From an uncultured bacterium (GTDB taxonomy: Bacteria; Cyanobacteriota; Vampirovibrionia; Gastranaerophilales; Gastranaerophilaceae), in NCBI GenBank assembly GCA_949290355.1, contig CASERN010000011.1, positions 434,001 to 498,000 of the forward strand: a stretch of DNA of 64,000 nt, in the 5' to 3' direction. How positions within the stretch are numbered: position 1 is the first letter of the stretch; each line of letters opens with the position of its first letter. This document shows positions 1-64,000 of this stretch, one piece after another. Position numbers and translations under genes: made by a program. The notes beneath the pieces are model-generated. The model did no database searches, had not been told where the DNA came from, and saw nothing but the letters and a program-made list of their open reading frames with translations.

Positions 1-106
1 AATGGTTGATTTTAAAGGATGGAAAGCTTGATTATATCTTGATTTGATTGTCAAGTCTGTACATAAAAGCTTTTCATAATATGATGGTAGAAATAAAGGA
101 GTGTAT

Positions 107-748
107 ATGAAAAAAATTATAATTTTGTTATGTGTATTTTTGCTAGGGAAAGTTTCACTGGCTGCGGATTTAGACACTTTAAAAAATATTAAAGAAGTCC
201 CTTCTCAAATTGTGTTAACTGGAAATTTAATTTTCGATTGGCTGGATATTTCTCAAGTCGAAAGAGATGCTGTGATTGATAAATATCAAAAAGAGCTTTT
301 TGATGAAAATACAGTGTATAAATATAATAAAAAAGAGTTTAAATCTGAGTATAAAGATTTTTTAAAAGATAATGATTATAAAAGACATTATATTCTTGTA
401 AAAAATGGAGTAAAAGAAACAGATTCTGAAAACCTTTGCGGTTTCTATTATAAAGACAATTTGCTTATAAGTTATGCAGTTCAATACAAAAATGATCCAA
501 AAACAGTATATTATTATGACGCTATGGGGAAACTCAGGTATATTGATAAATTCTCGGAAAATTATCCGAATTTTCCTTATATGTCCAAGCAATATCGTGC
601 TAATGGAACTTTAGTCAGTGCTATTTATTTTATTTCCCATGATATGCAATATATGTATAATGATGATAAATCTTTTAAAGGTGCTTGGTATAAAGATAAA
701 ATGTATGACAGACATGCAAAACAGGTTTTGACAAGGACTAATTGGTAA
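107..748 (+). CDS. Secreted hypothetical protein
   Basis: The protein is about 213 residues and I do not recognise its family. It begins with a typical Sec signal peptide (lysines, then a leucine/isoleucine core, then SLAAD near residue 21), so it is probably periplasmic or surface-exposed. The rest is rich in Tyr, Lys and Asp. The C-terminal half has short YYYD..GKLRY and YNDD..FKGAWYKDKMYD elements that look loosely repetitive, but I cannot name a repeat class. I chose the ATG at 107 over the in-frame GTG at 101 because AAAGGAG lies 5-6 bases before it, whereas the GTG would overlap that ribosome site. No terminator is obvious before the next gene, which has its own strong ribosome site. 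Function unknown. Confidence 0.75.
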   Translation: MKKIIILLCVFLLGKVSLAADLDTLKNIKEVPSQIVLTGNLIFDWLDISQVERDAVIDKYQKELFDENTVYKYNKKEFKSEYKDFLKDNDYKRHYILVKNGVKETDSENLCGFYYKDNLLISYAVQYKNDPKTVYYYDAMGKLRYIDKFSENYPNFPYMSKQYRANGTLVSAIYFISHDMQYMYNDDKSFKGAWYKDKMYDRHAKQVLTRTNW

Positions 749-849
749 TAAATACCTTTTTGTTAAAAATTGTAAAGCTTTTGGTGTTTTATAGCAAAAA
801 AATTTTTCTGTATTTTTAAAATATTTTGTGTTAAGAGAAAGGAGTTTAT

Positions 850-1332
850 ATGAGAGTAGAAAATGTTCAAAGCGGACAAAATTTTGGTATGGCTTTTAAA
901 TTAAAAGGTGATGGAGCAAAAAAACTTGCTGAAAAATTCCATAGTTATAGTGATCCATCCATTGCTGAAGAAAGTTTTGTTAAAAAATTTGTAAAACCGG
1001 TTGAAAAATTTAAAAGTGAAGTTATTTATGATGGGAAGGATGTGTTTGTAAAAGATCATGAAACTTCAGATATTTATAAGGTTATGGATGAGGTCAAACC
1101 AGTAGTAGATGGTAGTTCTGCTTATTATTCTGTAAGAAACAAGGTTAATAATGACTTATTATTCAGAGTAGAATATTTTGATGCAGAAAAAGTTCCGGAA
1201 ATTCATGCTGAAAATGCTGTAGAAAAGAAATTGAAATATGCAATGGAAATAATCAAAGAAATGGGTAGAAAAGAGAAAAAATATGAAACTAAAGAAGAAA
1301 CAGCTGGCAGATTAGCTAAATTGTATTCGTAA
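850..1332 (+). CDS. Hypothetical cytoplasmic protein with NFGMAFK N-terminus
   Basis: This is a 160-residue charged protein with no signal peptide or membrane segment. AAAGGAG sits seven bases before the ATG, and the reading frame is clean, so I consider it a real gene. The N-terminus contains the short element NFGMAFK. From memory, similar 'NFG' N-termini occur on several small proteins of Gastranaerophilales, but I could not check this. The C-terminal 40 residues are helix-prone and very rich in Lys and Glu. It is followed by a perfect inverted repeat that probably terminates both this gene and the convergent protease gene. Function unknown. Confidence 0.7.
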   Translation: MRVENVQSGQNFGMAFKLKGDGAKKLAEKFHSYSDPSIAEESFVKKFVKPVEKFKSEVIYDGKDVFVKDHETSDIYKVMDEVKPVVDGSSAYYSVRNKVNNDLLFRVEYFDAEKVPEIHAENAVEKKLKYAMEIIKEMGRKEKKYETKEETAGRLAKLYS

Positions 1333-1355
1333 GTTATAGTTTTTTCATAATATAA

Positions 1356-1386
1356 GTAAAGCCTCAATAATTTATTGAGGCTTTAC
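1356..1386. terminator. Perfect inverted repeat, bidirectional terminator
   Basis: There are 15-base arms around a single central base (GTAAAGCCTCAATAA and its complement). It lies between two convergent genes. The left arm and centre contain the last codons and the stop codon of the minus-strand M16 protease gene, so the terminator is built into that coding sequence. The T-runs on either side are short, so efficiency is uncertain. Confidence 0.6.
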
Positions 1387-3951
1387 GATTGATAGAACGT
1401 AATTATTGTTGAAATATTTGTTTGCAACTTCTATAATGTCGGATTCGGTTACAGAATTTATTAGTTTTATATACTCATCATCAAATTTGTAACCTCTGCC
1501 TGATGCTTCAAACCAACCTATTGTGGTAGCTTTATCAAGATTTGTTTCTTGACCTATTATATAGTGGCCTAAAAGTTTGTCTTTAGCTTCTTGCAATTCT
1601 TTTGTACCTACAAATTCTGTTTTTAATCTGAAAACTTCTTCTTTTAATCTTTTTTCTGCGTAGTCAAGGTTTTCAGGGTTTGTTCCAATGTAGACTATAA
1701 AAGCTCCTTTTAGAACATTTGGAGAGTACTGGGAGCCTAGTTGATAAGCAAGTCCGTCTTTATCTCTTAGATTTTTAAATAATCTTGAGCTCATTCCTGA
1801 TCCCAGAAGAGAATCTATTACTTCTAATGTCGCATATTCTTTTTTATTCAATACTCCAGATGCTTGCCATCCCATTATTATCCAGTCTGTTTTTAAATCT
1901 TTTATATTTGTAGTGATTTTCTTTCCTTGTTGAAGAGTTGGTATTGAATATTTAGAGTAGTCAAATATTTGTCCTTTTTTATTGTTAAAAATTTTTGTAA
2001 ATTCATTTATTGTGTTTTCTATATCAACATTTCCATTAATTGAAATTACTGTGTTTTTTGGGTATAGAGCGTTTTCATAATATTGTTTGATATCTTCTTG
2101 GCTTATTTTGGGTAAGTTTTTTTCAAGTACTTTATTTGAAATAGAATATGGACTGTTTTCAAAAATATAAGTTTTGTAATTGTCAATTGCTATATTTAAA
2201 GGTATATCTTTACTTTTTTTGATAGCATTCAATTTGTCTGTTCTTGTTTTTTCAATTTCATAATCATCTAAAGTTGCATTGTTAATAACTTCATTCAAAA
2301 GTTCAAGAGTTTTTGTATATTCATTTTTTGTTGTAAGTACTGTAATTGCAAAACTGTCAGTTTTTGCTGATGGGACTATTTTAATTCCGCTATCTTCAAG
2401 AACTTGAGCAAATTCAGTTGAAGAATATTTTTTTGTTCCCTTTGTTAAAACGGATGCTGTTAAATCCGCTGTTCCAGGGATGTTTTCAGTAAATTCTCCT
2501 CCCTTTGAAAATATACTTATCGCAATTATATCATTTGTTTTATTTGGTGTAATGAGTAAAGTTGCACCATTTGCCAGTTGATATTTTTTTGTGTTTTTAT
2601 TTTGGTCGATTAATTTTGCAGGTTGTACATTTTGTGTGTTATTTGAGATTTTAACCTCTTTAGAAGATTCTGGTAAAACTATTGACACTGCACTTTTTTC
2701 TTTCCCAAGATACTTATTTGCAACTTGTTTTACATCATCAGCTGTAACTTTTTTAATATTATCAATGTATGTTTCATAATATTTTGTATCATCTGTAGTA
2801 ACCAATGTATATCCTATTTCTCCTGCAATGTTTGAGATGGATTCTCTTTCATAATATGTATTTCTTTCAATTACATTTTTTGCAAGGTTTAACTGTTCTT
2901 GTGTTACTCCATTTTTTTGAATATTTTTTATTTCTGCAAATATTTCATCTTGGAGTTTATTACATTTTTCAGGATTAAATGTTGCAGATATGTAAAATAT
3001 TCCGTCATCTTTAAATCCTGTATTAGCAGCCCCTATAGAATATACGAGTTGTTTTTGTTCTTTAATTTCCCTATAAAAAACAGAAGATCTTCCTTCTCCG
3101 AGTATTGTAGATAGTACGTCAAGAGCATAAGAATCTTTCCCATCTATTTTTACACCTCTAAATCCGATGAGCATATAACCTGATTGAGTATCAGCATATG
3201 CAACTTTTTTAGCTTGAGACGTAAGAATTTTTTCTTTTGGATAAATGTTTTTTATAGGTTTTTTATATTCTGTATTAAAATCATATTTTACTTTTTCTAT
3301 TGCAGATGCAGCATCTATATCCCCAATTATGACTGTTACCATATTAGATGGATTATAATATTTGTTATAATAATCTAAGATTTGCTCTCTTTGTATCGTA
3401 CTTATAATATCAGCTTTACCAATAACTTTTCTTTTATATGGGTGTGATGTATAAAGAAGATTGATAAGATTGTCATATACAAGTGTATTTGGAGAATTTG
3501 CATCTTTCATTATTTCTTCAATTACAACTTTTCTTTCTTTTTCAAGTTCTTTTCTTGGGATCAATGGATGTAAAAGCATGTCAGAATGCATTTCCAATGC
3601 TAAATCAAAGTCTTTTGAGGGTATTGTGATGTAATAATGCGTAAAATCTTTACTTGTTGCTGCGTTAGTTATGGCTCCTTTAGTTTCTAGAATCTTGTCG
3701 AATTCGCCAGGAGCATGGTTGGTTGATCCTTTGAAAAATAAATGTTCTAAAAAGTGAGAAACACCATTATTTTGATTATCTTCATTTATTGATCCTGTTT
3801 TTACCCATGTATCAATAGTAACTATTGGGTTTGTTTTTACTTCTTGAATAACTACTGTTTGCCCGTTATCAAGTTTATATACGTTAAAATCTGCTGCATT
3901 TACAATATTTGCAAATAATATTGCAACCAGTAAGAATACTATTTTTTTCAT
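1372..3951 (-). CDS. M16 family zinc metallopeptidase, two-domain, secreted
   Basis: This is a pitrilysin/insulinase-type (M16) protease of about 859 residues with an N-terminal signal peptide ending near VNAAD. It is predicted to be periplasmic. The inverted zinc motif HFLEH is at residues 66-70, preceded by the NNGVSHFLEH context typical of the family, and a downstream Glu-rich helix (KVVIEEIMKD) provides the third metal ligand. The second half (from about residue 450) repeats the fold without a zinc motif (LTASVLTKGTKKYSS, then SRLFKNLRDKDGLAYQLGSQY). This is the usual active-plus-inactive arrangement of bacterial double M16 proteins. I chose the ATG at 3951 because GAAGGGG precedes it and the signal peptide starts there. 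Another ATG eight codons upstream lacks a ribosome site. Confidence 0.9.
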   Translation of the reverse strand: MKKIVFLLVAILFANIVNAADFNVYKLDNGQTVVIQEVKTNPIVTIDTWVKTGSINEDNQNNGVSHFLEHLFFKGSTNHAPGEFDKILETKGAITNAATSKDFTHYYITIPSKDFDLALEMHSDMLLHPLIPRKELEKERKVVIEEIMKDANSPNTLVYDNLINLLYTSHPYKRKVIGKADIISTIQREQILDYYNKYYNPSNMVTVIIGDIDAASAIEKVKYDFNTEYKKPIKNIYPKEKILTSQAKKVAYADTQSGYMLIGFRGVKIDGKDSYALDVLSTILGEGRSSVFYREIKEQKQLVYSIGAANTGFKDDGIFYISATFNPEKCNKLQDEIFAEIKNIQKNGVTQEQLNLAKNVIERNTYYERESISNIAGEIGYTLVTTDDTKYYETYIDNIKKVTADDVKQVANKYLGKEKSAVSIVLPESSKEVKISNNTQNVQPAKLIDQNKNTKKYQLANGATLLITPNKTNDIIAISIFSKGGEFTENIPGTADLTASVLTKGTKKYSSTEFAQVLEDSGIKIVPSAKTDSFAITVLTTKNEYTKTLELLNEVINNATLDDYEIEKTRTDKLNAIKKSKDIPLNIAIDNYKTYIFENSPYSISNKVLEKNLPKISQEDIKQYYENALYPKNTVISINGNVDIENTINEFTKIFNNKKGQIFDYSKYSIPTLQQGKKITTNIKDLKTDWIIMGWQASGVLNKKEYATLEVIDSLLGSGMSSRLFKNLRDKDGLAYQLGSQYSPNVLKGAFIVYIGTNPENLDYAEKRLKEEVFRLKTEFVGTKELQEAKDKLLGHYIIGQETNLDKATTIGWFEASGRGYKFDDEYIKLINSVTESDIIEVANKYFNNNYVLSIVKPQ

Positions 3952-4026
3952 TTTTTCCCCTTCTTTTTTAAACATATTAAAATTATATTAAACATAATAC
4001 TATAAATTTTTAAATAGGAAAGCAGT

Positions 4027-4302
4027 TTATCTTTTTCTAAATTTTTTTATTAAAGGAAAACTCAATATTGTTGCAGTAATTGTTCCTAATGTAACAAATA
4101 CAGATGTCGGAGTTTTCTTTTTGTTAATACTTTCACTTTTTTTCATAGATACGTATATATCATGATTAATTTTATTAAAATCTTCAGTTGCTTGTTTGTT
4201 TGAGTAAAGTATAGGTGTATATAATTTGTTAGGAGGGGTTATTACTCCAACATTTAAAGTTTTATTTGAAATGTACTGATTTGTATTAGCTACACTATCC
4301 AT
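4027..4302 (-). CDS. Small hypothetical protein with C-terminal membrane anchor
   Basis: This 91-residue protein has a polar N-terminus and one hydrophobic C-terminal segment (about residues 67-85) followed by the basic tail KKFRKR. That is the pattern of a tail-anchored inner-membrane protein. I do not recognise the family. No Shine-Dalgarno sequence precedes the ATG, so either it is translated without one or the gene call is weaker than its neighbours. It sits between the M16 protease (same strand) and the divergent perR gene. Confidence 0.5.
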   Translation of the reverse strand: MDSVANTNQYISNKTLNVGVITPPNKLYTPILYSNKQATEDFNKINHDIYVSMKKSESINKKKTPTSVFVTLGTITATILSFPLIKKFRKR

Positions 4303-4363
4303 AATATTATTAAAACAGAAATAAATAAAAAATTGCTTTATTTTTCAAATTATAAATTATCTA

Positions 4364-4406
4364 TTGACAAAAAAGACAAAATAAATTAAAATGAGAATTA
4401 TTATTA
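4364..4406 (+). promoter_or_regulatory. perR promoter with overlapping PerR/Fur-box-like operator
   Basis: A near-consensus promoter reads TTGACA (4364-4369), a 17-base spacer and TAAAAT (4387-4392). Directly overlapping its end is TGAGAAT-T-ATTATTA (4392-4406). This is an imperfect 7-1-7 inverted repeat (5 of 7 arm positions complementary) resembling the TGATAAT-n-ATTATCA box of Fur/PerR regulators. The position, from the -10 to just past the start site, fits autorepression. The same half-site TGAGAAT recurs at 4826-4832, just upstream of the rubredoxin gene. Operator assignment is by resemblance only. Confidence 0.6.
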
Positions 4407-4421
4407 CTTTTATGGAGAACA

Positions 4422-4814
4422 ATGAATTATTCAAGACAAAGAGAAGTTATACTTGAAACATTAAAGTCTAATGTAGTACATCCTACTGCAGAATATTTAT
4501 ATGCGGTTTTAAAGGAAAAAGAGCCTAATATTAGCCTTGCAACATTGTATCGAAATTTGAATCAGTTAGCAGATAATGGAATAATTAAAAAAATAGATGG
4601 TTTAGAGACTTCTTCACATTATGATCATAATACTCATGAGCATTATCATTTTATATGTGAAAGGTGTAAAAAAGTATTTGATATTAGTGCCGATGTATGT
4701 CCGAATATCGTAAAAAAGACAGAGGAAGGCACCGGTTTTCTAGTTAAAAAATATGATATAGTTTTTAATGGATTATGTGCTGATTGTCTAAAGGAAATAA
4801 AAGAAAGTAACTAA
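4422..4814 (+). CDS. perR: Fur-family peroxide-responsive repressor, PerR-like
   Basis: This 130-residue Fur-superfamily regulator has the winged-helix DNA-binding domain at residues 1-60 (SLATLYRNLNQLADNGII is the recognition region). Structural zinc cysteines are C79/C82 (CERC) and C119/C122 (CADC). The regulatory metal site looks PerR-like rather than Fur-like: an aspartate (HYD, residue 68) occupies the position where E. coli Fur has glutamate, with histidines at 20, 74 and 76 nearby. In PerR these His residues are oxidised by Fe(II) and peroxide, releasing the repressor. GGAG precedes the ATG. The promoter overlaps a PerR-box-like sequence, and the downstream genes encode rubredoxin, rubrerythrin and a flavodiiron protein, which fits peroxide/oxygen control. 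Specificity remains an inference. Confidence 0.88.
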   Translation: MNYSRQREVILETLKSNVVHPTAEYLYAVLKEKEPNISLATLYRNLNQLADNGIIKKIDGLETSSHYDHNTHEHYHFICERCKKVFDISADVCPNIVKKTEEGTGFLVKKYDIVFNGLCADCLKEIKESN

Positions 4815-4856
4815 TATTTTAAAGTGAGAATATAATAGTAAGTAAAGGAGAAAAAA

Positions 4857-4994
4857 ATGGAAAAGTATGTATGCACAGTATGTGGTTATGTATATGACCC
4901 GGAAGAAAACGATGGTGTAAAATTTGAAGATTTAGCAGATGATTATGTATGCCCTCTTTGTGGTGTAGGAAAAGATTTGTTTGAAAAACAATAG
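4857..4994 (+). CDS. rub: Rubredoxin (short, 45 residues)
   Basis: This one-iron electron carrier has two CxxC motifs, CTVCG at residues 6-10 and CPLCG at 32-36, which bind Fe(SCys)4. At 45 residues it lacks about seven residues of the usual loop after YVYDP, as in the known short rubredoxin of Desulfovibrio desulfuricans. It is therefore a complete protein, not a truncation. AAAGGAG lies 6 bases before the ATG. The gene starts 42 bases after perR and is followed by a terminator-like hairpin. Its likely partners are the rubrerythrin and flavodiiron protein immediately downstream, to which it would pass electrons for reducing peroxide and oxygen. Confidence 0.93.
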
Positions 4995-5022
4995 CTTTTT
5001 CTCAAATTTTTAATAAGATATG

Positions 5023-5054
5023 AAAAGGCTTTGTTAATTTGGCAAGGTCTTTTT
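5023..5054 (+). terminator. Rho-independent terminator after rubredoxin
   Basis: A GGCTTTG/CAAGGTC stem (7 pairs, two of them G-U) with a nine-base loop is flanked by AAAA and TTTTT. It separates the perR-rubredoxin unit from the rubrerythrin-fprA unit, so the latter probably has its own promoter (a TATAAA lies at 5078-5083). Confidence 0.55.
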
Positions 5055-5098
5055 ATTTATGTTAAAATGTTGTTGTGTATAAATAAGAGGATATTGAT

Positions 5099-5641
5099 TT
5101 GACTTATACTGGAACTCAAACGGAAAAAAATTTACAAAAAGCTTTTGAAATTACATCAAAAAGGCGTATGGAGTATGATATCTATGCTTTGATAGCAGAA
5201 AAGCAAGGTTATAAGGATGTAAGTCGTTTATTAGCAAGATTTGCCGAACATGAAAAAGAACATTCAAAATTGTGGTATAAGTGGTTAAAATTAAATAATG
5301 GGAAATTCCCTACATTATTAAATTGTGTGGAAAATGCCTTAAAAGAAGAAAAAGATGAAATTGAAGGAATATATGAGGCTTTTTCAAAAAAAGCCAAAGA
5401 GGAAGGTTTTGAGCATATCTCAGAATTGTTCATAAATATCGAAAATATTGAGAAGATTCATTATGACAGATTACGAAAATTGATCTTGAAACTTGAAAAT
5501 AATGTAGAACCCAATAAAGATGGGACTTATAATTGGGCTTGCAGTACCTGCGGAGCTATTTTAATACAAGAGGAGGAACCGGCTTTTTGCCCATTATGTT
5601 TGAAAGAAGAAGTATTTTTTTATAAAAAGCCAAATAAATAG
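5099..5641 (+). CDS. Rubrerythrin-family protein with one non-canonical diiron ligand
   Basis: This 180-residue protein has a ferritin-like four-helix domain (about 1-140) and a C-terminal rubredoxin domain (CSTCG at 148-152, CPLC at 166-169). Rubrerythrins reduce hydrogen peroxide using electrons from rubredoxin. Ligand-bearing elements present are AEHEKEH, the EKDEIE helix and IEKIH. The first helix, where the family has FxGES with a metal-binding Glu, reads FEITS, so that ligand appears to be Thr. The start is TTG at 5099 with AGAGG eight bases upstream, and the TYTGTQTEKNL N-terminus matches the family. It is 17 bases ahead of fprA and surely co-transcribed with it. Confidence 0.88.
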   Translation: MTYTGTQTEKNLQKAFEITSKRRMEYDIYALIAEKQGYKDVSRLLARFAEHEKEHSKLWYKWLKLNNGKFPTLLNCVENALKEEKDEIEGIYEAFSKKAKEEGFEHISELFINIENIEKIHYDRLRKLILKLENNVEPNKDGTYNWACSTCGAILIQEEEPAFCPLCLKEEVFFYKKPNK

Positions 5642-5658
5642 TAAAGGAGAAATATTAA

Positions 5659-6846
5659 ATGAAATTTCAAGAAATTAAAAACAATATTTATTATTGTGGA
5701 TTAAATGATTGCGATAGAAGAATTTTTGATGAATTAATCCCTTTAGAACATGGAACAAGTTATAATTCTTATTTGGTCAAAGGATCTGAAAAAACTGCAA
5801 TAATAGATACTATGTATCCGCCAAAAACAAAAGAGTATTTAAAACGTCTTTCTGAAAATCAGGTAGGAAAAGTCGATTATATTGTCGCAAACCATGGAGA
5901 ACAAGATCATTCAGGTTCAATACCTGCATTGTTGGAAAAATACCCAAATGCAGTAGTATTAACAAATCCAAAAGTAGCTGAAAATATAAAATCAATGTTG
6001 CATGTACCTGAAAATAAAATTCAAATTATTTCAGATGGTGAGGAAGTTTCTTTAGGAGATAAGACATTGAAATTTATTTTTGCTCCTGGAGTTCATTGGC
6101 CTGATACTATGTTTACTTATATAAAAGAAGACAATATTATATGTACTTGCGACTTTTTGGGAGCTCATTATACTTTCTCTGACGTTTTTGCTCAAGAAAG
6201 TAAAGAATTAGAACACAGTGCAAAAAGATATTATGCAGAAATAATGATGCCATTCAGAATGATGTGCAAAAAATATACAAAAATGATAAAAGATATGAAT
6301 GTTGATATGATTTTGCCAAGTCATGGCCCTGTATATACAAGACCTGATTTTATTTTGGATTTATATACTGATTGGACTGATGACACTCCAAAAAATCTTG
6401 TAGCAATGCCTTATGTTTCAATGTATGAAAGCACAAAAGAAATGATTGATTACTTAAGTGATAAATTAGAGGCTAAAGGTATTAAAACATTCAAATTTGA
6501 TATTGTGGATGATGATTTAGGGGATCTTGCAATGTCATTAGTTGATGCTGCAACAATTGTGATGGGTACATCAATGGTTCTTGCAGGGCCACATCCAATG
6601 GCAGTTAATGTTGCTTATCTTGCAGCAGTATTGAGACCAAAGGCAAAATTTGCATCACTTGTCGGATCATATGGTTGGGGTGGCAAATTATTTGATTTGT
6701 TAGCTCAAATTTTAGCACCTTTAAAACTTGATTTGATTGATCCATTACAAGTAAAAGGTAAACCAACAGAAGAAGATTTCAAAAAACTTGATATTATGGC
6801 TGAAAGTATATATGAAAAACATAAATCAATAGGAATTGTTGAGTAA
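5659..6846 (+). CDS. fprA: Flavodiiron protein (A-type flavoprotein, oxygen reductase)
   Basis: This 395-residue protein has an N-terminal metallo-beta-lactamase-like diiron domain (to about 250) and a C-terminal flavodoxin-like FMN domain (about 255-395). The diiron motif H79-x-E81-x-D83-H84 is intact, followed by HWPDT, DFLGAH and SHGP ligand regions. The FMN loop is MPYVSMYESTKEM. Such enzymes reduce O2 to water (or NO to N2O) in the cytoplasm of anaerobes, with rubredoxin as usual donor. There is no fused rubredoxin, consistent with the separate rubredoxin gene upstream. AAAGGAG precedes the ATG. A hairpin terminator follows. Confidence 0.94.
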   Translation: MKFQEIKNNIYYCGLNDCDRRIFDELIPLEHGTSYNSYLVKGSEKTAIIDTMYPPKTKEYLKRLSENQVGKVDYIVANHGEQDHSGSIPALLEKYPNAVVLTNPKVAENIKSMLHVPENKIQIISDGEEVSLGDKTLKFIFAPGVHWPDTMFTYIKEDNIICTCDFLGAHYTFSDVFAQESKELEHSAKRYYAEIMMPFRMMCKKYTKMIKDMNVDMILPSHGPVYTRPDFILDLYTDWTDDTPKNLVAMPYVSMYESTKEMIDYLSDKLEAKGIKTFKFDIVDDDLGDLAMSLVDAATIVMGTSMVLAGPHPMAVNVAYLAAVLRPKAKFASLVGSYGWGGKLFDLLAQILAPLKLDLIDPLQVKGKPTEEDFKKLDIMAESIYEKHKSIGIVE

Positions 6847-6866
6847 GTTTAGTTTAAAAAGAAAAA

Positions 6867-6892
6867 AAGAGCAGATTGAAAAATCTGCTCTT
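6867..6892 (+). terminator. Hairpin terminator after fprA
   Basis: AAGAGCAGATT, a GAAA tetraloop and the exact complement follow the fprA stop by 20 bases. The downstream T-run is short and mixed (TTAATATTT). Confidence 0.75.
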
Positions 6893-6975
6893 AATATTTG
6901 TAAATATTTTAAAAATATTTAGCAATTAAATGATAATCTTAGTTTTATAATCAATATGAAATTGGAGGAAAAAAT

Positions 6976-7194
6976 ATGATTAAAGCAATTAGTATGTTAG
7001 GCAATGTTGAAGCTCCTGCAAATGTAGCGAATGCTGCTCCTGCTGTTAAACCAGAAGTAAATGCACCAGCTCTTAATCAAGAGCCGGTAAAGGATACATT
7101 TGTTCCATCTGCAGATAAAAAAGAAGAAACACCAAAAGCTGATCCAAATGATAAATTTGAAAAAGCTGATAAAAAACCAGAAGAAACAAAATAA
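6976..7194 (+). CDS. Small low-complexity hypothetical protein
   Basis: This 72-residue protein is dominated by Ala, Pro, Lys and Glu. The N-terminal half alternates Ala/Pro/Val/Asn, and the C-terminal half is a Lys/Asp/Glu/Pro tail. It has no signal peptide, transmembrane segment or recognisable domain and is probably disordered. A strong GGAGG ribosome site and a perfect terminator directly after the stop make it likely to be expressed. Function unknown. Confidence 0.6.
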   Translation: MIKAISMLGNVEAPANVANAAPAVKPEVNAPALNQEPVKDTFVPSADKKEETPKADPNDKFEKADKKPEETK

Positions 7195-7225
7195 AAAAAA
7201 GACCTCGAAAGAGGTCTTTTTTTTT
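7193..7225. terminator. Bidirectional Rho-independent terminator
   Basis: GACCTC, a GAAA tetraloop and GAGGTC are flanked by A8 and T9, giving a strong terminator in both directions. It serves the 72-residue gene on the plus strand and thrS on the minus strand, and its right edge touches the thrS stop codon. Confidence 0.9.
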
Positions 7226-9029
7226 AAGCTTTAACAAGAGATTTTGCAAACGATTCTGAACTTCGAGAATGAATTTCATCTTCAATTTTTGAAATGAATT
7301 CATCTACACTCATAGTACCTACTTGTCCAATACCACGAGCTCTTACTGCAACTGAATTAGCTTCAATTTCCTTATCGCCAATTACAACTACGTAAGGTAT
7401 TTTCTTATCTTGCAAGCTTTCTCTGATTTTGTAATTCATACTTTCAGACCTGTCATCAAGATTTACTCTTATACCTTTATCACGCATTTTTCTGTATACT
7501 TTTTCAGCAAAATCAATATGTTTTTCGTTACTTATAGGAACGATTGCAACTTGTGTAGGTGCAAGCCATGTTGGGAATGCGCCGGCATAGTGTTCAATCA
7601 AGATGCCGTGGAATCGTTCCATTGATCCAAAGATTACACGGTGTAACATTACAGGAGTTTTCATTGAACCGTCTTTGTCTTGGTATTTGATATCAAATCT
7701 TTCAGGTAGATTGAAGTCTAGCTGAATTGTAGCACATTGCCAAGTTCTGCCGATTGCATCTTTAACTTTGAAGTCAATTTTAGGGCCATAAAATGCTCCA
7801 TCTCCTTCATTAATGTCGTATTTCATGCCACGTCTATCCATAGCTTCTTTTAATCCGGCTTCAGCTCTGTTCCAATTTTCAATATCTCCAACATAACTTT
7901 CAGGACGTGTAGATAATTCAACTTCAAATTTCATATTGAATATAGCCATTGTGTCAGCTACAAAGTCAATGATTTCGTTGATTTCATCTACTAATTGTTC
8001 AGGTGTACAGAAAATATGTGCATCATCTTGAGTAAAGCCTTGCACACGAGTAAGACCTGATAGAGCTCCTGATTTTTCTTTTCTGTAAACTGTTCCTAGT
8101 TCTGCCATTCTCAATGGTAATGAACGGTATGAATATCTGTTTGCTTGATATATTAATATATGGAATGGACAATTCATTGGTTTTAAAATGAATTGTTCAT
8201 CAGAATCTTCATCTTTTTGAATAAAGAACATATTTTCACGGTAGTGATCTGCATGACCTGAAATTTCCCACAATTTTGATTTAGCAATATGAGGAGTATT
8301 TACAATTACATACCCGCGTTTTCTATGTTCTGTTCTCCAATAATTTTCAATTTCTTCTCTTACAACAGCTAAGTTTGGGTGCCATAGTACAAGACCTCCG
8401 CCTAGTTCATCTCTTGTTGAGAACAAATCAAGTTTAGCTCCGATTTTTCTATGATCACGTTTTTCTGCTTCTTCAATGAAATGTAAATAATCTGCTAAAT
8501 CTTCTTTTGTCCAAAAGGCTGTTGCATAAATTCTTTGAAGCATTTTATTTTTAGCATCACCTCTCCAGTATGCACCTGCTACTTTTAACAATTTGAAGGC
8601 ATTAGCTTTTATATATGAAGTGTTTGGAAGATGAGGACCTGCACATAGGTCATTAAATAAAACATTCCCATCTTTGTCTTTTGTAAAATACAAAGTCGGA
8701 TTGTCGTTTCTGTGTTCTTCCAATAATTCAGCTTTGTAGATTTCTCCTTCAGCTTTAAATTCTGCAATTTGTTTGTCAACATCAGGAATTACATATTTTT
8801 CAAATGAAAGATTTTGTTTTACGATATTTTTCATTTCTTCTTCGATTTTAGTCAAGTCTTCTTGTGTAAAAGCATGACCATCGGTTAAATCAAAGTCATA
8901 ATAAAAGCCGTTCTCTACAGCAGGTCCGATAGCTAACTTTGCAGACGGGAAAAGCTTTTGAACAGCTTGAGCCATGATGTGTGATGTTGAGTGTCTTAAA
9001 ACACTTAAAGTTGATTCGTTTTTTTCCAT
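7224..9029 (-). CDS. thrS: Threonyl-tRNA synthetase without TGS domain
   Basis: This 601-residue class II synthetase charges tRNA-Thr. The protein starts directly at the editing domain (RHSTSHIMAQAVQKLFP, the HxxxH editing motif). It has the linker CAGPHLPNT and then the catalytic core with class II motifs (TVYRKEKSGALSGLTRVQGF, and HRVIFGSMERF near the C-terminal end of the core). The C-terminal anticodon-binding domain is complete. The N-terminal TGS domain of E. coli-type ThrS is absent. AAAGGA upstream of the ATG supports this start, so the lack is real. From memory, cyanobacterial ThrS proteins also lack it. The mRNA has a structured leader of about 70 bases. Confidence 0.96.
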   Translation of the reverse strand: MEKNESTLSVLRHSTSHIMAQAVQKLFPSAKLAIGPAVENGFYYDFDLTDGHAFTQEDLTKIEEEMKNIVKQNLSFEKYVIPDVDKQIAEFKAEGEIYKAELLEEHRNDNPTLYFTKDKDGNVLFNDLCAGPHLPNTSYIKANAFKLLKVAGAYWRGDAKNKMLQRIYATAFWTKEDLADYLHFIEEAEKRDHRKIGAKLDLFSTRDELGGGLVLWHPNLAVVREEIENYWRTEHRKRGYVIVNTPHIAKSKLWEISGHADHYRENMFFIQKDEDSDEQFILKPMNCPFHILIYQANRYSYRSLPLRMAELGTVYRKEKSGALSGLTRVQGFTQDDAHIFCTPEQLVDEINEIIDFVADTMAIFNMKFEVELSTRPESYVGDIENWNRAEAGLKEAMDRRGMKYDINEGDGAFYGPKIDFKVKDAIGRTWQCATIQLDFNLPERFDIKYQDKDGSMKTPVMLHRVIFGSMERFHGILIEHYAGAFPTWLAPTQVAIVPISNEKHIDFAEKVYRKMRDKGIRVNLDDRSESMNYKIRESLQDKKIPYVVVIGDKEIEANSVAVRARGIGQVGTMSVDEFISKIEDEIHSRSSESFAKSLVKA

Positions 9030-9134
9030 TTTTATCCTTTCCGGTCAACGATAACATTCGAAAGACCAATAACGGGGTGGATCCCCCTAACTAACTACAA
9101 TCAACTTTATACTACTAATATATAAGAATTACAA
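9030..9134 (-). promoter_or_regulatory. thrS promoter and structured leader
   Basis: Read on the minus strand, TTGTAA (9134-9129), a 17-base spacer and TATAAA (9111-9106) form a promoter. The predicted leader is about 70 bases. It contains a GC-rich hairpin with GGGG/CCCC arms at 9074-9086, conspicuous in this AT-rich sequence. Nearer the start codon, UUGGUC can pair with GACCGG (two G-U pairs), ending against the Shine-Dalgarno sequence. This could be an autoregulatory operator, as known for other thrS genes. I see no T-box signature. Confidence 0.45.
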
Positions 9135-9264
9135 GTTTACTTCTTTATTTGATGAATTAAAATGTTAATTTTGCGATTTTACAAAAAGTTACATAGTATT
9201 TTAAGACATGAAAAATTTGAATTATTTGTTATAAAATATCATTATTAAAGAAAAGAGGTTAAAA

Positions 9265-9600
9265 ATGAATACAGCTGTTTTAGTCGGTAGAGTAGGCCGA
9301 GATGCAGAAATTAAATATTTTGAATCAGGGAAAGTAAAAGCTAATTTTTCTATAGCAGTAAATCGTTGGGATCCTAAAACAAAATCAGAAGTAGCAGATT
9401 GGTTTAATATTGATGTTTGGGATAAATTGGCAGAATTTGCCGGAGAATATGTAAAAAAAGGTGTTCAAGTAGCTGTTGACGGTAGAATTGGTCAAAATAA
9501 ATGGACAGATAAAGCTACAGGCAATGAAAGAGAAAATTTCTTGATTATTGCAAATGCAATAAGGTTACTTGGTTCTAAAAGAGATGTTGAACAGATATGA
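9265..9600 (+). CDS. ssb: Single-stranded DNA-binding protein, short form
   Basis: This 111-residue OB-fold protein begins with the SSB signature MNTAVLVGRVGRDAEIKYFESGK. The core matches the family (FSIAVNRW, DWFNIDVWDKLAEFAGEYVKKG, VDGRIGQNKW). It ends right after the OB fold and lacks the Gly/Pro-rich linker and acidic DDDxPF tip that recruit repair proteins in E. coli. Short SSBs without this tip are known in cyanobacteria. A good ribosome site (AAAGAGG) precedes the ATG. Its stop codon overlaps the start of the next gene (ATGA), so translation is coupled. Confidence 0.92.
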   Translation: MNTAVLVGRVGRDAEIKYFESGKVKANFSIAVNRWDPKTKSEVADWFNIDVWDKLAEFAGEYVKKGVQVAVDGRIGQNKWTDKATGNERENFLIIANAIRLLGSKRDVEQI

Positions 9601-10919
9601 TAATAAATTCTAATACAGTCGGAATAATTGCTGATGACTTGACCGGTGCTAATCATACAGCATTACAATTTCATTTAAAAGGTGCTAATACTCAAATTTT
9701 ATTATCTGATGAAATTGAACCTTTAAATATAAAAAATACTCAGACATGGGCTATATCAACTGAGTCAAGAAATCTTGAACCTGAAGAGGCCTATGAAAAA
9801 ATTCTTAAAGCATCAAAGATGCTCAAGGAAAAATTAAATCCGGATTATTATTATAAGAAAATAGATTCTACTGTGAGAGGAAATATTTCTGTAGAAGTCT
9901 TAGGTATGCTTGCAGCTTTGGAATACGATGCTGCAATTGTAATGCCTGCTTATCCAGCAGAAACAAGAACTACAGTCGGAGGATATCATCTTTTGAGGGG
10001 TATACCTATAGAACGTACCGAAATGGCTAGAGATCCTCATTCTCCTATTTTTGAATCCCATTTGCCGACTTTATTGAAATCCCAAATATTGCCGGAGTAT
10101 CAGGATTTAATTGCTTTAATAGAATTAAAAACAATAATGAAAGGTGCCGGACCAATCTTGCAAAAAATTAACGAGTTAGTCCAAAGCGGGAAAAAACTTA
10201 TTATTGCAGATGCTGTATCAACTGTTGATATTGAACAGGTAGCTCTTGCAATAAAAAAATGCGATTACAAAATATTGCCAGCTGGTACTTCTTCATTTGC
10301 TCAAGCATTGAGTGAATTTTGGTTTGCAGATTTGGATTGTGAACATATTATAAAAACTTTTCCAAGATTGCCGAAATTGATTGTATCTGGAAGTGCAACT
10401 CAAATTACGGCTGCTCAGATAGAAAGACTTGAAAATAGTGATGAATTTGATAATGTGCTGTCTATAAGTCTTGATTTGAAAACTGTTCTAAATGGAGTTC
10501 AAGATGATCTTGTGGATAGAGTTGTTTCAAATTTACGTTTTGATGATACAGTGCTGGTTCATACTTCTAATTTGATAAAAGAATTTGATGGCTTTTCAGA
10601 GGATTCTTTAAATGCAGAACTTACAAAGGCAAATTTAGCTACAGTAATTACTGATTTTTTAGCTGAACTTACAAAGAAAGTCTTAGCGAGAAAAGAAGCT
10701 ATTTTAATTACTTTGGGTGGTGAAACTTCTTATAAATGCTGCAGTGCAATTGGAGCTTATCAATTGCAGTTGATTGATGAGGTAGCTCCAGCTATTGCAC
10801 TTACTCTTGACCATAATGCTCAATGGATTGTTACCAAGTCTGGGAATTTAGGTAATGCAAATACTTTAATTGATATTTTGAAGTATTTTGAAACTCATGG
10901 CGGATTACAAGATGTCTAA
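9597..10919 (+). CDS. dtnK: Four-carbon acid sugar kinase (DUF1537) family
   Basis: This 440-residue protein of the four-carbon acid sugar kinase family has the N-terminal signature IADDLTGA (residues 11-18) and the C-terminal nucleotide-binding signatures LGGETS and TKSGNLGN. Characterised members phosphorylate D-threonate, L-threonate or D-erythronate at the 4-OH. Its 8-base overlap with the following pdxA-family gene reproduces the DtnK-PdxA2 pair of D-threonate catabolism, in which the product is oxidised and decarboxylated to dihydroxyacetone phosphate. No transporter or regulator of such a pathway is present here. A role in making the PdxA substrate for pyridoxal phosphate synthesis is an alternative. 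Substrate is unproven. Confidence 0.85.
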   Translation: MIINSNTVGIIADDLTGANHTALQFHLKGANTQILLSDEIEPLNIKNTQTWAISTESRNLEPEEAYEKILKASKMLKEKLNPDYYYKKIDSTVRGNISVEVLGMLAALEYDAAIVMPAYPAETRTTVGGYHLLRGIPIERTEMARDPHSPIFESHLPTLLKSQILPEYQDLIALIELKTIMKGAGPILQKINELVQSGKKLIIADAVSTVDIEQVALAIKKCDYKILPAGTSSFAQALSEFWFADLDCEHIIKTFPRLPKLIVSGSATQITAAQIERLENSDEFDNVLSISLDLKTVLNGVQDDLVDRVVSNLRFDDTVLVHTSNLIKEFDGFSEDSLNAELTKANLATVITDFLAELTKKVLARKEAILITLGGETSYKCCSAIGAYQLQLIDEVAPAIALTLDHNAQWIVTKSGNLGNANTLIDILKYFETHGGLQDV

Positions 10920-11799
10920 AATATATATAACTACAGGTGATCCTAATGGTATTGGTGCAGAAATTACAATAAAAGCTCTTCAAAAGTTGGATTTGTCTAA
11001 AGATAAAATTTCTTTGATAACAAATAGAAGAGTTTTGGATTATTATGGAACTATAGATAAAGATTATGAAATTATTGAAATTCCCTATGATTCGGATATT
11101 TTGCCCGGGAAAGTAACTAAAGAAGCTGGAGAATTTTCTTTTTTATCTGTAAAAAAAGCCTGTGAAGTAGAAGCTAAGGCTATTGTTACAGCTCCTGTTG
11201 CAAAAAATGCTTTGTATCTTGCAGGACATAATTTTAATGGTCAGACTGAAATTTTACAAAAATATTTAGCTCATGATAATCAATTAGCTGAGATGTTATT
11301 TGTTGCAGGAAATTTTAGAGTTTTACTTTTGACAAGGCATGTTGCTTTGAAGGATATAGTTCTTACGAAAGATATTGTTGTAGAAAAAATCCTTAATTTG
11401 AAAGAGTTTTTTGTAAAAAAACTAGGTATTAAAGAACCCAAATTTGCACTTTGTGGTTTTAATCCTCATGCCGGAGAAGACGGGATTTTAGGTCGTGAGG
11501 AAATAGATATTTTAATTCCTGCGGTAAATGAATTAAAATCAAAAGGTGTAAATATTACCAATCCTTTGCCTGCTGATACTTTATTTATAAAGGCATTGGA
11601 TTACGATTGTTGTATAGCGAATTACCATGATCAAGGTCTAATCCCTATAAAAACTGTTGCAGGTGATAAAACTGTCAATATGACAATAGGGCTTGATATA
11701 ATTCGAACTTCCCCAGGACATGGCACTGCATTTGACATTGCAGGGAAAAATATTGCAGATGAAACAGGCATGATTGAGGCAATAAAAGCAGTTTTGTAA
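10912..11799 (+). CDS. pdxA: PdxA-family 4-phospho-hydroxyacid dehydrogenase
   Basis: This 295-residue protein of the PdxA family performs NAD-dependent oxidative decarboxylation of 4-phosphohydroxy-L-threonine (vitamin B6 synthesis) or 4-phospho-D-threonate (PdxA2). The N-terminal TTGDPNGIGAEI is characteristic. Metal-binding histidine regions are RHVAL, FNPHAGEDG and SPGHGTAFDIAG, and NYHDQGLIP is also present. It is somewhat shorter than E. coli PdxA (about 330). I chose the ATG at 10912 because MSKIYITTGDPNG is the family's N-terminus. The gene overlaps the kinase gene by eight bases, implying translational coupling and a shared pathway. PdxA versus PdxA2 cannot be decided from the sequence alone. 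Confidence 0.9.
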   Translation: MSKIYITTGDPNGIGAEITIKALQKLDLSKDKISLITNRRVLDYYGTIDKDYEIIEIPYDSDILPGKVTKEAGEFSFLSVKKACEVEAKAIVTAPVAKNALYLAGHNFNGQTEILQKYLAHDNQLAEMLFVAGNFRVLLLTRHVALKDIVLTKDIVVEKILNLKEFFVKKLGIKEPKFALCGFNPHAGEDGILGREEIDILIPAVNELKSKGVNITNPLPADTLFIKALDYDCCIANYHDQGLIPIKTVAGDKTVNMTIGLDIIRTSPGHGTAFDIAGKNIADETGMIEAIKAVL

Positions 11800-11810
11800 A
11801 GGAGTTTTTT

Positions 11811-12146
11811 ATGAAAATTAATAATGTTTTTAAGAATATATTTTATGGTTCTGTAATTTCTCTAGCAGCTTGTTGCACTTATAATTATATAAATAAAGAT
11901 ATTAAAAATGACTCAGATTTTGTTTCAACAGCATCTCAAGAGATTAAGTCAAAAGATATTAATAGATATAATAAAATAGTAAGTAATATAGCTTCAGGAA
12001 AGTCTGCGAATAGAATTCAGACTTGGCGCAAAGAACTTTTGGATATGAGAGATTCTTTATATATCGATAGTATAGCGAAAACTAATTATGCAAAAGGTGC
12101 TCAAATGGTAAGAGATAGTATTAAAAAGGCAGCTTTAGTTAAATAA
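11811..12146 (+). CDS. Small putative lipoprotein
   Basis: This 111-residue protein starts with a basic N-terminus, a short hydrophobic stretch and SLAAC (Cys21), which fits a lipobox. It is therefore predicted to be lipidated and membrane-attached. The mature part is charged and helix-rich with no recognised domain. AAAGGAG lies eight bases before the ATG. It is the last gene of the ssb-dtnK-pdxA unit, 11 bases after pdxA, and is followed by a strong terminator. Function unknown. Confidence 0.7.
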   Translation: MKINNVFKNIFYGSVISLAACCTYNYINKDIKNDSDFVSTASQEIKSKDINRYNKIVSNIASGKSANRIQTWRKELLDMRDSLYIDSIAKTNYAKGAQMVRDSIKKAALVK

Positions 12147-12166
12147 AGATATAATATTGTTACAAT

Positions 12167-12200
12167 AAAAAAGAACCCTTTTTAAAAGGGTTCTTTTTTT
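12167..12200. terminator. Bidirectional Rho-independent terminator
   Basis: Two 16-base perfectly complementary arms (AAAAAAGAACCCTTTT) surround one base, ending in a T-run on both strands. It ends the ssb operon on the plus strand and the secDF operon on the minus strand. Confidence 0.92.
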
Positions 12201-12216
12201 AGTTATGTTATTTTGT

Positions 12217-13200
12217 TTATTTTGCAGGAACAGTTACAGTCTTTTTATCATTCCAGAAATCAACCAACATACTGCAGAAGAATATACTTGAGTAAGTACC
12301 TATTGTAATACCTAATATCATTGCAAGAACGAAGTCTCTAGTTGTAACTCCACCAAAGAAATACAATGCAAATAGAGTTATTAAAGTTGTCAATGATGTA
12401 TTTATACTTCTTGTTAATGTCTGATTTACAGATGCATCAACTATTTCTCCAAATGTCATTTTCTTTGAATAATATCTTAAATTTTCTCTAATTCTGTCAA
12501 AAACAACAATTGTGTCATGGACAGAAAAACCGATAACGGTAAGAATTGCTGTAATAAACAATCCGTCAATTTGTACGTTATATAAAAGACCAAGTATTGA
12601 AAATACTCCACATACAAAAATTACATCATGTAATACTCCAAGAATTGCTGCTAAAGCATAATCGAATCTAAATCTGAATGATAAATATGCCACAATCCCC
12701 AAGAATGCTAAAGTTACAGCAATTAAAGAATTTTTGAATAATTCTTTACCCATAGTCGGACCGACAGAACTAACTGAGATTAGTTCTGGGTTGTTATATT
12801 CTGATTTAAGTTGAGTGCTGATCTTGTCTTGATCTGCAGAGTCTTTATCAATAAATTTAGTTCTTATAGAAATAATGGAGTTAATATTTGATTTAGTACT
12901 TTTTTGCTGATCATTATTAACGTTTAGAATTTGTATGTATGGATTTTCTATTCCAACTTTTTCTAAAGCAGTTCTTGTCTTAGAAACATCACTGTTGTTT
13001 AATTTTTGCTCAAGTCCATATTGTAAAATTGTTCCGCCTGTATAATCTATTCCTACTTTTAATGGGGAATGATTTCCGTAAGTTACAGATGAGTAAATCA
13101 TTGCTATAATGCCAGGAACTAAAAGAATAGTAGTTAAAAGCATCCAACACCATCTGTATTTTACGACATGAACCAAGTGTTTTTTATCTGTATTTATCAT
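12217..13200 (-). CDS. secF: Protein translocase subunit SecF
   Basis: This 327-residue inner-membrane protein of the RND superfamily pairs with SecD to complete Sec-dependent export using the proton-motive force. One N-terminal membrane segment is followed by a periplasmic domain starting at GIDYTGGT, and then five C-terminal segments. The family motif in the fourth segment region, VIGFSVHDTIVVFDRIREN, is intact. A Shine-Dalgarno AAAGG precedes the ATG. It lies 30 bases after secD and is the last gene before the terminator. Confidence 0.96.
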   Translation of the reverse strand: MINTDKKHLVHVVKYRWCWMLLTTILLVPGIIAMIYSSVTYGNHSPLKVGIDYTGGTILQYGLEQKLNNSDVSKTRTALEKVGIENPYIQILNVNNDQQKSTKSNINSIISIRTKFIDKDSADQDKISTQLKSEYNNPELISVSSVGPTMGKELFKNSLIAVTLAFLGIVAYLSFRFRFDYALAAILGVLHDVIFVCGVFSILGLLYNVQIDGLFITAILTVIGFSVHDTIVVFDRIRENLRYYSKKMTFGEIVDASVNQTLTRSINTSLTTLITLFALYFFGGVTTRDFVLAMILGITIGTYSSIFFCSMLVDFWNDKKTVTVPAK

Positions 13201-13230
13201 TTTTATAACCTTTCTTAAATTTAGAGTTCA

Positions 13231-14538
13231 CTAATCCAAAATACCGAAACGTGCTTTTTCACGTTTAGTTTCGGTTGCTTCATAACTTTGTCCGATTTCA
13301 TCTTTTCTTAGACCGAACAATCCAGGATGTTTTAATTCTCCCGTTCCGAATATTAAGTGCATGAAGTTTTTAGTAACTGTAATAGCTGAGAACATTGAAA
13401 CTATTACACCTATTGCAAGTGTTAAAGCAAAACCTTTAACGACACTTGTACCTAATAGATAAAGGATTGTACAAGTAATTATTGTTGTCATATTTGAATC
13501 AAAAATACTTGTAAATGCTCTGTCAAATCCTGAATTAATTGCAGTAAATAAGTTTCTGCCTGCTCTTAATTCTTCTTTTGTTCTTTCAAAAATAAGAATG
13601 TTTGCATCAACTGCCATACCTATTGATAATATGAAGCCTGCAATTCCAGCAAGAGTCAATGTAACAGGTATTGTTTTGAATAATGCAAATAGGATTAAAC
13701 TATATATTACCAAAGCTATATCAGCAATCAGACCAGGAACATGATAGAATGCAATCATAAAAATCATTACTGCAGATAATCCAATGATTCCTGCTTTTTT
13801 TGATTTTGCAATGCTATCAGCACCCAATGTAGGTCCTACAGTATTTTCTTCTACAATTTTTGCAGGAACAGGTAATGCTCCGGCATTCAATAAATTAACC
13901 ATTCTTTCTGCTTCATCGTAAGCAAATCCGCTTTCTCCACCTGAAATTTGGGCCTTACCGCCATAAATGGCTTCATTAACTCTAGGAGCTGATTGCAATT
14001 CTCCGTCAAAGAATATTGCCATTTGCTGACCAACTAAAGCTTTTGTCAAATCTGCAAATTTCTTTGCACCATTTGCATTAAATTCAAGTGATACAACCCA
14101 TTGACCTGTTGCATCTGTACTTAATGTAGATTTAGCAAGGTCTTGTCCTGTAAGACCGGTTGATACCCATATAGGAGAACCGTCAGCAGCTTTACCTTCT
14201 TTTTTAAATTCCAATTGAGCAGTTTCACCAATAAAAGCTTTTGCTTCTTTTAAATCTGTAACGTTTGGAATTTCAATTAATAATCTTTTTTCTCCGACTT
14301 GTTGAACGACAGTTTCTGCAACACCAAGTTTGTTGACTCTCTGTTCAATAGCAAATTGTAATCTGCTCATTACGTCCGGTGTGATTTTTGCAATACTATC
14401 TGTAGTCTCAGCTTCAAGAATTAATCTTGAACCTCCAACAAGGTCGAGACCTAATTTTGTTGGTTTAACGCATATTAGTATTGTGGAAACAATCACTACT
14501 GCGACGATAAACCAGAACATTAAAATTTTGTTTTTCAT
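13231..14538 (-). CDS. secD: Protein translocase subunit SecD
   Basis: This 435-residue partner of SecF has an N-terminal membrane segment, then GLDLVGGSRL (the conserved start of the first periplasmic domain), and a shortened periplasmic region. Six C-terminal membrane segments carry GMAVDANILIFERTKEELR. It is shorter than E. coli SecD (615), which is usual for bacteria with a reduced P1 domain. AGAGG lies seven bases before the ATG. The secD-secF order and the separate polypeptides are the common bacterial arrangement. Confidence 0.96.
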   Translation of the reverse strand: MKNKILMFWFIVAVVIVSTILICVKPTKLGLDLVGGSRLILEAETTDSIAKITPDVMSRLQFAIEQRVNKLGVAETVVQQVGEKRLLIEIPNVTDLKEAKAFIGETAQLEFKKEGKAADGSPIWVSTGLTGQDLAKSTLSTDATGQWVVSLEFNANGAKKFADLTKALVGQQMAIFFDGELQSAPRVNEAIYGGKAQISGGESGFAYDEAERMVNLLNAGALPVPAKIVEENTVGPTLGADSIAKSKKAGIIGLSAVMIFMIAFYHVPGLIADIALVIYSLILFALFKTIPVTLTLAGIAGFILSIGMAVDANILIFERTKEELRAGRNLFTAINSGFDRAFTSIFDSNMTTIITCTILYLLGTSVVKGFALTLAIGVIVSMFSAITVTKNFMHLIFGTGELKHPGLFGLRKDEIGQSYEATETKREKARFGILD

Positions 14539-14628
14539 TTTGTAACCTCTTTATAATATTTCAAAAATAACTTTGTTATGTTCTTTATTATAATTATAGA
14601 AATGATTTATATTTATAGTCTAAATGGG

Positions 14629-15522
14629 CTAATCATTGCAGATCTCATCTATTACCATAAATAATTCTTTCTTTTCAATTGAAGATAATTCTGTATGCGG
14701 TAATCTCACATAATCTTCAATCAAACCTTTATGTGCAAGGGCAGCTTTTACAGGTACAGGGTTTGGTGCCATAAAAAGCTTTTTAAATATTGGATATAAT
14801 TTTTTATGCATATTTAAGGCTGCCAATAATTCTCCTGATTTGTAATTTCGAATCATAGATTTTATTTCAGAGCCAAATATGTGAGAAGCTACAGAAATAA
14901 CTCCTCTTGCTCCTAAAGACATCATAGGTAATGTCAAACTGTCATCTCCTGAATATATTGTAAAATCATCAGGACAACACAATTTCATTTCTGTTATCAT
15001 ATCCATATCAGGATAACTTTGTTTTATTCCGACAATGTTAGAATATTTTTCCGCAAGAGTCGCTACCGTTTCCGGCATCATATTTACTCCTGTTCTCCCA
15101 GGGATATTATAAATAATAATTGGGGTATCTACGCTTTCTGCTACTGCTGAAAAGTGTTTGATCATCCCTTGCTGAGAAGGTTTGTTATAGTAAGGCACAA
15201 CAGAAAGAATTGCATCTACATTTTCTTTCTGAGCCCATTTTGCAGCCATAATAGCTGTATCTGTTGAATTAGAGCCTGCGTTCATAATTACTTTTGCTTT
15301 ATTTGCAACAGCTCTTTTTATTGTACTTAATAATTCAAATTCTTCTTCATGACTTAATGTTGGACCTTCTCCGGTTGTTCCTGCTACTAAAAGAGCATCA
15401 CTCCCGTGATTAATTAAATACTTAGCAAGTTCTTCTGCTTTGTTATAATCAATCTCTTTTTTTTCATTAAACGGAGTTACCATTGCGGTGATAACTTCAC
15501 CGGCATCATATCTTAACGCCAT
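14629..15522 (-). CDS. dapA: 4-hydroxy-tetrahydrodipicolinate synthase
   Basis: This 297-residue TIM-barrel enzyme is of the lysine/meso-diaminopimelate pathway. It condenses pyruvate with aspartate semialdehyde. The GTTGEG loop is at residues 48-53, the catalytic tyrosine is in IIIYNIPGRTG (Y137), and the Schiff-base lysine is in VGIKQS (K166). I took the ATG at 15522 as start because AGAGG lies six bases upstream and MALRYDAGEVITAMVTPF matches the family N-terminus. An in-frame ATG 19 codons further upstream lacks both. Its promoter (TAGACA, 18 bases, TATAAT at 15597-15568) lies back to back with the promoter of the pilin locus. Confidence 0.95.
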   Translation of the reverse strand: MALRYDAGEVITAMVTPFNEKKEIDYNKAEELAKYLINHGSDALLVAGTTGEGPTLSHEEEFELLSTIKRAVANKAKVIMNAGSNSTDTAIMAAKWAQKENVDAILSVVPYYNKPSQQGMIKHFSAVAESVDTPIIIYNIPGRTGVNMMPETVATLAEKYSNIVGIKQSYPDMDMITEMKLCCPDDFTIYSGDDSLTLPMMSLGARGVISVASHIFGSEIKSMIRNYKSGELLAALNMHKKLYPIFKKLFMAPNPVPVKAALAHKGLIEDYVRLPHTELSSIEKKELFMVIDEICND

Positions 15523-15567
15523 ATAAAAACCTCTTACCCTTTCAAATCTGGCTACATATACAATAGA

Positions 15568-15597
15568 ATTATAAAACAAACTTTAAAATTTTGTCTA
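15568..15597 (-). promoter_or_regulatory. dapA promoter
   Basis: On the minus strand, TAGACA (15597-15592), an 18-base spacer and TATAAT (15573-15568) lie about 45 bases upstream of the dapA start. Confidence 0.6.
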
Positions 15598-15614
15598 TAA
15601 TATTAAGTTATTTA

Positions 15615-15643
15615 TTGAAAATTGTATGGAAATCGTTTATAAT
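15615..15643 (+). promoter_or_regulatory. Strong promoter of the pilin locus
   Basis: TTGAAA (15615-15620), an exact 17-base spacer and TATAAT (15638-15643) form a near-consensus sigma-70 promoter. It places the transcript start near 15650, upstream of the poly-G leader reading frame and its Shine-Dalgarno sequence. Confidence 0.75.
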
Positions 15644-15675
15644 CATTACATATATAAGAGAAAGGAGCTAGATTT

Positions 15676-15774
15676 ATGAAAAGATTTAACGTACTGCAGA
15701 ATTTCGGGGGGGGGCGATTTAAGGCTTATTACAAGGATTTTCGGGGGTTGCGAAAGCAAAAAAATCTGTTATAA
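15676..15774 (+). CDS. Leader reading frame interrupted at a G9 tract
   Basis: A 32-codon reading frame starts with ATG eight bases after AAAGGAG and directly downstream of a near-consensus promoter, so it should be translated. After ten codons it enters a run of nine G, and in this frame it stops at 15772. If the tract had eight (or eleven) G, the frame would run without any stop through the next 96 bases. It would then fuse in frame to the ATG at 15812 of the pilin-like gene, adding about 45 residues ahead of the prepilin motif. I interpret it as the true 5' end of the pilin gene in an 'off' state, or as a homopolymer sequencing error. Confidence 0.5.
   Translation: MKRFNVLQNFGGGRFKAYYKDFRGLRKQKNLL
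15706..15714 (+). repeat. Poly-G tract (G9)
   Basis: Nine consecutive G lie in a strongly AT-rich region. Together with the ten-base tract at 49064-49073, it is one of the only two G/C runs longer than six that I found in the window. Both lie at the 5' ends of pilin-like genes. Such tracts are classic slipped-strand mutation sites. Confidence 0.85.
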
Positions 15775-15811
15775 TGATAATGTATATCATCACAATTATA
15801 GCGGAGAGTTT

Positions 15812-16495
15812 ATGAAAAAAATATTCGGTTTCACGTTAGCAGAGGTATTGATTACTTTAGGAATTATAGGAGTTGTAGCGGCATTAACTATACCTGCTTT
15901 GATGGTAAAACATCAAAAGAAAGTATTTGCTACAAAAGTAAAGCAGACATATAGTATAGTTTCAAACGCATTGTTAAGTTCAGTTGCTGAAAATGGAGCT
16001 CCAAATACTTGGGCTTATTATGAACTAGACTCATCTGATCCGGATTATTTTAATAAGGCTTCCAGTCATATGGAAGAAATGGTAGTTAAATATTTTAAGC
16101 CGTATTTTAAAATTATTGGAGAAGGAAAAAATGCGCCAGGATATTATTTAATTTTAAGCAATGGAGTAACTTTATATTTTCAACCTGATGTATATGCAAC
16201 ATCAAATGGTACATATAAACAGAGTTCTGTTTTTATATTAGGCAGCACAGTCGGAAATCGTGATTATTTCGTTTCTGCAGATAGGAATTATTCAAGAACT
16301 GATTTTTTGATGCAAATCAGTGCAACAGAGGGTAATGCAAAAGTTCAAATGTATATGACAGATTATACCTTAGATGAAATTAAAAACCATTCGAAATACG
16401 GCTGTAATAAAAATATATCTCCAAACTATAGGATTGGCTGTGGGGCAATGATTCAGAAAAATAATTGGGAAATCCCCGATGATTATCCTTGGTAA
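15812..16495 (+). CDS. Type IV pilin-like (prepilin N-terminal motif) protein
   Basis: The 227-residue form starts with a short basic leader, then G/FTLAEVLITLGIIGVVAALTIPAL. This is the prepilin peptidase site followed by the hydrophobic helix with Glu at +5. It should be cleaved and N-methylated, then incorporated into a pilus or pseudopilus. The C-terminal half contains a Cys-containing region ending NNWEIPDDYPW, seen from memory in many paralogous pseudopilins of Gastranaerophilales. GGAG precedes the ATG at 15812, so this start may work alone. A longer version starting at 15676 is possible if the G-tract length changes. The downstream genes include dprA, so a role in DNA uptake is conceivable but unproven. 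Confidence 0.88.
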   Translation: MKKIFGFTLAEVLITLGIIGVVAALTIPALMVKHQKKVFATKVKQTYSIVSNALLSSVAENGAPNTWAYYELDSSDPDYFNKASSHMEEMVVKYFKPYFKIIGEGKNAPGYYLILSNGVTLYFQPDVYATSNGTYKQSSVFILGSTVGNRDYFVSADRNYSRTDFLMQISATEGNAKVQMYMTDYTLDEIKNHSKYGCNKNISPNYRIGCGAMIQKNNWEIPDDYPW

Positions 16496-16553
16496 ATTCA
16501 TATAAGTTAAAGATTTATATATGATAATATTTTCGTGATAAAATATATTATAT

Positions 16554-17144
16554 ATGGATTTGAGAAATTTAAGTAAGAAACAAAAATTATATGTTGGTGT
16601 ATTTGCGGGTATAGTATCGCTTTTAGCTTGGGCATTTATTTCTGCAGGTGTAATCACGCATAATTTTAACAGAAGTCAATTACAAACTGATCAAGATAGG
16701 CAAGAAGCTTTGATTGACGGTATAATTTTGACAGAGACCAAAGATGAAAAAAAATATTGGGAAATTTATGGTGAGACCGGTAACTATGATAGTAAAAATG
16801 GTGTTGCTATATTGAATAATGTTATTGGTAATTTTTATGATGACAATAACGAAGTCTCAATGAGTTTTGAATCTTCCAGAGGAACTTATAATGAAAAAAA
16901 AGAACAAATCATATTATATGATGATACTTTTATTGTTTTAAAAGATTTGACAACATTGCGAGCAAATAAACTTGTATGGTCAGGGAAAGATATTCCAACT
17001 GTTGCTCAAGGGAATGTTAGAATTACCAGAAAAACTGATTTATTAGCAACAGCCCAAAAAGTAGAAATAAGTCCTGATTACAGTACATTTAAAATTGTTG
17101 GTAATACCGTATCTAAAGTTTATAGTGATAAGGAGATAAAGTGA
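16554..17144 (+). CDS. lptC: LptC-like lipopolysaccharide export protein
   Basis: This 196-residue protein has one N-terminal membrane anchor (about residues 12-32) and a periplasmic beta-rich domain. The pattern ILTETKDEKKYWEIYGETGNYD, repeated asparagine/tyrosine beta turns, and the LptA-like gene overlapping its end identify it as LptC. LptC is the bitopic protein that passes lipopolysaccharide from the LptBFG transporter to LptA. It implies an outer membrane with LPS or a related glycolipid. No Shine-Dalgarno sequence is visible, but TAAAAT lies at 16539-16544, nine bases before the ATG, so the message may be nearly leaderless. Confidence 0.8.
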   Translation: MDLRNLSKKQKLYVGVFAGIVSLLAWAFISAGVITHNFNRSQLQTDQDRQEALIDGIILTETKDEKKYWEIYGETGNYDSKNGVAILNNVIGNFYDDNNEVSMSFESSRGTYNEKKEQIILYDDTFIVLKDLTTLRANKLVWSGKDIPTVAQGNVRITRKTDLLATAQKVEISPDYSTFKIVGNTVSKVYSDKEIK

Positions 17145-18127
17145 AAAAGATAATATTAGCTTTTATTGCTGTTATTGTTATTTTTGGATTAATGGTTCAA
17201 GCATCTGATCTTGTAATTGAATCAAAAACTCAAAGTTATAACGAGCAAGAAAATAAACTTAAATTTGAAGGTGATGTGAAAGTTTCTGTTGATGATTTGC
17301 GAGTCGTCGGTGATTCCGCAGATGTTAGCATGGACGAAAATCAAAAATTAGATACTGCAACTTTTTATAATAAGCCTTATGCATATGAAGTTAAAAAAAA
17401 TAAAAAGCGAGAGGTAAAAGCTAATATTTTAAAAATGTCTTTGATAACAAAAGTTGTAAAAGCTCAAGGGGATACCCAATCAATTGTATTTGACGGTAAA
17501 ACTCCTATTGTTGTAATAAATGCAGATGAGCAGGAATATGATACAAAAACAGGTATAATGACTGCAACTGGGTCTGTTACAATCAAGTATAAAGAACTTG
17601 ATACTTTTTCTAATAAAGCAAAAGTGCGTACTGACAAAAACGGTGATTTGAAAGATATTGAGCTTATCGGAAATGCAAAAATTAATCAGCAAAGTAATGA
17701 ATCTTATGCTGACAGATTCTTGTATAACGCGAGTTCAAAAGTTTTGACAGCTGTAGGAAATACAACATCAAAAGCTTTAATGGATGATGGCACTTCGCTT
17801 ATATTGAAAGCTAACCGCCAAGAGTATGTTCAAGATAAAAATATTTTTAGTGCTTCCGGTAATGTAAGAGTTTGGTACCAAGATTATTATGCTATTGGCC
17901 CAAAATTGACTTTGTATCCGAATAAAGAAGGCAAACCAAATGAAGCATATTTTACCGGAAGATCAAGTATTACTCAAGGGGTAAGAACTATATATGCTGA
18001 TAAGATTATGATGACAATGAAGCCTAAAAATTTCCATGCTGACGGAAATACTAGAACAGTTATAAAAAATATAGGTTCTGGTGATAATGGAAATAGTGAT
18101 AATGGCGGAATAGGATTAGGATTATAA
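17141..18127 (+). CDS. lptA: LptA/OstA-like periplasmic lipopolysaccharide-transport protein
   Basis: This 328-residue protein has a signal peptide (hydrophobic core to about residue 20, then QASDL) and repeated OstA/LptA beta-jellyroll strands. Examples are FEGDVKVSVDDLRVVGDSADV, ATGSVTIKYKELDTFSNKAKV, and SASGNVRVWYQDYYAIGPKLTLY. It is about twice the size of E. coli LptA, so it may contain two to three jellyroll units. The start is GTG at 17141, overlapping the lptC stop (GTGA), with AAGGAG upstream. It would bridge LPS across the periplasm between LptC and the outer-membrane LptD. Confidence 0.85.
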   Translation: MKKIILAFIAVIVIFGLMVQASDLVIESKTQSYNEQENKLKFEGDVKVSVDDLRVVGDSADVSMDENQKLDTATFYNKPYAYEVKKNKKREVKANILKMSLITKVVKAQGDTQSIVFDGKTPIVVINADEQEYDTKTGIMTATGSVTIKYKELDTFSNKAKVRTDKNGDLKDIELIGNAKINQQSNESYADRFLYNASSKVLTAVGNTTSKALMDDGTSLILKANRQEYVQDKNIFSASGNVRVWYQDYYAIGPKLTLYPNKEGKPNEAYFTGRSSITQGVRTIYADKIMMTMKPKNFHADGNTRTVIKNIGSGDNGNSDNGGIGLGL

Positions 18128-18129
18128 AA

Positions 18130-18915
18130 ATGAGTGAAAAAGAAAAAGTTGAAAAAGCTATAGAATTATATAAAAAAGGTGAGTATCAAAAAGCAATTGA
18201 TGTTTTTGCTTCTGTTTTGGAAACTTGTCAGGATAACGCTGAATTGTATAATAACATTGCTCTTTGTTATGCTAATTTAAATGATTATGAAAAGGCTGAA
18301 AAAAATTATTTAAAAGCTTTGGAATTAAATCCTAAATTACCTCAAGTATATATAAATTTATCCGATATATACTATCGTGATAAAGATATGGGTAAAGGCA
18401 TTGAGCTTGTTTCAAGAGGAATTCAAGAGATTCCAGAAAATCTTGTATTACGTCATTATCTTGCAAGGTTTTATATGGAAGATGCCAGACTTGATTTGGC
18501 AATTGATGAATTGGAATATATTTTGGAAAAGCAGCCAAATAATTATGATGTATATTATGACTTAGGAAGAGTTCATTTTGAGTTAGGAAATTATGCAAGT
18601 GCAATAGAAAATTTTGAAAATGTTCTTGAATATAAAGATGAAAATCCATGGATATACTATTATTTGGGAGAGGCTTATGAAGCTAATGATGAAATTGATA
18701 AGGCTCTTTCTAATTTCCTAAAAGCAATTGCGCATAATGATTCTTTTTCTCCTGCATATAAAAAAGTTGGAATATTGTTTTTTGCAAGAGGAGATTATGA
18801 AGATGCAATTGAGTATTTTGAAGATTATATGAATCTTGATATTCCAAAAGAAGAAGTTAATAAAATAAAAGAATTAATTGATAGAATTAAGAAAAAACAA
18901 AATGACAAAAAATAA
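18130..18915 (+). CDS. Tetratricopeptide repeat protein
   Basis: This 261-residue, all-helical protein is built from about seven TPR units. Clear 34-residue repeats carry AELYNNIALCYANLNDYEKAEKNY, YDVYYDLGRVHFELGNYASAIEN and PWIYYYLGEAYEANDEIDKALSN signatures. It has no signal peptide, so it is likely cytoplasmic and serves as a protein-protein scaffold. It starts three bases after lptA and overlaps dprA by 14 bases, so it belongs to the lptC-lptA-dprA-topA-aroE transcription unit. Its partner is unknown. Confidence 0.9.
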   Translation: MSEKEKVEKAIELYKKGEYQKAIDVFASVLETCQDNAELYNNIALCYANLNDYEKAEKNYLKALELNPKLPQVYINLSDIYYRDKDMGKGIELVSRGIQEIPENLVLRHYLARFYMEDARLDLAIDELEYILEKQPNNYDVYYDLGRVHFELGNYASAIENFENVLEYKDENPWIYYYLGEAYEANDEIDKALSNFLKAIAHNDSFSPAYKKVGILFFARGDYEDAIEYFEDYMNLDIPKEEVNKIKELIDRIKKKQNDKK

Positions 18916-20005
18916 GTACTGGATAGCATTTTCATCAATTGAAGAAATAGACAGCTCTTTTATACAAAGACTGTACAATTATTATGGTGATATTGAAGCT
19001 GCGTTTAATGCCAATAATTTGTCTGATATTGACGGACTGAGTATAAAAAAAGCTGAAAAATTCTTGCGTCTTAGAGATAAAGTAAATATAGATAAAACTT
19101 TTGATGAAGTTGAAAAACGCGGGATAAAATATTTAACATTTGATGATGAAAATTATCCTCAAATGCTAAGAAATATTGAAAATCCTCCATCTGTGATTTA
19201 TTATAAAGGTGATTTGTCATCTTGTAATTTTAATCGTACATTAGCAGTTGTAGGCTCAAGAAAAGCTACATCTTATGCTAAAGAAGCCTTAAGACAAATT
19301 GTTGGAGAGCTAAAAAATACTGACATTTGCATAGTTTCAGGACTTGCATCAGGTATTGATACGACTGCTCATATATCTGCATTAGAAAATAATTTGAAAA
19401 CTATTGGGGTTATAGCAAGTGGTTTCGATTATACATATCCAGTTGCAAATAAGGATTTGTATAACAAAATAGAAAATGGAGGAGGAATTGTCTTAACAGA
19501 ATATTATCCGACATTTGAGCCATTGAAATTCAGATTTCCTCAAAGGAACAGAATAGTTTCAGGGCTATCTTATGGAACATTGGTGGCAGAAGCTTCTTTA
19601 AAAAGTGGTGCATTAATCACTGCGAATTTAACATTAGAGCAGGGACGAGAACTAATGTGCATTCCAGGACTAATTACAAATATGAATACTCAAGGAATTT
19701 ATAAATTGTTAAAAAATGGTGCAACTTTAGTTACTTGTGCTGATGATATATTAGAGGCATTAGGATGGGAAATTAAGATGGAGCAAAAATCTTTATTTGA
19801 TATTCCTGATTTAAATGAAGAAGAACAGAAAATATATAATGCTTTAGAAGTCGAGGAAAAATCTGCTGATGAATTACAAAATATTACTAATTTAAGCATA
19901 GATAATTTATTGATGTACTTGACAACTATGGAGCTTAAGGGCATAATTAAACAAGTCGACGGGGACAGATATAAGAGAGTAACTTCTGTTAATTGCTCTT
20001 TTTGA
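18902..20005 (+). CDS. dprA: DNA processing protein DprA
   Basis: This 367-residue DprA/Smf protein loads RecA onto incoming single-stranded DNA during natural transformation. The Rossmann-like core carries VVGSRKATSYAK, VSGLASGIDTTAH, FPQRNRIVSGLS and EASLKSGALITANL motifs. The N-terminus has a helix-hairpin-like region (DIDGLSIKKAEKF), and the C-terminus has a winged-helix domain (from about 300). The ATG at 18902 is chosen because MTKNKYWIAFSSI matches the usual N-terminus. It overlaps the TPR gene by 14 bases and is coupled to it. Confidence 0.95.
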   Translation: MTKNKYWIAFSSIEEIDSSFIQRLYNYYGDIEAAFNANNLSDIDGLSIKKAEKFLRLRDKVNIDKTFDEVEKRGIKYLTFDDENYPQMLRNIENPPSVIYYKGDLSSCNFNRTLAVVGSRKATSYAKEALRQIVGELKNTDICIVSGLASGIDTTAHISALENNLKTIGVIASGFDYTYPVANKDLYNKIENGGGIVLTEYYPTFEPLKFRFPQRNRIVSGLSYGTLVAEASLKSGALITANLTLEQGRELMCIPGLITNMNTQGIYKLLKNGATLVTCADDILEALGWEIKMEQKSLFDIPDLNEEEQKIYNALEVEEKSADELQNITNLSIDNLLMYLTTMELKGIIKQVDGDRYKRVTSVNCSF

Positions 20006-20037
20006 TGAGTAATTATAATTTAGGTAGGATAGATAAA

Positions 20038-22347
20038 ATGACAGCAAAAGCTACTGAAAAAAATAAAGAAAAGTCATTGGTAATAGTTGAGTCTCCTGCT
20101 AAATCTAAAACAATTAAAAAGATTTTAGGAGACAGTTATCAAATAGAAGCAAGTTTCGGCCATGTAAGAAATTTGCCAACCAAAGATCCTTCAACAGAGA
20201 ATTTGGGCTTTGATATAAAAAATCATTTTGAACCAAAATTTGAGATAATTCCAGGGAAACAAGCAGTTGTAAAAAAATTGAATGATTTGGCCAAGAAGGT
20301 CGACAAAATATATTTGGCATCCGATCCTGACCGTGAAGGAGAAGCTATTGCATGGCACGTTAGACAAATTTTAAAAGTGCCGGATGATAAAATTTTACGA
20401 ATTGTTTTCAATGAAATTACCCCAAAAGCTGTAAAATATTCTGTCGAGAATCCTCGAGGAATTGATATGGATATGGTAAAAGCTCAACAAACAAGACAAA
20501 TTTTGGATAAACTTGTAGGTTATAAACTAAGTCCAGTTTTGTGGAAGCAGATTGGTAACAGAAATTTATCTGCAGGCAGAGTGCAGTCTGTTGCCTTAAG
20601 AATGATTTGTGAAAGAGAAGAAGAAATAGAAGCTTTTGTCCCTCAAGAATATTGGTCTATTCATACAATATTGGACAAAGATGGAAAATCTTTTGAGGCA
20701 GAACTTTCTAAAATTAAAGGAAAAGCAGTTGATAAAAATATTAAAAATAATGAAGAAGCTCAAAAGATTGTAGATTTTTTGAAAAATTATCCATCAGAAT
20801 TCGATATTACAAAAGTAACTAAAAAAACTTCTAAAAGAAAACCTACAGCACCTTTTATAACATCAACAATGCAGCGAGCAGCAAGCTCAAAATTAGGTTT
20901 TGGTGTTCAAAAGACAATGCAGGTTGCTCAAAAATTATATGAAGGTATTGAAATTGACGGTACTCCTGTTGGTTTGATTACTTATATGAGAACTGATAGC
21001 GTAAGAGTATCTGACGATGCCCAAAGTATGGCTAAAGATTTTATTCTTGCGAATTATGGCGAAAAATATTATCCAGAAAAGCCAAATATATATGTAAAAG
21101 GTAAACAAAATGTTCAAGATGCTCACGAGGCTATCAGACCATCTTATCCTGAAAGAACTCCTGAAAGTATCAAAAAATATTTGGATAATGATCAGTATAA
21201 ATTATATAAATTGATTTGGGAAAAATTTATGTCATCTCAAATGACTCCTGCAGATGTTGCAAACAAAACTGTAGAAATCACTGCCGGAGATTATACACTT
21301 AAAGCTGGTACTAGCAAGGTAACATTTGAAGGTTTTTTAAAAGTCTATAATGATTCAGATGATGAGGAGCAGGAAGCAGAAGCAAAAATCCCTGATTTGA
21401 ATGAAGGAGATAAAGTAAAATGTATTAAAGTTGATCTTAAACAACATTTTACTCAACCGCCTCCAAGATATAATGAAGCTTCATTAGTTAAAGCTTTGGA
21501 AGAATATGGAATTGGTCGACCATCTACATATGCAACTATTATTACAGTTATTCAAACGCGCAAGTATGTTGAAAAAAAGGATAAAGCCCTTCATCCGACT
21601 CTTTTAGGTCGTACTGTTTCAAAACAGTTGGTAGCTCAATTTGCAGATATTATGGATTATAAATTTACTGCAGGCATGGAGACAAAACTCGATCAAATTG
21701 CAGAAAAAAAAGCTGTTTGGAATGATGTTTTGGAAAATTTTTATGAACCTTTTATTCAAGAAGTTAATAAAGCTCTTCAGACAGGTGAGAGGGTAAAAAT
21801 TGAAAGTAAAATTAAATGCCCGAATTGTGGAAAACCAATGGTATTGAGAATAGGGAAAAACGGCTCACAATTTTTAGGTTGTTCAGGTTTTCCTGATTGC
21901 AAAACTATGATGTCTTTGAATGCTTTATCTGAAGAAAGTTTAAATGAACAATCAAATGAAACTGAGGTATGTGAAGAAAAATGTGAAAAATGCGGTTCTG
22001 ATATGATATTCAAAATTGGACCTTATGGTAAATATATGGAATGTACAAATGCAGATTGCAGACATAGAAAGCCTTATAGAAAATCAACCGGTGTAACTTG
22101 TCCTAAATGTGGAAAAGGTACTATTGTTGAAAGGAAATCTAAAAGAGGTACAATCTTTTATGGTTGCGATAAATATCCAGAATGTGATTTTACTTTATGG
22201 AATGAACCAACAGGTGATAAATGCCCTGAATGTGGTTCGCTTCTTGTTAAAAAAATTCTTAAAAAAGGAAATGTTATAGCTTGTTCAAGCTTGAAATGTC
22301 ATTATAAAAAAGAATTGGACGAAAATTCTGATAATACAAATGAATAA
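20038..22347 (+). CDS. topA: DNA topoisomerase I
   Basis: This 769-residue type IA topoisomerase relaxes negative supercoils. The TOPRIM domain (VIVESPAKSKTIKKILG, then LASDPDREGEAIAWH) is N-terminal. The active-site tyrosine is in GLITYMRTDS (about residue 316). The C-terminus has four C4 zinc-ribbon modules starting near residues 597, 660, 690 and 730 (CPNCGKPM, CEKCGSDM, CPKCGKGT, CPECGSLL). The ATG at 20038 is preceded by AGGA. An earlier ATG at 20005, overlapping the dprA stop, has no ribosome site. Confidence 0.96.
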   Translation: MTAKATEKNKEKSLVIVESPAKSKTIKKILGDSYQIEASFGHVRNLPTKDPSTENLGFDIKNHFEPKFEIIPGKQAVVKKLNDLAKKVDKIYLASDPDREGEAIAWHVRQILKVPDDKILRIVFNEITPKAVKYSVENPRGIDMDMVKAQQTRQILDKLVGYKLSPVLWKQIGNRNLSAGRVQSVALRMICEREEEIEAFVPQEYWSIHTILDKDGKSFEAELSKIKGKAVDKNIKNNEEAQKIVDFLKNYPSEFDITKVTKKTSKRKPTAPFITSTMQRAASSKLGFGVQKTMQVAQKLYEGIEIDGTPVGLITYMRTDSVRVSDDAQSMAKDFILANYGEKYYPEKPNIYVKGKQNVQDAHEAIRPSYPERTPESIKKYLDNDQYKLYKLIWEKFMSSQMTPADVANKTVEITAGDYTLKAGTSKVTFEGFLKVYNDSDDEEQEAEAKIPDLNEGDKVKCIKVDLKQHFTQPPPRYNEASLVKALEEYGIGRPSTYATIITVIQTRKYVEKKDKALHPTLLGRTVSKQLVAQFADIMDYKFTAGMETKLDQIAEKKAVWNDVLENFYEPFIQEVNKALQTGERVKIESKIKCPNCGKPMVLRIGKNGSQFLGCSGFPDCKTMMSLNALSEESLNEQSNETEVCEEKCEKCGSDMIFKIGPYGKYMECTNADCRHRKPYRKSTGVTCPKCGKGTIVERKSKRGTIFYGCDKYPECDFTLWNEPTGDKCPECGSLLVKKILKKGNVIACSSLKCHYKKELDENSDNTNE

Positions 22348-22371
22348 GATAAATTTTGAAAGGCTAAAAAA

Positions 22372-23595
22372 ATGAATCCTGAATTATATGAACGATATCT
22401 CGCTAAAAAAGCTAAAAAGTTGGGTATTTCAGTTGAAGAATTGAAGGCTCGAGGATCTGTTTCCCCTGTCTCAGAAAATACTCCTAATTCTGAGAAGATA
22501 GTAACTCAATCTCCATCTCAATTTCAATCATTGCAGGATGAACCTAAATATGTTCAACGTACAATTCAGGATCAATTATCTTCTCAAAATTCTACAGTCC
22601 AATATCAACAACAATATAGCGGTATGCAGCCGGAAACTGTGAAAACAGAAGTTCCTTCATATGTTTTTGGTCCTACTAAGATTGAGGAAAATCAAAACTA
22701 TAACAGCAATTCTATTAATCAATTTGTATCAAACTCTGAAATTAATGATAACAGAGAGAATAAATTTGGTCTTATTGGTTATCCTTTGGGGCATTCTTTA
22801 TCGAAGATAATTCATGAAGCAGGATTTAAGAGTTTGGGGGTAAATGCTACATATGATATTTTAGAGACTCCTCCGGACAATCTCGTAGATAGAATTAAAT
22901 GGCTGAAAAATAATGGATATAAAGGCTTTAATGTTACAATACCATTAAAGTTGCCTATTTCACTATTCGTCAATGAAGTTGATAATTATGCAGATCTGGC
23001 AAGGGCAGTGAATACTGTGTATATTGATGCTGACAAGTCATTAAAAGCTTATAATACAGATGTAATAGGTTTTAGAAGAGCTATTCCTAAAGATATTGAT
23101 TTAAGAGGGAAAAAAGTCGCAATTTTGGGTACAGGCGGGGCTGCCCATGCAGCTTGTGTTGCATTGACAGAATGCGGAGTTCAAGAAATTGCATTTTTTA
23201 CAAGAAATATTCCAAATTCAATAGATTTAATGAATTACGTAAGAAGAAAATTCCCTTCTGTTAACTTTAATGTTTATCAGATTGAAAATATTCGAAATTT
23301 GGGAGAGTATGCAATGCTTGTAAACACGACACCTATAGGTATGTTAGGAAAATCTGCTGATTTGATGCCTGTTGAGCCAAATGCACTTAGTTCTTTATCT
23401 TGTAATGCAGTTGTATATGATGTTATTTATAATCCTAAAAAGACTTTATTAATAAAAGCTGCAGAAAAATTAAATTTACGAACAATCACGGGCTTGGATA
23501 TGCTTATATACCAAGCTGTTGCTGCTCAGGAAATATGGTTTGGTAATACTCCTGATTTTAAAGATATGAAAATTGCAGCATTAGAGGCTTTTTAG
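22372..23595 (+). CDS. aroE: Shikimate dehydrogenase with long disordered N-terminal extension
   Basis: Residues about 130-407 form a complete NADP-dependent shikimate dehydrogenase. It has the substrate-binding GYPLGHSLSK, the catalytic lysine in NVTIPLK, AYNTDVIGF, and the nucleotide loop ILGTGGAAHAAC. The first 130 residues are unusual. A short helix (YERYLAKKAKKLGISVEELKA) is followed by about 90 residues rich in Gln, Ser, Asn and Pro, with no known domain. The single reading frame and the lack of a plausible start just before the enzyme domain indicate a true fusion. It ends the lptC-to-aroE unit and is convergent, four bases apart, with the exporter operon. Confidence 0.92.
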   Translation: MNPELYERYLAKKAKKLGISVEELKARGSVSPVSENTPNSEKIVTQSPSQFQSLQDEPKYVQRTIQDQLSSQNSTVQYQQQYSGMQPETVKTEVPSYVFGPTKIEENQNYNSNSINQFVSNSEINDNRENKFGLIGYPLGHSLSKIIHEAGFKSLGVNATYDILETPPDNLVDRIKWLKNNGYKGFNVTIPLKLPISLFVNEVDNYADLARAVNTVYIDADKSLKAYNTDVIGFRRAIPKDIDLRGKKVAILGTGGAAHAACVALTECGVQEIAFFTRNIPNSIDLMNYVRRKFPSVNFNVYQIENIRNLGEYAMLVNTTPIGMLGKSADLMPVEPNALSSLSCNAVVYDVIYNPKKTLLIKAAEKLNLRTITGLDMLIYQAVAAQEIWFGNTPDFKDMKIAALEAF

Positions 23596-23599
23596 AAAA

Positions 23600-24826
23600 T
23601 TATTCATAGCGTAAGGCATCTATTGGGTTGAGTAATGATGCTTTATATGCAGGGTAATACCCAAATAATACACCTATTGCTCCGGAAAATCCAAGTGATA
23701 AGATAATTGAGAACAAAGATATTGATACACTCATTACACCAGATACTTGGACGAGTTGTGCTCCTATAATTCCGACAGCAACTCCTATAAGTCCGCCTAT
23801 TATTGAAAGTAAGAATGATTCTATTAAAAATTGAATTCTTATATCTGAAGGTTTTGCTCCTATTGCCATTCTTATACCTATTTCTTTAGTTCTTTCTGTT
23901 ACCGATACAAGCATAATATTCATTATACCTATACCTCCAACCAATAAAGAAACAGAAGCTATGGATGCAAGTAATATTGCAAAAGTCTGTACTGTAGATT
24001 TCATTTTTTCTTGAAATTCTGCAGAGTTTCTTATTTCAAAATCGTTTTCTTGGTTTTTCCCAATTCTGTGCCTTGCGACCAGTAATTCTTCAATATCTTG
24101 TTGAGCAAGTGATACATCGTCAGGATCTGCTCCTTTAACGACAATCATCGATACTGTTCCTGGAAATGTTGTTCCAAATACTTTTTTTTGAGCTGTAGTG
24201 ATTGGAATAAAAATTAAATCATCCTGATCCATAGGTCCCATGCTGCCTTTTGATTTTAAAGTACCTATTACTTTGAAAGGTATTCCACCTACTCTCATAA
24301 TTCTATCTCTAGGGTCAAGATCCCCAAATAGTTCAGAGGCAACGGTTGCTCCTATTACAGCAACTTTTGCGGAATTCTTAATGTCTTCTGGAGTAAATCC
24401 TCTACCCATATCAATTTCATAGTTTTTGATATAGAAATATTCAGGATTAATTCCATATACTGTAGACGCCCAGTTTTGATTTCCATATGTAAGTTGTTTA
24501 GATTCAGTACTTACTGAAGAGACCGCAGAAATTCCTCTTGCATTTTTTTTGATTGCTTCTGCATCTTTTATTGTAAGTGTAGGTCTTGTACCCATTCCCA
24601 TTCTAACTCCACCTGTTTTAGCAGATGCAGATCGTATTGTAAGTAGATTGCTCCCCATGGATTCCATATCTTGTTGAACTTTTTCACTTGCGCCAGTACC
24701 TACCGCAAGCATTATAATTACAGCACTTACACCTATTATAATACCAAGACTTGTAAGCATAGAACGCATTTTATTTATTTTCAGGGATACTATCGCCATT
24801 TTTAATGTTGATTTAAAATCTATCAT
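23600..24826 (-). CDS. MacB-like ABC transporter permease
   Basis: This 408-residue type VII ABC (FtsX/MacB) permease has one N-terminal membrane segment (MRSMLTSLGIIIGVSAVIIMLAVG), a large periplasmic MacB-PCD domain (about 45-275), and three C-terminal segments including GGIGIMNIMLVSVTERTKEIG. Members use ATP hydrolysis in the cytoplasm to drive periplasmic-to-outside export by mechanotransmission. It is the last gene of a four-gene unit encoding a TolC-like channel, adaptor, ATPase and permease. In E. coli MacB the ATPase and permease are fused. Here they are separate polypeptides. Substrate unknown. Confidence 0.93.
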   Translation of the reverse strand: MIDFKSTLKMAIVSLKINKMRSMLTSLGIIIGVSAVIIMLAVGTGASEKVQQDMESMGSNLLTIRSASAKTGGVRMGMGTRPTLTIKDAEAIKKNARGISAVSSVSTESKQLTYGNQNWASTVYGINPEYFYIKNYEIDMGRGFTPEDIKNSAKVAVIGATVASELFGDLDPRDRIMRVGGIPFKVIGTLKSKGSMGPMDQDDLIFIPITTAQKKVFGTTFPGTVSMIVVKGADPDDVSLAQQDIEELLVARHRIGKNQENDFEIRNSAEFQEKMKSTVQTFAILLASIASVSLLVGGIGIMNIMLVSVTERTKEIGIRMAIGAKPSDIRIQFLIESFLLSIIGGLIGVAVGIIGAQLVQVSGVMSVSISLFSIILSLGFSGAIGVLFGYYPAYKASLLNPIDALRYE

Positions 24827-24836
24827 TTTTCCTCTT

Positions 24837-25541
24837 TTAGTATGGTATTGTTGTGTGTGTATTCATTTCATCAGAAATTATATTTCCGTCTTTAAATCTG
24901 ACAACACGTTTGCAATATTGGGCTATGTCAGGTTCGTGTGTAACTAAAACAATTGTTTTTCCCATTTCTTTGTTTAAATTTACAAAAAATTCCATAACCT
25001 CAATACTTGTTTTAGTATCCAAATTCCCTGTCGGTTCATCTGCAAGAATCAATGGTGGATCATTAACAATTGCTCGAGCGATTGCAACCCTTTGTTGTTG
25101 CCCGCCTGACATTTGGTTTGGCATGTGGTCTTCTCTTTTTTCAAGACCTACTATTTTTAGGGCTTTTTTTGCTCTTATTATTCTTTCTTCTTCGGGAATT
25201 CCTTTATATATCATAGGTAATTCGACATTTTCAAGTGCTGTTGTTCTTGATATAAGATTAAATCCTTGAAATACAAAACCCATTTTTTCATTTCGTACCA
25301 TTGCAAGATTATCAGTATCTAGAGAGAGCATATCAATTCCATCAAGATAATAACTCCCAGAGTTAGGTTTATCAAGAGTTCCAAGCATATTCATAAACGT
25401 CGATTTCCCTGAACCGGATGCTCCCATAATTGCTACAAATTCACCTTGTTCTATAGATAATGAGACGTCATTCAATGCATTGAAGCTGTCTTCTCCCGTT
25501 TGGTATGTTTTTATTGCGTTTTTTACTTCTATTAAACTCAT
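24837..25541 (-). CDS. MacB-type ABC transporter ATPase
   Basis: This 234-residue ATP-binding protein of the LolD/MacB class has Walker A GASGSGKST (residues 39-47), a Q-loop (GFVFQGFNL), the ABC signature MSGGQQQRVAIARA, Walker B LILADEPTGNLD, and the H-switch VTHEP. It energises the neighbouring MacB-like permease, with which it forms the unfused equivalent of MacB. It is 10 bases upstream of the permease gene and five bases after the adaptor gene, so all are co-translated from one message. Confidence 0.95.
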   Translation of the reverse strand: MSLIEVKNAIKTYQTGEDSFNALNDVSLSIEQGEFVAIMGASGSGKSTFMNMLGTLDKPNSGSYYLDGIDMLSLDTDNLAMVRNEKMGFVFQGFNLISRTTALENVELPMIYKGIPEEERIIRAKKALKIVGLEKREDHMPNQMSGGQQQRVAIARAIVNDPPLILADEPTGNLDTKTSIEVMEFFVNLNKEMGKTIVLVTHEPDIAQYCKRVVRFKDGNIISDEMNTHTTIPY

Positions 25542-25545
25542 TTTA

Positions 25546-26727
25546 TTACAATCTTCTAGGTATTGCGTTTTTACTATTACTTTGTTTTGACTTTTTACTT
25601 TTTATAGAAAGAATGACCTCAGATCCTTCTTTAATTTTTTCAGATATTATTTCAGTAGAAGAATCATTATATGCACCTGTTTCTATTTCAATTCTTTTTG
25701 GCTTACCTTTTTCAAGTATCCATATCCCTTGATTTTTATATTTAGGACCGTTGATATCAGGAGTAAATTTTAATGCCATATTTGGAACGCATAGAACATT
25801 TTCACTTTTATCGGTAATTATTGAAACATTGGCTGTCATTCCTGGTTTTAATTTCAAATCTTCATTATTTACGTCGACAATTACTGTATAAGTTACTACA
25901 TTAGATTCTGTAGTAGGGGATAATCTTACTTGAGTTACTTTACCTGTAAAAGTGCTGTCAGGGTAGCCGTCAAGAGTGTAGGTTACATCTTGCCCTTCTT
26001 CTACTCTTCCTATATCAGCTTCTGAGACACTTACTTCTATTTGCATTTTTGTTAAATCTTGAGCAATTGTAAATAATTCAGGAGCTTGGAAACTAGCTGC
26101 AACTGGAGAACCTAAATCTATTTCTCTTGAAATTACTGTACCGTCTACAGGTGCTATAATTTTCGTATAACCTAAGTTTGTCAAAGCTGTTTTTAATGAA
26201 GCTTGATATTGATTTATTTGAGCTTTTGCAGCGTTAATTTGTGCGATATCTGATTGATAAGTACTTAATTTTTCGTCCAACTCGCTTTTTGCAACAAAAT
26301 TTTTAGCATAAAGATTTTTGTATCTAATGTACTGTTTTTGGTCATAATTTGCAATAGCTTGCAGTTTTGATAAATTTGCTTTAGCATTATTAATTTGAGC
26401 CTGATTTTGTTGTACAGTTGCTTCAAAGTTTGCAGGGTCAATTTGAGCGAGTATTTGACCTTTTTTTACAACATCATTATAGTCTACGTATATTTCTTTT
26501 ATAAGTCCTGATACCGTAGAACCTACACTTACAGTATTCACCGGATTAATTGTTCCTGATGCTTCTACTACTTCGGTTATGGTGCAGCGTTCTATGGGTT
26601 TTGTTTTATATTTTACTTGTTTGCTTCCTGCAAAACTTATGATTCCAATAATTATTAGTAAAATTATTGCAACTGTTGAATATACGTATTTTTTTTGAAT
26701 ATTTTTTATTTTAGTTAAGTCTAACAT
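25546..26727 (-). CDS. MacA-like periplasmic adaptor (membrane fusion protein)
   Basis: This 393-residue membrane fusion protein has one N-terminal membrane anchor (about 15-33). It is followed by the first lipoyl half (VGSTVSGLIKEIYVDYNDVVKKGQILAQIDP), a long alpha-hairpin (about 90-180), the second lipoyl half (IIAPVDGTVISREIDLGSPV), then beta-barrel and membrane-proximal domains. It links the MacB-like pump to the TolC-like channel, as in MacAB-TolC. Its ATG overlaps the stop of the TolC-like gene by one base (TAATG). The cargo could be a lipopeptide, toxin or drug and cannot be read from sequence. Confidence 0.93.
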   Translation of the reverse strand: MLDLTKIKNIQKKYVYSTVAIILLIIIGIISFAGSKQVKYKTKPIERCTITEVVEASGTINPVNTVSVGSTVSGLIKEIYVDYNDVVKKGQILAQIDPANFEATVQQNQAQINNAKANLSKLQAIANYDQKQYIRYKNLYAKNFVAKSELDEKLSTYQSDIAQINAAKAQINQYQASLKTALTNLGYTKIIAPVDGTVISREIDLGSPVAASFQAPELFTIAQDLTKMQIEVSVSEADIGRVEEGQDVTYTLDGYPDSTFTGKVTQVRLSPTTESNVVTYTVIVDVNNEDLKLKPGMTANVSIITDKSENVLCVPNMALKFTPDINGPKYKNQGIWILEKGKPKRIEIETGAYNDSSTEIISEKIKEGSEVILSIKSKKSKQSNSKNAIPRRL

Positions 26728-28172
26728 TATTTATCCTCTATAGATGTTGTAACTTCTTGTGGAAGCGCAATTGCTCGTTCAAGATTAGCTCTTGCTACAT
26801 TGTAATTATAAACTGTTTGTACATATGATACTTGCGCATTATTATAATTTACTTTTGCGTCTTGCAATTCTATGTAATCTCCAAGACCAACTGCATATCT
26901 ACCATCTGCTAATTCAAAATTTTCCAATGTTTGGCGCACTTTTACGGCAAGCAGTGGTATTTGCTTTTCTAATTGTACCATATTAATATATAAATTTTGA
27001 ACTTCAAAATATATATCTTGTTTTGCTTGGTCTATTTCATTTTCTGCCAGTTGTACTTGGATTTTTGCATTATCAATTTTATGTTTTTGCCCTTTAATAT
27101 TTACGTTACTGGATAAATTTACACCCACATTAAAAGAATTCGTATTATATTGATCTCTGTAGCCATATCCAGCAGTCGCAGAAATTTCAGGTAAGTATTC
27201 TCTTTTTGTGTATTTCAAAGATTCTTCCATTGCTTTTAATGTTGCATCGTATGCTTTTAAATCCGGTCTGTTTTTATAAGCAAGATTTACAGATTCTTCA
27301 AAAGTATATGGAAATGGTTGAAATTTGTAGTTATCAAGCACATTAATTTTTTCAACTTGAGATGTCAAAAATGCATTGTTGACATCTTTGGGAGGTTTGC
27401 TCAGATCCTTTTTTTCATCTATTTTTTCCAGATTGACGGGAGCGAAGTTATTTTGAAAATTAAAAGTTTCTGTATTTTCGATTTCATATTCAGGAGCAAA
27501 AGCTATGTACATTGCGTTATTAAGTTGAACTAGAGCATTTTTGTATGCTTTTTCAGATTCAACGAGAGTAACTTTAGAATCACTTAGATAGACTTCTGCG
27601 TTTACAAGATCTATTTTTGATTTAATCCCTTCTTCAAAATATGCTTTTGTTCTTTGATAGTTTCTTTCATTAATTTGTACATTTGCTCTGTTTACGTCTA
27701 GTGTTGCTTTAGCTGCCAGGACTCCGTAATAATTCGTTTTTACACCAAAGATAGTTTCAAGTACCATATCCTCAAATTCGTATAAAGCTGCTACTCTGTC
27801 AAAGTTGTACATTCTTATATTTGCATTGGTTTTCCCAAAGTTCCATATTAATTGGCTAATACTTGCTTCTGCAGAGTAAATGTTTGAATTAGTATTCCTT
27901 CTGTTATTTTTTGAATCTGTAAGATTATATCCTGTACCTATTCCTAAAGTTGGAAAATATTCGGATTTGGCAATTCCCAAATTTCCTTTTGCAAGTCCGT
28001 AATTATATCTGGTCTTTTTTATTTTAGGACTGTTTTGAAGTGCAATTGTAATACAGTCTTTGATATTTAAAACAGCATTTTTTTCAACACTCATTTGTTC
28101 AATTGCAAATGCTGTTGTAGAAGAGCAAATTATAAAAAATGTAAGGATTACGGACTTTATTTTTATATTCAA
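26727..28172 (-). CDS. TolC-like outer-membrane efflux channel
   Basis: This 481-residue outer-membrane factor has a signal peptide (core ILTFFIICSSTTAFA). Two homologous halves carry the OEP pattern. The first starts near LNIKDCITIALQNSPKIKKTRYN, and the second near TFEESVNLAYKNRPDLKAYDATLKAMEE. Both halves have coiled-coil regions. It would form the trimeric exit duct for the MacAB-like pump encoded downstream. The start codon is TTG at 28172 with AGGA seven bases before it. Together with LptA/LptC it shows the organism has an outer membrane. Confidence 0.92.
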   Translation of the reverse strand: MNIKIKSVILTFFIICSSTTAFAIEQMSVEKNAVLNIKDCITIALQNSPKIKKTRYNYGLAKGNLGIAKSEYFPTLGIGTGYNLTDSKNNRRNTNSNIYSAEASISQLIWNFGKTNANIRMYNFDRVAALYEFEDMVLETIFGVKTNYYGVLAAKATLDVNRANVQINERNYQRTKAYFEEGIKSKIDLVNAEVYLSDSKVTLVESEKAYKNALVQLNNAMYIAFAPEYEIENTETFNFQNNFAPVNLEKIDEKKDLSKPPKDVNNAFLTSQVEKINVLDNYKFQPFPYTFEESVNLAYKNRPDLKAYDATLKAMEESLKYTKREYLPEISATAGYGYRDQYNTNSFNVGVNLSSNVNIKGQKHKIDNAKIQVQLAENEIDQAKQDIYFEVQNLYINMVQLEKQIPLLAVKVRQTLENFELADGRYAVGLGDYIELQDAKVNYNNAQVSYVQTVYNYNVARANLERAIALPQEVTTSIEDK

Positions 28173-28277
28173 TTAAAATTCCTCAATACATTATTATAAC
28201 GATTTAAGCACAATTTTTGTTCATTTTAATCATTTATAGAGTGTAAATGTATTTAAAAAAGTTTATTTTTTTATTTA

Positions 28278-29747
28278 TTAGTTATCTTTAAGTGTCCAAA
28301 AATCCTTTTGTAACATTACCATGAACGGTATTAATTCAAGACGACCTACCATCATGTTAAATATCATTATAATTTTAGATATAGGATTGATACTGTCGAA
28401 ATTAGCCATTGGACCTGTTGATTTGGTGAATCCGGGCCCAATATTGCCAAGTCCGCTAATACTACAGCTTAGACCTATAGTACTGTTATGTTCAATTATT
28501 GAAATTATTATTGATGTGATCCCAAAAATTAAAAAATAATAAAATACATACACTATTATTTGTCTAGCAACTTCAGGGGCAACTGTTTTGTTATCAACTT
28601 TAATATTGACAATAGCATTAGGATGTAGGATTCTTAATAATTCACTTTTCATGCATTTATAAACTATAAGCCATCTTACCATTTTTATACCGCCTCCGGC
28701 TGATCCTGCGCAAGACCCCATAAACATTACAATAAATAACAATATTTTTGAGGTGTAATCCCAAGTAATAAAATCTGCACTTGCACTGCCTGTTGATGTA
28801 GTAATACTTATTACTTGATATAATGCATGAGTAAAGCTTGAAAATAAACTTGTATGTGTATTAAAAATAAGAGAAATTGTTATTAATAATGCCATTAATA
28901 TAACAAGAGAAAAATAAAGCTTAAATTCTTCATTTTTCAATAAAACAAGTGGATTTTTCTGTATAATTGCTCTGTATTGTATATTAAAACTTGCTCCTGC
29001 TAAGAACATAAATATTAAAGTTACCCAAGTAATATAATTTGAATGATAGCCCATTATGCTTTCAGGATTTGGAGAAAAGCCTCCCGCAGCTAATGTTGAG
29101 AAAGAGTTGCAAATTGCATCAAAACAAGACATTCCGCCAAATACCAATAATATAATTTGTATTACAGTTAATCCTGCGTATATTTTCCATAATGCAGATG
29201 CTGTATTTCTAATTCTTGGTGTAAATTTATCTTCAGTAGGCCCTGGAGCTTCGGCAAAAAACATTTGTCTGCCTGCTACTGCAAATTGTGGTAATATTGC
29301 AATAAATAACACTATTATTCCTAAACCACCAAGCCATTGTGTAAGTGATCTCCAAAAGAAAAATGCCTGAGGGTAGTTATAATGTGTGAGTATAGTCGCT
29401 CCTGTGGTTGTAATACCCGATACTGATTCAAATATGGAGTTTAAAGGTGATAACCCGTAAAATAAGTATGGGATTGCTGATATTATCCCAAATATTATCC
29501 AAGACAACGCAACAATAAATAATGCTTCTGCCTTTTTAATATCGTTCAAATTTTCTAACGTAGTAGCATTCGGAATAAATTTTCTAAAAAGGTAACCAAT
29601 GCTGCATGATATTAAAGCTGCTGTAATAAATGGTTGTATAGAATTATAATCTTTATAGTATAAAGCAACGATTACAGGTATTAGTACAACAAAACCTATG
29701 TATATCATTGTTAATCCGAGTGCATTTGCAATATAATTTAAGCGCAT
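28278..29747 (-). CDS. trkH: Trk potassium uptake channel TrkH
   Basis: This 489-residue membrane protein has the four-fold pore repeat of the TrkH/KtrB family. Selectivity-loop signatures include SGITTTGATIL, FSTLAAGGFS, STSTGSASADF, and ISGLGNIGPGF. Family regions QWLGGLGIIVLF and FFAEAPGPTEDKFTPRIRNTA are intact. It imports K+ and is gated by the cytoplasmic TrkA ring encoded two bases upstream. This is the usual K+ uptake system for osmotic adaptation and membrane-potential control. Confidence 0.96.
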   Translation of the reverse strand: MRLNYIANALGLTMIYIGFVVLIPVIVALYYKDYNSIQPFITAALISCSIGYLFRKFIPNATTLENLNDIKKAEALFIVALSWIIFGIISAIPYLFYGLSPLNSIFESVSGITTTGATILTHYNYPQAFFFWRSLTQWLGGLGIIVLFIAILPQFAVAGRQMFFAEAPGPTEDKFTPRIRNTASALWKIYAGLTVIQIILLVFGGMSCFDAICNSFSTLAAGGFSPNPESIMGYHSNYITWVTLIFMFLAGASFNIQYRAIIQKNPLVLLKNEEFKLYFSLVILMALLITISLIFNTHTSLFSSFTHALYQVISITTSTGSASADFITWDYTSKILLFIVMFMGSCAGSAGGGIKMVRWLIVYKCMKSELLRILHPNAIVNIKVDNKTVAPEVARQIIVYVFYYFLIFGITSIIISIIEHNSTIGLSCSISGLGNIGPGFTKSTGPMANFDSINPISKIIMIFNMMVGRLELIPFMVMLQKDFWTLKDN

Positions 29748-29748
29748 A

Positions 29749-31089
29749 TTACTTTACCTTAAAAAATCCTTTTATTTCTTGAGCATTTTCTGCAGTTGTA
29801 AATATTATAAGAATGTCATCAGTTTTAATTTCTGTATCACCTTTAGGGATGATAATATTATTTCTTCGCTGAATTACTCCTATAATTGCTCTAGTTGGAA
29901 ATTTTAAATCCATGATTTTTTTGTTATTAAATTCAGGTAAAACTCTTATTTCCAAAACTTCACCTTGACCTTGTTCTACTGTTGCTAAAATATCTACATC
30001 ATTTTCAAACAAATCATTTTTTACCTCATTAATTGCAGAATTTTTAGGGGATATAGCAACATCTATGCCGACTTTTTCAAAAAGCGGTATATTCAATACT
30101 TTAGCTACTCTTGCGATTACTCTTTTTACTCCAAGCTGCTTAACGAGAAGAGAACATAATAAATTTCTTTCATCATTATTAGTAACACTAATTACTACAT
30201 CTGCACTGCCTATTTCTTCTTCATCTAAAAGTTTTAAATTTGTACCATCACCATTTATTACTAATGTATGAGATAATTCTTCCGCTAAAATCTGGCATCT
30301 GTCGTAGTCTTTTTCAATTATCTTGATTTTTATTTTCATTTTTTCAAGAGTTCTTGCTAGCATTAATCCAACATTTCCGCCACCAATTATAGAAACTGAT
30401 TTCACCATTTCCTTTTCATGGAAGAATGTTCCTGCTAAAATATCAAGAGAATGTGATGTCCCCATAAAAATAAGTTTATCCCCATCTTTTATTTCTGTTT
30501 CTCCGTTAGGAATAAAAAGTTCGGATTCTCTTGTTAAACCAACCATTAAAGTGTCTTTAGTGAACCCGCAATCTTTAACCTTTTGACCAACGATTGGCAG
30601 GTGTGAGTTTACCTTGTATTCAAGTAATCTGGCTCTGCCATCAGCAAAATTTTCGACATCTAATGCTTGAGCAACTGTAACTATTCTAAAAATTTCTTGA
30701 GTAAGTAATTCTTCTGGCCAAATTATATAATCTATAAAAAAATCACAAAAATTTTCGCTATTTTTTTCAAAATTCAAAGTCTTTTTATACTCTTCTCTGC
30801 TAACAAAGCAAATTGTTCTGATGCCTCCGTATTTTTTTGCGGAAAGGCATGCTACTATATTAGCTTCATCAACGGCAGTGCAGGCTATAAAAATATCAGA
30901 ATTTTTAATGTCTGCGTTTTTCAAAACATCAATATTGGATGCATTCCCTTGAATAAAGCTTATATCAAGCTTATCAAATTCATCAGTTCTGTTTTCTTCT
31001 TTATCAATAATAGTTATATCGTGATCTTCGAAGAATTCTGTTGCCAAAAGACAACCTATTTCTGTTGCTCCGTAAATTACTATTCTCAT
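29749..31089 (-). CDS. trkA: Trk potassium channel regulator TrkA
   Basis: This 446-residue cytoplasmic gating protein has two RCK_N/Rossmann domains (IYGATEIGCLLATEF at the N-terminus, IIGGGNVGLMLARTLEKM near residue 228), each followed by an RCK_C domain. It binds NAD(H)/nucleotides and controls TrkH. There is no Shine-Dalgarno sequence. Instead a perfect promoter (TTGAAA, 17 bases, TATAAT) ends seven bases before the ATG, so transcription should start at or next to the start codon and give a leaderless message. trkA and trkH form one unit. Confidence 0.95.
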   Translation of the reverse strand: MRIVIYGATEIGCLLATEFFEDHDITIIDKEENRTDEFDKLDISFIQGNASNIDVLKNADIKNSDIFIACTAVDEANIVACLSAKKYGGIRTICFVSREEYKKTLNFEKNSENFCDFFIDYIIWPEELLTQEIFRIVTVAQALDVENFADGRARLLEYKVNSHLPIVGQKVKDCGFTKDTLMVGLTRESELFIPNGETEIKDGDKLIFMGTSHSLDILAGTFFHEKEMVKSVSIIGGGNVGLMLARTLEKMKIKIKIIEKDYDRCQILAEELSHTLVINGDGTNLKLLDEEEIGSADVVISVTNNDERNLLCSLLVKQLGVKRVIARVAKVLNIPLFEKVGIDVAISPKNSAINEVKNDLFENDVDILATVEQGQGEVLEIRVLPEFNNKKIMDLKFPTRAIIGVIQRRNNIIIPKGDTEIKTDDILIIFTTAENAQEIKGFFKVK

Positions 31090-31096
31090 ATTTCGG

Positions 31097-31125
31097 ATTA
31101 TATCTTAAGTAAACTTTTTTTTCAA
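31097..31125 (-). promoter_or_regulatory. trkA promoter predicted to give a leaderless mRNA
   Basis: On the minus strand, TTGAAA (31125-31120), exactly 17 bases and TATAAT (31102-31097), followed by only seven bases before the trkA ATG at 31089. A sigma-70 start site falls on the start codon. Confidence 0.7.
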
Positions 31126-31149
31126 GCATATGCTTATATAAGACAATTA

Positions 31150-32142
31150 ATGATTATGATTTTACTTATTATATGTATGTTAGGTAGTATTAAATTAGTT
31201 AATTATGAAAAATGTTTTTCTTCTAATTTGAAACGGATATTCAAATCAGATTATAATTATAAAACCTATGATGAATTTGTCCCTAAAACAAAAAAGCAAA
31301 TACTTGGGAATTTTCCGGCTGAAATTATAAAAATTTGTCTTGGAAAAAATAAAAAAAATAATATTAAATTGTTTCAAGATGCATTTGCTGATACCGCTGT
31401 ATATATTAGAGAGTGTTTCCACGAATTTAAAAAAAATAATATAATATCTAAGGATTTTGAAGATCTTGATAAAAAAGATTTAAAATTATTTGAACAAAAT
31501 ATTAATAAAATTTTCAATGGAAAATTGAAAGGAGTTCTTCCCAAAGGTGTAAAAGCTAAATTTGAATATGAAGGAAGAGGAATGTGGAAGAATGTATTTA
31601 AGTTTTCTTTGCAAGAGTACGGACAAAAAATAATGCATGATAAGGCTATACAAGTATTTCATAATAGCACTTGCCCTATAGAAGTATTGAAAACGTCGCA
31701 GGGTGTATATGCAGAAGCAAATTTTTGGACATATTTAAAAAATATTGCAGGTCATAAGTTAGATAAAACACAATTTACAAGACATTATATTTCAGATTTG
31801 AAAAATGGATATTCAATGACAGAGTTTGTTGATTCAGAAATTCACAAAACAACAAAGCCTTTAGATATTGAAAAGTTATTTAGAATTTTTTACACAGATG
31901 TAACTAATATTCCAATTAATGAAAAATTGTATGATATTGGTGGTTGCTTAAAAATGCCTGGTTTTATTAAAGATAAAGTAACCATGAAATATTATAAAAA
32001 ATTAATGCACAGAAGCCCTGGTAAAGATCTCAATTTGTTTATTGAAAACCTCAAATCTTTAGTTCAAAATCCAAAAACTCCTCATAAAGATAAAATACAA
32101 AAAGCTCTTGAATTATTTGAACATGAAAATAATCCAAATTAA
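31150..32142 (+). CDS. Kinase-like fold protein of unknown function, membrane-anchored
   Basis: This 330-residue protein has an N-terminal hydrophobic segment (residues 1-18). It has no confident family, but the middle and C-terminal parts read like a divergent protein-kinase/aminoglycoside-kinase fold. A glycine-loop-like YEGRGMWKNVFKF is at 140-152, a beta-3-like KAIQVF (165-170) has Gln where kinases have Lys, and a hinge-like GYSMTEFVD is at 220-228. A catalytic-loop-like TDVTNIPI (249-256) leads to a DFG-like YDIGG (261-265). I chose the ATG at 31150, seven bases after TATAAG, with no ribosome site; starts at 31156 or 31174 are possible. Its 3' end overlaps convergent yggT by 30 bases. 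Kinase activity is doubtful. Confidence 0.7.
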   Translation: MIMILLIICMLGSIKLVNYEKCFSSNLKRIFKSDYNYKTYDEFVPKTKKQILGNFPAEIIKICLGKNKKNNIKLFQDAFADTAVYIRECFHEFKKNNIISKDFEDLDKKDLKLFEQNINKIFNGKLKGVLPKGVKAKFEYEGRGMWKNVFKFSLQEYGQKIMHDKAIQVFHNSTCPIEVLKTSQGVYAEANFWTYLKNIAGHKLDKTQFTRHYISDLKNGYSMTEFVDSEIHKTTKPLDIEKLFRIFYTDVTNIPINEKLYDIGGCLKMPGFIKDKVTMKYYKKLMHRSPGKDLNLFIENLKSLVQNPKTPHKDKIQKALELFEHENNPN

Positions 32143-32382
32143 AATGTAATTTAATATTTGTAAGGCAATTACCGCAATTATTGGAGAAAAATCAATTCCT
32201 CCAAAAGGCGGTATAATTTTTCTAAAAAGATTTAAATATAAATCTGTGCAGTCTCTAAGTCCCGCAAATGGCTGTTTATACCAATCTATACTTGGGACAA
32301 AGCTTAAAAGACATCTTACGAGTATTAACCAAAAATATATTTGAAAAAAACTGTTTACTACAAAAATTAAATTGTTAACCAT
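32113..32382 (-). CDS. YggT family membrane protein
   Basis: This 89-residue protein has two membrane segments around the conserved motif LVRCLLSFVPSIDWYKQP and then LNLFRKIIPPFGGIDFSPIIAVIAL. This is the YggT/Ycf19 signature. Members occur in bacteria and plastids and are linked to membrane organisation or cell division near ftsZ-type loci, but the biochemical role is not settled. It is 13 bases downstream of mtnP on the same strand and overlaps the convergent kinase-like gene. Confidence 0.9.
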   Translation of the reverse strand: MVNNLIFVVNSFFQIYFWLILVRCLLSFVPSIDWYKQPFAGLRDCTDLYLNLFRKIIPPFGGIDFSPIIAVIALQILNYILIWIIFMFK

Positions 32383-32395
32383 TATTCCTCACTAA

Positions 32396-33199
32396 TTATA
32401 ATTGAGAAGCTTTTTTTGTATTTGCGCAAGTACAATTTTCTCTTGTTGTTGGAATATTTTCAATCATCTTGAAGAGTAAGCTTTTAAGATTAGATACATT
32501 TGAATTAAATACCTCTATTACTTCGTGGTGAGATACAGGAGGAACATCTCCAACAAGTCCAGCATCGTAATCGGTAATAAGAGAAATATTTAATGGGCAC
32601 ATATCCATTTCTTTTACCAAGTATGCTTCAGGAAATGCTGTCATATTTATTACTTCCCAACCTTGGTTAGTAAAGAATTTTGATTCTGCTTTTGTAGAAA
32701 AACGAGGACCATTTATAACAACAACAGTGCCTGTTTCATGAATTGATATTCCTAACTCTTTACCTGTCTTAATGGCTAATTGTCTTAGTTCTGGACAATA
32801 AGTCTCAGCGGCAGAAGGATGTGTAACTATTGGTCCTTCAAAAAATGTTGTTTTTCTTCCGTCAGTCCAATCAACAAATTGGTCGCAGATTACAAAATCT
32901 CCAGGTTTTACATGTTTTTGGAGGCTGCCTGCTGCACATGGAGATATTACTCTTTCACATCCTACTGATTTCATTGCCCAAACATTTGCTCTATAATTAA
33001 TTAAATGAGGTAAAATTGTATGATTTCTGCCATGTCTAGGCATAAATGCAACTTTGTGCTTTCCTATCGTTCCGATAAATAAGCTGTCGCTAGGCATACC
33101 ATATGGAGTCTCAATTTTTACTTCTTCAATATTATCTAAAAATTTGTAAAAACCTGATCCGCCAAAAACTCCAATATCTGCTAATTTTTTATTTGTCAT
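32396..33199 (-). CDS. mtnP: S-methyl-5'-thioadenosine phosphorylase
   Basis: This 267-residue nucleoside phosphorylase is of the MTAP/PNP family. The N-terminus IGVFGGSGFYKFLD, the phosphate-site RHGRNHTILPHLINYRANVWAM, and the substrate motif INMTAFPEAYLVKEM are characteristic. The DYDAGL loop matches MTAP rather than purine nucleoside phosphorylase. It cleaves methylthioadenosine, a by-product of polyamine synthesis, to adenine and methylthioribose-1-phosphate. AGAGGA precedes the ATG. Inosine specificity cannot be excluded. Confidence 0.92.
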   Translation of the reverse strand: MTNKKLADIGVFGGSGFYKFLDNIEEVKIETPYGMPSDSLFIGTIGKHKVAFMPRHGRNHTILPHLINYRANVWAMKSVGCERVISPCAAGSLQKHVKPGDFVICDQFVDWTDGRKTTFFEGPIVTHPSAAETYCPELRQLAIKTGKELGISIHETGTVVVINGPRFSTKAESKFFTNQGWEVINMTAFPEAYLVKEMDMCPLNISLITDYDAGLVGDVPPVSHHEVIEVFNSNVSNLKSLLFKMIENIPTTRENCTCANTKKASQL

Positions 33200-33374
33200 A
33201 AATTTTCCTCTCTGTTTAATTAATAATAGCTATAATAATCATACCATAAAAAATAAAAAAGTAATAAATTCTCCCAAAAAAAATCTCAGCTTAATAATTG
33301 TTACAATAACACTTAAAAACCTGATAAATCAAGCATTGAGGCTATCTTCATTTTAATGTTTTTCCCTTTAGGAC

Positions 33375-33402
33375 TTGAATTTATTTTTTTTTGTACTATA
33401 AT
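33375..33402 (+). promoter_or_regulatory. Promoter of the lytic transglycosylase gene
   Basis: TTGAAT (33375-33380), 16 bases and TATAAT (33397-33402) predict a 5' leader of about 90 bases before the TTG start at 33502. I see no known riboswitch in the leader. Confidence 0.6.
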
Positions 33403-33501
33403 GAATGTACAAACCATTCTTAAAAGTTTTTGATCTTGTTGAAGAAACGGGTCGTTAGGGAATTTTTAAGGATTTCAATTTACAACATAGAGGATTACAT
33501 T

Positions 33502-34146
33502 TTGAGAAAATTATTACTGTTAACTTTTACACTAATGTGTATGTTGTTTTCGCATGCACAAAGTCAGGCAGCTGACGTAAACTCTGTAAAAGCGACAATA
33601 GTAAAACATGCTATTGAAATGGGCGTGGATCCTGCAATTGCGTTGAGCATTGCTCGCACAGAATCAGGATTCAGACATGAAGCAAGAAGCTCTCATGGTG
33701 CAGTAGGTGTGTTCCAACTAATGCCTTCAACTGCAAGAAGAATGGGGTACAATCCTTATTCATTAAATGAAAACATTAAGGCTGGTATTACATATTATAA
33801 GAAAATGTATAATATGTTTGGTTCTGTAGAATTGGCATTGGCAGCTTATAATGCTGGACCTGGTAATGTAAAAAAATACAATGCAGTTCCGCCTTATAGT
33901 GAAACAAGACGTTTTGTTAGTAAGATTATGACAGATGTAAACAGGCAAAAGGCAAATCCTGATCCAGCAGTTTTAAAAGCGAAAAAAGGAGTTTATGCTG
34001 CTCAAAAACCAAAGAGTGTAACTCCAGTAAATGCATCTGTTCATAAACCGACATCAAAGGTTGTTGATTCTAAAGATTTGCATGTTGAAGTCTTAGAAGA
34101 AAAACCAATAGAGTTAAAGTTGGAAACTCTTACGGTTGCAATTTAA
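33502..34146 (+). CDS. Lytic transglycosylase, SLT family
   Basis: This 214-residue secreted peptidoglycan-cleaving enzyme has a signal peptide (RKLLLLTFTLMCMLFSHAQSQAAD) and the SLT lysozyme-like domain. The catalytic Glu54 lies in IARTESGF, followed by AVGVFQLMPSTARRMG and LALAAYNAGPGNVKKY. The last 60 residues are a Lys/Pro/Val-rich tail of unknown use. The TTG at 33502 is taken as the start because AGAGGA lies upstream and the signal peptide begins there. Longer frames to 33430 would bury the signal peptide. It cuts the glycan strands between MurNAc and GlcNAc for wall remodelling or assembly of envelope-spanning machines. Confidence 0.92.
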   Translation: MRKLLLLTFTLMCMLFSHAQSQAADVNSVKATIVKHAIEMGVDPAIALSIARTESGFRHEARSSHGAVGVFQLMPSTARRMGYNPYSLNENIKAGITYYKKMYNMFGSVELALAAYNAGPGNVKKYNAVPPYSETRRFVSKIMTDVNRQKANPDPAVLKAKKGVYAAQKPKSVTPVNASVHKPTSKVVDSKDLHVEVLEEKPIELKLETLTVAI

Positions 34147-34162
34147 TTCAAATTTTTTGAAG

Positions 34163-34200
34163 AAAAAAAGAGAAACGAAATACATCGTTTCTCTTTTTTT
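34163..34200 (+). terminator. Rho-independent terminator
   Basis: Sixteen-base complementary arms (AAAAAAAGAGAAACGA) with a six-base loop end in T7, just after the transglycosylase gene. Confidence 0.92.
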
Positions 34201-34289
34201 GTAAAATTTATTTACAATTAGATAAAATTTATTAAAGAAATATTTGTATCTTACCGTAATACTATTCAGAAAGGAATAATGTATCTACT

Positions 34290-36116
34290 ATGGGAATGGC
34301 AGCAGGACAAGCTAGATTATTAAGTATTACGGCAAGATTGACCGATAATGAACTTCGTTCTCAGACAATCACAAATTCTAAGTTGAGATTGGCTGATCAG
34401 TCATCAGAAGCAAGTTCTGAGTACATGGATGCATTAAATACTCAACAATTAAATTACAGTTATTATGATGCAAATGGAGCTAAAACATCTATGTCTTTAA
34501 CTCCAAACGTTTTAATGACATATAGTGATTTAAAAAATCAGTATGCTATGGTAAACTCCGCAGGTCAAGTTATGGTTAGCGGTACTGATATAAAAAACTT
34601 TGAATCATCAGATACTATGGCTGATTTTTTGTATTGTTATGGAATAGAAAAAATAGAAAATCCAAAATGGACATCTGCGATGTCAAGTATTTATGGCGAC
34701 TATTATTCTCAATTTTATGATGAGGATAATACTTTGTATAATCAAATTTCACAAATAGATATATCTGGGATATCAAGTGATTTGAGTGCAAGTGATTATG
34801 CTTCTGCAGTATCTGATTTACAGAACAATATAAGTAATTTTACAAATACAAATGATTTATCTAAATTAGGAGGAACTGCGTCCCAATGGTTAAATACTTT
34901 GAGTAATCCTCCAGAATATAGTATTTTAGATGAACCGGTATATACTGCTCCTGAGTTTAGCGATTTAATTGAGGATTTTCAAGATCTTCAATGCTTTTCA
35001 GATGTTCAAAATTCTACAGGAGATGAACGTATTGGACATATTGAACATAACTTATCAGCTTTGATATGGGGTACAAATGGATTTGCAGATGGTAATACTT
35101 TTACTAATTCTACAGGTTCTATTTCAATTTTATCAAGTTTAGCTGTAACAGAAGATAGTGTATCCTTATCTAACAGGAATATTGGTTCAAGCAACAGTTC
35201 AAAAAACTTAGCTAGAGTTTTACAATCATCAGATCAATATAGCTCAGTACAAGAAATCATTACTCAAATACAAGATTTATATTGTGATGTAGTGAATTAT
35301 TTGTATAGTAATTATAATACAGGTTCTGCCGATACAGATTTGAATTTAGGTAAATTTATTTTATTAGAAAAAAGTGCAGATGTTAAAACAGAAGAAGAAT
35401 TATATAATGAATGGAATGATTTGTATTCAAATATAATGTCTTTGACTGATAATGTTCATTCAGAACTACAAGCAAATCCTAATTTGGATTCTGATTATAC
35501 TGAATATTTATCAGATAAAGCAAAATATGAGCAGAGTATTCAAACATTTAAAGAAAGTGTTCAAACTTGGCAGAATAAATGTTCTCAAATGCAGCAATCA
35601 GTATTAAATTCATTAAATAATTTGCCAGATGAACAAATTCCTGATGATACTGATTCAAGATATCAATGGTATGTAAATCTTTGGTATAGAATGGGCGGTA
35701 CAAGTGAGACTTCAAAGGCTTCTAATTCTGCAAATAACTATAAAGAGTTAGACGAAAACCTTATGAATAATTCTGAATGGCTTCAGTTTGCATTAGAACA
35801 AGGTATAATTACTCTAGAACAAGCTACATTTAGTGAAGACGGTTCAAAAGATTACCCAAATATGGGGACTTATGATTGGAAAGCTATAACTTATACAAAC
35901 GCAAGTGATATAACATCTCAGGATGATGAGGCTGCAATTGCAAAGGCAGAGGTAAAATATAAAAATGCATTAACTGAAATAGAAAACCAAGATAAAAAAT
36001 ATGATCAAGATTTGAAAAAATTAGATACGGAACATAGTGCATTACAAACTGAGTATGAGTCAGTAAAAAGTGTTATAGATAAAAACGTTGAAAGATCTTT
36101 TAAAGCATTTTCATAA
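34290..36116 (+). CDS. Large coiled-coil protein of unknown function with MGMAAGQARLL N-terminus
   Basis: This 608-residue acidic protein has no signal peptide or membrane segment. The first 60 residues (MGMAAGQARLLSITARLTDNE, then SKLRLADQSSEA) are heptad-like. They loosely recall N-termini of flagellin/hook-junction proteins that travel unfolded through type III-like exporters, though no flagellar gene is nearby. The middle is rich in Ser, Asn, Asp and Tyr. The last 60 residues form a strong coiled coil (KYKNALTEIENQDKKYDQDLKKLD). From memory, proteins with this N-terminus recur in Gastranaerophilales genomes without assigned function. AAAGGA is 14 bases before the ATG, a rather long spacing. 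It is monocistronic with its own terminator. Confidence 0.75.
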   Translation: MGMAAGQARLLSITARLTDNELRSQTITNSKLRLADQSSEASSEYMDALNTQQLNYSYYDANGAKTSMSLTPNVLMTYSDLKNQYAMVNSAGQVMVSGTDIKNFESSDTMADFLYCYGIEKIENPKWTSAMSSIYGDYYSQFYDEDNTLYNQISQIDISGISSDLSASDYASAVSDLQNNISNFTNTNDLSKLGGTASQWLNTLSNPPEYSILDEPVYTAPEFSDLIEDFQDLQCFSDVQNSTGDERIGHIEHNLSALIWGTNGFADGNTFTNSTGSISILSSLAVTEDSVSLSNRNIGSSNSSKNLARVLQSSDQYSSVQEIITQIQDLYCDVVNYLYSNYNTGSADTDLNLGKFILLEKSADVKTEEELYNEWNDLYSNIMSLTDNVHSELQANPNLDSDYTEYLSDKAKYEQSIQTFKESVQTWQNKCSQMQQSVLNSLNNLPDEQIPDDTDSRYQWYVNLWYRMGGTSETSKASNSANNYKELDENLMNNSEWLQFALEQGIITLEQATFSEDGSKDYPNMGTYDWKAITYTNASDITSQDDEAAIAKAEVKYKNALTEIENQDKKYDQDLKKLDTEHSALQTEYESVKSVIDKNVERSFKAFS

Positions 36117-36149
36117 AAAAATCCCGCTTTTATTAATTGCGGGATTTTT
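36117..36149 (+). terminator. Rho-independent terminator
   Basis: A run of A, ATCCCGC, an eleven-base loop and GCGGGAT followed by Ts directly abut the stop of the 608-residue protein. The symmetrical A/T flanks could also serve the convergent peptidase gene. Confidence 0.88.
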
Positions 36150-36173
36150 CATTAATAATAAATATTTAAATTT

Positions 36174-37340
36174 TTATGAGTTGTATGCTTTAAACAATTC
36201 ATTTAAAATTTCTTGTCCTTTTAGCATTGATTTATAATCCAAATATTCATTTTTAGAATGCATATTGCATACTGTTGCTAGACCAAGCAGGTAGGGAACA
36301 AATTTATCGTTATTTGCATTTGTTTCATTAGCATAAATATGAGTTTCAGCGCCTGCATGGAAAGATGTTATATCAGGTTCTACTCCAACTTTTTTGGCAG
36401 CTGTTTCAAAAAGAATAGGAATATAATCATCATCTGATTTCTCAAATGGTGGAAGATGCTCTTCAAATTCTATCGATGCTTTTGCAATTTCTTTATTTTT
36501 AACGTTAAATTCATCAACGGTTAAAGTCATTTTGTTTTTTAATTCTTCTTCTTTTTTACGGCTTGAACTTCTGATAGAATAGCTAACTTCTGCATCAGTA
36601 TTAATAATATTTGTAACATTAATGTCTCCGGCAGAAATTCCGCCTAAGTTGCAGGAAGTAACAACGGTTCCTTCTTCTTCATAGAATACACCTTGTGGAA
36701 GTGAAGAAATTAAGTCTGCAATTAATTTTGCTGCATTTGCTCTTGTTTTATCTCCGATATCAATTCCTGAATGACCGCCTTTGAAGCTTTTAACTTTAAT
36801 TTTTGCTAAAGTGTAACTTGCACCAGATACTTCGCATTGACCTAAAGTATCGCTATCAAGTACAAGTACATATTTTGATTTGAAATTTTTTAAATTTGCA
36901 TTTCGTATACCTGATAAGCCGTTTTCTTCATCTCTCGTAAACATAACTTCTAGTCCGCCATGTTTCATATCTGATTTTGCAAGATTTTTTGCAAAATACA
37001 GAGCATTTGTAACACCTGCTTTATCATCTCCGCCTAAGGTTCTGTCTATTGCATGGATAAATCCGTTTTCATCCAAATATGTTTTAACCGGGCTGTCATC
37101 ACCGATTACATCCATATGAGCAGATAGCATTAGAGGTTCTTTTGTATTATCTGTTGCTGGAATATTTATTATAACATTTTTAAAATCATCGAATTTGCAA
37201 TTAATACCATTTTTATCGCAGTAGTTTTTAATCCATTCTGCAACTTTCTCTTCATGCATAGATGGAGATGGAACTTCTGCAAGATTACAGAACAAATCAA
37301 CAAGTTCATGCTCTTTTCTAATATCTTCAATCATTATCAT
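36174..37340 (-). CDS. M20 family metallopeptidase, PepT-like
   Basis: This 388-residue di-zinc peptidase is of the M20 clan. Metal-binding elements are SAHMDVIGD (His and Asp in the HxD motif), LGGDDKAGV, the catalytic/metal Glu pair in TRDEENGLSG, VLDSD, and a late HAGAETHIYA. The dimerisation (lid) domain is inserted at about 180-290 (KSFKGGHSGIDIG). The pattern is closest to tripeptide aminopeptidase PepT and related PepT-like proteins. It is likely cytoplasmic, trimming peptides from proteolysis or uptake. AGAGGA lies seven bases before the ATG. Confidence 0.88.
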   Translation of the reverse strand: MIMIEDIRKEHELVDLFCNLAEVPSPSMHEEKVAEWIKNYCDKNGINCKFDDFKNVIINIPATDNTKEPLMLSAHMDVIGDDSPVKTYLDENGFIHAIDRTLGGDDKAGVTNALYFAKNLAKSDMKHGGLEVMFTRDEENGLSGIRNANLKNFKSKYVLVLDSDTLGQCEVSGASYTLAKIKVKSFKGGHSGIDIGDKTRANAAKLIADLISSLPQGVFYEEEGTVVTSCNLGGISAGDINVTNIINTDAEVSYSIRSSSRKKEEELKNKMTLTVDEFNVKNKEIAKASIEFEEHLPPFEKSDDDYIPILFETAAKKVGVEPDITSFHAGAETHIYANETNANNDKFVPYLLGLATVCNMHSKNEYLDYKSMLKGQEILNELFKAYNS

Positions 37341-37412
37341 AGTTTTATCCTCTCTCTTTCAAAAATTATTCTAGCATTTTTTTTGACTTTTGCAAGGATA
37401 AAATTAAATTTT

Positions 37413-39779
37413 TTAATTTATATCAACGATACTTACACCATCTCCACCTTCAGAATCTTCTCCGGGACGAAATTTTGCAACGTATGGTGATGTTGATAAG
37501 AAATCTCTGACAGCTGATTTTAAAGCGCCTGTGCCGTGTCCGTGGATAATAGTTACACAGGCAAGGTTTGCAAGGCTTGCTTTATCAAGGTAAAATTCTA
37601 AACTGTCAAGAGCATCTTCAACTTTATAACCTCTTAAATCAAGAGTATTTGAAATGCTTGTTTTTCTAAGTTCAAATTTTTCAAAAGAACTTGGTCTATA
37701 GACATTTTCTTTTTTTTCATATGTTGCATCATAAGGTGCTAGTTTGTTTGTTTTTATTTTAGTTTTAAAATTGCCCATTTGGACTATTACATAGCTATTT
37801 TTGTCTGGAAATGATAATAGTGTAACTGGTTGATTTAATTCTTTAAGAATTAATTTATTTCCAATTTGTATTTTTGTCCAATCAATTTCTTCATATTGTT
37901 GTTTTTCATCGTATTCAGATAATTTGCCTCTGAATTTTTGCTCTGTTTGTGCAAGTCTTGCATAAGACCGGCGCGCAATCTTTTCAGATTTTTCTCTGCG
38001 TAATTCGTCGAGAATATCTTTTATTTCAGCTTTTACTTCTAATAATTCTCTGTCGAATTTATCTTTGATGACTTTTACAGTTTTCTTTTTATCTTTTTTC
38101 AATGATGCAAGAGATTCTTCATATTCTGATTTTAGGTTTTCGGAAGTTTCTTTTAAATTCTCTGCTTCTTTAAGATTTTGTGCAAGTTTTGCTTGGGTTT
38201 CCTGTAATTTTTCTACAACAATAATTGACGGATCTTTAGTTGAAACTACTATGTTTTTAGCTTTGTCCACGATATCTTTTTCAAGCCCCAAATTTTGAGC
38301 AATAGAGATTGCATTGCTTAATCCTGGTATACCTATAAGTAGTTTATATGTGGGTTTTAAAGTTTCTGTATTGAATTCGACAGAAGCATTTTTGAAGAAA
38401 GGATTTGTATATTCAAGAGCTTTTAGCTCTCCATAGTGGGTTGTAACTGTTGATAAAACTTGTTTTTGAGCAAGTTTTTCTAATATTACTTGAGCGAGTA
38501 CTGCACCTTCTATCGGATCAGTTCCTGCACAAATTTCATCTAAGATTACAAATGATTTTTCATTACTTTGGTTTAATATTTCTATAATATTTGTCATATG
38601 AGATGAGAATGTAGACAGGTTTTGTAAAATGCTTTGATCATCTCCTATGTCTGCAAAAACGTTTTCAAACGGGTAAATTTTTGCGGCTGTACAAGGAAGA
38701 AACATTCCGGCTTTTGCCATTAAAATGAATAAGCCTATTGTTTTTATAGTAACTGTTTTCCCGCCCGTGTTAGAGCCTGTTATGATTACCGATTTGTAAT
38801 CTTTCCCGATTTCAAAGTTATTGGTTACAACATTTTCCACATTGCCTATAAGCAGAGGGTGTTTCATATTTTCAAATTCAATGAACTTATGTGTAACTAT
38901 TTCCGGTTCAATTGCGTGAATTTTTACCGCGTAACGAGCTTTTGCAAAATGATAGTCTATTGTTGCAAGAATTTGTTCTGATAGTGCAAGTTCTTTTATT
39001 TCATCTTTCACAAGAGATGTTAAGCCTGCAAGGATTCTTATTATTTCTGACTGAATATTTGATTTTATTTCTCTGATTTTATTATTTAGCGGAACAATTT
39101 GTTCAGGTTCAATATAAAAAGTTTTGTTTGTCGCAGAAACGTCGTGGACAATTCCTGGAACTTTGCTTTTTGAAGATGCCATTACCTGAAATACAATTCT
39201 GTCATCACGTGTTGTATAGATGTTTTCTTGCAAGTGTTTTGAAAATTCTGTAGAATTTAAAAGAGAATTAACTGTATTTTTAAGATTTTTTTCATTATCT
39301 CTTAAAGCTGCGTATAATCCTTTTAATTCAGGAGTTGCATCTTGTCTTATATTTAAGTTTTCATCAAATGTTGTAAATATTTTATCTTCCAATAATCTGT
39401 CTGAAAGTAAGTTTTGTGCGGCATTTCTTATTATAGAAAGCATTGGAAGATTTTCTGATAAGAATTTTTTTACTAATCTTGAAGTTTTAAGAGTTTTTGC
39501 AACATCGATTAATTCTTCTTCTGAAAGATATGTCGCTCCCATATTTTTTTGAATTTGTTGAATGTCTGCAACAAATTCAATCGGAATATCATTCGGCATA
39601 TCAATTATGTATTTTGCTTCTGCAGTGCATTTAAGTTCATTTTTAATTTTTACGATATCATCAAAAGGCAAAGTCTTTAGACAAATTTCCTTACTTTGCT
39701 TTGTTTTTGCATAATTTGATAGCTTTTCTGCTATTTTATCAAATTCGAGAGATTTTTGGCTTTTTTCAATAATATTCAT
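37413..39779 (-). CDS. mutS2: MutS2 ATPase with C-terminal Smr domain
   Basis: This protein of about 788 residues has a MutS-like core and clamp, Walker A GSNTGGKTVTIKTIG (near residue 330), Walker B FVILDEICAGTDP, a long Glu/Lys-rich coiled-coil, a KOW-like region, and a C-terminal Smr nuclease domain (LDLRGYKVEDALDSLE, then IIHGHGTGALKSAV). MutS2 lacks mismatch-recognition domains. It suppresses homologous recombination and in Bacillus splits collided ribosomes (RqcU). I placed the start at 39779 because MNIIEKSQKSLEFDKI aligns with the usual N-terminus. An in-frame ATG at 39818 is possible. Neither has a clear ribosome site. Confidence 0.93.
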   Translation of the reverse strand: MNIIEKSQKSLEFDKIAEKLSNYAKTKQSKEICLKTLPFDDIVKIKNELKCTAEAKYIIDMPNDIPIEFVADIQQIQKNMGATYLSEEELIDVAKTLKTSRLVKKFLSENLPMLSIIRNAAQNLLSDRLLEDKIFTTFDENLNIRQDATPELKGLYAALRDNEKNLKNTVNSLLNSTEFSKHLQENIYTTRDDRIVFQVMASSKSKVPGIVHDVSATNKTFYIEPEQIVPLNNKIREIKSNIQSEIIRILAGLTSLVKDEIKELALSEQILATIDYHFAKARYAVKIHAIEPEIVTHKFIEFENMKHPLLIGNVENVVTNNFEIGKDYKSVIITGSNTGGKTVTIKTIGLFILMAKAGMFLPCTAAKIYPFENVFADIGDDQSILQNLSTFSSHMTNIIEILNQSNEKSFVILDEICAGTDPIEGAVLAQVILEKLAQKQVLSTVTTHYGELKALEYTNPFFKNASVEFNTETLKPTYKLLIGIPGLSNAISIAQNLGLEKDIVDKAKNIVVSTKDPSIIVVEKLQETQAKLAQNLKEAENLKETSENLKSEYEESLASLKKDKKKTVKVIKDKFDRELLEVKAEIKDILDELRREKSEKIARRSYARLAQTEQKFRGKLSEYDEKQQYEEIDWTKIQIGNKLILKELNQPVTLLSFPDKNSYVIVQMGNFKTKIKTNKLAPYDATYEKKENVYRPSSFEKFELRKTSISNTLDLRGYKVEDALDSLEFYLDKASLANLACVTIIHGHGTGALKSAVRDFLSTSPYVAKFRPGEDSEGGDGVSIVDIN

Positions 39780-39900
39780 AACTATATTTAAGGATAAGGA
39801 CGGCTTAATTACAATCATTTATTAACTTTTTTTGATATTCTTGCATAAAAGATTTTTTGAAAGTAAAATTATAATTAAAAGTTAGAGAGGGGAAAACATA

Positions 39901-41271
39901 ATGGCTATAGAAAGACAAAGAGTTAAAGAACAAGATAAAAATGAAAGACGTCATAATTTTGAACCGGTAGAGAGTAATTTAACCGAAGAACAAGTGAAGT
40001 TGGAAGCATCAAGATGTTTGCATTGTAAAAATCCAAAATGTGTTCAGGGATGTCCTGTAAATATTCAAATCCCAGAATTTATTCAGGCAATTAAAGATGG
40101 AGATTTAAATAAAGCTGGAGAAATTATTCGTCAGACAAGTATGTTGCCTTCTGTATGCGGTCGTGTATGCCCTCAAGAAAGACAATGCGAAGGTAATTGT
40201 ATTTTAGGTATAAAAGGAGAGCCTGTTGCAATAGGTGCTTTAGAAAGATATGTTGGTGATAATACTAAAGCTGAAATGCCTGAAATTAAACCTTCAGGTA
40301 AAAAAGTTGCAGTTGTAGGCTCTGGTTGTGCAGGCATGACAGCTGCTTGTGATTTGAGAAAAGAAGGTCATGAAGTAGAAGTATTTGAAGCATTGCATGA
40401 ATTAGGCGGTGTTTTAAGATATGGTATTCCTCCTTTCAGATTGCCTCGTGTTGTGCTAGATAGAGAAATTGAAAATTTGAAAGCGATGGGTGTTAAATTC
40501 CATAAAAATGTAATTGTTGGTAAATCTATTACCCTAAAACAATTAAAAGATGACGGTTTTGATGCAATATTTATTTGTTCAGGTGCAGGATTACCTAAAA
40601 TGCTTCACGTTCCAGGCGAAAATTTAAACGGTGTATTTTCCGCAAATGAATTTTTAACAAGAGTAAACTTAATGCATGCAGGACAACCTGATAGTCCGAC
40701 ACCTTTAAGAGTCGGTAAAAAGGCTGCAATTTTTGGTGGTGGCAACGTTGCAATGGATGCAGCCAGAACTGCTGTTCGTGTAGGTTTTGAAGAAGTTTAC
40801 ATAATTTACAGAAGAACAGAAAAAGAACTTCCTGCTCGTTTGGAAGAAATCAGGCACGCAAAAGAAGAAGGGGTTGTATTCAAATTTTTGTATGCTCCTA
40901 AAGAAATTATCGGAGAGAACGGTTACGTAAAAGCTGTTGAATTAGAGATTATGGAATTAGGAGAGCCGGATGAATCAGGCAGAAGGCGTCCTGTATCTAC
41001 TGGGAAAACCGAAATTATGGATCTTGATACTGTAATTGTTGCATTAGGGACAGGCCCAAACCCAATTATTCAAAGATCAGCAGAAGCTGACGGTATTGAA
41101 ATTATAACTGATAAAAAAGGTTATATCACAGTTGATGGAGAGACTCGTGCAACAAATATCCCGACTGTATATGCAGGTGGTGATGTTGCTCCTGTAGGTG
41201 AATCTAATGCTATTAACGCTATGGGTGCAGGTAAAAAAGCTGCAAAAGCTATTAACGAAATGTTAAAATAA
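39901..41271 (+). CDS. GltD-like NAD(P)H oxidoreductase (glutamate synthase small-subunit family)
   Basis: This 456-residue FAD/iron-sulfur oxidoreductase has an N-terminal domain with two Cys clusters (C39, C42, C47, C51 and C86, C90, C96, C100). Two Rossmann folds follow (VVGSGCAGMTAAC, and IFGGGNVAMDAA with the NADP-type loop YIIYRRTEKELPAR). It ends with the FAD-binding VYAGGDV. This architecture is shared by GltD, single-subunit NADPH glutamate synthases and NfnB/SudA. No glutamate synthase large subunit or NfnA partner is visible here, so the acceptor is undecided. GAGAGGGG precedes the ATG. Confidence 0.88.
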   Translation: MAIERQRVKEQDKNERRHNFEPVESNLTEEQVKLEASRCLHCKNPKCVQGCPVNIQIPEFIQAIKDGDLNKAGEIIRQTSMLPSVCGRVCPQERQCEGNCILGIKGEPVAIGALERYVGDNTKAEMPEIKPSGKKVAVVGSGCAGMTAACDLRKEGHEVEVFEALHELGGVLRYGIPPFRLPRVVLDREIENLKAMGVKFHKNVIVGKSITLKQLKDDGFDAIFICSGAGLPKMLHVPGENLNGVFSANEFLTRVNLMHAGQPDSPTPLRVGKKAAIFGGGNVAMDAARTAVRVGFEEVYIIYRRTEKELPARLEEIRHAKEEGVVFKFLYAPKEIIGENGYVKAVELEIMELGEPDESGRRRPVSTGKTEIMDLDTVIVALGTGPNPIIQRSAEADGIEIITDKKGYITVDGETRATNIPTVYAGGDVAPVGESNAINAMGAGKKAAKAINEMLK

Positions 41272-41272
41272 T

Positions 41273-42163
41273 ATGAAATATACATTTATACAAAAATTTA
41301 TAAGTTTGTTATTTGCGCTTTTAATTAGTGCAATACCTACTTTTGCATTGGAGCTTGATACTTCTGTTGACGATGAAATAAGAAGGACTTATGACCCGTC
41401 AAAATTAGAACAGTCTTTACCTGCATTACCAAAGACTGCTCCTACACAACAAAATACAGTTCCCAAAGTGCCGCAAACAACTCAAACTCAACAGACTGCT
41501 CCAAAGTCTTTACCGTCAACTCCTATTGCAAAACCTCAATTAGGTGTAAAAAAACTTCCAAATGAATATAAATTTGATAAATCAACTGCAATAAGAATTA
41601 AAAAAGGAACAAAATTCAGGGTAAAATCAAATTCTGTAATATCAGATTACTTGCGAGAAGGTGCGAAAGTATCTTTTTCATCGATTAGACCTGTTACACA
41701 ACGATATATAACAATTCCAGTAGGAACAAAATTTACTGCAGTTGTCGAAGATTCTCACCAGCCTCAAATGAGTGGAAATGGGGGGCTTGTTGTACTTATG
41801 GTAGATAGCATTACTGTAAATGGGCAGACAAGATCTGTTCATGGTAAAATTACAAAAGCTAATTTAAAAAATATATTTTTTAATAATATAAAAGGCAAAC
41901 GTCAATATTGGAAAGGTGTTGCAAATCAAATTGATAAAGGTGAAAACTTCTATAAAAAGACCCGCAGAACATCTTCAAAACTGGCGGATAACCCTATAGG
42001 TGTAATAATTTCACCAATTCCTACTATTACAGGAATTGTAGTTTATGCAGTAAACTTTGTAGGTTCTCCATTGTTTGCAATTTGGTCTAAAGGTGGTAGA
42101 ATTTCAATTCCTGCAGGCAGTGAATTTGAGATAAAATTGTTAGAAGATGTATATTTGTATTGA
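41273..42163 (+). CDS. Secreted hypothetical protein with Pro/Gln/Thr-rich linker
   Basis: This 296-residue protein has a signal peptide (core FISLLFALLISAIPTFA) and a disordered stretch rich in Pro, Thr and Gln (about 45-95). A beta-rich C-terminal domain has repeated 'I-P-[VA]-G-[TS]-x-F' strands: ITIPVGTKFTAVVE and ISIPAGSEFEIKLLE. These IPAG turns suggest a beta-barrel or beta-helix, but I do not recognise the family. A hydrophobic segment near residues 240-268 could be a membrane or buried helix. It starts one base after the gltD-like stop and may be co-transcribed. Periplasmic or outer-membrane location is likely. Confidence 0.7.
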   Translation: MKYTFIQKFISLLFALLISAIPTFALELDTSVDDEIRRTYDPSKLEQSLPALPKTAPTQQNTVPKVPQTTQTQQTAPKSLPSTPIAKPQLGVKKLPNEYKFDKSTAIRIKKGTKFRVKSNSVISDYLREGAKVSFSSIRPVTQRYITIPVGTKFTAVVEDSHQPQMSGNGGLVVLMVDSITVNGQTRSVHGKITKANLKNIFFNNIKGKRQYWKGVANQIDKGENFYKKTRRTSSKLADNPIGVIISPIPTITGIVVYAVNFVGSPLFAIWSKGGRISIPAGSEFEIKLLEDVYLY

Positions 42164-42259
42164 ATTAATAAATCTTAATAGACATAATAAAATAAGCAAA
42201 AAATTTTTTGTTTAAGTTTTTTGAATGCTTGTAATTTAAAATAAAAGAAAGGATAAAAA

Positions 42260-42676
42260 ATGCCCCTTAATGTAAGTTTAGATATTGCAGCCAGCAAAAT
42301 GTTGCATGCTATTGAACATAATACTCCTTCAAAAGATAGAAGAATTGGTGAGTTTTTTGATTTAGCGAATAAAAAATCTTTGCAAGGTCCAGCTTTAGTA
42401 TCTTACTATTCACAATTAAAGAAAATAGGGAAAAGTATGACTATTGCAGAAAAAGCAGGCTTGGCAGAAGATATATTCTTAAGATCTCAAAAATCCGAAG
42501 GGTTAAAAAAATCTTCAGATACATTTGTTTCTGAATTACAAAAAAAATACCCTAAATCTCTTTATGATCGAATTTCTCTAGCAAGCCATGGCTGCGTAGT
42601 ATCTGATAATGTAAAACCTCAGTCATCTTGGAAGAAATTTTTAGTTTCATTAAGTAAGTTTGTACGTGAGGCTTAA
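42260..42676 (+). CDS. Hypothetical protein, 138 residues
   Basis: This is a small, basic, helix-rich soluble protein without signal peptide. I recognise no domain. GAAAGGA lies seven bases before the ATG and a strong terminator follows, so it is very likely expressed. It stands between a secreted hypothetical protein and the membrane pyrophosphatase, with no functional hint from neighbours. Confidence 0.65.
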   Translation: MPLNVSLDIAASKMLHAIEHNTPSKDRRIGEFFDLANKKSLQGPALVSYYSQLKKIGKSMTIAEKAGLAEDIFLRSQKSEGLKKSSDTFVSELQKKYPKSLYDRISLASHGCVVSDNVKPQSSWKKFLVSLSKFVREA

Positions 42677-42696
42677 TTAGTTTTCAATATAATTTA

Positions 42697-42731
42697 AAAG
42701 CGGGTTTATTGATTTTGTAAACCCGTTTTTT
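42697..42731 (+). terminator. Rho-independent terminator
   Basis: CGGGTTTA and its complement TAAACCCG form the stem, preceded by AAAAG and followed by T6. Confidence 0.85.
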
Positions 42732-42762
42732 ACATATGATTTAATTTGATATTTTTATAGTA

Positions 42763-42791
42763 TTGTTTAATATTTTAATTTAGTTTATAAT
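42763..42791 (+). promoter_or_regulatory. hppA promoter
   Basis: TTGTTT (42763-42768), exactly 17 bases and TATAAT (42786-42791) predict a leader of about 48 bases before the hppA ATG. Confidence 0.65.
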
Positions 42792-42845
42792 ATTCTTATT
42801 AGTTTATTAGTAGTAGAGACAACTTATATTCATGAAGGAGAAAAC

Positions 42846-45275
42846 ATGATTAGAAAATTAACTTCACCAAAAGCATTGTTTGCAATGTTTGCAACTTTGT
42901 TGATGGGGATTTCACCTGCTTTAGCAAGTGAAGCAGATTTGGTTGTTCCTAATATCAAACAGGCAAATCCTGATTTCTTTAATTATTTATTAATAGGAAT
43001 CTGTATTTCTGTTATTGGTTTGATATTTGGATTTATTGAATTTTTAAGAATTAAAAAATTAGATGTTCATACTTCTATGGCTGAAGTGGGAAACACTATT
43101 TTTGAGACTTGTAAAACTTATTTAATTCAACAAGGTAAATTCTTGTTTGTTTTAGAAGTTTTGATTGGCTTATGTATTGCCTTTTATTTTGGGTATTTAC
43201 AACATATGCCATTGAAAAATGTTTTAATCATTTTAGCTTGGTCAGTAATTGGTATTTTAGGTTCTTACGGTGTTGCTTGGTTTGGTATCAGAATGAATAC
43301 ATTAGCAAATTCAAGAACAGCGTTTGCATCTTTAAAAGGCAACCCTTTGAATGTAATGAACATTCCTTTAAAAGCAGGTATGTCAATAGGAGTATGCCTT
43401 GTATCAGTTGAATTAATAATGATGTTATTAATTTTGTTATTTGTACCAGGCGAAATTGCAGGAGCTTGTTTTATAGGGTTCGCAATTGGTGAATCTTTAG
43501 GAGCTTCAGCTCTGCGTGTAGCAGGTGGTATTTTTACAAAAATTGCTGACATCGGTTCAGATTTAATGAAAATACAATTTGGTATTAAAGAAGACGACCC
43601 AAGAAACCCTGGAGTAATTGCCGATTGTACAGGTGATAATGCCGGTGATTCAATCGGGCCTACAGCTGATGGTTTTGAAACTTATGGTGTAACTGGTGTT
43701 GCTCTTGTTTCATTTATTTTATTAGCAGTAGCTGGTGTTGATAATCAAGTTCAATTGTTAACTTGGATTTTTGTAATGAGATTCTTGATGATTGTAACAT
43801 CAGTTGTTGCATATTGGATTAACGGTGTTGCAGACAAAATATATGCTGCAAAGACTCAAAAATTTGATTTTGAAAAACCTTTAACTAATCTTGTTTGGTT
43901 AACATCAATTTTATCAATTGCAATGACCTTTGGAGTAAGTCATTGGTTATTGGCAGATTTAGGAAATAACTTATGGCTTGTTCTTTCCGCAATTATTTCT
44001 TGCGGAACTTTAGGTGCAGCATTGATTCCTGAATTTACAAAAATATTTACATCTCCAAAAGCTAAACATACAGAAGAAGTTGTTACTGCTTCAAGAGAAG
44101 GCGGAGCTTCTTTAACAATCCTTTCTGGTATTGTATCAGGTAACTTCTCAGGTTTCTGGATTGGAATGGTAATCGTTTTATTAATGGGATTGGCTTATAC
44201 AGCATCTTTACATATTCCTGATAGTGTAATGATTTATCCATCTGTGTTTGCATTTGGTTTAGTAGCATTTGGTTTCTTAGGAATGGGACCTGTTACTATT
44301 GCTGTTGATTCATACGGGCCTGTAACAGATAATGCTCAATCTGTATATGAATTATCTTTGATTGAAGATATTCCAAATGTTGCAGATGAAATTGAGAAAA
44401 ATTACTCATTCAAACCTGATTTTGAAAATGCAAAAAAATACTTAGAAGAAAATGACGGTGCAGGAAATACATTTAAAGCAACTTCAAAACCTGTACTTAT
44501 TGGTACAGCTGTTGTAGGTGCTACTACAATGATTTTCTCATTGATTCTTGTAATAAAATCTACTTTAGGTATTGAGCCTGAAATGATTTTAAATATGTTA
44601 AATCCATATACATTACTTGGTTTGTTATCAGGCGGTGCGGTAATTTATTGGTTTTCAGGAGCTTCTATGCAGGCTGTTACAACTGGTGCATATAGAGCTA
44701 CTGAATATATTAAAGATAATATCAAACTAGATGATGCAAATTCAAAAAGTGCAAATGTTGCAAATTCGAAAGAAGTTGTAAAAATTTGTACTCAATATGC
44801 TCAAAAAGGTATGGTAAATATATTTATCGCTCTATTTGCATTTGCGCTTGCATTTGCTTGTCTATCAGCTCCAAGCTGTAAGACATCAGCTCCAGTTGCA
44901 TTCTTTGTAAGTTACTTAATTGCGATAGCTGTATTTGGTTTGTTCCAAGCTGTATTTATGGCTAATGCAGGTGGATGCTGGGATAATGCTAAGAAAATTG
45001 TAGAAGTTGATTTAGCAGAAAAAGGAACTCCTCTACACGAAGCTACAGTTGTAGGTGATACTGTAGGTGATCCTTTTAAAGATACATCTTCTGTAGCAAT
45101 GAATCCAATTATTAAATTTACTACTTTATTTGGTCTTCTTGCAATGGAAATTGCAATTTCCGAAAACTTCAGAAATGTAGCACCTATTGCAGGTTGGGTA
45201 TTTTTAGTAATTGCATTGATTTTCGTTGTTCGTTCTTTCTATGCAATGAGAATACCTACTAAGTCAGAAAAATAA
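42846..45275 (+). CDS. hppA: Membrane-bound pyrophosphatase (ion-pumping)
   Basis: This 809-residue polytopic membrane protein hydrolyses pyrophosphate to pump H+ and/or Na+. The substrate-binding signature DDPRNPGVIADCTGDNAGD is intact, as are SREGGASLTILSGI, GPVTDNAQ and GGCWDNAKK. The N-terminus carries a cleavable-looking hydrophobic segment ending ALASEADL before the first canonical helix. At the position that separates K+-dependent (Ala) from K+-independent (Lys) enzymes, the sequence reads GNTFKATSK, i.e. Lys. This suggests K+ independence, but the surrounding residues are divergent. It recovers energy from pyrophosphate, useful in a fermenting anaerobe. GAAGGAG precedes the ATG. Confidence 0.95.
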   Translation: MIRKLTSPKALFAMFATLLMGISPALASEADLVVPNIKQANPDFFNYLLIGICISVIGLIFGFIEFLRIKKLDVHTSMAEVGNTIFETCKTYLIQQGKFLFVLEVLIGLCIAFYFGYLQHMPLKNVLIILAWSVIGILGSYGVAWFGIRMNTLANSRTAFASLKGNPLNVMNIPLKAGMSIGVCLVSVELIMMLLILLFVPGEIAGACFIGFAIGESLGASALRVAGGIFTKIADIGSDLMKIQFGIKEDDPRNPGVIADCTGDNAGDSIGPTADGFETYGVTGVALVSFILLAVAGVDNQVQLLTWIFVMRFLMIVTSVVAYWINGVADKIYAAKTQKFDFEKPLTNLVWLTSILSIAMTFGVSHWLLADLGNNLWLVLSAIISCGTLGAALIPEFTKIFTSPKAKHTEEVVTASREGGASLTILSGIVSGNFSGFWIGMVIVLLMGLAYTASLHIPDSVMIYPSVFAFGLVAFGFLGMGPVTIAVDSYGPVTDNAQSVYELSLIEDIPNVADEIEKNYSFKPDFENAKKYLEENDGAGNTFKATSKPVLIGTAVVGATTMIFSLILVIKSTLGIEPEMILNMLNPYTLLGLLSGGAVIYWFSGASMQAVTTGAYRATEYIKDNIKLDDANSKSANVANSKEVVKICTQYAQKGMVNIFIALFAFALAFACLSAPSCKTSAPVAFFVSYLIAIAVFGLFQAVFMANAGGCWDNAKKIVEVDLAEKGTPLHEATVVGDTVGDPFKDTSSVAMNPIIKFTTLFGLLAMEIAISENFRNVAPIAGWVFLVIALIFVVRSFYAMRIPTKSEK

Positions 45276-45300
45276 TTTTAGTAAATTATTTTATTAACTC

Positions 45301-45334
45301 ATAAATCGCTCTGAAATTTTTCAGAGCGATTTAT
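45301..45334 (+). terminator. Hairpin terminator after hppA
   Basis: ATAAATCGCTCTGA and its exact complement (14-base arms, six-base loop) lie 25 bases after the hppA stop. There is no strong T-run. Confidence 0.7.
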
Positions 45335-45427
45335 ATTTGTGATAAGTTCGTAATAGTTTTAATCAGCCCAAAAAATTGGTATTTTTTCAATAGATGTTTT
45401 TTATTTTTTTTATGATAATATAAGTAT

Positions 45428-45471
45428 ATAGTTTTGAGACTGGCCGTTTATCGTTATAAAACTATTACGGC
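45428..45471 (+). promoter_or_regulatory. Possible H-type pseudoknot in the activase leader
   Basis: ATAGTTTT (45428-45435) can pair with AAAACTAT (45458-45465). Interleaved with it, GCCGT (45443-45447) can pair with ACGGC (45467-45471). Two crossing stems define an H-type pseudoknot, placed 10 bases before the Shine-Dalgarno AAAAGGA. The GC-rich GGCCG and GGCGCCG blocks stand out from the AT-rich surroundings. No known riboswitch class matches by eye. Confidence 0.35.
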
Positions 45472-45494
45472 GCCGAATAAAAGGATGTGATATT

Positions 45495-46499
45495 ATGAGT
45501 TTAACAGTATATTTAGGGATTGATGTAGGATCTGTTACAACAAAGCTTGCATTAGTTGATGAAAAAGGTAAATATGTTGACAGTTATATGTTACGTACTG
45601 CAGGTAAACCTGTCGTAGCAGTTCAAAAAGGTTTAAATGAGCTTTATTCAAAAAGAATAACAGATTATGATGTCATGGGTGTAGGCACTACCGGATCTGG
45701 TAGAAATTTAGCAGGAGCTTTGGTAGGTGCAGATATTATAAAAAATGAGATTACTGCCCATGCTGTTGCTGCAAGTATAAATGTTCCTGGTGTTCAAACG
45801 ATTCTTGAAATTGGCGGTCAGGACAGTAAAATTATTATATTGCGAGATGGTATTGTAACTGATTTTGCAATGAATACGGTTTGTGCTGCAGGTACAGGAA
45901 GTTTTCTTGACCAACAGGCAAACAGATTGAATGTACCAATTGAACAATTTGGAGAAACTGCTTTAAAATCTACAAATCCTGCAAGAATTGCTGGCCGTTG
46001 CGGAGTTTTTGCAGAAAGTGATTTAATCCATAAACAGCAGTTGGGATATCCTGTAGAGGATTTGTTATACGGACTTTGTCAAGCTTTGGTAAGAAATTAT
46101 TTATCTAATCTAGCATTAGGGAAAGAGCTTTTACCGGTCTTTTCTTTTCAAGGTGGTGTAGCTACAAATTCAGGTATGGTAAAAGCTTTTGAGGAAGCAT
46201 TAGGACATAAAGTTGTGGTTCCTGAAAATCATCAGACTATGGGTGCAATCGGAGCAGCTTTGCTTGCTATGGAAAATCATCAATATACTGAAGCAAGTAC
46301 AAAATTTAAAGGTTGGCAGGTTGGAGAAATGCATTTCCATTCAATAACTTGTGATTGTACTGGATGCTCTAATAATTGTGAAGTTATTACGATTGTTGAG
46401 GGTGATCAAGAAGTTCAGCATGTTGAAAAAATAAAAGATATTAAAGGAAATATTATTGCTCGTTGGGGCGGTACTTGCGGAAGATGGGATATTTCATAG
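45495..46499 (+). CDS. BadF/BcrA-type activase ATPase with Cys-rich tail, standalone
   Basis: This 334-residue ASKHA-fold ATPase is of the 2-hydroxyacyl-CoA dehydratase activator family. ATP-site motifs are GIDVGSVTTKLALVD, GTTGSGR and IGGQDSKII. The [4Fe-4S] cysteines are in NTVCAAGTGSFLDQQ and IAGRCGVFAESD. FSFQGGVATNSGM and GAIGAAL complete the fold. After the core, a 60-residue tail carries CDCTGCSNNC and GGTCGRW, absent from simple activators and resembling the segment joining activator and dehydratase in large fused proteins. No dehydratase subunit is encoded nearby, so the acceptor is unknown. AAGGA precedes the ATG. Confidence 0.88.
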   Translation: MSLTVYLGIDVGSVTTKLALVDEKGKYVDSYMLRTAGKPVVAVQKGLNELYSKRITDYDVMGVGTTGSGRNLAGALVGADIIKNEITAHAVAASINVPGVQTILEIGGQDSKIIILRDGIVTDFAMNTVCAAGTGSFLDQQANRLNVPIEQFGETALKSTNPARIAGRCGVFAESDLIHKQQLGYPVEDLLYGLCQALVRNYLSNLALGKELLPVFSFQGGVATNSGMVKAFEEALGHKVVVPENHQTMGAIGAALLAMENHQYTEASTKFKGWQVGEMHFHSITCDCTGCSNNCEVITIVEGDQEVQHVEKIKDIKGNIIARWGGTCGRWDIS

Positions 46500-46526
46500 T
46501 ACAGCTGATTAAATACTTTTAAACTT

Positions 46527-46564
46527 AATGCACACAATTTACATTAGTGAGTTGTGTGCATTTT
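46527..46564 (+). terminator. Terminator after the activase gene
   Basis: AATGCACACAA and TTGTGTGCATT (11-base arms, 14-base loop) are followed by TTTTG. Confidence 0.75.
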
Positions 46565-46632
46565 GTTATTTATAAGTTTTATATTGTTTTAAATATGTTT
46601 TTTAAGAGGTATTCTTATGTTATTATTTTACT

Positions 46633-47310
46633 ATGAGTGAATTATTTTTTTCATTGGAAAGTTTGCGTAAAGAATATCGAGAGATTTTTAAAACATCTCT
46701 TGTTGAAATTTGTAAAAGGGTTGATGAGCTGAGACCTGCAGATGTTGATGAAGATGTTTTTTCTGTATTTGTAAAAGACTCATCAGGTGCAATATGGCAA
46801 AAAAAAGTTCTTGATATGCTTGAAAACGATATTTCTCATGAAATATACAGAAAGCTTAAAGAAATTTTAGCGTATCGCTCTCAATTCAAGTGTGTTGGAT
46901 GTGCAACATGCTGTAATTTGGCTTGCTCGGAATTTTCACCTGAGGAATTGAAGCAAAAAGCTCAAAATGGAGACAATTTTGCTCAGCAATTTTTGAGTAT
47001 ATTTATTCCTTATGAATCCAAAGAGGAAGCGAGAAAAATTTATCCTGAATATATAAAAATGCTAGAGGAAAGCAAAGAAGATAATGTATATTTTTATCAC
47101 TGCCCAAAGTTGACTAAGGATAAAAAGTGCTCGGATTATGAGAATCGGCCTCAAATTTGCAGGGATTTTCCTGATAATCCTTTGAGCATATTGCCAAATT
47201 CTTGTGGATATAAAAAATGGAAAGATGAAATAGAGCCGGTTGCTTTGATGTTGCATTCTATGATTGAAATTATAGAATATTACAAGAAAAATATGCCTAA
47301 GTATGAATAG
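46633..47310 (+). CDS. YkgJ family cysteine-cluster protein
   Basis: This 225-residue protein contains the YkgJ/CxxCxxCC zinc- or iron-binding cluster (FKCVGCATCCNLAC at about 88-101). A second cysteine group follows (CPKLTKDKKCSDYENRPQICRDFP, then NSCGYKKW). The family is widespread and its function is uncertain. A redox or metal-cluster role is usually supposed. No Shine-Dalgarno precedes the ATG, but TATTAT lies six bases upstream, so the transcript may be leaderless. A paralogue lies at 53381-53962. rlmN, itself a cysteine- and [4Fe-4S]-dependent enzyme, follows after 13 bases and is probably co-transcribed. Confidence 0.85.
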   Translation: MSELFFSLESLRKEYREIFKTSLVEICKRVDELRPADVDEDVFSVFVKDSSGAIWQKKVLDMLENDISHEIYRKLKEILAYRSQFKCVGCATCCNLACSEFSPEELKQKAQNGDNFAQQFLSIFIPYESKEEARKIYPEYIKMLEESKEDNVYFYHCPKLTKDKKCSDYENRPQICRDFPDNPLSILPNSCGYKKWKDEIEPVALMLHSMIEIIEYYKKNMPKYE

Positions 47311-47323
47311 AATAGGATGACTT

Positions 47324-48343
47324 ATGAAAATTTTATCAGGATTAACATTAAACGAAATAGAACAAATTACCAATCAACTTAAGGCTTCAAAATTCAGAGC
47401 CAGACAAATTCATAATTGGATCTATTTAAAATCTGTAAAAAGTATTGATGAAATGACCGATTTGTCATTAAGCTTTAGAGAAGATTTGAAAAAAGTTGCA
47501 GTGGTAACAGATACAAAAATAAAAATAAAACAAGAAAGCAGTGATGGCACATTAAAATATTTATTGGAATATCCTGATGGACAGTGTGTGGAAACTGTTT
47601 TGATGCGTTTTGATAATCGAGCTAATTTAACTGCTTGTGTAAGCTCTCAGGTTGGCTGTGCCGTTAATTGCTCCTTTTGTGCGACAGGGAAACGCGGTTT
47701 TATAAGGAATCTTACTTATAAAGAAATAATAGAACAGGTATTGACAATTCAAAGAGATACTGGACTTAAGGTTACAAATGTCGTGTTCATGGGCCAGGGT
47801 GAACCGCTTTTAAATCTTGATAATGTTTTAAAAGCAATGGAAATATTTAATGAAAATTTTCAAATAGGTGCAAGACGTTTGACAGTTTCCACTTCAGGAA
47901 TAATTCCAGGGATAAATCGTCTGGCAGAAATTGATATGCAATCTACTTTGGCACTTTCTCTGCACGCTCCAAATCATGATATTCGTAAAAAATTGATGCA
48001 GATTGAAAATAAATATCCAATGCCGGAGTTGAAGAAGGCATTGAAAAATTATATAGAAAAAACCGGAAGACGAATTACTATAGAATATTTGCTTATAAGA
48101 GATTTAAATGATACTCTTCAAAGTGCAAAAGAGCTTGTTGCATATTTGCATGATTTGAAATGTAATATCAATTTAATCCCTTATAATTCAACAGAAAAAA
48201 ATGATTATCAAAAACCTTCTAACAATTCCATAATGCGTTTTAAATCATTACTGGAACAATCAGGCAAAAAAGTAACTGTCCGTTTAGAACGCGGAGCAGA
48301 TATTGATGCCGCTTGCGGACAGTTAAGTGGTAAAGTTAATTAA
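47324..48343 (+). CDS. rlmN: Dual-specificity RNA methyltransferase RlmN
   Basis: This 339-residue radical SAM enzyme methylates A2503 of 23S rRNA and A37 of some tRNAs at C2. The radical SAM cluster is C112-x3-C116-x2-C119 (GCAVNCSFCATGKRGF). MGQGEPLLNLDNV, STSGIIPGI and LALSLHAPN are typical. The C-terminal catalytic Cys (DAACGQLSG, near residue 331) is present, as is the N-terminal helical domain. AGGAT precedes the ATG. The gene is convergent with the second pilin-like gene, overlapping it by four bases. Confidence 0.95.
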   Translation: MKILSGLTLNEIEQITNQLKASKFRARQIHNWIYLKSVKSIDEMTDLSLSFREDLKKVAVVTDTKIKIKQESSDGTLKYLLEYPDGQCVETVLMRFDNRANLTACVSSQVGCAVNCSFCATGKRGFIRNLTYKEIIEQVLTIQRDTGLKVTNVVFMGQGEPLLNLDNVLKAMEIFNENFQIGARRLTVSTSGIIPGINRLAEIDMQSTLALSLHAPNHDIRKKLMQIENKYPMPELKKALKNYIEKTGRRITIEYLLIRDLNDTLQSAKELVAYLHDLKCNINLIPYNSTEKNDYQKPSNNSIMRFKSLLEQSGKKVTVRLERGADIDAACGQLSGKVN

Positions 48344-49107
48344 TATTTTATTTGCCAGTTGTCATAATCTATAACTCTAGAAGAACAGCTTAATTCTGGA
48401 GTTAATATGCTTCCTTCATTGTTTGGGCATGCTTTATATATTTCATCTCGCAGTGCTGCTTCTGTTTCAGTATTCCAATTCCCACCTCCATTTGCAGCTG
48501 CAAACATATCAATAAAGTTTTTCCCTGTGCCCAAATAACCACTATCGCAAAGCACAAAACCAAATATATCATAACCTACTTTGTTGGGACCTTTATCGCC
48601 GTTACTATCTATATATACCCATCCAGCAAGAGTATCACAAGCTTTATAATGGGTATTAAATGGACCATCTACTCGAGCCATTATATTGAATTCTACAGCA
48701 GAACCATCAGCCATATATGCGTAAAAAGCTTGTTCTTGACTATCAAATTTTGGATCCTTAACATTGACAATATTAAAATATTTATAAATAGTACTATTTA
48801 TAGGACAATATGTGTCGTCAACAGTATTTTGACAGTTAATGAAATATTGTGTATCACTTAATTTTTCAACTCCATCATCACTCATCATTTTTTTTAATCC
48901 GTTGGTAACAACATTATAGCTCTTTTTCAGTTGGTTTGCGTAAACCATTTTTTGATATTTTGCCATTAATGATGGTATTGTGATTGCTGCAACGACCCCT
49001 ATTATCCCAAGAGTAATTAAAACCTCTGCTAAGGTAAACGCCTTAGAACAGTAAGTGTTTTGCGGGGGGGGGGCAGTCTCAAAGCTTCTTGTGTAAACAT
49101 TTTTCAA
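48340..49107 (-). CDS. Type IV pilin-like protein whose start is separated by a C10 tract
   Basis: The frame encodes about 230 residues of pilin-like protein starting at SKAFTLAEVLITLGIIGVVAAITIPSLMAKYQ (prepilin motif, Ala instead of Gly at the cleavage site). A C-terminal globular domain ends in IDYDNWQIKY. The only in-frame start upstream is TTG at 49107, but it directly abuts AAAGGAGG and so cannot be a normal start. The properly spaced ATG (49100, seven bases after GGAGG) is in another frame. It reaches a stop after 23 codons unless the ten-C tract at 49064-49073 becomes 11 or 8 long. The gene therefore looks switched off in this sequence, or the tract length is misread. Confidence 0.75.
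   Translation of the reverse strand: MKNVYTRSFETAPPPQNTYCSKAFTLAEVLITLGIIGVVAAITIPSLMAKYQKMVYANQLKKSYNVVTNGLKKMMSDDGVEKLSDTQYFINCQNTVDDTYCPINSTIYKYFNIVNVKDPKFDSQEQAFYAYMADGSAVEFNIMARVDGPFNTHYKACDTLAGWVYIDSNGDKGPNKVGYDIFGFVLCDSGYLGTGKNFIDMFAAANGGGNWNTETEAALRDEIYKACPNNEGSILTPELSCSSRVIDYDNWQIKY
49064..49073 (-). repeat. Poly-C tract (C10 on the coding strand)
   Basis: Ten consecutive C on the coding strand lie between the best start codon (49100) and the prepilin motif of the second pilin-like gene. It is the longest G/C homopolymer I found in the window and a likely slipped-strand mutation site. Confidence 0.88.
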
Positions 49108-49142
49108 CCTCCTTTTTTTTATTATTTACTATTTCTTTTTAA

Positions 49143-49171
49143 TTGTCAACTGTGTAATTTTGTAATATTAT
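49143..49171 (+). promoter_or_regulatory. dtd promoter predicted to give a leaderless mRNA
   Basis: TTGTCA (49143-49148), exactly 17 bases and TATTAT (49166-49171), then seven bases to the dtd ATG. There is no room for a Shine-Dalgarno sequence. Confidence 0.65.
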
Positions 49172-49178
49172 TTTTTAT

Positions 49179-49616
49179 ATGAAAGCATTAATTCAAAGAG
49201 TCAAAAGAGCTTCTGTTAAAATAAATAACGAACTGTATTCATCTATAGATAAAGGAATACTTGTATTTTTGGGCGTTGAAAAATCCGATGAAAAAGAAAA
49301 TGCAGAAAAATTAGCAGATAAAATTCTAAAATTGAGAATTTTTGAAGATGAAAATGAAAAAATGAATTTGTCTATAAAAGATGTAAAAGGAGAAATTCTT
49401 GTAGTATCACAGTTTACTCTATGTGGCGATTGCAAAAAAGGTACACGCCCATCTTTTGACAAAGCTGCTAATCCAGAAAAAGCAGTTGATTTGTACGAAT
49501 TTTTTATTTCAGTACTAAAATCCCACAATATTCGCATTGAGCATGGAAAATTTAGAGCTATGATGGATGTAGAGCTTGTAAATGACGGCCCTGTAACTTT
49601 TTTAATAGAAAAATAA
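49179..49616 (+). CDS. dtd: D-aminoacyl-tRNA deacylase
   Basis: This 145-residue DTD protein hydrolyses D-amino acids (and glycine) mischarged on tRNAs. The N-terminus MKALIQRVKRASVKI, the catalytic SQFTLCGD and the Gly-cisPro loop NDGPVTF are all present. Length is standard. The ATG is only seven bases downstream of a good -10 box, so the mRNA should be leaderless. Confidence 0.96.
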   Translation: MKALIQRVKRASVKINNELYSSIDKGILVFLGVEKSDEKENAEKLADKILKLRIFEDENEKMNLSIKDVKGEILVVSQFTLCGDCKKGTRPSFDKAANPEKAVDLYEFFISVLKSHNIRIEHGKFRAMMDVELVNDGPVTFLIEK

Positions 49617-49624
49617 CTCGCCTA

Positions 49625-49653
49625 TTGCAAATATTTATAAAGCATGTTATAAT
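49625..49653 (+). promoter_or_regulatory. Promoter of the zinc-ribbon/RGG-rimM-trmD operon
   Basis: TTGCAA (49625-49630), exactly 17 bases and TATAAT (49648-49653). The leader is about 100 bases and holds a second ribosome-site-like GAGGAG near 49694 without an obvious start codon behind it. Confidence 0.65.
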
Positions 49654-49761
49654 AGTAACATTGATATAGAGTTTAAAATCGATTTTTTTACTGAGGAGAA
49701 ATTCTTTATTAACCCGGAATTACGTTATTGTATTATTTTTTCTAATTAAGAGGCTTATATT

Positions 49762-50790
49762 ATGTATGTAAACAAGTGTATCAAATGTGGTCGTGAGTTT
49801 GAAACGAAAAACCCCAAAAGAGTAATATGTCCTGATTGTTTATATCCGGATAAAAAAATGATGATTTCTCCATCTTCGGATAACTCATCAAATAGTTCTG
49901 AAAAAGTTCAGTCTTCGGAAGAACATTTAAATGGCTATAGCGCAGGTGGTACGGAAGAGCCTCCAAGATATTATAGTGCCGGTGGTAGTCCAGAACAACC
50001 AAGATATAACAGACCTCAACAAAGAAATTATAGCAGTCAGGGCGGTTATAATAACAGGGGTAGTTATAATCAAAATAATTATAATAGACAAGGTGGTTAT
50101 AGCAGACCTCAGAAAAGTTTTGGAAATAACAGACGTCCTCAACAAGGCGGTTTTAACAGAGGCGGGTATAATAACAGACGCCCTCAACAAGGTGGTTTTA
50201 ATAGGGGTGGATTTAATAACAAACGTCCTCAACAGAAAAAAGCACCTAAGCAATTATTAGTAAGTAAGGAGCAATTAGAACAAATTGAATTATTGTACAA
50301 AGCAATGCTCCCGTTACCAAACCCTGATTGTCATGAAGTAATTGGCGCAAAAATTGGTTTAGAACCTAGAAAAGTTTTCTTTGGAATAAATTTGGTAAGA
50401 CAAAAAATGATGTTGCCAAAATTGCCTTTCCCAAAAAGGAAATTAGCAATTTCTCCTGATCAATTATTTGCTATAAAGAGTTTGTATGAACCTTTATTAC
50501 CATTACCTCCAATTGGTTGTCATAAAATTATTGCAGCACAATTGAAAATGGATGAGTGGAGAGTTCACGTTGGTATTGGTCTAATTCGTTCTCAAATGGG
50601 TCTTGAGCGTTGGAATCAAGATAGACCGGATTTGCCTGAAGAGTTTAAAAAGCAAAAAGAGGAAGCTGAAGCAGCTAAAAAAGAATCTGTCAAAGATGAA
50701 ACTTCTAAAGAGGTAGATTCTGCTGAACCTGAAAAGAAAGCTAAACGAGGAAGAAAGCCTAAAAAAGTTGAAGAATCTCCGGAAGTTTAG
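49762..50790 (+). CDS. Zinc-ribbon, RGG-like repeat protein with duplicated domain; probable RNA-binding protein
   Basis: This 342-residue protein is built of clear modules. A C4 zinc ribbon is at residues 6-26 (CIKCG, CPDC). A low-complexity region (about 40-160) is rich in Gly, Asn, Gln, Arg and Tyr, with a 15-residue repeat NNRRPQQGGFNRGGY at 122-136 and 137-151 and an earlier 12-residue repeat. Two copies of a ~60-residue helical domain follow (165-226, 228-288; LEQIELLYKAMLPLPNPDCHEVIGAKIGL versus LFAIKSLYEPLLPLPPIGCHKIIAAQLKM). It ends in an acidic/basic tail. It is three bases ahead of rimM, where many genomes have rpsP/KhpA RNA-binding genes. RNA or ribosome binding is inferred from this. 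I do not recognise the duplicated domain. Confidence 0.8.
   Translation: MYVNKCIKCGREFETKNPKRVICPDCLYPDKKMMISPSSDNSSNSSEKVQSSEEHLNGYSAGGTEEPPRYYSAGGSPEQPRYNRPQQRNYSSQGGYNNRGSYNQNNYNRQGGYSRPQKSFGNNRRPQQGGFNRGGYNNRRPQQGGFNRGGFNNKRPQQKKAPKQLLVSKEQLEQIELLYKAMLPLPNPDCHEVIGAKIGLEPRKVFFGINLVRQKMMLPKLPFPKRKLAISPDQLFAIKSLYEPLLPLPPIGCHKIIAAQLKMDEWRVHVGIGLIRSQMGLERWNQDRPDLPEEFKKQKEEAEAAKKESVKDETSKEVDSAEPEKKAKRGRKPKKVEESPEV
50125..50235 (+). repeat. 45-base coding tandem repeat
   Basis: Two full 45-base units and one partial unit encode NNRRPQQGGFNRGG[YF]. The DNA copies differ at several third positions, so the repeat is diverged and not a fresh slippage product. Confidence 0.75.
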
Positions 50791-50792
50791 TT

Positions 50793-51302
50793 ATGGCTAA
50801 ATATGTTTCAGTTGGTAAAATTTTAAATTTTCATGGAATTAAAGGTGAAGCCAAAGTTGGTTTTACAAAAAATCAAGAAGAATTTTTTTGTTCTTTAACA
50901 CAAGTATTTGTAAAAGATGGAAATGATTATTTGCCATTAGAGATTGAAAGTATTCGCTTGCATAAGAATTTTGCACTTGTAAAATTTGATAGTATTAATT
51001 CTATAAATGAATTATTAAAATATAAAGGTGCTTTTTTATATGTAGAGGAATCTGTAATTAGAGAATCTTTGGATGATGATGAATTCCTTATTGATGAGCT
51101 CGTCGGACTTGAAATTTTTGATGAAAATGGTAAAAAACTTGGTTTTGTAGTTGGTGTTTCTAATAATGGAGCTAACGATTTATTATCCGTAAAAACTAAT
51201 GCTAAAAAAATTGTTCTTATACCTTTTGTCAAAGCTATAGTTCCGGAAGTGAATATTAATGATAAAAAAATTATTGTGAATAATATTGAGGGATTGATTT
51301 AA
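50793..51302 (+). CDS. rimM: Ribosome maturation factor RimM
   Basis: This 169-residue protein has the N-terminal RimM beta-barrel (VGKILNFHGIKGEAKVGF) and a C-terminal PRC-barrel (LVGLEIFDENGKKLGFVVGV, IPFVKAIVPEV). It binds S19 and assists 30S head maturation. It is two bases after the zinc-ribbon/RGG gene, and its stop overlaps the trmD start (TAATG). The rimM-trmD order is nearly universal in bacteria. Confidence 0.95.
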   Translation: MAKYVSVGKILNFHGIKGEAKVGFTKNQEEFFCSLTQVFVKDGNDYLPLEIESIRLHKNFALVKFDSINSINELLKYKGAFLYVEESVIRESLDDDEFLIDELVGLEIFDENGKKLGFVVGVSNNGANDLLSVKTNAKKIVLIPFVKAIVPEVNINDKKIIVNNIEGLI

Positions 51303-51991
51303 TGAAATTTGATGTATTAACGTTATTCCCTGATATGATTGTGGATTATTGTAATTATAGTATTTTAAAAAGGGCTTTGGAAAAAAATATTTTTTCTGTT
51401 AATACAATTAATCCAAGAGATTTTACGTTAGATAAGCATAAAAAAGTTGATGACACTCCTTATGGTGGCGGTGCTGGTATGGTTTTAATGGCTCAGCCCT
51501 ATGTTGATGCTTATGAAAGTATACAAAAAATAGATAATTCAATTACAATAATGCTATCTCCGCAAGGGGAACCTTTGTCTGATAAAATCGTAAATGATTT
51601 AGTCAAGTTTGACCAAATTATAATGCTATGCGGACATTATGAGGGATTTGATGAACGTATAAGAGAGATAATAAAACCCAGAGAAATTTCTTTAGGAGAT
51701 TTTGTTTTAACTGGTGGAGAATTACCTGCACTATGTTTAATTGATGCTGTTAGCCGAAAAATAGAAGGAACTTTGGGAAAAATAGAATCAGCAGATCAAG
51801 ATAGTTTTGCAAACGGTCTTTTAGAATATCCGCATTATACAAAGCCAAGAGATTTTCGAGGATTAAAAGTCCCTGATGTTTTATTAAACGGGAATCATAA
51901 AGAAATTAATGAATTTAGATTACAAAAGAGTCTGGAACGAACCAAAATAAGAAGACCTGATTTATATAAAAGATTTAATACTTCCGATTAA
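51302..51991 (+). CDS. trmD: tRNA (guanine-N1)-methyltransferase
   Basis: This 229-residue SPOUT-class knotted methyltransferase makes m1G37 in tRNAs and prevents frameshifting. MKFDVLTLFPDMI, the PYGGGAGMVLM loop, LCGHYEGFDERI, and the SAM-binding knot EISLGDFVLTGGELPAL are conserved. Typical family length is slightly greater at the C-terminus. The last 17 bases overlap the convergent hypothetical gene. Confidence 0.96.
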   Translation: MKFDVLTLFPDMIVDYCNYSILKRALEKNIFSVNTINPRDFTLDKHKKVDDTPYGGGAGMVLMAQPYVDAYESIQKIDNSITIMLSPQGEPLSDKIVNDLVKFDQIIMLCGHYEGFDERIREIIKPREISLGDFVLTGGELPALCLIDAVSRKIEGTLGKIESADQDSFANGLLEYPHYTKPRDFRGLKVPDVLLNGNHKEINEFRLQKSLERTKIRRPDLYKRFNTSD

Positions 51992-52451
51992 GATCGTTGT
52001 AATGCCCGAATCCAAATCCATCTTTAATAATTTTTACAACAGAATATATACCTAATCCAATTGCTGATCCTTTTGAGAATTTCCCTTTTCCAAGCAAGGC
52101 TCCTAGTCCCAAACCAAATGGAACAACATTATCAACAAGCATTGAGCCAAAGCCAGCAAAATATCCGATTGCAGAATTTACAAAATGTCTTACGTTGCTT
52201 TCTACTTCCCAGTTAAATAAAGCATTCTTTACTTTAGAAGTGGTCATGCTTGGGCTTGTTAGGTATTGAGTATTGCTATAAGCATTCATACAAGCGTCTG
52301 CATCTCCTGATTTTGCGTATACATCAGATTGTAATTTGCCTATTACATGTGAATCATAAGCTACCAGACCTAGTGCACCTGCACCTACGCCTTTTGCAAT
52401 ATATTTTGTAAAGTTATTTTTAACTGAATTTATTGCGCCACTTATTTTCAT
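51975..52451 (-). CDS. Hypothetical protein with hydrophobic Gly-rich segments
   Basis: This 158-residue protein has an N-terminal amphipathic region followed by a Gly/Ala-rich stretch (about 20-32). A second Gly-rich hydrophobic region is at about 92-135 (YFAGFGSMLVDNVVPFGLGLGALLG). It could insert in membranes. I do not recognise it. Its start overlaps the stop of the upstream 269-residue gene by one base (TAATG), so the two are translationally coupled and probably act together. Confidence 0.65.
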   Translation of the reverse strand: MKISGAINSVKNNFTKYIAKGVGAGALGLVAYDSHVIGKLQSDVYAKSGDADACMNAYSNTQYLTSPSMTTSKVKNALFNWEVESNVRHFVNSAIGYFAGFGSMLVDNVVPFGLGLGALLGKGKFSKGSAIGLGIYSVVKIIKDGFGFGHYNDLNRKY

Positions 52452-53260
52452 TATTTACCTGCTTCTGTTTTAGATTTTTCTTTGGGTTCTTTTTCGCTTT
52501 TTGATTTATTTTCTTTAACTTCAAATTCTTTTTCAATTTTAGGTCCTGACATCTTCAATAAGATATTTGAGGCTTGCATTGCATCTTGACCATAGCCTGA
52601 TTTAGAATTTTGCATTTGTTTTAGTACGTTAACGGTGTAATTGTCGCCGCTTACTATTCCTGAATCAAGAGCACTCAAAGCTAATACTTTAACACCTGTA
52701 TATGGGTCTTGAAGCATTTTGTTTATTAAGGCATTTAATGCTTTATCATTCTTTCTTGATTCATCTTCTTGTAATCTTGCGATGACTTCTTTTGCACCCA
52801 TCATACGTATATTTTTATCTTGGCTGTTTAAATAATTTTCCAAGTTTTTAATGTAGTCATCTGTCAATTGAACAATTTCGCGTTTTTCTGTCTTTTTATT
52901 TTCCGTATTTGTTTTTTCATTAGAATTAGATGTATTATTATTTATATTTTTATCATTTGGTTGGCTTAAATTTTGAGTATAATAATTTGACGGGTAACAT
53001 CCGTTTACAGGTGTTGTTCCATAATTAGGAGCGTTTACATTATACACAGGAGCTGTTGTTGTTGGAGGGGCTACTGTTGGATTAAATATTTGAATATTTA
53101 CTCCAGAATAATTCGGGACTTGGAGATTTTGTCCTTGTTGAGTTTGAGGTTGTATATTATAAGCCTGTTGAACCTGAGGTTGTGCCGGAGTTGTATTATA
53201 TTGTTTTGTCTGCACAACTTGCGGTTGTTGTATATTTTGTTGTCCTAATGAACTTTGCAT
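52451..53260 (-). CDS. HEAT-like repeat protein with Gln/Asn/Pro-rich N-terminus
   Basis: This 269-residue protein has a low-complexity N-terminus (about 1-125) dominated by Gln, Pro, Asn, Thr and Tyr. The helical middle (about 130-235) resembles HEAT/armadillo repeats (EVIARLQEDESRKNDKALNALINKMLQ, LALSALDSGIVSGDN). The Lys/Glu tail is highly charged. There is no signal peptide. It is probably a scaffold, but its partner is unknown. It is coupled to the downstream 158-residue gene. Confidence 0.65.
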   Translation of the reverse strand: MQSSLGQQNIQQPQVVQTKQYNTTPAQPQVQQAYNIQPQTQQGQNLQVPNYSGVNIQIFNPTVAPPTTTAPVYNVNAPNYGTTPVNGCYPSNYYTQNLSQPNDKNINNNTSNSNEKTNTENKKTEKREIVQLTDDYIKNLENYLNSQDKNIRMMGAKEVIARLQEDESRKNDKALNALINKMLQDPYTGVKVLALSALDSGIVSGDNYTVNVLKQMQNSKSGYGQDAMQASNILLKMSGPKIEKEFEVKENKSKSEKEPKEKSKTEAGK

Positions 53261-53380
53261 AAAACTACCTTTACTACTACTTATATAATAAAAGTATATT
53301 ATTAATTATTTATTGCTCGTTTTTTAAGAAATGTAACAGAATTCATTTATTTATTTTATTGTAGTTATAATGTTTCTATT

Positions 53381-53962
53381 ATGGGTAGTTATGAAGAAAA
53401 TTATTTAGCTAAAAGACCTCAATCACTTTGTAATAAATGCGGGCGGTGCTGTAGAGTTGTAACGACAACTACTCCTTATGAAAAATTGAAGGAAATGTAT
53501 AAAAATGGAGATAAAAAAGCTGTAGATTTTCTATCTCTTTTTGAACCATATGAATCTATAGAAGCTGCAAGAAAAGTTGATTCTGAAGTTGTTGATAATA
53601 TTATCGCAAGGTTGTCTGAGGATGGTAATTATAAAGAAGAGGAAACTACATTTTATTATTGTAAATACTTAAGGGATGATAATTTATGTTCAAATTATGA
53701 TAATAGACCTGCTTTATGTATACATTGCCCTTGTACTCCTTGGTCCATAGTTCCTCCAGGCTGTGGCTTTGAAGGGTGGTTATTTTGGAAAAGAGAAGAA
53801 GAAAAACAAAAAGTTAGGAAAGCAAAAGAAGATTTGCTTGAACTAAAATTGCTTAAGACTAAGACTAAAGATCCTAATATTTTAAACAAAATCAATATAG
53901 TTGAACAAAAAATTCAACGTAATATTGATTTGTTTAAAAAATACGGATCTGAAAATTGGTAA
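53381..53962 (+). CDS. YkgJ family cysteine-cluster protein (second copy)
   Basis: This 193-residue paralogue of the protein at 46633-47310 has CNKCGRCCRVV at residues 17-27. It also has CKYLRDDNLCSNYDNRPALCIHCPCTP and PPGCGFEGW, followed by a Lys-rich coiled-coil tail. The cysteines probably bind a metal or iron-sulfur cluster. The biochemical role is unknown for the family. No Shine-Dalgarno is visible, and TATAAT at 53366-53371 lies nine bases before the ATG, suggesting a near-leaderless transcript. Its stop is one base from the convergent GH57 gene. Confidence 0.85.
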   Translation: MGSYEENYLAKRPQSLCNKCGRCCRVVTTTTPYEKLKEMYKNGDKKAVDFLSLFEPYESIEAARKVDSEVVDNIIARLSEDGNYKEEETTFYYCKYLRDDNLCSNYDNRPALCIHCPCTPWSIVPPGCGFEGWLFWKREEEKQKVRKAKEDLLELKLLKTKTKDPNILNKINIVEQKIQRNIDLFKKYGSENW

Positions 53963-53963
53963 T

Positions 53964-56462
53964 TTATTTTAAAAGTAATTTATCCAATTTTCTTGTATAG
54001 AATTCTGTATTAATATTTAATTTTTCTCCGATATCTAAAAGAAGTTCTATGAATTTTTTATGTACAGGCGTTAATTTTCCTTCATCAGCTTCAATTATAT
54101 CTCCAATTCTGTGATATATTTTTGTGAAATATATATTTTGAGCTTCCGCAATATCTACTTGTAATTCAAGTTTTTCAATATTTTCAAAAATTTCCAAAAT
54201 AGCTTCAGCTTGTTGTATTTCAAAACTATACACAAGTCTATTTATATTTTGAAGAACTTTTTTACCGAAAATTTTATTTGAAGCTGATTTATCAAGCTGT
54301 ATATCTATTTTTTGCGCTTCATAATTAATGTCTGCAGCTTGTTGTATTAAATCATCGTCAATAAATCCGCCCGAATGAGTAACAATATCATTGAATTTGT
54401 GGCTGAGGGCGTATCCTGCAGAAATTTTAAATTCATCAGGGATTTTTAATCCTAATCCTTGTAAGTGGTAAATAGAACCTTTACCTTCATCGTACATTGC
54501 TTGATATGTTTGAGAGAATCTTTCAAGTTTTCCTTTTAAAAGTATTTGAAGAATTTTTCTTCTTTCTTCAATAAATATATCTTTTAAAGTAAAGTATTCT
54601 TTTCCAAACATTTCATCTAATGAACGAATAATTTCCGTTAAAGGATTCATCAAGAATGTTTTTATTAATTCCGTTTTTATTCTGTTAAATTCTGAATCAT
54701 CAGAATACTCTTTTATTGCACAATGGAAATCCCCTCCTGAATATTGCATAAGAGCAAACATCATATTTGATTTTTGCAATGTAATTCTTGATTGAATTTC
54801 TATGTGTCCTACTACAAATGTTGAAGAGCCTTTTTGTACTTTTTTATATGCTTGTTTCCTAATTGTGTAGCAATATACGTCCTCTTCATCTTCAAAATCT
54901 TGATATAATGACGATAATGCCCATAAACTAGCGATTTGTTTTGTAGTTACAATTGACGGTTTTACAAATCTTTGGAATATATCTTTCCCAGTGCCATGTT
55001 CAGGGATATTACTTTTTGCTTCTGATAGAATTTCAAGGAAATGTTCTTCCAAATTTTTAGAAGAAAATTTAGTTGCCAACTGCATGGCTCTTGCAGCATA
55101 TTTCATTATTTGAACAGTTTCAATTCCTGAAATTTCAGCAAAAAACCATCCGCAACTTGTGTACATTAAAAGTGCCTGCCTTTGAATTTCAAGTAATTCC
55201 ATAGCTTTAACTTTATCTTCATCTGATAAGCTTTCTTTAAAGTTTTCTTGTTGGAATTTCTTTACGTTCATTTCGTTTCTGTCAAGTATGACATCAATAT
55301 ATTTATTTCTTACATCCCAAACATTATCAAAATATTTTTTACCTTCGTTTTCGAAAATTTGAATAAGTTCATCTCTGAGATAATCAAGAGCGTTTCTTAA
55401 AGGTTTTCTCCATTTTTGATTCCAACCGGGATGTCCTCCAGTTGAACAGCCGCAGTCTTCTTTCCATCTGCCTACACCATGGAAACAACTCCAGCTTGAA
55501 GCTTGCTTTATTTCGACTTCACAATCACTTCTGTATTTGTCTAAATATTCTGCATAATTAGTTATAGTAAAGCCTTCGTCTTTTGCTTTAATTTTTAAGA
55601 CGTACGAAAGAGCCATATCTCCAAACTTAGTATGGTGTCCATAACTTTCTCCATCAGTTGCAATATTTACAAGTTGAGGATAATCTCTACAATCGGATAC
55701 ACCTTCTTTCAAGCGTTTGATAAACTTATTACCGTCTTTTAATAGTTCATCAAAAGCTACTGATCGAGATATAGCTCCATCATAAAAGAATAAATCAATG
55801 TATTTTCCCGTAGCTGATTTTATATTGTATCTATATGACCTTGCAGGGTCAATATTCCCCCAGCTAACATCAGTCCATTCTTTATCACCTTTTTTTCGGA
55901 ATTTGTCTGCCTGATATGGAGATAATATTGTAAACTTAATACCGTTCTCTTCTAAAAGCCTTAAAGTATCGTCGTCTACTGCTGTTTCAGCAAGCCACAT
56001 ACCTTCAGGTTTTCTGCCAAATCTGTATTCAAAATCTCTTATGCCCCATTTAATTTGTGTCTCTTTATCATGCTCATTGGCAAGCGGCATAATTATATGA
56101 TTATAAACTTGGGCTAATGCATTTCCATGCCCATCGTGTTCGGATATACTTTCAATATCAGCTTTAATAATTCTGTCATAAGTCAATGGAGCGTAATGCT
56201 CCATCCAAGACAAAAGAGTTGGACCGAAGTTAAAACTCATATGCTCATAGTTATTTACGACATCAAGAATGCGATTTCTGTTATCTACAATTTTGGATAC
56301 TGAATTTGGGTTATAACATTCCTTATTAATTCTTTCATTCCAATCATGGTATGGAAGAGCGCTGTCTTGTAATTCGATAGCTTCAAGCCATGGATTTTCT
56401 CTTGGTGGTTGGTAAAAATGTCCATGTATAGTTAAAAATATTTCATTCTTTTTATCGCTCAT
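53964..56462 (-). CDS. GH57-family glycoside hydrolase/transferase with DUF3536
   Basis: This 832-residue cytoplasmic enzyme has the GH57 N-terminal signature LTIHGHFYQPPRENPWLE. A (beta/alpha)7 barrel contains SISEHDGHGNALAQVYNH, GMWLAETAVDDDTLRLL and NIATDGESYGHHTKFGD, which should carry the catalytic Glu and Asp. The second half matches the DUF3536 region that follows GH57 domains in a bacterial subfamily. GH57 members act on alpha-glucans (amylase, 4-alpha-glucanotransferase, branching), so glycogen metabolism is likely, but the exact reaction is not determined. There is no signal peptide. It is monocistronic or paired with the gene upstream. Confidence 0.9.
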   Translation of the reverse strand: MSDKKNEIFLTIHGHFYQPPRENPWLEAIELQDSALPYHDWNERINKECYNPNSVSKIVDNRNRILDVVNNYEHMSFNFGPTLLSWMEHYAPLTYDRIIKADIESISEHDGHGNALAQVYNHIIMPLANEHDKETQIKWGIRDFEYRFGRKPEGMWLAETAVDDDTLRLLEENGIKFTILSPYQADKFRKKGDKEWTDVSWGNIDPARSYRYNIKSATGKYIDLFFYDGAISRSVAFDELLKDGNKFIKRLKEGVSDCRDYPQLVNIATDGESYGHHTKFGDMALSYVLKIKAKDEGFTITNYAEYLDKYRSDCEVEIKQASSWSCFHGVGRWKEDCGCSTGGHPGWNQKWRKPLRNALDYLRDELIQIFENEGKKYFDNVWDVRNKYIDVILDRNEMNVKKFQQENFKESLSDEDKVKAMELLEIQRQALLMYTSCGWFFAEISGIETVQIMKYAARAMQLATKFSSKNLEEHFLEILSEAKSNIPEHGTGKDIFQRFVKPSIVTTKQIASLWALSSLYQDFEDEEDVYCYTIRKQAYKKVQKGSSTFVVGHIEIQSRITLQKSNMMFALMQYSGGDFHCAIKEYSDDSEFNRIKTELIKTFLMNPLTEIIRSLDEMFGKEYFTLKDIFIEERRKILQILLKGKLERFSQTYQAMYDEGKGSIYHLQGLGLKIPDEFKISAGYALSHKFNDIVTHSGGFIDDDLIQQAADINYEAQKIDIQLDKSASNKIFGKKVLQNINRLVYSFEIQQAEAILEIFENIEKLELQVDIAEAQNIYFTKIYHRIGDIIEADEGKLTPVHKKFIELLLDIGEKLNINTEFYTRKLDKLLLK

Positions 56463-56489
56463 CTCTTAACTCCGATTTGTTATTTAAAA

Positions 56490-56993
56490 TTATTTTGTTT
56501 CAGTTTTTGGTTTTGTGCTTAAAACTGTAAATTTATCAACATCCATCCAAGCATCTCCAAGTGCATTTGAAAATACTTTACCTGTAAATTCTACAGTATC
56601 ACCAGAATTAAGATCAATATATTTTTCTGCTTCATTTCTATCTAAGAATATTTTTAATTCTGATAATGGGATATTGTGATCTGTTATATCAGGTCTTTGG
56701 ATAAGGAAAGATATATATTTTTCGGAACTCCTTAATGCTGGTTTATAATCAAGCCCTAATGTAGAAAATTTATCAAATTTTGCTTTTATTTTTACGTTCT
56801 TATTAAGGTAAAAATTTGGTCTTGCTACTATATCTAATGGATTTACGTTTATATATGTTTTTGTTGTTTGAACTTGAGATTGTTGGACGCCGTTTGCACT
56901 AACTATTGTGTATGAAGGAATTTGCGTCCCAGCATATACACTTAAGCCTGTTACAATTGTTAATATGGCAATAAAACTTTTAAGTTTATTCAT
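56490..56993 (-). CDS. Secreted hypothetical protein with OB-like domain
   Basis: This 167-residue protein has a signal peptide (core FIAILTIVTGLSVYAG). After a short Gln/Thr linker comes a beta-rich domain (PNFYLNKNVKIKAKFDKFSTLG, then SGDTVEFTGKVFSNALGDAWMDVDKF). The pattern resembles small periplasmic OB-fold proteins, though no family is assigned. It lies 27 bases upstream of the GH57 gene on the same strand. As one protein is exported and the other cytoplasmic, a shared function is not obvious. Confidence 0.7.
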   Translation of the reverse strand: MNKLKSFIAILTIVTGLSVYAGTQIPSYTIVSANGVQQSQVQTTKTYINVNPLDIVARPNFYLNKNVKIKAKFDKFSTLGLDYKPALRSSEKYISFLIQRPDITDHNIPLSELKIFLDRNEAEKYIDLNSGDTVEFTGKVFSNALGDAWMDVDKFTVLSTKPKTETK

Positions 56994-57090
56994 TTATAAT
57001 CCCCTTTTAATCTTTTATAACAATATTATATTAGCACAATTTTCTTTTTTTGTAACTACCTGAGTAAATAATATATTGATAAAAATACGA

Positions 57091-57116
57091 AGGTCATCGT
57101 AATTAAACGATGACCA
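57091..57116 (-). terminator. Hairpin terminator after the sigma factor gene
   Basis: GGTCATCGT and ACGATGACC (9-base arms, six-base loop) lie about 50 bases downstream of the sigma-factor stop on the minus strand, followed there by CGTATTTTT. Confidence 0.6.
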
Positions 57117-57163
57117 CAAATTCTTTTTTAATAACAAAGATATCCCTCTTTTTTGTTACCTTC

Positions 57164-58078
57164 TTAGTCAACATATGTAGACAAAATTTGTTGACCTAAC
57201 ACGGAGAATCGCATTTTTTTTAAAGCTCTCAATTCTGTCTGTCTTATACATTCTTTGGTAACACCATAAATATTACCTATTTCTTCTAATGTATGTTTGG
57301 TTGTATCATCCAATCCAAAACGCATTTTGACTACTTCTTGTTCTCTTTCTTTTAACGTTGATACGACATTCATTAAATCTGTTCTAAGATTATCAAGTTC
57401 TACTTTTTCTGTAGCAGATGCTTTTTTATCTTCTAAGATATCTGCAATTGTAAGTTCTTTGCCATCGCTGTTTTCAACGCTGCTTTCCAGTGATATTGCT
57501 TTGGTGTAAGCATTTAGGAATATATCTATTTTATCTGGAGAAATATTCATTTTTTCAGCAACATCTTCTGTGTTTACTTGTCTGTTATTTTGATGTTCCA
57601 TTTCTCTTTTAATTTTTGAAAATTTTGACAGTGTCTCTTGGATATATACCGGGATTTTCATACAGTTAGATTGTTCTGATATAGCTTTAAACATTGATTG
57701 TTTTATCCACCAACTTGCGTATGTAGCAAATTTGTACCCTAGTTTGTAATTAAATTTTTCAGCTGCTATCATAAGGCCTACATTTCCTTCTTGAATAAGA
57801 TCAATTAAAGGTATTTTAGACATATGTATTGCTTTTTTTGCAATAGATACAACTAATTTTAAATTAGCCTTTATCAGTACTTGTTTTGCTTCAAAATCAC
57901 CTTCTTTTGCTTTTTGAGCATATACTTTTTCCTCTATAGGAGTAAGTGATTTGTAGTCAGAGATTTCTCTGATGTATTTTGATAATACGCTGTCATTACT
58001 TCCGTCTAAAACTTCATTTTTTGCGGGGTTAGAATGTTTGTCTACTTTTTTCATTTTAATAATAGAATTTTTTTTCAT
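57164..58078 (-). CDS. Sigma-70 family RNA polymerase sigma factor
   Basis: This 304-residue sigma factor has regions 1.2 (VLSKYIREISDYKSLTPIEE), 2 (DLIQEGNVGLMIAAEKFNYKLGYKFATYASWWIKQSM), 3 and 4 (TLKEREQEVVKMRFGLDD, TLEEIGNIYGVTKECIRQTELRALKKMR). It lacks the long region 1.1 and non-conserved region of primary RpoD. It could therefore be a group 2/3 alternative factor or a compact primary one. The start is the ATG at 58078 with GAAGGAG 12 bases upstream. A perfect inverted repeat (58153-58169) lies 75 bases upstream and may be an operator. Regulon unknown. Confidence 0.92.
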   Translation of the reverse strand: MKKNSIIKMKKVDKHSNPAKNEVLDGSNDSVLSKYIREISDYKSLTPIEEKVYAQKAKEGDFEAKQVLIKANLKLVVSIAKKAIHMSKIPLIDLIQEGNVGLMIAAEKFNYKLGYKFATYASWWIKQSMFKAISEQSNCMKIPVYIQETLSKFSKIKREMEHQNNRQVNTEDVAEKMNISPDKIDIFLNAYTKAISLESSVENSDGKELTIADILEDKKASATEKVELDNLRTDLMNVVSTLKEREQEVVKMRFGLDDTTKHTLEEIGNIYGVTKECIRQTELRALKKMRFSVLGQQILSTYVD

Positions 58079-58152
58079 ACCTCTTTTAAACTCCTTCTGT
58101 TACAGCAAATAGTTAGTAAAATAAATCCACGAGTAAATGTTATATACCAATA

Positions 58153-58169
58153 TATATACTTAGTATATA
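58153..58169. promoter_or_regulatory. Perfect inverted repeat upstream of the sigma factor gene
   Basis: TATATACT-T-AGTATATA is an exact 8-1-8 inverted repeat in an AT-rich stretch with other TATA-like boxes. It may be an operator or part of the promoter region. The low complexity makes chance occurrence fairly possible. Confidence 0.35.
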
Positions 58170-58250
58170 CTACAATATATAAAATATCAAGCCTTATGTT
58201 AAGCTTTATTAATTTTATTATTTGTAGTATTATTGATTATGGAGGAAAAA

Positions 58251-58712
58251 ATGAAGAAAAAGTTGTTTATAACGATAGGAATAATAATAGCATTAGCTTG
58301 TACATCAGCAGTAGGTATTGCGGTAACAATGATGAATGCACCAAAACATCCTTCGGAATATAAAATAGGTATTAAATATGAGGAAGCTTTAACTTCTGAT
58401 AAACCTATGCTTGCGGTATTTTATGTTGATTGGTGCGGTTACTGCTTAAGATTTATGCCAAAGTTTAATATATTGAGTAAGCTTTATAAAGACAAGTTTA
58501 ATTTCGTTATGGTAAATGTAGAGGATAAAGAAAATGTGAATTTGGCAAATGACTTGGGTATTGCTGGATTCCCTACAGTATATATTCTTGATCCTAAGTA
58601 TGATAATAGAGTATTATTATCAAATAGTATTTATCAAAATTTGGCAAAATTTAGAGTTGAATTAGATCGTTATTTGCGAATTAGAAAGCTTTTAGATAAA
58701 GCTTCGGAATAA
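58251..58712 (+). CDS. Membrane-anchored thioredoxin-like protein
   Basis: This 153-residue protein has one N-terminal membrane anchor (about 5-27) and a thioredoxin fold outside the cytoplasm. The active site is WCGYC (W61, C62, C65), and the cis-Pro region GIAGFPTVYIL is intact. The GY dipeptide between the cysteines differs from thioredoxin (GP) and is seen in envelope thiol-disulfide proteins. It may reduce periplasmic or cytochrome-type disulfides. Partner unknown. The ATG at 58251 is chosen for its GGAGG six bases upstream; the frame extends 18 bases upstream without a better start. Confidence 0.88.
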   Translation: MKKKLFITIGIIIALACTSAVGIAVTMMNAPKHPSEYKIGIKYEEALTSDKPMLAVFYVDWCGYCLRFMPKFNILSKLYKDKFNFVMVNVEDKENVNLANDLGIAGFPTVYILDPKYDNRVLLSNSIYQNLAKFRVELDRYLRIRKLLDKASE

Positions 58713-58740
58713 ATTTGTCTTAATATTACTTAATATAATA

Positions 58741-58851
58741 AGTTCAAACTAGCAATTTTTTAGAACGAGATGCTTTTATATAATTATAAAGCTCTCTCTT
58801 CTTATTTAAACGGATAGGCCTTGAATACTAATTCTCAAGGTCTTTTTTTTT
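58741..58851 (+). ncRNA. Possible small RNA between the thioredoxin-like gene and folE2
   Basis: The stretch ends in a strong terminator (stem 58817-58842, then T8) that lies more than 100 bases after the preceding stop codon. It also holds a second hairpin (GCTTTTATA pairing TATAAAGC, with GAG/CTC outside). No reading frame fits. A TATAAT box is present at 58734-58739, but no good -35 box is spaced correctly. It could equally be a long 3' untranslated end. Confidence 0.3.
58817..58851 (+). terminator. Rho-independent terminator
   Basis: An eight-pair stem (GGCCTTGA with TCAAGGTC, one G-U) with a ten-base loop is followed by T8. Confidence 0.85.
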
Positions 58852-58891
58852 GATAATAATATTAAATTTTTATTTATGATAAAATTATCAT

Positions 58892-59671
58892 ATGAAAGAT
58901 ATTCAAAATTTAAAAGATAATAGAAATGTAGATATTCAAAAAGTTGGGATTAAGCATTTAGAGCTGCCTTTAATAATTCAAAGAAAAAATAATTCAAATC
59001 AGGTAGTATGTGCTCAAGCCAGGGTGAATGTATCTTTGCCTCGGGATTATAAAGGAACGCATATGTCGAGATTTGTTGAAGTTTTGACTGAGTGGCAGCA
59101 TAAAAATTTATTGGGTGTTGATATCAAAGGATGTCTCGAAAAAATTATAAAAAATCTTGATGCTGAAAGTGGAGAATTAGAATTTAATTTTACATATTTT
59201 GTTAATAAAAAATCTCCTGTTACATCAATGAGTGCTCCAATGAGTTATGATTGTTCTTTCGAGGGAAGAATTGATAATGGTGTTTATAAATTTATATTAG
59301 GAGTAGTAGTTCCTGTTACTACCTTATGTCCTTGCTCAAAAGAAATTTCTGATAACGGAGCCCATAATCAAAGAGCATTTATAAAGGTAAAAGTCTCTTA
59401 TGATGAAGAAAATCAAATTTGGCTTGAAGACTTGATTGATTTAATAGAGTCTTGTGCTTCTTGTCCTGTATATCCGCTTTTAAAAAGAGAGGACGAAAAA
59501 TTTGTAACGGAAAAAGCTTGGAATAATCCGAAGTTTGTAGAGGATGTTTTGCGTGATACTGTCGTAAAACTGAGAGATAATCCTATTATAAATGAATTTG
59601 AAGTTGAGTGTGAAGCATTTGAAAGTATTCATAATCATTCTGCATGGGCATATCAACATGAGATCAATTAG
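58892..59671 (+). CDS. folE2: GTP cyclohydrolase FolE2 (type IB)
   Basis: This 259-residue GTP cyclohydrolase IB converts GTP to 7,8-dihydroneopterin triphosphate for folate and/or queuosine synthesis. The T-fold signatures THMSRFVEVL and VTTLCPCSKEISDNGAHNQRA (with the metal-binding Cys), and the C-terminal ESIHNHSAWA, are characteristic. FolE2 uses metals other than zinc and often substitutes FolE under zinc limitation. Here it may be the sole enzyme. No Shine-Dalgarno sequence is seen. TAAAAT (58880-58885) lies six bases before the ATG, so the message is probably leaderless. Confidence 0.95.
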   Translation: MKDIQNLKDNRNVDIQKVGIKHLELPLIIQRKNNSNQVVCAQARVNVSLPRDYKGTHMSRFVEVLTEWQHKNLLGVDIKGCLEKIIKNLDAESGELEFNFTYFVNKKSPVTSMSAPMSYDCSFEGRIDNGVYKFILGVVVPVTTLCPCSKEISDNGAHNQRAFIKVKVSYDEENQIWLEDLIDLIESCASCPVYPLLKREDEKFVTEKAWNNPKFVEDVLRDTVVKLRDNPIINEFEVECEAFESIHNHSAWAYQHEIN

Positions 59672-59718
59672 ATAAAAGCCACTAATATAGTCATATTTTT
59701 TATAAATTCCAGAAAAAT

Positions 59719-59796
59719 TTGAATTTCTAAAACGTTCGTGATAATATAAGAGCAGAGGTTAATGTATATAGAACACTTATTAATTTAATAGTGTTC
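59719..59796 (+). promoter_or_regulatory. pckA promoter and leader hairpin
   Basis: TTGAAT (59719-59724), 17 bases and TAATAT (59742-59747) make a plausible promoter. In the leader, GAACACT (59771-59777) and AGTGTTC (59790-59796) form a stem just upstream of the GAAGGAG ribosome site. The stem may protect the 5' end or respond to a signal. Confidence 0.45.
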
Positions 59797-59813
59797 CAGA
59801 GAAGGAGAAAAAT

Positions 59814-61472
59814 ATGGCAACAAAAGAATTCTTTACAAATTCAGAAGAATTGAAAAAATTAATGTCTGCCGCACGTGCAACTATTACTGCACCGTTTTTT
59901 GGCAATAATGTAGAAGAAGTAAAAACTGTTTCAGAAGCTTACAAATTAGCTAAAAACAGCCCTGGAACAATTGAATTGACAGGAATGCCTGTGTTCAAAC
60001 CCGAAAAAATTGGTCTTCCTCAAGGTGCAAATCAATTATTATTTAATGATGGTACTGTAGTAGGGCGTTGTGCAGCAGCTAGAAAAATTGTTGGTGAGCC
60101 AAATTGTGATTTAAAATATTTATTACCAATAATTCGAGAAGCTATTTATGGTACTCGTGATAAATTAATGTACAAAACAGAAGCTGTAGTTGGTCTTGAT
60201 GAAGACTTTATGATTAAAGCTCATTTAATGATTCCAGAAGGCTTTGAAAATATTATGTACAGTTGGATGTTGAATTTCCAATATATAAATGAAGCTTATG
60301 CAAATATGTATGCAGAATCAAGAGAATTGCCTGAAGGAGATATTTTTGTATTCTCAGATCCTGATTGGTCGCATCCAGATTTTCCATACGGTTTGACATT
60401 CTTTGATCCTGAACATAACTGCGCAGCTATATTAGGTATGAGATATTTTGGCGAACATAAAAAAGGTACATTGACTCTTGCTTGGGGTTGTGCAGCTCGT
60501 AACGGCTATGCTTCTTGTCATGGTGGTATGAAACGCTATAACTTGGATGGTGGAAAATCTTTCCAAGTAGCAGTATTTGGTCTTTCTGGTTCAGGAAAAT
60601 CAACTATTACACATGCAAAACATAATAATAAATACAATATTACAGTATTGCACGATGATGCATTCATAATTAATGTACACGATAAATATTCAATTGCATT
60701 GGAACCTGCATATTTCGATAAGACTGCGGATTACCCAATCGGATGTGAAGACAACAAATATATCTTGACTCAACAAAATGCTGGAGCTATTGCATTAGCA
60801 GATGGAAAAGTTGTTTCAGTTACAGAAGATATCAGAAATGGTAACGGGCGTGCTGTTAAATCTAAATTGTGGTCTCCAAACAGAGTAGATAGAATTAATG
60901 AGCCTATTAATGCTATTTTCTGGTTGATGAAAGATCCTACAATTCCTCCAGTATTAAAATTGTCAGGAGCATCTTTGGGTTCTGCAATGGGCGCAACTTT
61001 AGCTACAAAACGTTCTTCAGCAGAAAGATTGGCAGCAGGAGTTGATCCAAATGCATTGGTTGTAGAACCTTATGCAAACCCATTCAGAGTTTATCCTTTA
61101 GCAATGGATTATACAAGATTCAAACAATTAATAGAAGACGGTGTTGATTGTTATATCTTGAATACTGGAGAATTTATGGGAACAAAAGTTAAACCTGCTC
61201 ATACATTAGGTATTATTGAAGCTATTGTAGAAGGCAGTGCTAATTTCCATAAATGGGAAAACTTCTCAGATATCCAAATTATGGATGTTGAAGGTTTTGA
61301 TGCTTCATTCTCTAATAAAGAATATGCGGATCAATTTGTTGCTCGTATGAATGATAGAATTGAATTCGTAAAATCAAGAGAAACTGAAAAAGCAGGTTTG
61401 GATAAACTTCCTGCAGATGCATTAGAAGCTTTGGAAGCTGTTGTAAAAGAAGCTAAATTATTAAAAGTATAA
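59814..61472 (+). CDS. pckA: Phosphoenolpyruvate carboxykinase (ATP-dependent type)
   Basis: This 552-residue ATP-type PEPCK interconverts oxaloacetate and phosphoenolpyruvate. The kinase-1a P-loop is FGLSGSGKSTITHAK (about residues 257-271), followed by the metal-binding DDAF and GCEDNKY regions and the VEPYANPFRVYPL segment. In fermenting anaerobes it often runs in the ATP-forming, CO2-fixing direction toward succinate. In others it serves gluconeogenesis. GAAGGAG precedes the ATG, and a hairpin and terminator flank the gene, so it is monocistronic. Confidence 0.94.
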   Translation: MATKEFFTNSEELKKLMSAARATITAPFFGNNVEEVKTVSEAYKLAKNSPGTIELTGMPVFKPEKIGLPQGANQLLFNDGTVVGRCAAARKIVGEPNCDLKYLLPIIREAIYGTRDKLMYKTEAVVGLDEDFMIKAHLMIPEGFENIMYSWMLNFQYINEAYANMYAESRELPEGDIFVFSDPDWSHPDFPYGLTFFDPEHNCAAILGMRYFGEHKKGTLTLAWGCAARNGYASCHGGMKRYNLDGGKSFQVAVFGLSGSGKSTITHAKHNNKYNITVLHDDAFIINVHDKYSIALEPAYFDKTADYPIGCEDNKYILTQQNAGAIALADGKVVSVTEDIRNGNGRAVKSKLWSPNRVDRINEPINAIFWLMKDPTIPPVLKLSGASLGSAMGATLATKRSSAERLAAGVDPNALVVEPYANPFRVYPLAMDYTRFKQLIEDGVDCYILNTGEFMGTKVKPAHTLGIIEAIVEGSANFHKWENFSDIQIMDVEGFDASFSNKEYADQFVARMNDRIEFVKSRETEKAGLDKLPADALEALEAVVKEAKLLKV

Positions 61473-61493
61473 GTTCAAAGCTTATAAAATTAT

Positions 61494-61533
61494 AAAAATA
61501 GGCAGATGTATATGTTGTACCTGCCTATTTTTT
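61494..61533 (+). terminator. Rho-independent terminator after pckA
   Basis: AAAAATAGGCAG pairs with CTGCCTATTTTT (12-base arms) ending in T6. Confidence 0.9.
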
Positions 61534-61571
61534 ATGTTATAATTGGTCAAAAATAGAAGAGAGAGGAAAAT

Positions 61572-62060
61572 ATGTCTAGTAGGTCTGCAATTTCAGTTTT
61601 GGGCTATGCAATAGTTTTGGTTATAATTATGGGTGTTTTAATGATTATTAGTGCGCCAATGCTTGCTAATAAGCATAAAAATGACCAAAATCGTTTAACA
61701 AATCAGCAGAATAATTCTCCTGATTATAACAGTCCTAATAGTTATGAAGTACAAAATAGTGAGAGTCCTTCTAATAGAGAAATACAGACTCCAGAAAATA
61801 ATTATACTCAAAACTCTCCGCAGCAAAATGATTTAATAGGAGAAATGAGAAGAATTGAAAGCTCATTAACTATGCGGATTGATAATATTGAACGTACTCA
61901 AAATGAAGTTGTAAAAGATATTTCAAGTAGAAAATCAGATAAATATGATTGTAAAATAGAAGGTTATATTGATGAAAACGGGACTATTATTCAAATAAAG
62001 GATCAAAATAATTCTTCTAATTATAAAAAATTTGTTTTTGTATGTGAGTATATGAAATAA
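61572..62060 (+). CDS. Membrane-anchored hypothetical protein with Asn/Gln/Ser-rich linker
   Basis: This 162-residue protein has one N-terminal transmembrane helix (about 8-32). A disordered stretch rich in Asn, Gln, Ser and Pro (about 36-85) leads to a short coiled coil (LIGEMRRIESSLTMRIDNIERTQNEV). A small beta-like C-terminus contains two cysteines (KYDCKIEGY, VFVCEYMK) that may form a disulfide. The layout resembles a bitopic envelope protein with a periplasmic tail. No family is recognised. GAGAGGA precedes the ATG, and it has its own terminator. Confidence 0.65.
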   Translation: MSSRSAISVLGYAIVLVIIMGVLMIISAPMLANKHKNDQNRLTNQQNNSPDYNSPNSYEVQNSESPSNREIQTPENNYTQNSPQQNDLIGEMRRIESSLTMRIDNIERTQNEVVKDISSRKSDKYDCKIEGYIDENGTIIQIKDQNNSSNYKKFVFVCEYMK

Positions 62061-62094
62061 AAAAAAGGCCTGATTATAAAATCAGGTCTTTTTT
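62061..62094. terminator. Bidirectional terminator
   Basis: A6-GGCCTGAT pairs with ATCAGGTC-T6 (14-base arms, one G-U pair, six-base loop). It lies between the 162-residue gene and the convergent ferredoxin gene. Confidence 0.9.
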
Positions 62095-62110
62095 ATTTAA
62101 GTTAAAAAAT

Positions 62111-62287
62111 TTATTCAACTTCGATAGCGCCTACTGGGCAAGCATCAGCAGCTTCTTTAACACAATCCATGTTATCAGCTACTGCAGATTCATCAACTTG
62201 AGCAACGCCGTCTACTGAAAATACTGCATCACAAATTGATTCGCAAGCGCCGCATCCGATACAAGAATCATTTACTTTTACTGTCAT
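62111..62287 (-). CDS. [4Fe-4S] ferredoxin
   Basis: This 58-residue acidic ferredoxin has CIGCGACESIC near the N-terminus (C9, C12, C15 as cluster ligands, C19 probably structural). DACPVGAIEVE near the C-terminus supplies the fourth ligand. Only one cluster is expected, as in monocluster ferredoxins of Thermotoga or Desulfovibrio; the second CxxCxxC group of clostridial 2[4Fe-4S] ferredoxins is absent. AAGGAG precedes the ATG. It is a low-potential electron carrier for fermentative enzymes such as pyruvate:ferredoxin oxidoreductase. A strong terminator follows. Confidence 0.93.
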   Translation of the reverse strand: MTVKVNDSCIGCGACESICDAVFSVDGVAQVDESAVADNMDCVKEAADACPVGAIEVE

Positions 62288-62367
62288 TTCTACTTTCTCC
62301 TTATATTAAATACAATGTGAATAATATTCACAGTACAAATTATAAAACAAAAAATTTTTAATTTCAA

Positions 62368-63552
62368 TTATTGGATTAAAATTTGTTTTTTTATAATTTC
62401 AGAGACAAAATCAAAACCATCAATAATTCCAAGATCTTTAGGGGATATATTTTTTGAATATACCAATATCGGAACTTGTTCTCTTGTATGGTCTGTCCCT
62501 TCAACTGTCGGATCGCATCCGTGATCTGCGGTAATTATTAAAATATCATCATTAGTCATATTTTCAATAATTTTATCAACGTATGTATCAATTTCTTCAA
62601 TTGCTTTGCCATATCCTTTAGCATCATTTCTATGCCCGTATAACATATCAGTATCTACAAGGTTTGTAAATATTAATTCTCCGGTTTTGCTATTATTGTC
62701 TTTGTAATCAGGGTATGCAATCACGTCTAGATTAAGTTCATTTTTTACGGCTTTTAAAGTTAATTCTAGCCCCTCTTTGTTTGAACCGGTATGAATAGCG
62801 TGAGTAATTCCTGATTTAGAAAAGATATCTTCAATTTTACCAATCCCAATAACTTTTCCGCCTGCATTTTTAATATCATTTAGTATAGTGTGAGATGGCA
62901 CCATTGAATAGTCTCTTCTGTCTTTAGAAATTCTTGTTGGTTTATTATCAATAATTTTATATGGTCTTGCAATAACTCTTGATACATTCCAATTGTCTTC
63001 ATCAAGAATTCTGCGGGCAATTTTGCACCATTCATAAAGTGTTTCAAGTGGGATTAAATCTGTGTCTACAGCTATTTGGAATACGCTGTCAGCACTTGTA
63101 TATACAATAGGGTATTTAGTTTTTATATGTTCTTCGTGTAATTCTGTAATAATAGCTGTTCCGCTTGCTGGACGGTTAGCAAGTACACCTTTACAGTTTG
63201 TTTCTTTTATGAATTTGTTAATCAATTTATCCGGAAAACCGTTTGGAAATGTAGAAAAAGGTTTTGGTGATACAAGACCTGCCATTTCCCAATGTCCTGT
63301 TGTTGTGTCTTTCCCTTTTGATTTTTCTGTCATAATTCCATATTGTGCAGTTGGATTATTAGTTTTTTCAATTCCTTTAAGTTTTTGAAGATTTCCAAGC
63401 CCCATTTTTTGCATATTAGGAACATTCAAACCATTGTTAAATTCACAAACATGTTTTAAGGTATTGCATTCCGGTACATCATTAAAATCTCTACAATCAG
63501 GCATTGCACCAATGCCCATGGAATCAATAACCATTACTATTGCTCTTTTCAT
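62368..63552 (-). CDS. deoB: Phosphopentomutase
   Basis: This 394-residue enzyme of the alkaline phosphatase superfamily interconverts (deoxy)ribose 1- and 5-phosphate in nucleoside salvage. Metal-binding signatures are VIDSMGIGAMPD at the N-terminus, KGKDTTTGHWEM (with the phosphorylated Thr), NLVDTDMLYGHRND, and ITADHGCDPT. AAAAGGGG precedes the ATG. It is likely to work with nucleoside phosphorylases encoded elsewhere. A partial gene on the same strand lies 36 bases upstream. Confidence 0.96.
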   Translation of the reverse strand: MKRAIVMVIDSMGIGAMPDCRDFNDVPECNTLKHVCEFNNGLNVPNMQKMGLGNLQKLKGIEKTNNPTAQYGIMTEKSKGKDTTTGHWEMAGLVSPKPFSTFPNGFPDKLINKFIKETNCKGVLANRPASGTAIITELHEEHIKTKYPIVYTSADSVFQIAVDTDLIPLETLYEWCKIARRILDEDNWNVSRVIARPYKIIDNKPTRISKDRRDYSMVPSHTILNDIKNAGGKVIGIGKIEDIFSKSGITHAIHTGSNKEGLELTLKAVKNELNLDVIAYPDYKDNNSKTGELIFTNLVDTDMLYGHRNDAKGYGKAIEEIDTYVDKIIENMTNDDILIITADHGCDPTVEGTDHTREQVPILVYSKNISPKDLGIIDGFDFVSEIIKKQILIQ

Positions 63553-63588
63553 ATTTATTCCCCTTTTCCTTGCACAATTTTAGCAATA

Positions 63589-64000
63589 CTATTCAGCAAT
63601 GTCAATTACTGTATACGCATTAAAATCAATCCCTCCATATATTATTTGGACGTGATTGTCTCCATGGGGGAGTAATTTTACAAAATTTATTGTGGGTTCG
63701 TTGAAATCATCATTTGTTTCGTTCGCAGGGATTTTAGCAATAACATCATGCGCCTGATACAATTTCAGATATACGTTATTTCCCTCTTTTACTCCCTCTA
63801 CTTGATAATGACCTATTGGTATAATTTTGTTTTCACTAAGTTTTAATGTTAAGGGAATCAAAAGAATCGGCAATTCTTTTGAAGAATTAATTATAGCGTT
63901 TGTCTCATTACTTTGTGAAAATTGTTCTCCTTTTGGAATGTTTTTATCGCGTTTTTTCTTTCCTTTTTTGCTTTCAATGGCCTTTTGAAAGTCTTCATCA
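63589..64000 (-). CDS. Hypothetical protein, 5' end cut off by the window edge
   Basis: The reading frame is open from its TAG stop at 63589 to the edge of the window at 64000 with no stop codon, so at least 136 C-terminal residues are present and the start lies outside. The visible part begins with a Lys-rich linker (KAIESKKGKKKRDKN). It ends with a beta-rich domain (GHYQVEGVKEGNNVYLKLYQAHDVIAKI, then FVKLLPHGDNHVQIIYGGIDFNAY). A TTG at 63873 would be an internal codon, not the start. I do not recognise the family. It is upstream of deoB and may share its message. Confidence 0.65.
   Translation of the reverse strand, partial: DEDFQKAIESKKGKKKRDKNIPKGEQFSQSNETNAIINSSKELPILLIPLTLKLSENKIIPIGHYQVEGVKEGNNVYLKLYQAHDVIAKIPANETNDDFNEPTINFVKLLPHGDNHVQIIYGGIDFNAYTVIDIAE

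Follow-up and report, generated by a model that had tools for sequence, protein, structure and literature searches.

A G tract in the leader of a pilin-like gene of Gastranaerophilales is probably one contingency switch of a genome-wide family

Introduction

Tracts that shift the reading frame are familiar chiefly from Proteobacteria adapted to a host. In the opa genes of Neisseria the repeat is located in the signal-peptide region, and in Campylobacter the tracts occur in many different types of gene. For Neisseria pilC, a pilus gene, phase variation through a G tract was described (Jonsson 1991, as cited in PMC4471445); here the tract comprises 9–20 G (PMC5953494). About 11–12 opa genes carry CTTCT repeats (PMC5953494, PMC3745409), and the pilE/pilS system undergoes recombinational antigenic variation, some pilS alleles containing poly-C (PMC5953494). 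Campylobacter jejuni NCTC11168 possesses 29 poly-G/C tracts of 7 or more (PMC4965091). The principle of a length-dependent switch is already known from Neisseria pilC and opa and from the Campylobacter contingency loci (PMC5953494, PMC4965091).

Here we analysed a 64,000-nucleotide stretch of DNA (the window) from a genome of Candidatus Gastranaerophilales (G000; 1.85 Mb, 14 contigs), in which a G9 tract precedes a pilin-like gene. As in pilC, a G/C homopolymer lies in a reading frame, so that its length shifts the frame and would switch a pilus component between the two states. PilC, however, is a pilus accessory/retraction protein of Betaproteobacteria, present in one or two copies, which is not a pilin and has no prepilin leader, whereas here dozens of pilin-like genes are concerned, with the tract in a region of the prepilin that would be removed before assembly. 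The opa genes resemble the present family in being a multigene surface-protein family whose members switch independently through a repeat in the reading frame, but their repeat is a pentanucleotide, their products are outer-membrane beta-barrels with a Sec signal peptide, and they are not homologous. In pilE/pilS a pilin gene is likewise affected, with an occasional poly-C tract, yet one expression locus is fed there by silent cassettes, while here the genes are each equipped with a promoter, a start and a tract of their own. As in C. jejuni, tens of tracts of 8–11 G/C are found in an AT-rich genome, with ON and OFF set by the frame; unlike in Campylobacter, every identified tract of at least eight belongs to one protein family. 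New aspects are the lineage in which the tracts occur, their target (pilin-like genes by the dozen, which take all the identified long G/C tracts) and their position in the disposable prepilin leader. The initial annotation of this DNA knew of no phase-variable pilins in the lineage, and the open-licence literature yielded no paper linking the lineage to phase variation or pilin switching.

Results

The locus is on the forward strand of the window. A sigma-70-type promoter (P1, TTGAAA-17-TATAAT, 15615–15643) and a Shine-Dalgarno sequence, AAAGGAG (15661–15667), lead to an ATG at 15676, from which a leader frame encoding MKRFNVLQNF (15676–15705) enters the G9 tract (15706–15714), the proposed switch. 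With nine G, the assembled length, this frame ends at a TAA (15772–15774). Behind the tract, the leader is open in the pilin frame as far as the prepilin cleavage site (15715–15829). This segment contains an internal extended -10 promoter (P2, TTGCGA-16-TGTTATAAT, 15748–15775), followed by a second ribosome site and start (15803–15814), namely GGAGAG at 15803–15808 and the ATG at 15812, the canonical short-leader start MKKIFG^FTLAEV. The pilin-like gene (15812–16495), which has an N_methyl motif, encodes a protein of 227 aa that starts MKKIFG^FTLAEVLITLGIIG, the mature form beginning at F (15830). The promoter, ribosome site, ATG, G9 tract, stop and internal ATG listed by the initial annotation were all re-read at exactly these coordinates. 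Its claim that one G fewer or two more opens the frame into the pilin was borne out for G8 and G11, which carry the leader frame through to FTLAEVLITLGII; the ON product from 15676 is MKRFNVLQNFGGGDLRLITRIFGGCESKKICYNDNVYHHNYSGEFMKKIFG, with cleavage predicted before F. With G9 the product has 32 aa and with G10 it has 15 aa, as in the sister genes.

The window contains a second tract-bearing pilin-like gene, on the reverse strand (48340–49100; ATG at 49100–49098, mature F at 49038–49036). Its leader carries a C10 tract (49064–49073; G10 on the forward strand), and C8 or C11 gives MFTQEALRLPPPPQNTYCSKAFTLAEV. Because there is no internal in-frame ATG before FTLAEV, this gene, OFF as assembled, would be strictly tract-dependent, and by its sequence it is a cleaner example of a switch than the first gene. 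The window holds only two runs of at least seven G or C, at 15706 and 49064, both within pilin leaders. The suggestion that such a tract is an outlier of base composition was confirmed: the window has seven overlapping G7 matches where 0.59 would be expected, a count that none of the shuffles attained.

The protein of the window type shows the prepilin motif [AG]^FTLxE followed by a hydrophobic helix, and it scored above the cut-offs for PF07963 and TIGR02532. A prepilin peptidase (PF01478, above cut-off) is encoded elsewhere in the genome (C11:510233). An AlphaFold model (35 family members; pLDDT 93) displayed a long N-terminal helix (9–61) followed by strands, and a Foldseek search of this model against the PDB gave no significant solved match. 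Known prepilin leaders have 6–26 aa (PMC4471445). The 6-aa leader of the short form, from the ATG at 15812, is within this range, while the long leader (51–52 aa in the window gene, about 39 aa in class B, see below) exceeds it, which lowers confidence in normal processing of the long form; the pilin-like mature protein is unaffected by this consideration.

A search with 241 bases of the window region gave 27 matches in the window's own genome. Fifty-four genes of this genome scored above the N_methyl threshold, and 36 of them have a tract in the leader, i.e. a run of 8–11 G or C located 25–115 nt before the FTLAEV codons. Of two further tracts, one belongs to a divergent pilin (C11:823452, C10) and the other to a leader truncated where a contig ends (C4:13). 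All 38 identified runs of at least eight G/C in the genome sit in pilin-like leaders; the 100 of 113 overlapping matches listed, together with the remaining places recovered at pilin genes, included no such run outside pilin leaders. Several contigs stop at or near tract leaders (C2, C4, C9 and C13 at their ends, C11 at its 3' end; leaders L087, L106, L092, L096, L103 and L093). This indicates that the assembly breaks at these repeats, so that the true copy number may exceed 38.

The tract genes share one plan. The ATG frame covers about 10 codons before the tract and the post-tract leader about 8 to 38 codons in this genome, far more in some relatives. A Shine-Dalgarno sequence is present at the leader start in nearly all intact copies of the tract leader, and upstream of the leader ATG a TATAAT-like box and, about 17 nt from it, a TTG-like box are seen in the majority of the genome's tract genes. 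Several leader types could be distinguished: class A, with a G tract, which includes the window gene (GGDLRLSTKVFGGCKSKKICYNGNVYHHNYSGEFMKKIFG^F); class A' (GGAALGSFQDLRGCKRENICYNGDVGNHFYNGEFMKKHFG^F); class B, with a G tract and without internal ATG (GGDLRLTPQGFRGVFKNFVSGQAARLG^F); class C, with a C tract (PPPEKLNYDCISRKELDKYKNISYNSDVMNHYYGRKRA^F); and a short form, D, found at 49064 in the window (PPPPQNTYCSKA^F). With the start chosen automatically, the ON lengths were 8 and 11 in 33 of the 36 genes, and one of the exceptions (L087) merely has its start cut at a contig end. One length class fuses the frames (usually 8 or 11 in the genus) and the other lengths stop, often after a few codons; with a tract of ten, most genes yield a product that stops at codon 15, regardless of class. 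All 36 genes have an identifiable start and are open behind the tract; as assembled, 7 are ON and 29 OFF. In one class C gene (L062; G000:C7:34492–34563, reverse strand) the tract is interrupted (CCCCTCCCCC) and a stop lies just ahead of RKRAFTLAEV; from its sequence this gene looks like a decayed, permanently OFF remnant.

We then considered the frame behind the tract. The post-tract segments of the genome and its relatives were reduced to 71 non-redundant ones of at least 60 nt each. The pilin frame was open in 67 of these, and the other two frames in 3 and 0; shuffled segments gave 5.9 open on average and 15 at most. The segments reach 439 nt (L170). In two relatives (L170, at about 3757–4870, and the second tract of L203) post-tract leaders of 316–439 nt contain REP-like dispersed repeats, and the pilin frame is still open. 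The initial annotation had named conservation of the leader at the protein level as a check. With very few exceptions the frame has indeed stayed open, but its amino acids are under weak constraint: pN/pS was about 0.5–0.8 in the pilin frame and sometimes lower in the others. A codon-level selection test on the leaders gave no clear signal, the pilin frame showing no consistent advantage over the other two, and we do not count it as support. Such weak constraint fits a leader that would need only to be readable and is then removed.

An in-frame ATG with a Shine-Dalgarno sequence just before the motif was found in 17 of the 36 tract genes, including the window gene; six have an ATG without Shine-Dalgarno sequence at this place and 13 have no internal in-frame ATG. 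Judged by their sequences, the latter 13 should be true ON/OFF genes. The internal ATG of the window gene (15812) had been described as the weaker start. This is not clearly so, as it has its own GGAGAG and the extended -10 promoter, and the window gene probably still makes a short-leader prepilin by this route. P2-type promoters were also found ahead of tract-less pilins, among them a paralogue of the window pilin with 53% identity (L067; G000:C11:203777), which has P2 and the internal start only, and no switch. An imperfect inverted repeat, TATAATGATAATGTATATCATCACAATTATA, lies just after the P2 -10 box (15770–15800), and relatives show AGTGAT-ATG-ATCACT at that place; it may be a candidate operator common to tract-bearing and tract-less pilins. 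In some relatives an in-frame ATG is placed approximately at the transcription start predicted for P2, a possible leaderless start.

These observations raised the possibility that the pilin of the window gene is made from the internal promoter and start (15748–15814) only, the P1 leader with its tract being a regulatory or decaying addition. The window gene and most of its class A sisters have retained an intact P2 and GGAGAG-ATG, the tract-less paralogue is equipped with exactly these elements, and one class C gene of the genome has decayed. Yet the post-tract frame is open across P2 in essentially all copies, while the other frames are not; 13 tract genes of the genome lack any internal ATG; and two genes (L055 and L060) have lost the TATAAT (TATAGA) but kept the frame. 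We therefore consider this explanation unlikely, though it deserves to be taken seriously for the window gene. Since that gene has both P2 and an internal start, the short form may be made whatever the tract length, and its tract may choose the form of the leader or the level of output instead of acting as an on/off switch; strict ON/OFF control is likelier for sister genes without internal promoter and ribosome site. The proposal of a tract-length switch thus stands in so far as the G tract sets the frame of the upstream start relative to the pilin, but the OFF state of the window gene may correspond to a short-leader pilin.

Compared between relatives, tract length proved to change faster than the flanking sequence. 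In two species, one gene with C11 (L211, ON) and one with C10 (L212, OFF) differ at 0 of 80 flank bases. Two orthologues with 95.4% identity across 918 bp have G10 (L287) and G9 (L288). Among 18 leaders of a single type in one genome (G119), tracts of G8, G11 to G14 and G16 occur, the majority being out of frame and the rest in frame. A counter-example is provided by L291 and L292, which are 95% identical and both have G10. The in-frame length class also varies among genera and paralogues (n mod 3 = 2, 1 or 0). Of the features by which SSR phase variation is recognized, a homopolymer beyond chance inside a reading frame, a single length class that gives the full frame, and lengths that vary in close relatives with conserved flanks were all found.

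About 21 of 126 tract genes of relatives (five copies of the window's own genome being excluded) were ON as assembled, when one third would be expected under neutral length (binomial P ~2e-5). A tract of ten is very common in the genus and usually OFF, which indicates that length is not freely scattered. An alternative is slippage of the ribosome or RNA polymerase, whereby a constant fraction of products would be frameshifted into the pilin at a fixed tract, which would set a level without being a switch: the dominant G10/C10 is out of frame, with a stop 2–5 codons on, and resembles a slippery site. Near-identical copies differ in length, however, one paralogue family spanning 8 to 16; the different in-frame classes could not be served by any single direction of shift; some genes are already in frame; and the tracts comprise G as well as C versions. 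Slippage thus appears very improbable, and a programmed frameshift site was rejected for similar reasons, tract length and needed offset both varying among genes and genera.

Even less credible is that the genes are truly all in frame and that the OFF lengths are artefacts of sequencing or assembly. Homopolymers of ten are error-prone and the genomes are mostly metagenome assemblies, but errors cannot explain why runs of 9–10 G recur in this many pilin leaders yet are found nowhere outside them in the genome, nor would they yield a conserved early off-frame stop or a common length of ten across projects, and some pairs (L211/L212) differ in tract length alone. A chance tract is ruled out by the G7 counts against shuffles, the genome-wide runs and the 67 of 71 open segments. 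A mobile repeat or insertion element is made unlikely by the repeated unit, which consists of leader plus pilin N-terminus, always stands before a pilin gene and has differing upstream sequence. The presence of MutS and a MutS2-like gene in the genome speaks against the idea that a mismatch-repair defect drives the changes. MutS also counts against the switch proposal itself, as do the weak amino-acid constraint of the leaders, the prevalence of usually OFF tracts of ten and the lack of a significant match among solved structures.

With one narrow pattern, G-tract pilin leaders were detected in 38 of the family's 191 genomes, spread over 10 genera, and the reversed-pattern control gave zero matches in every genome scanned. 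Within the genus, the longer G form was present in 19 of 33 genomes and the C form in 13 of 33, and one genome from another family of the order has two tract leaders. When viral contigs were scanned with the exact pattern, no length variants were found. The window gene adjoins dapA, and several species carry a tract-bearing pilin beside dapA: six of these have G10 and are OFF (L132, L141, L128, L129, L156, L136), and one has G11 and is ON (L171). In an orthologue of the latter, also adjacent to dapA (L165, about 4833), the tract is interrupted by an A (G11-AG) and the gene is OFF. Depending on the species, the dapA-adjacent site (L128–L175) holds different pilins, remnants or nothing, and resembles a hot spot of pilin turnover. 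In another genome (G203), the tract-to-motif segments of two genes (L298 and L300) are 97.5% identical over 163 nt while their upstream starts differ, a comparison that suggests exchange of leader modules among genes.

Discussion

A length-switched G tract that decides the frame of an upstream start is strongly supported, and is far more general than the initial annotation had claimed. Starting from the observed architecture, the conserved frame, the length differences in near-identical relatives and paralogues, and the prepilin-peptidase gene, we conclude that the G9 tract is, in all likelihood, one contingency switch within a genome-wide family of phase-variable pilin-like genes. In the mechanism that we propose, each gene would be read from its own upstream promoter, Shine-Dalgarno sequence and ATG through about 10 codons into a run of 8–11 G or C. 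Slipped-strand errors in replication would add or remove single bases of the tract; one residue class of lengths would fuse the leader to the pilin and give a full prepilin, and the other two would stop early. As the tract would be located upstream of the site of peptidase cleavage and a prepilin peptidase gene is present, the mature protein should be unchanged by switching.

A high rate of length change within a strain is what we infer from the differences between close relatives and between paralogues. Translation is expected to follow the frame, the long leader to be processed and the cell to express few pilins at once. On a wider reading, which we hold to be evenly poised between right and wrong, the genome would hold about 38 pilin-like genes that switch independently of one another and are for the most part OFF. 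With the switch in a disposable leader, and with leaders exchanged between genes, each cell in the animal gut would display only a few of the pilins, in a changing selection.

One lineage seems to devote every such tract in its genome to pilin-like proteins, and to place it where it is cut off before assembly. Automatic annotation is expected to call most of these genes short fragments or to give them wrong starts, so that current genome records probably overlook them. If the proposed switching is true, the Gastranaerophilales, which are common, uncultured gut bacteria, would own a very large combinatorial surface repertoire, and this would bear on gut persistence, adhesion and the avoidance of phages or of immunity.

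Follow-up and report, generated by a model that had tools for sequence, protein, structure and literature searches.

A C10 tract in the leader of a pilin-like gene of an uncultured gut bacterium is a probable default-OFF switch belonging to a family-wide system

Between positions 49020 and 49125 of the window, read on the minus strand, a pilin-like gene is separated from its only good start codon by a run of ten C residues that leaves the two out of frame. The window is the whole stretch of DNA that was analysed (64,000 nucleotides, C11:434001-498000), and it belongs to a genome of 1.85 Mb in 14 contigs with relatives among the Gastranaerophilales/Melainabacteria. The anatomy observed at this locus agrees with an earlier description made from the nucleotide letters alone (hereafter the sequence-only reading), and comprises, together with that of a second pilin-like gene of the window, the following features.

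49121 to 49149, minus strand: promoter-like site TTGACA-17-AATAAT, 11/12 consensus positions, also kept in the syntenic locus of a related genome (G041)
49108 to 49113, minus strand: Shine-Dalgarno (SD) sequence AGGAGG, read directly, conserved in G041
49105 to 49107, minus strand: in-frame TTG, implausible as a start, abutting GGAGG with a spacing of 0
49100 to 49098, minus strand: ATG of the gene, 7 nt after AGGAGG, the sole good start
49074 to 49100, minus strand: leader part 1, the ATG and the codons after it, 27 nt (MFTQEALRL), of a class common among genus members
49064 to 49073, minus strand: C10 tract, the proposed switch, in frame at 11 or 8 and out of frame at 9 or 10
49039 to 49063, minus strand: leader part 2, 25 nt, open in the pilin frame (QNTYCSKA), without a start codon
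49029 to 49100, minus strand: out-of-frame product of the C10 form, 23 codons, stop TAG at 49031-49029
48340 to 49038, minus strand: mature pilin-like protein, 232 amino acids, N-terminus FTLAEVLITLG, long N-terminal helix and then strands
15676 to 15705, plus strand: leader part 1 of the G9 gene, beginning with its ATG (MKRFNVLQNF)
15706 to 15714, plus strand: G9 tract, following the same 2 mod 3 rule as C10, out of frame at present
15812 to 16495, plus strand: pilin-like gene downstream of G9, with its own SD and ATG (15812)

The F of FTLAEV (TTT) begins at 49038, 25 nt past the C10 tract, and the leader arithmetic is 27+10+25 = 62 = 2 mod 3; the ATG at 49100 is therefore out of frame with FTLAEVLITLG, as the sequence-only reading had claimed for the only well-placed start. 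The same sum bears out its proposal that one more C (11) or two fewer (8) would restore the frame, and it was also right to discard the TTG that touches the ribosome site, a codon situated some 7 nt away from where transcription is predicted to begin, given the promoter-like site at 49149-49121. No in-frame start exists between C10 and the F. The ribosome that sets out from the ATG would make the short product MFTQEALRLPPPRKTLTVLRRLP. G or C runs of at least 8 are expected about 0.07 times in the window and are found only at C10 and G9, and the length class shared by these two genes, which had been noted before, holds on recalculation. Past the G9 tract, however, a second SD with ATG (15812) and a TATAAT are present, so that this tract is not obviously the only control of its gene.

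The protein encoded behind C10 is pilin-like by motif and by model. It meets the prepilin criterion (G/A↓FTxxE with a hydrophobic helix), and in its AlphaFold model (mean pLDDT 84) an N-terminal helix of 53 residues leads into a domain that contains strands. Without its leader the gene product reaches 16.0 bits against a cut-off of 16.3 for TIGR02532 and stays under the cut-off of Pfam N_methyl, and the 15812 gene, with 18.9 bits, is above the TIGR02532 cut-off. Foldseek alone, run with the model against solved structures, returned nothing with E below 0.001; a second-look structural alignment placed pilins and pseudopilins on top with modest Z scores (FimA 5.5, rmsd 4.0, 134 aligned). The likeness to type IV pilins and pseudopilins thus consists of the FTLAEV motif, the long N-terminal helix and the occurrence in the genome of a prepilin peptidase (A24) gene (PF01478 at C11:510233-510625), whereas the C-terminal domain has no close structural match and the assignment of function goes no further than pilin-like. 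Prepilin peptidase is expected to cut at the A↓F site at the end of leader part 2 and to remove the leader, which is a prediction only.

The tract is not peculiar to this gene. The genome has 55 matches to the pilin N-terminus, and in 37 of these genes an open leader that follows an SD and ATG contains a run of 8-11 G or C residues, no farther than 125 nt upstream. This enrichment is observed family-wide: 108 of the 113 G8/C8 matches of the genome fall in the 37 leaders and three more in a 38th, truncated by the start of contig C4, so that leaders hold 111 and only two are unassigned. The tract is 10 long in 28 of the 37 leaders, 11 in four, 9 in three and 8 in two; among the 36 with a recognisable SD and ATG, 33 require a length of 2 mod 3, and the assembled tract puts 7 in frame and 29 out of frame. 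The leaders can be sorted into four classes, i.e., G-long (with an internal TATAAT and SD+ATG), G-short (ending VSGQAARLG), C-long and C-short, the last of which includes the window gene. An internal SD+ATG is present in 17 of the 37 leaders, in which the OFF state may be leaky. The G-long leaders (window 15715-15820; 17 leaders of the genome) contain an extended -10 TGTTATAAT, a -35-like TTGnnn and the internal SD+ATG, and a tract-independent transcript from them is therefore possible; in many of them an inverted repeat lies near GTGATnnnnnATCAC. One further pilin-like gene (L044, C7:34378) has an interrupted tract, CCCCTCCCCC, and its leader is now closed by a stop in the pilin frame; the switch seems to have been locked.

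The frame rule extends to the genus, in which 181 distinct tract-bearing loci were collected, 167 of them with an SD-preceded start picked regardless of frame. The needed length is 2 mod 3 in 153 of these 167, which is the outcome of the tabulation of lengths modulo 3 in related genomes that the sequence-only reading had proposed. Only 19 of the 167 are in frame as assembled. The tract is exactly 10 long at 148 of the 181 loci (82%), and the pilin frame is open from tract to motif in 180. Leader lengths vary on either side of the tract (21 and 43 distinct values), and 59 of the 73 distinct pairs of lengths before and after it obey 2 mod 3 (nominal binomial P 1e-16). Since leaders are duplicated, the number of truly independent cases is lower than the nominal one and this P is nominal only. 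In fact, the leaders belong to a few related families and are not all independent.

The distribution of stop codons indicates what the leaders keep. Of 133 G-leaders, 128 have a stop no more than 20 nt past the tract in the frame that length 10 uses, a number that drops to 47 +/- 5 when the codons are shuffled, and in the other wrong frame near stops are below expectation (34 vs 69). The window gene is an exception, as its length-10 frame continues 33 nt beyond the tract to the TAG at 49031-49029. A conserved leader peptide was ruled out: variable columns of the leaders are distributed over the codon positions as 156:164:168, i.e., without codon-position bias. What is kept is not the residues but an open frame and, in the frame of length 10, a stop immediately after the tract. 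Other lineages have other usual lengths. Where the modal length is 12 (two genomes), the near stop falls in the frame which that length uses, and in genus g18, with mode 9 and rule 1 mod 3 (ON = 10), both wrong frames are stopped early. The stop placement in mode-10, mode-12 and mode-9 lineages thus makes the usual length an early-terminating OFF state, in both directions.

Beside dtd, a C10 pilin-like gene is observed in 7 of 30 species, this one included, always out of frame and under the same rule. The G041 counterpart matches the window gene in side and strand and has a nearly identical promoter, SD, ATG, leader start and C10, and the mature proteins are 65% identical with a dN/dS of 0.25. 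Purifying selection of this strength on a gene whose consensus is out of frame in both genomes implies that the window gene is expressed at least sometimes; a pseudogene is ruled out by the dN/dS and the intact frames. Length alleles of both kinds are also observed at single loci, e.g., the orthologues of G004 and G042, which are 98% identical and have G10/OFF and G11/ON; in another genus, one pair has G11/OFF and G12/ON. These ON and OFF alleles were seen between species, not inside one population.

The reading that we favour, and hold to be probable, is that the C10 tract makes the gene a translational phase variation (contingency) locus with default OFF, one of about 37 in the genome that serve a pilin repertoire. 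Replication slippage would alter the length of the C or G tract between start codon and prepilin motif. At length 10, usual in the genus, the ribosome would be out of frame and terminate early (OFF), and at 11 or 8 the leader would be fused to the pilin (ON); the variable leader would then be cut off by prepilin peptidase and the mature pilin be identical whatever leader preceded it. Because the modal length is OFF, few tract-controlled pilin-like genes would be expressed per cell, and the outcome would be a stochastic, combinatorial surface repertoire. Slippage as the cause in living cells, reversibility, the effect on expression, the surface role and filament assembly are all inferred. Among the criteria for repeat-mediated phase variation, the locus meets those of a tract between start codon and gene body with length classes that set the frame, of ON and OFF length alleles at one locus (between species), and of a gene that stays intact and selected although its consensus allele is OFF. 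The criteria also include reversible switching at a measurable rate (PMC11868660), and here the reading is limited, since switching itself was not shown (no reads, RNA or protein, no mixed population). The earlier suggestion of selection for switching accordingly gains support from the genus-wide rule, but the reversible switching remains an inference and the G9 gene, one of its two examples, has a possible tract-independent start.

The main difficulty for switching is the constancy of the tract, as a freely slipping one might vary more than 82% at 10 and, in the C-short class of the window gene, all 21 scored tracts are C10 (19 of these 21 loci with a start need 2 mod 3). Loss of MutS as a source of tract instability is rejected, the gene being present in 31 of 32 genomes. 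In our reading the concentration at 10 reflects a mutational equilibrium whose position varies from lineage to lineage (9, 10 and 12), but fixed-length recoding, the chief rival, is still possible. Under such recoding the tract would stay at 10 and some pilin would be made by -1 ribosomal frameshifting or RNA polymerase slippage, without switching of the DNA. Besides the strongly fixed length, this would accommodate purifying selection acting on genes with out-of-frame consensus alleles, and a stop right behind the tract in the usual frame is typical for frameshift sites as well. The direction of the shift is not constant, however (-1 in g1 and g18, +1 in the mode-12 genera), and no conserved RNA structure was found behind the tract (mean fold z -0.10), so that the criterion for programmed ribosomal frameshifting (stimulatory RNA structure, constant direction) is not met. 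Moreover, a slippery heptamer needs a run of only 7 bases, but the scan, whose minimum was 7, met no tract of that length, and the constitutively in-frame alleles are not rare. We therefore consider recoding an unlikely explanation, though one to be kept in mind. Its broader form, in which well over 100 pilin-like genes of the genus are held at a low set level by length-fixed G10/C10 read-through, ribosomal or by polymerase slippage, is itself quite unlikely; if true, it would constitute a family-wide recoding system unlike known frameshift genes.

Two further explanations would take away the meaning of the tract altogether. Homopolymers are error-prone, the genomes are draft assemblies and 10 is one base short of in-frame, so that the true length could be 11 everywhere and the gene always in frame, an outcome that the sequence-only reading had named as fatal to its proposal. 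Assemblies of several sources nevertheless concur on 10 and do show 11 at 18 other genus loci, the modes 9 and 12 of other genera would require errors of opposite sign, and an error would not explain why the frame of length 10 meets a stop immediately after the tract; miscalling is hardly credible as the general cause. Alternatively, the tract leaders could be irrelevant because the pilins start elsewhere, or the loci could be silent cassettes that donate by recombination, as pilS does to pilE. The internal SD+ATG of many leaders of this genome, often with TATAAT (present in 47 of the 181 genus leaders), and the finding of similar pilins with different leaders point in this direction. Against it, the window gene and 161 of the 181 genus leaders are without an SD-preceded in-frame start past the tract, nearly all loci have an SD and ATG ahead of it, and a frame rule would not persist in an untranslated leader, which makes this idea very improbable.

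The contingency loci of Campylobacter jejuni are largely genes for surface structures, and the Opa proteins of Neisseria form a multigene surface family switched via leader-region repeats. The Opa genes differ from the system described here in their pentamer repeats (PMC5953494), in encoding outer-membrane proteins and in being fewer. Neisseria pilC1/pilC2, with a homopolymer in the signal-peptide region, are alike in that a pilus protein is turned on and off by frameshifts, which arise in a G run of the N-terminal part that is cleaved off (PMC5354566, PMC5953494). However, pilC is pilus-associated and present in one or two copies, whereas here dozens of prepilin-type genes have a modal length that is OFF. 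Up to 90 genes are switched per genome in Neisseria (PMC5953494), and C. jejuni NCTC11168 has 29 polyG/polyC contingency loci (PMC4965091), which resemble ours in having G/C runs of 7-12 inside reading frames but are separate genes, in contrast to a single protein family with shared leader cassettes. Lengths are also more tightly fixed here than in C. jejuni colonies, in which G8 to G12 were counted 257, 214, 431, 77 and 9 times (44% at G10; PMC4965091). Searches of an open-access library brought up no account of phase variation for Gastranaerophilales or Melainabacteria. What is new here is the lineage, the concentration of switches in a single pilin-like family, the sharing of leader cassettes, and a design that is OFF by default and has a stop placed past the tract.

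Homopolymer phase variation has been best studied in pathogens, and the present case concerns uncultured, presumably harmless gut relatives of cyanobacteria. With about two thirds of one genome's pilin-like genes having their own tract, at a usual length that is OFF, this is a large single-family system, and the phase-variation reading predicts that individual cells differ in the surface or pilus proteins they bear. Such variation would be relevant to the encounters of gut commensals with phages, immunity and attachment sites. Two difficulties of annotation are accounted for as well: most such genes would be given wrong starts or be called as frameshifted, and several contigs of this genome stop at leader repeats. 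Contigs C2, C4, C9, C11 and C13 (G000) have several ends within about 700 nt of a tract leader, and the assembly was probably broken by these repeats.

Conservation of the arrangement is observed well beyond this genome. The pattern G8-N65-95-FTLAE occurs in 27 of 33 genus genomes, in which the reversed control pattern had no match. Of 32 genomes, 18 have the C-short class, defined by C8 no more than 30 nt from FTLAE, and its control too had zero matches. The possibility conceded earlier, that other pilin-like genes never have such tracts, can thus be set aside, and a chance origin of the tracts is rejected by the run expectation together with the empty controls. Across the order, 59 of 286 genomes and 11 of 50 genera have the G8 pattern, with the reversed control again empty, and only one of these genomes lies outside the family of the genus. 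Nearly all named records that contain it are assigned to Candidatus Gastranaerophilales or Melainabacteria. A record labelled Fusobacterium sp. CAG:439 is probably mislabelled and corresponds to genus member G004; another, labelled Anaerolineales (L235, JALUDX010000050.1), fits the tract-plus-motif pattern by chance, contamination or transfer. A phage origin was rejected, as viral contigs gave no match. Some loci depart from the usual build: one leader of G004 (L166, contig C54) has two tandem G tracts, of which the outer has a pilin-frame stop, and four loci (L113, L114, L290 and L325) have a second FTLAEG motif ahead of the real FTLAEV, e.g., SAFTLAEGATHVVHFDNIRRAA. Finally, two loci of G001 (L104 and L247) encode nearly identical pilins (90-95%) behind different leaders, which suggests that leader and pilin parts have been exchanged.
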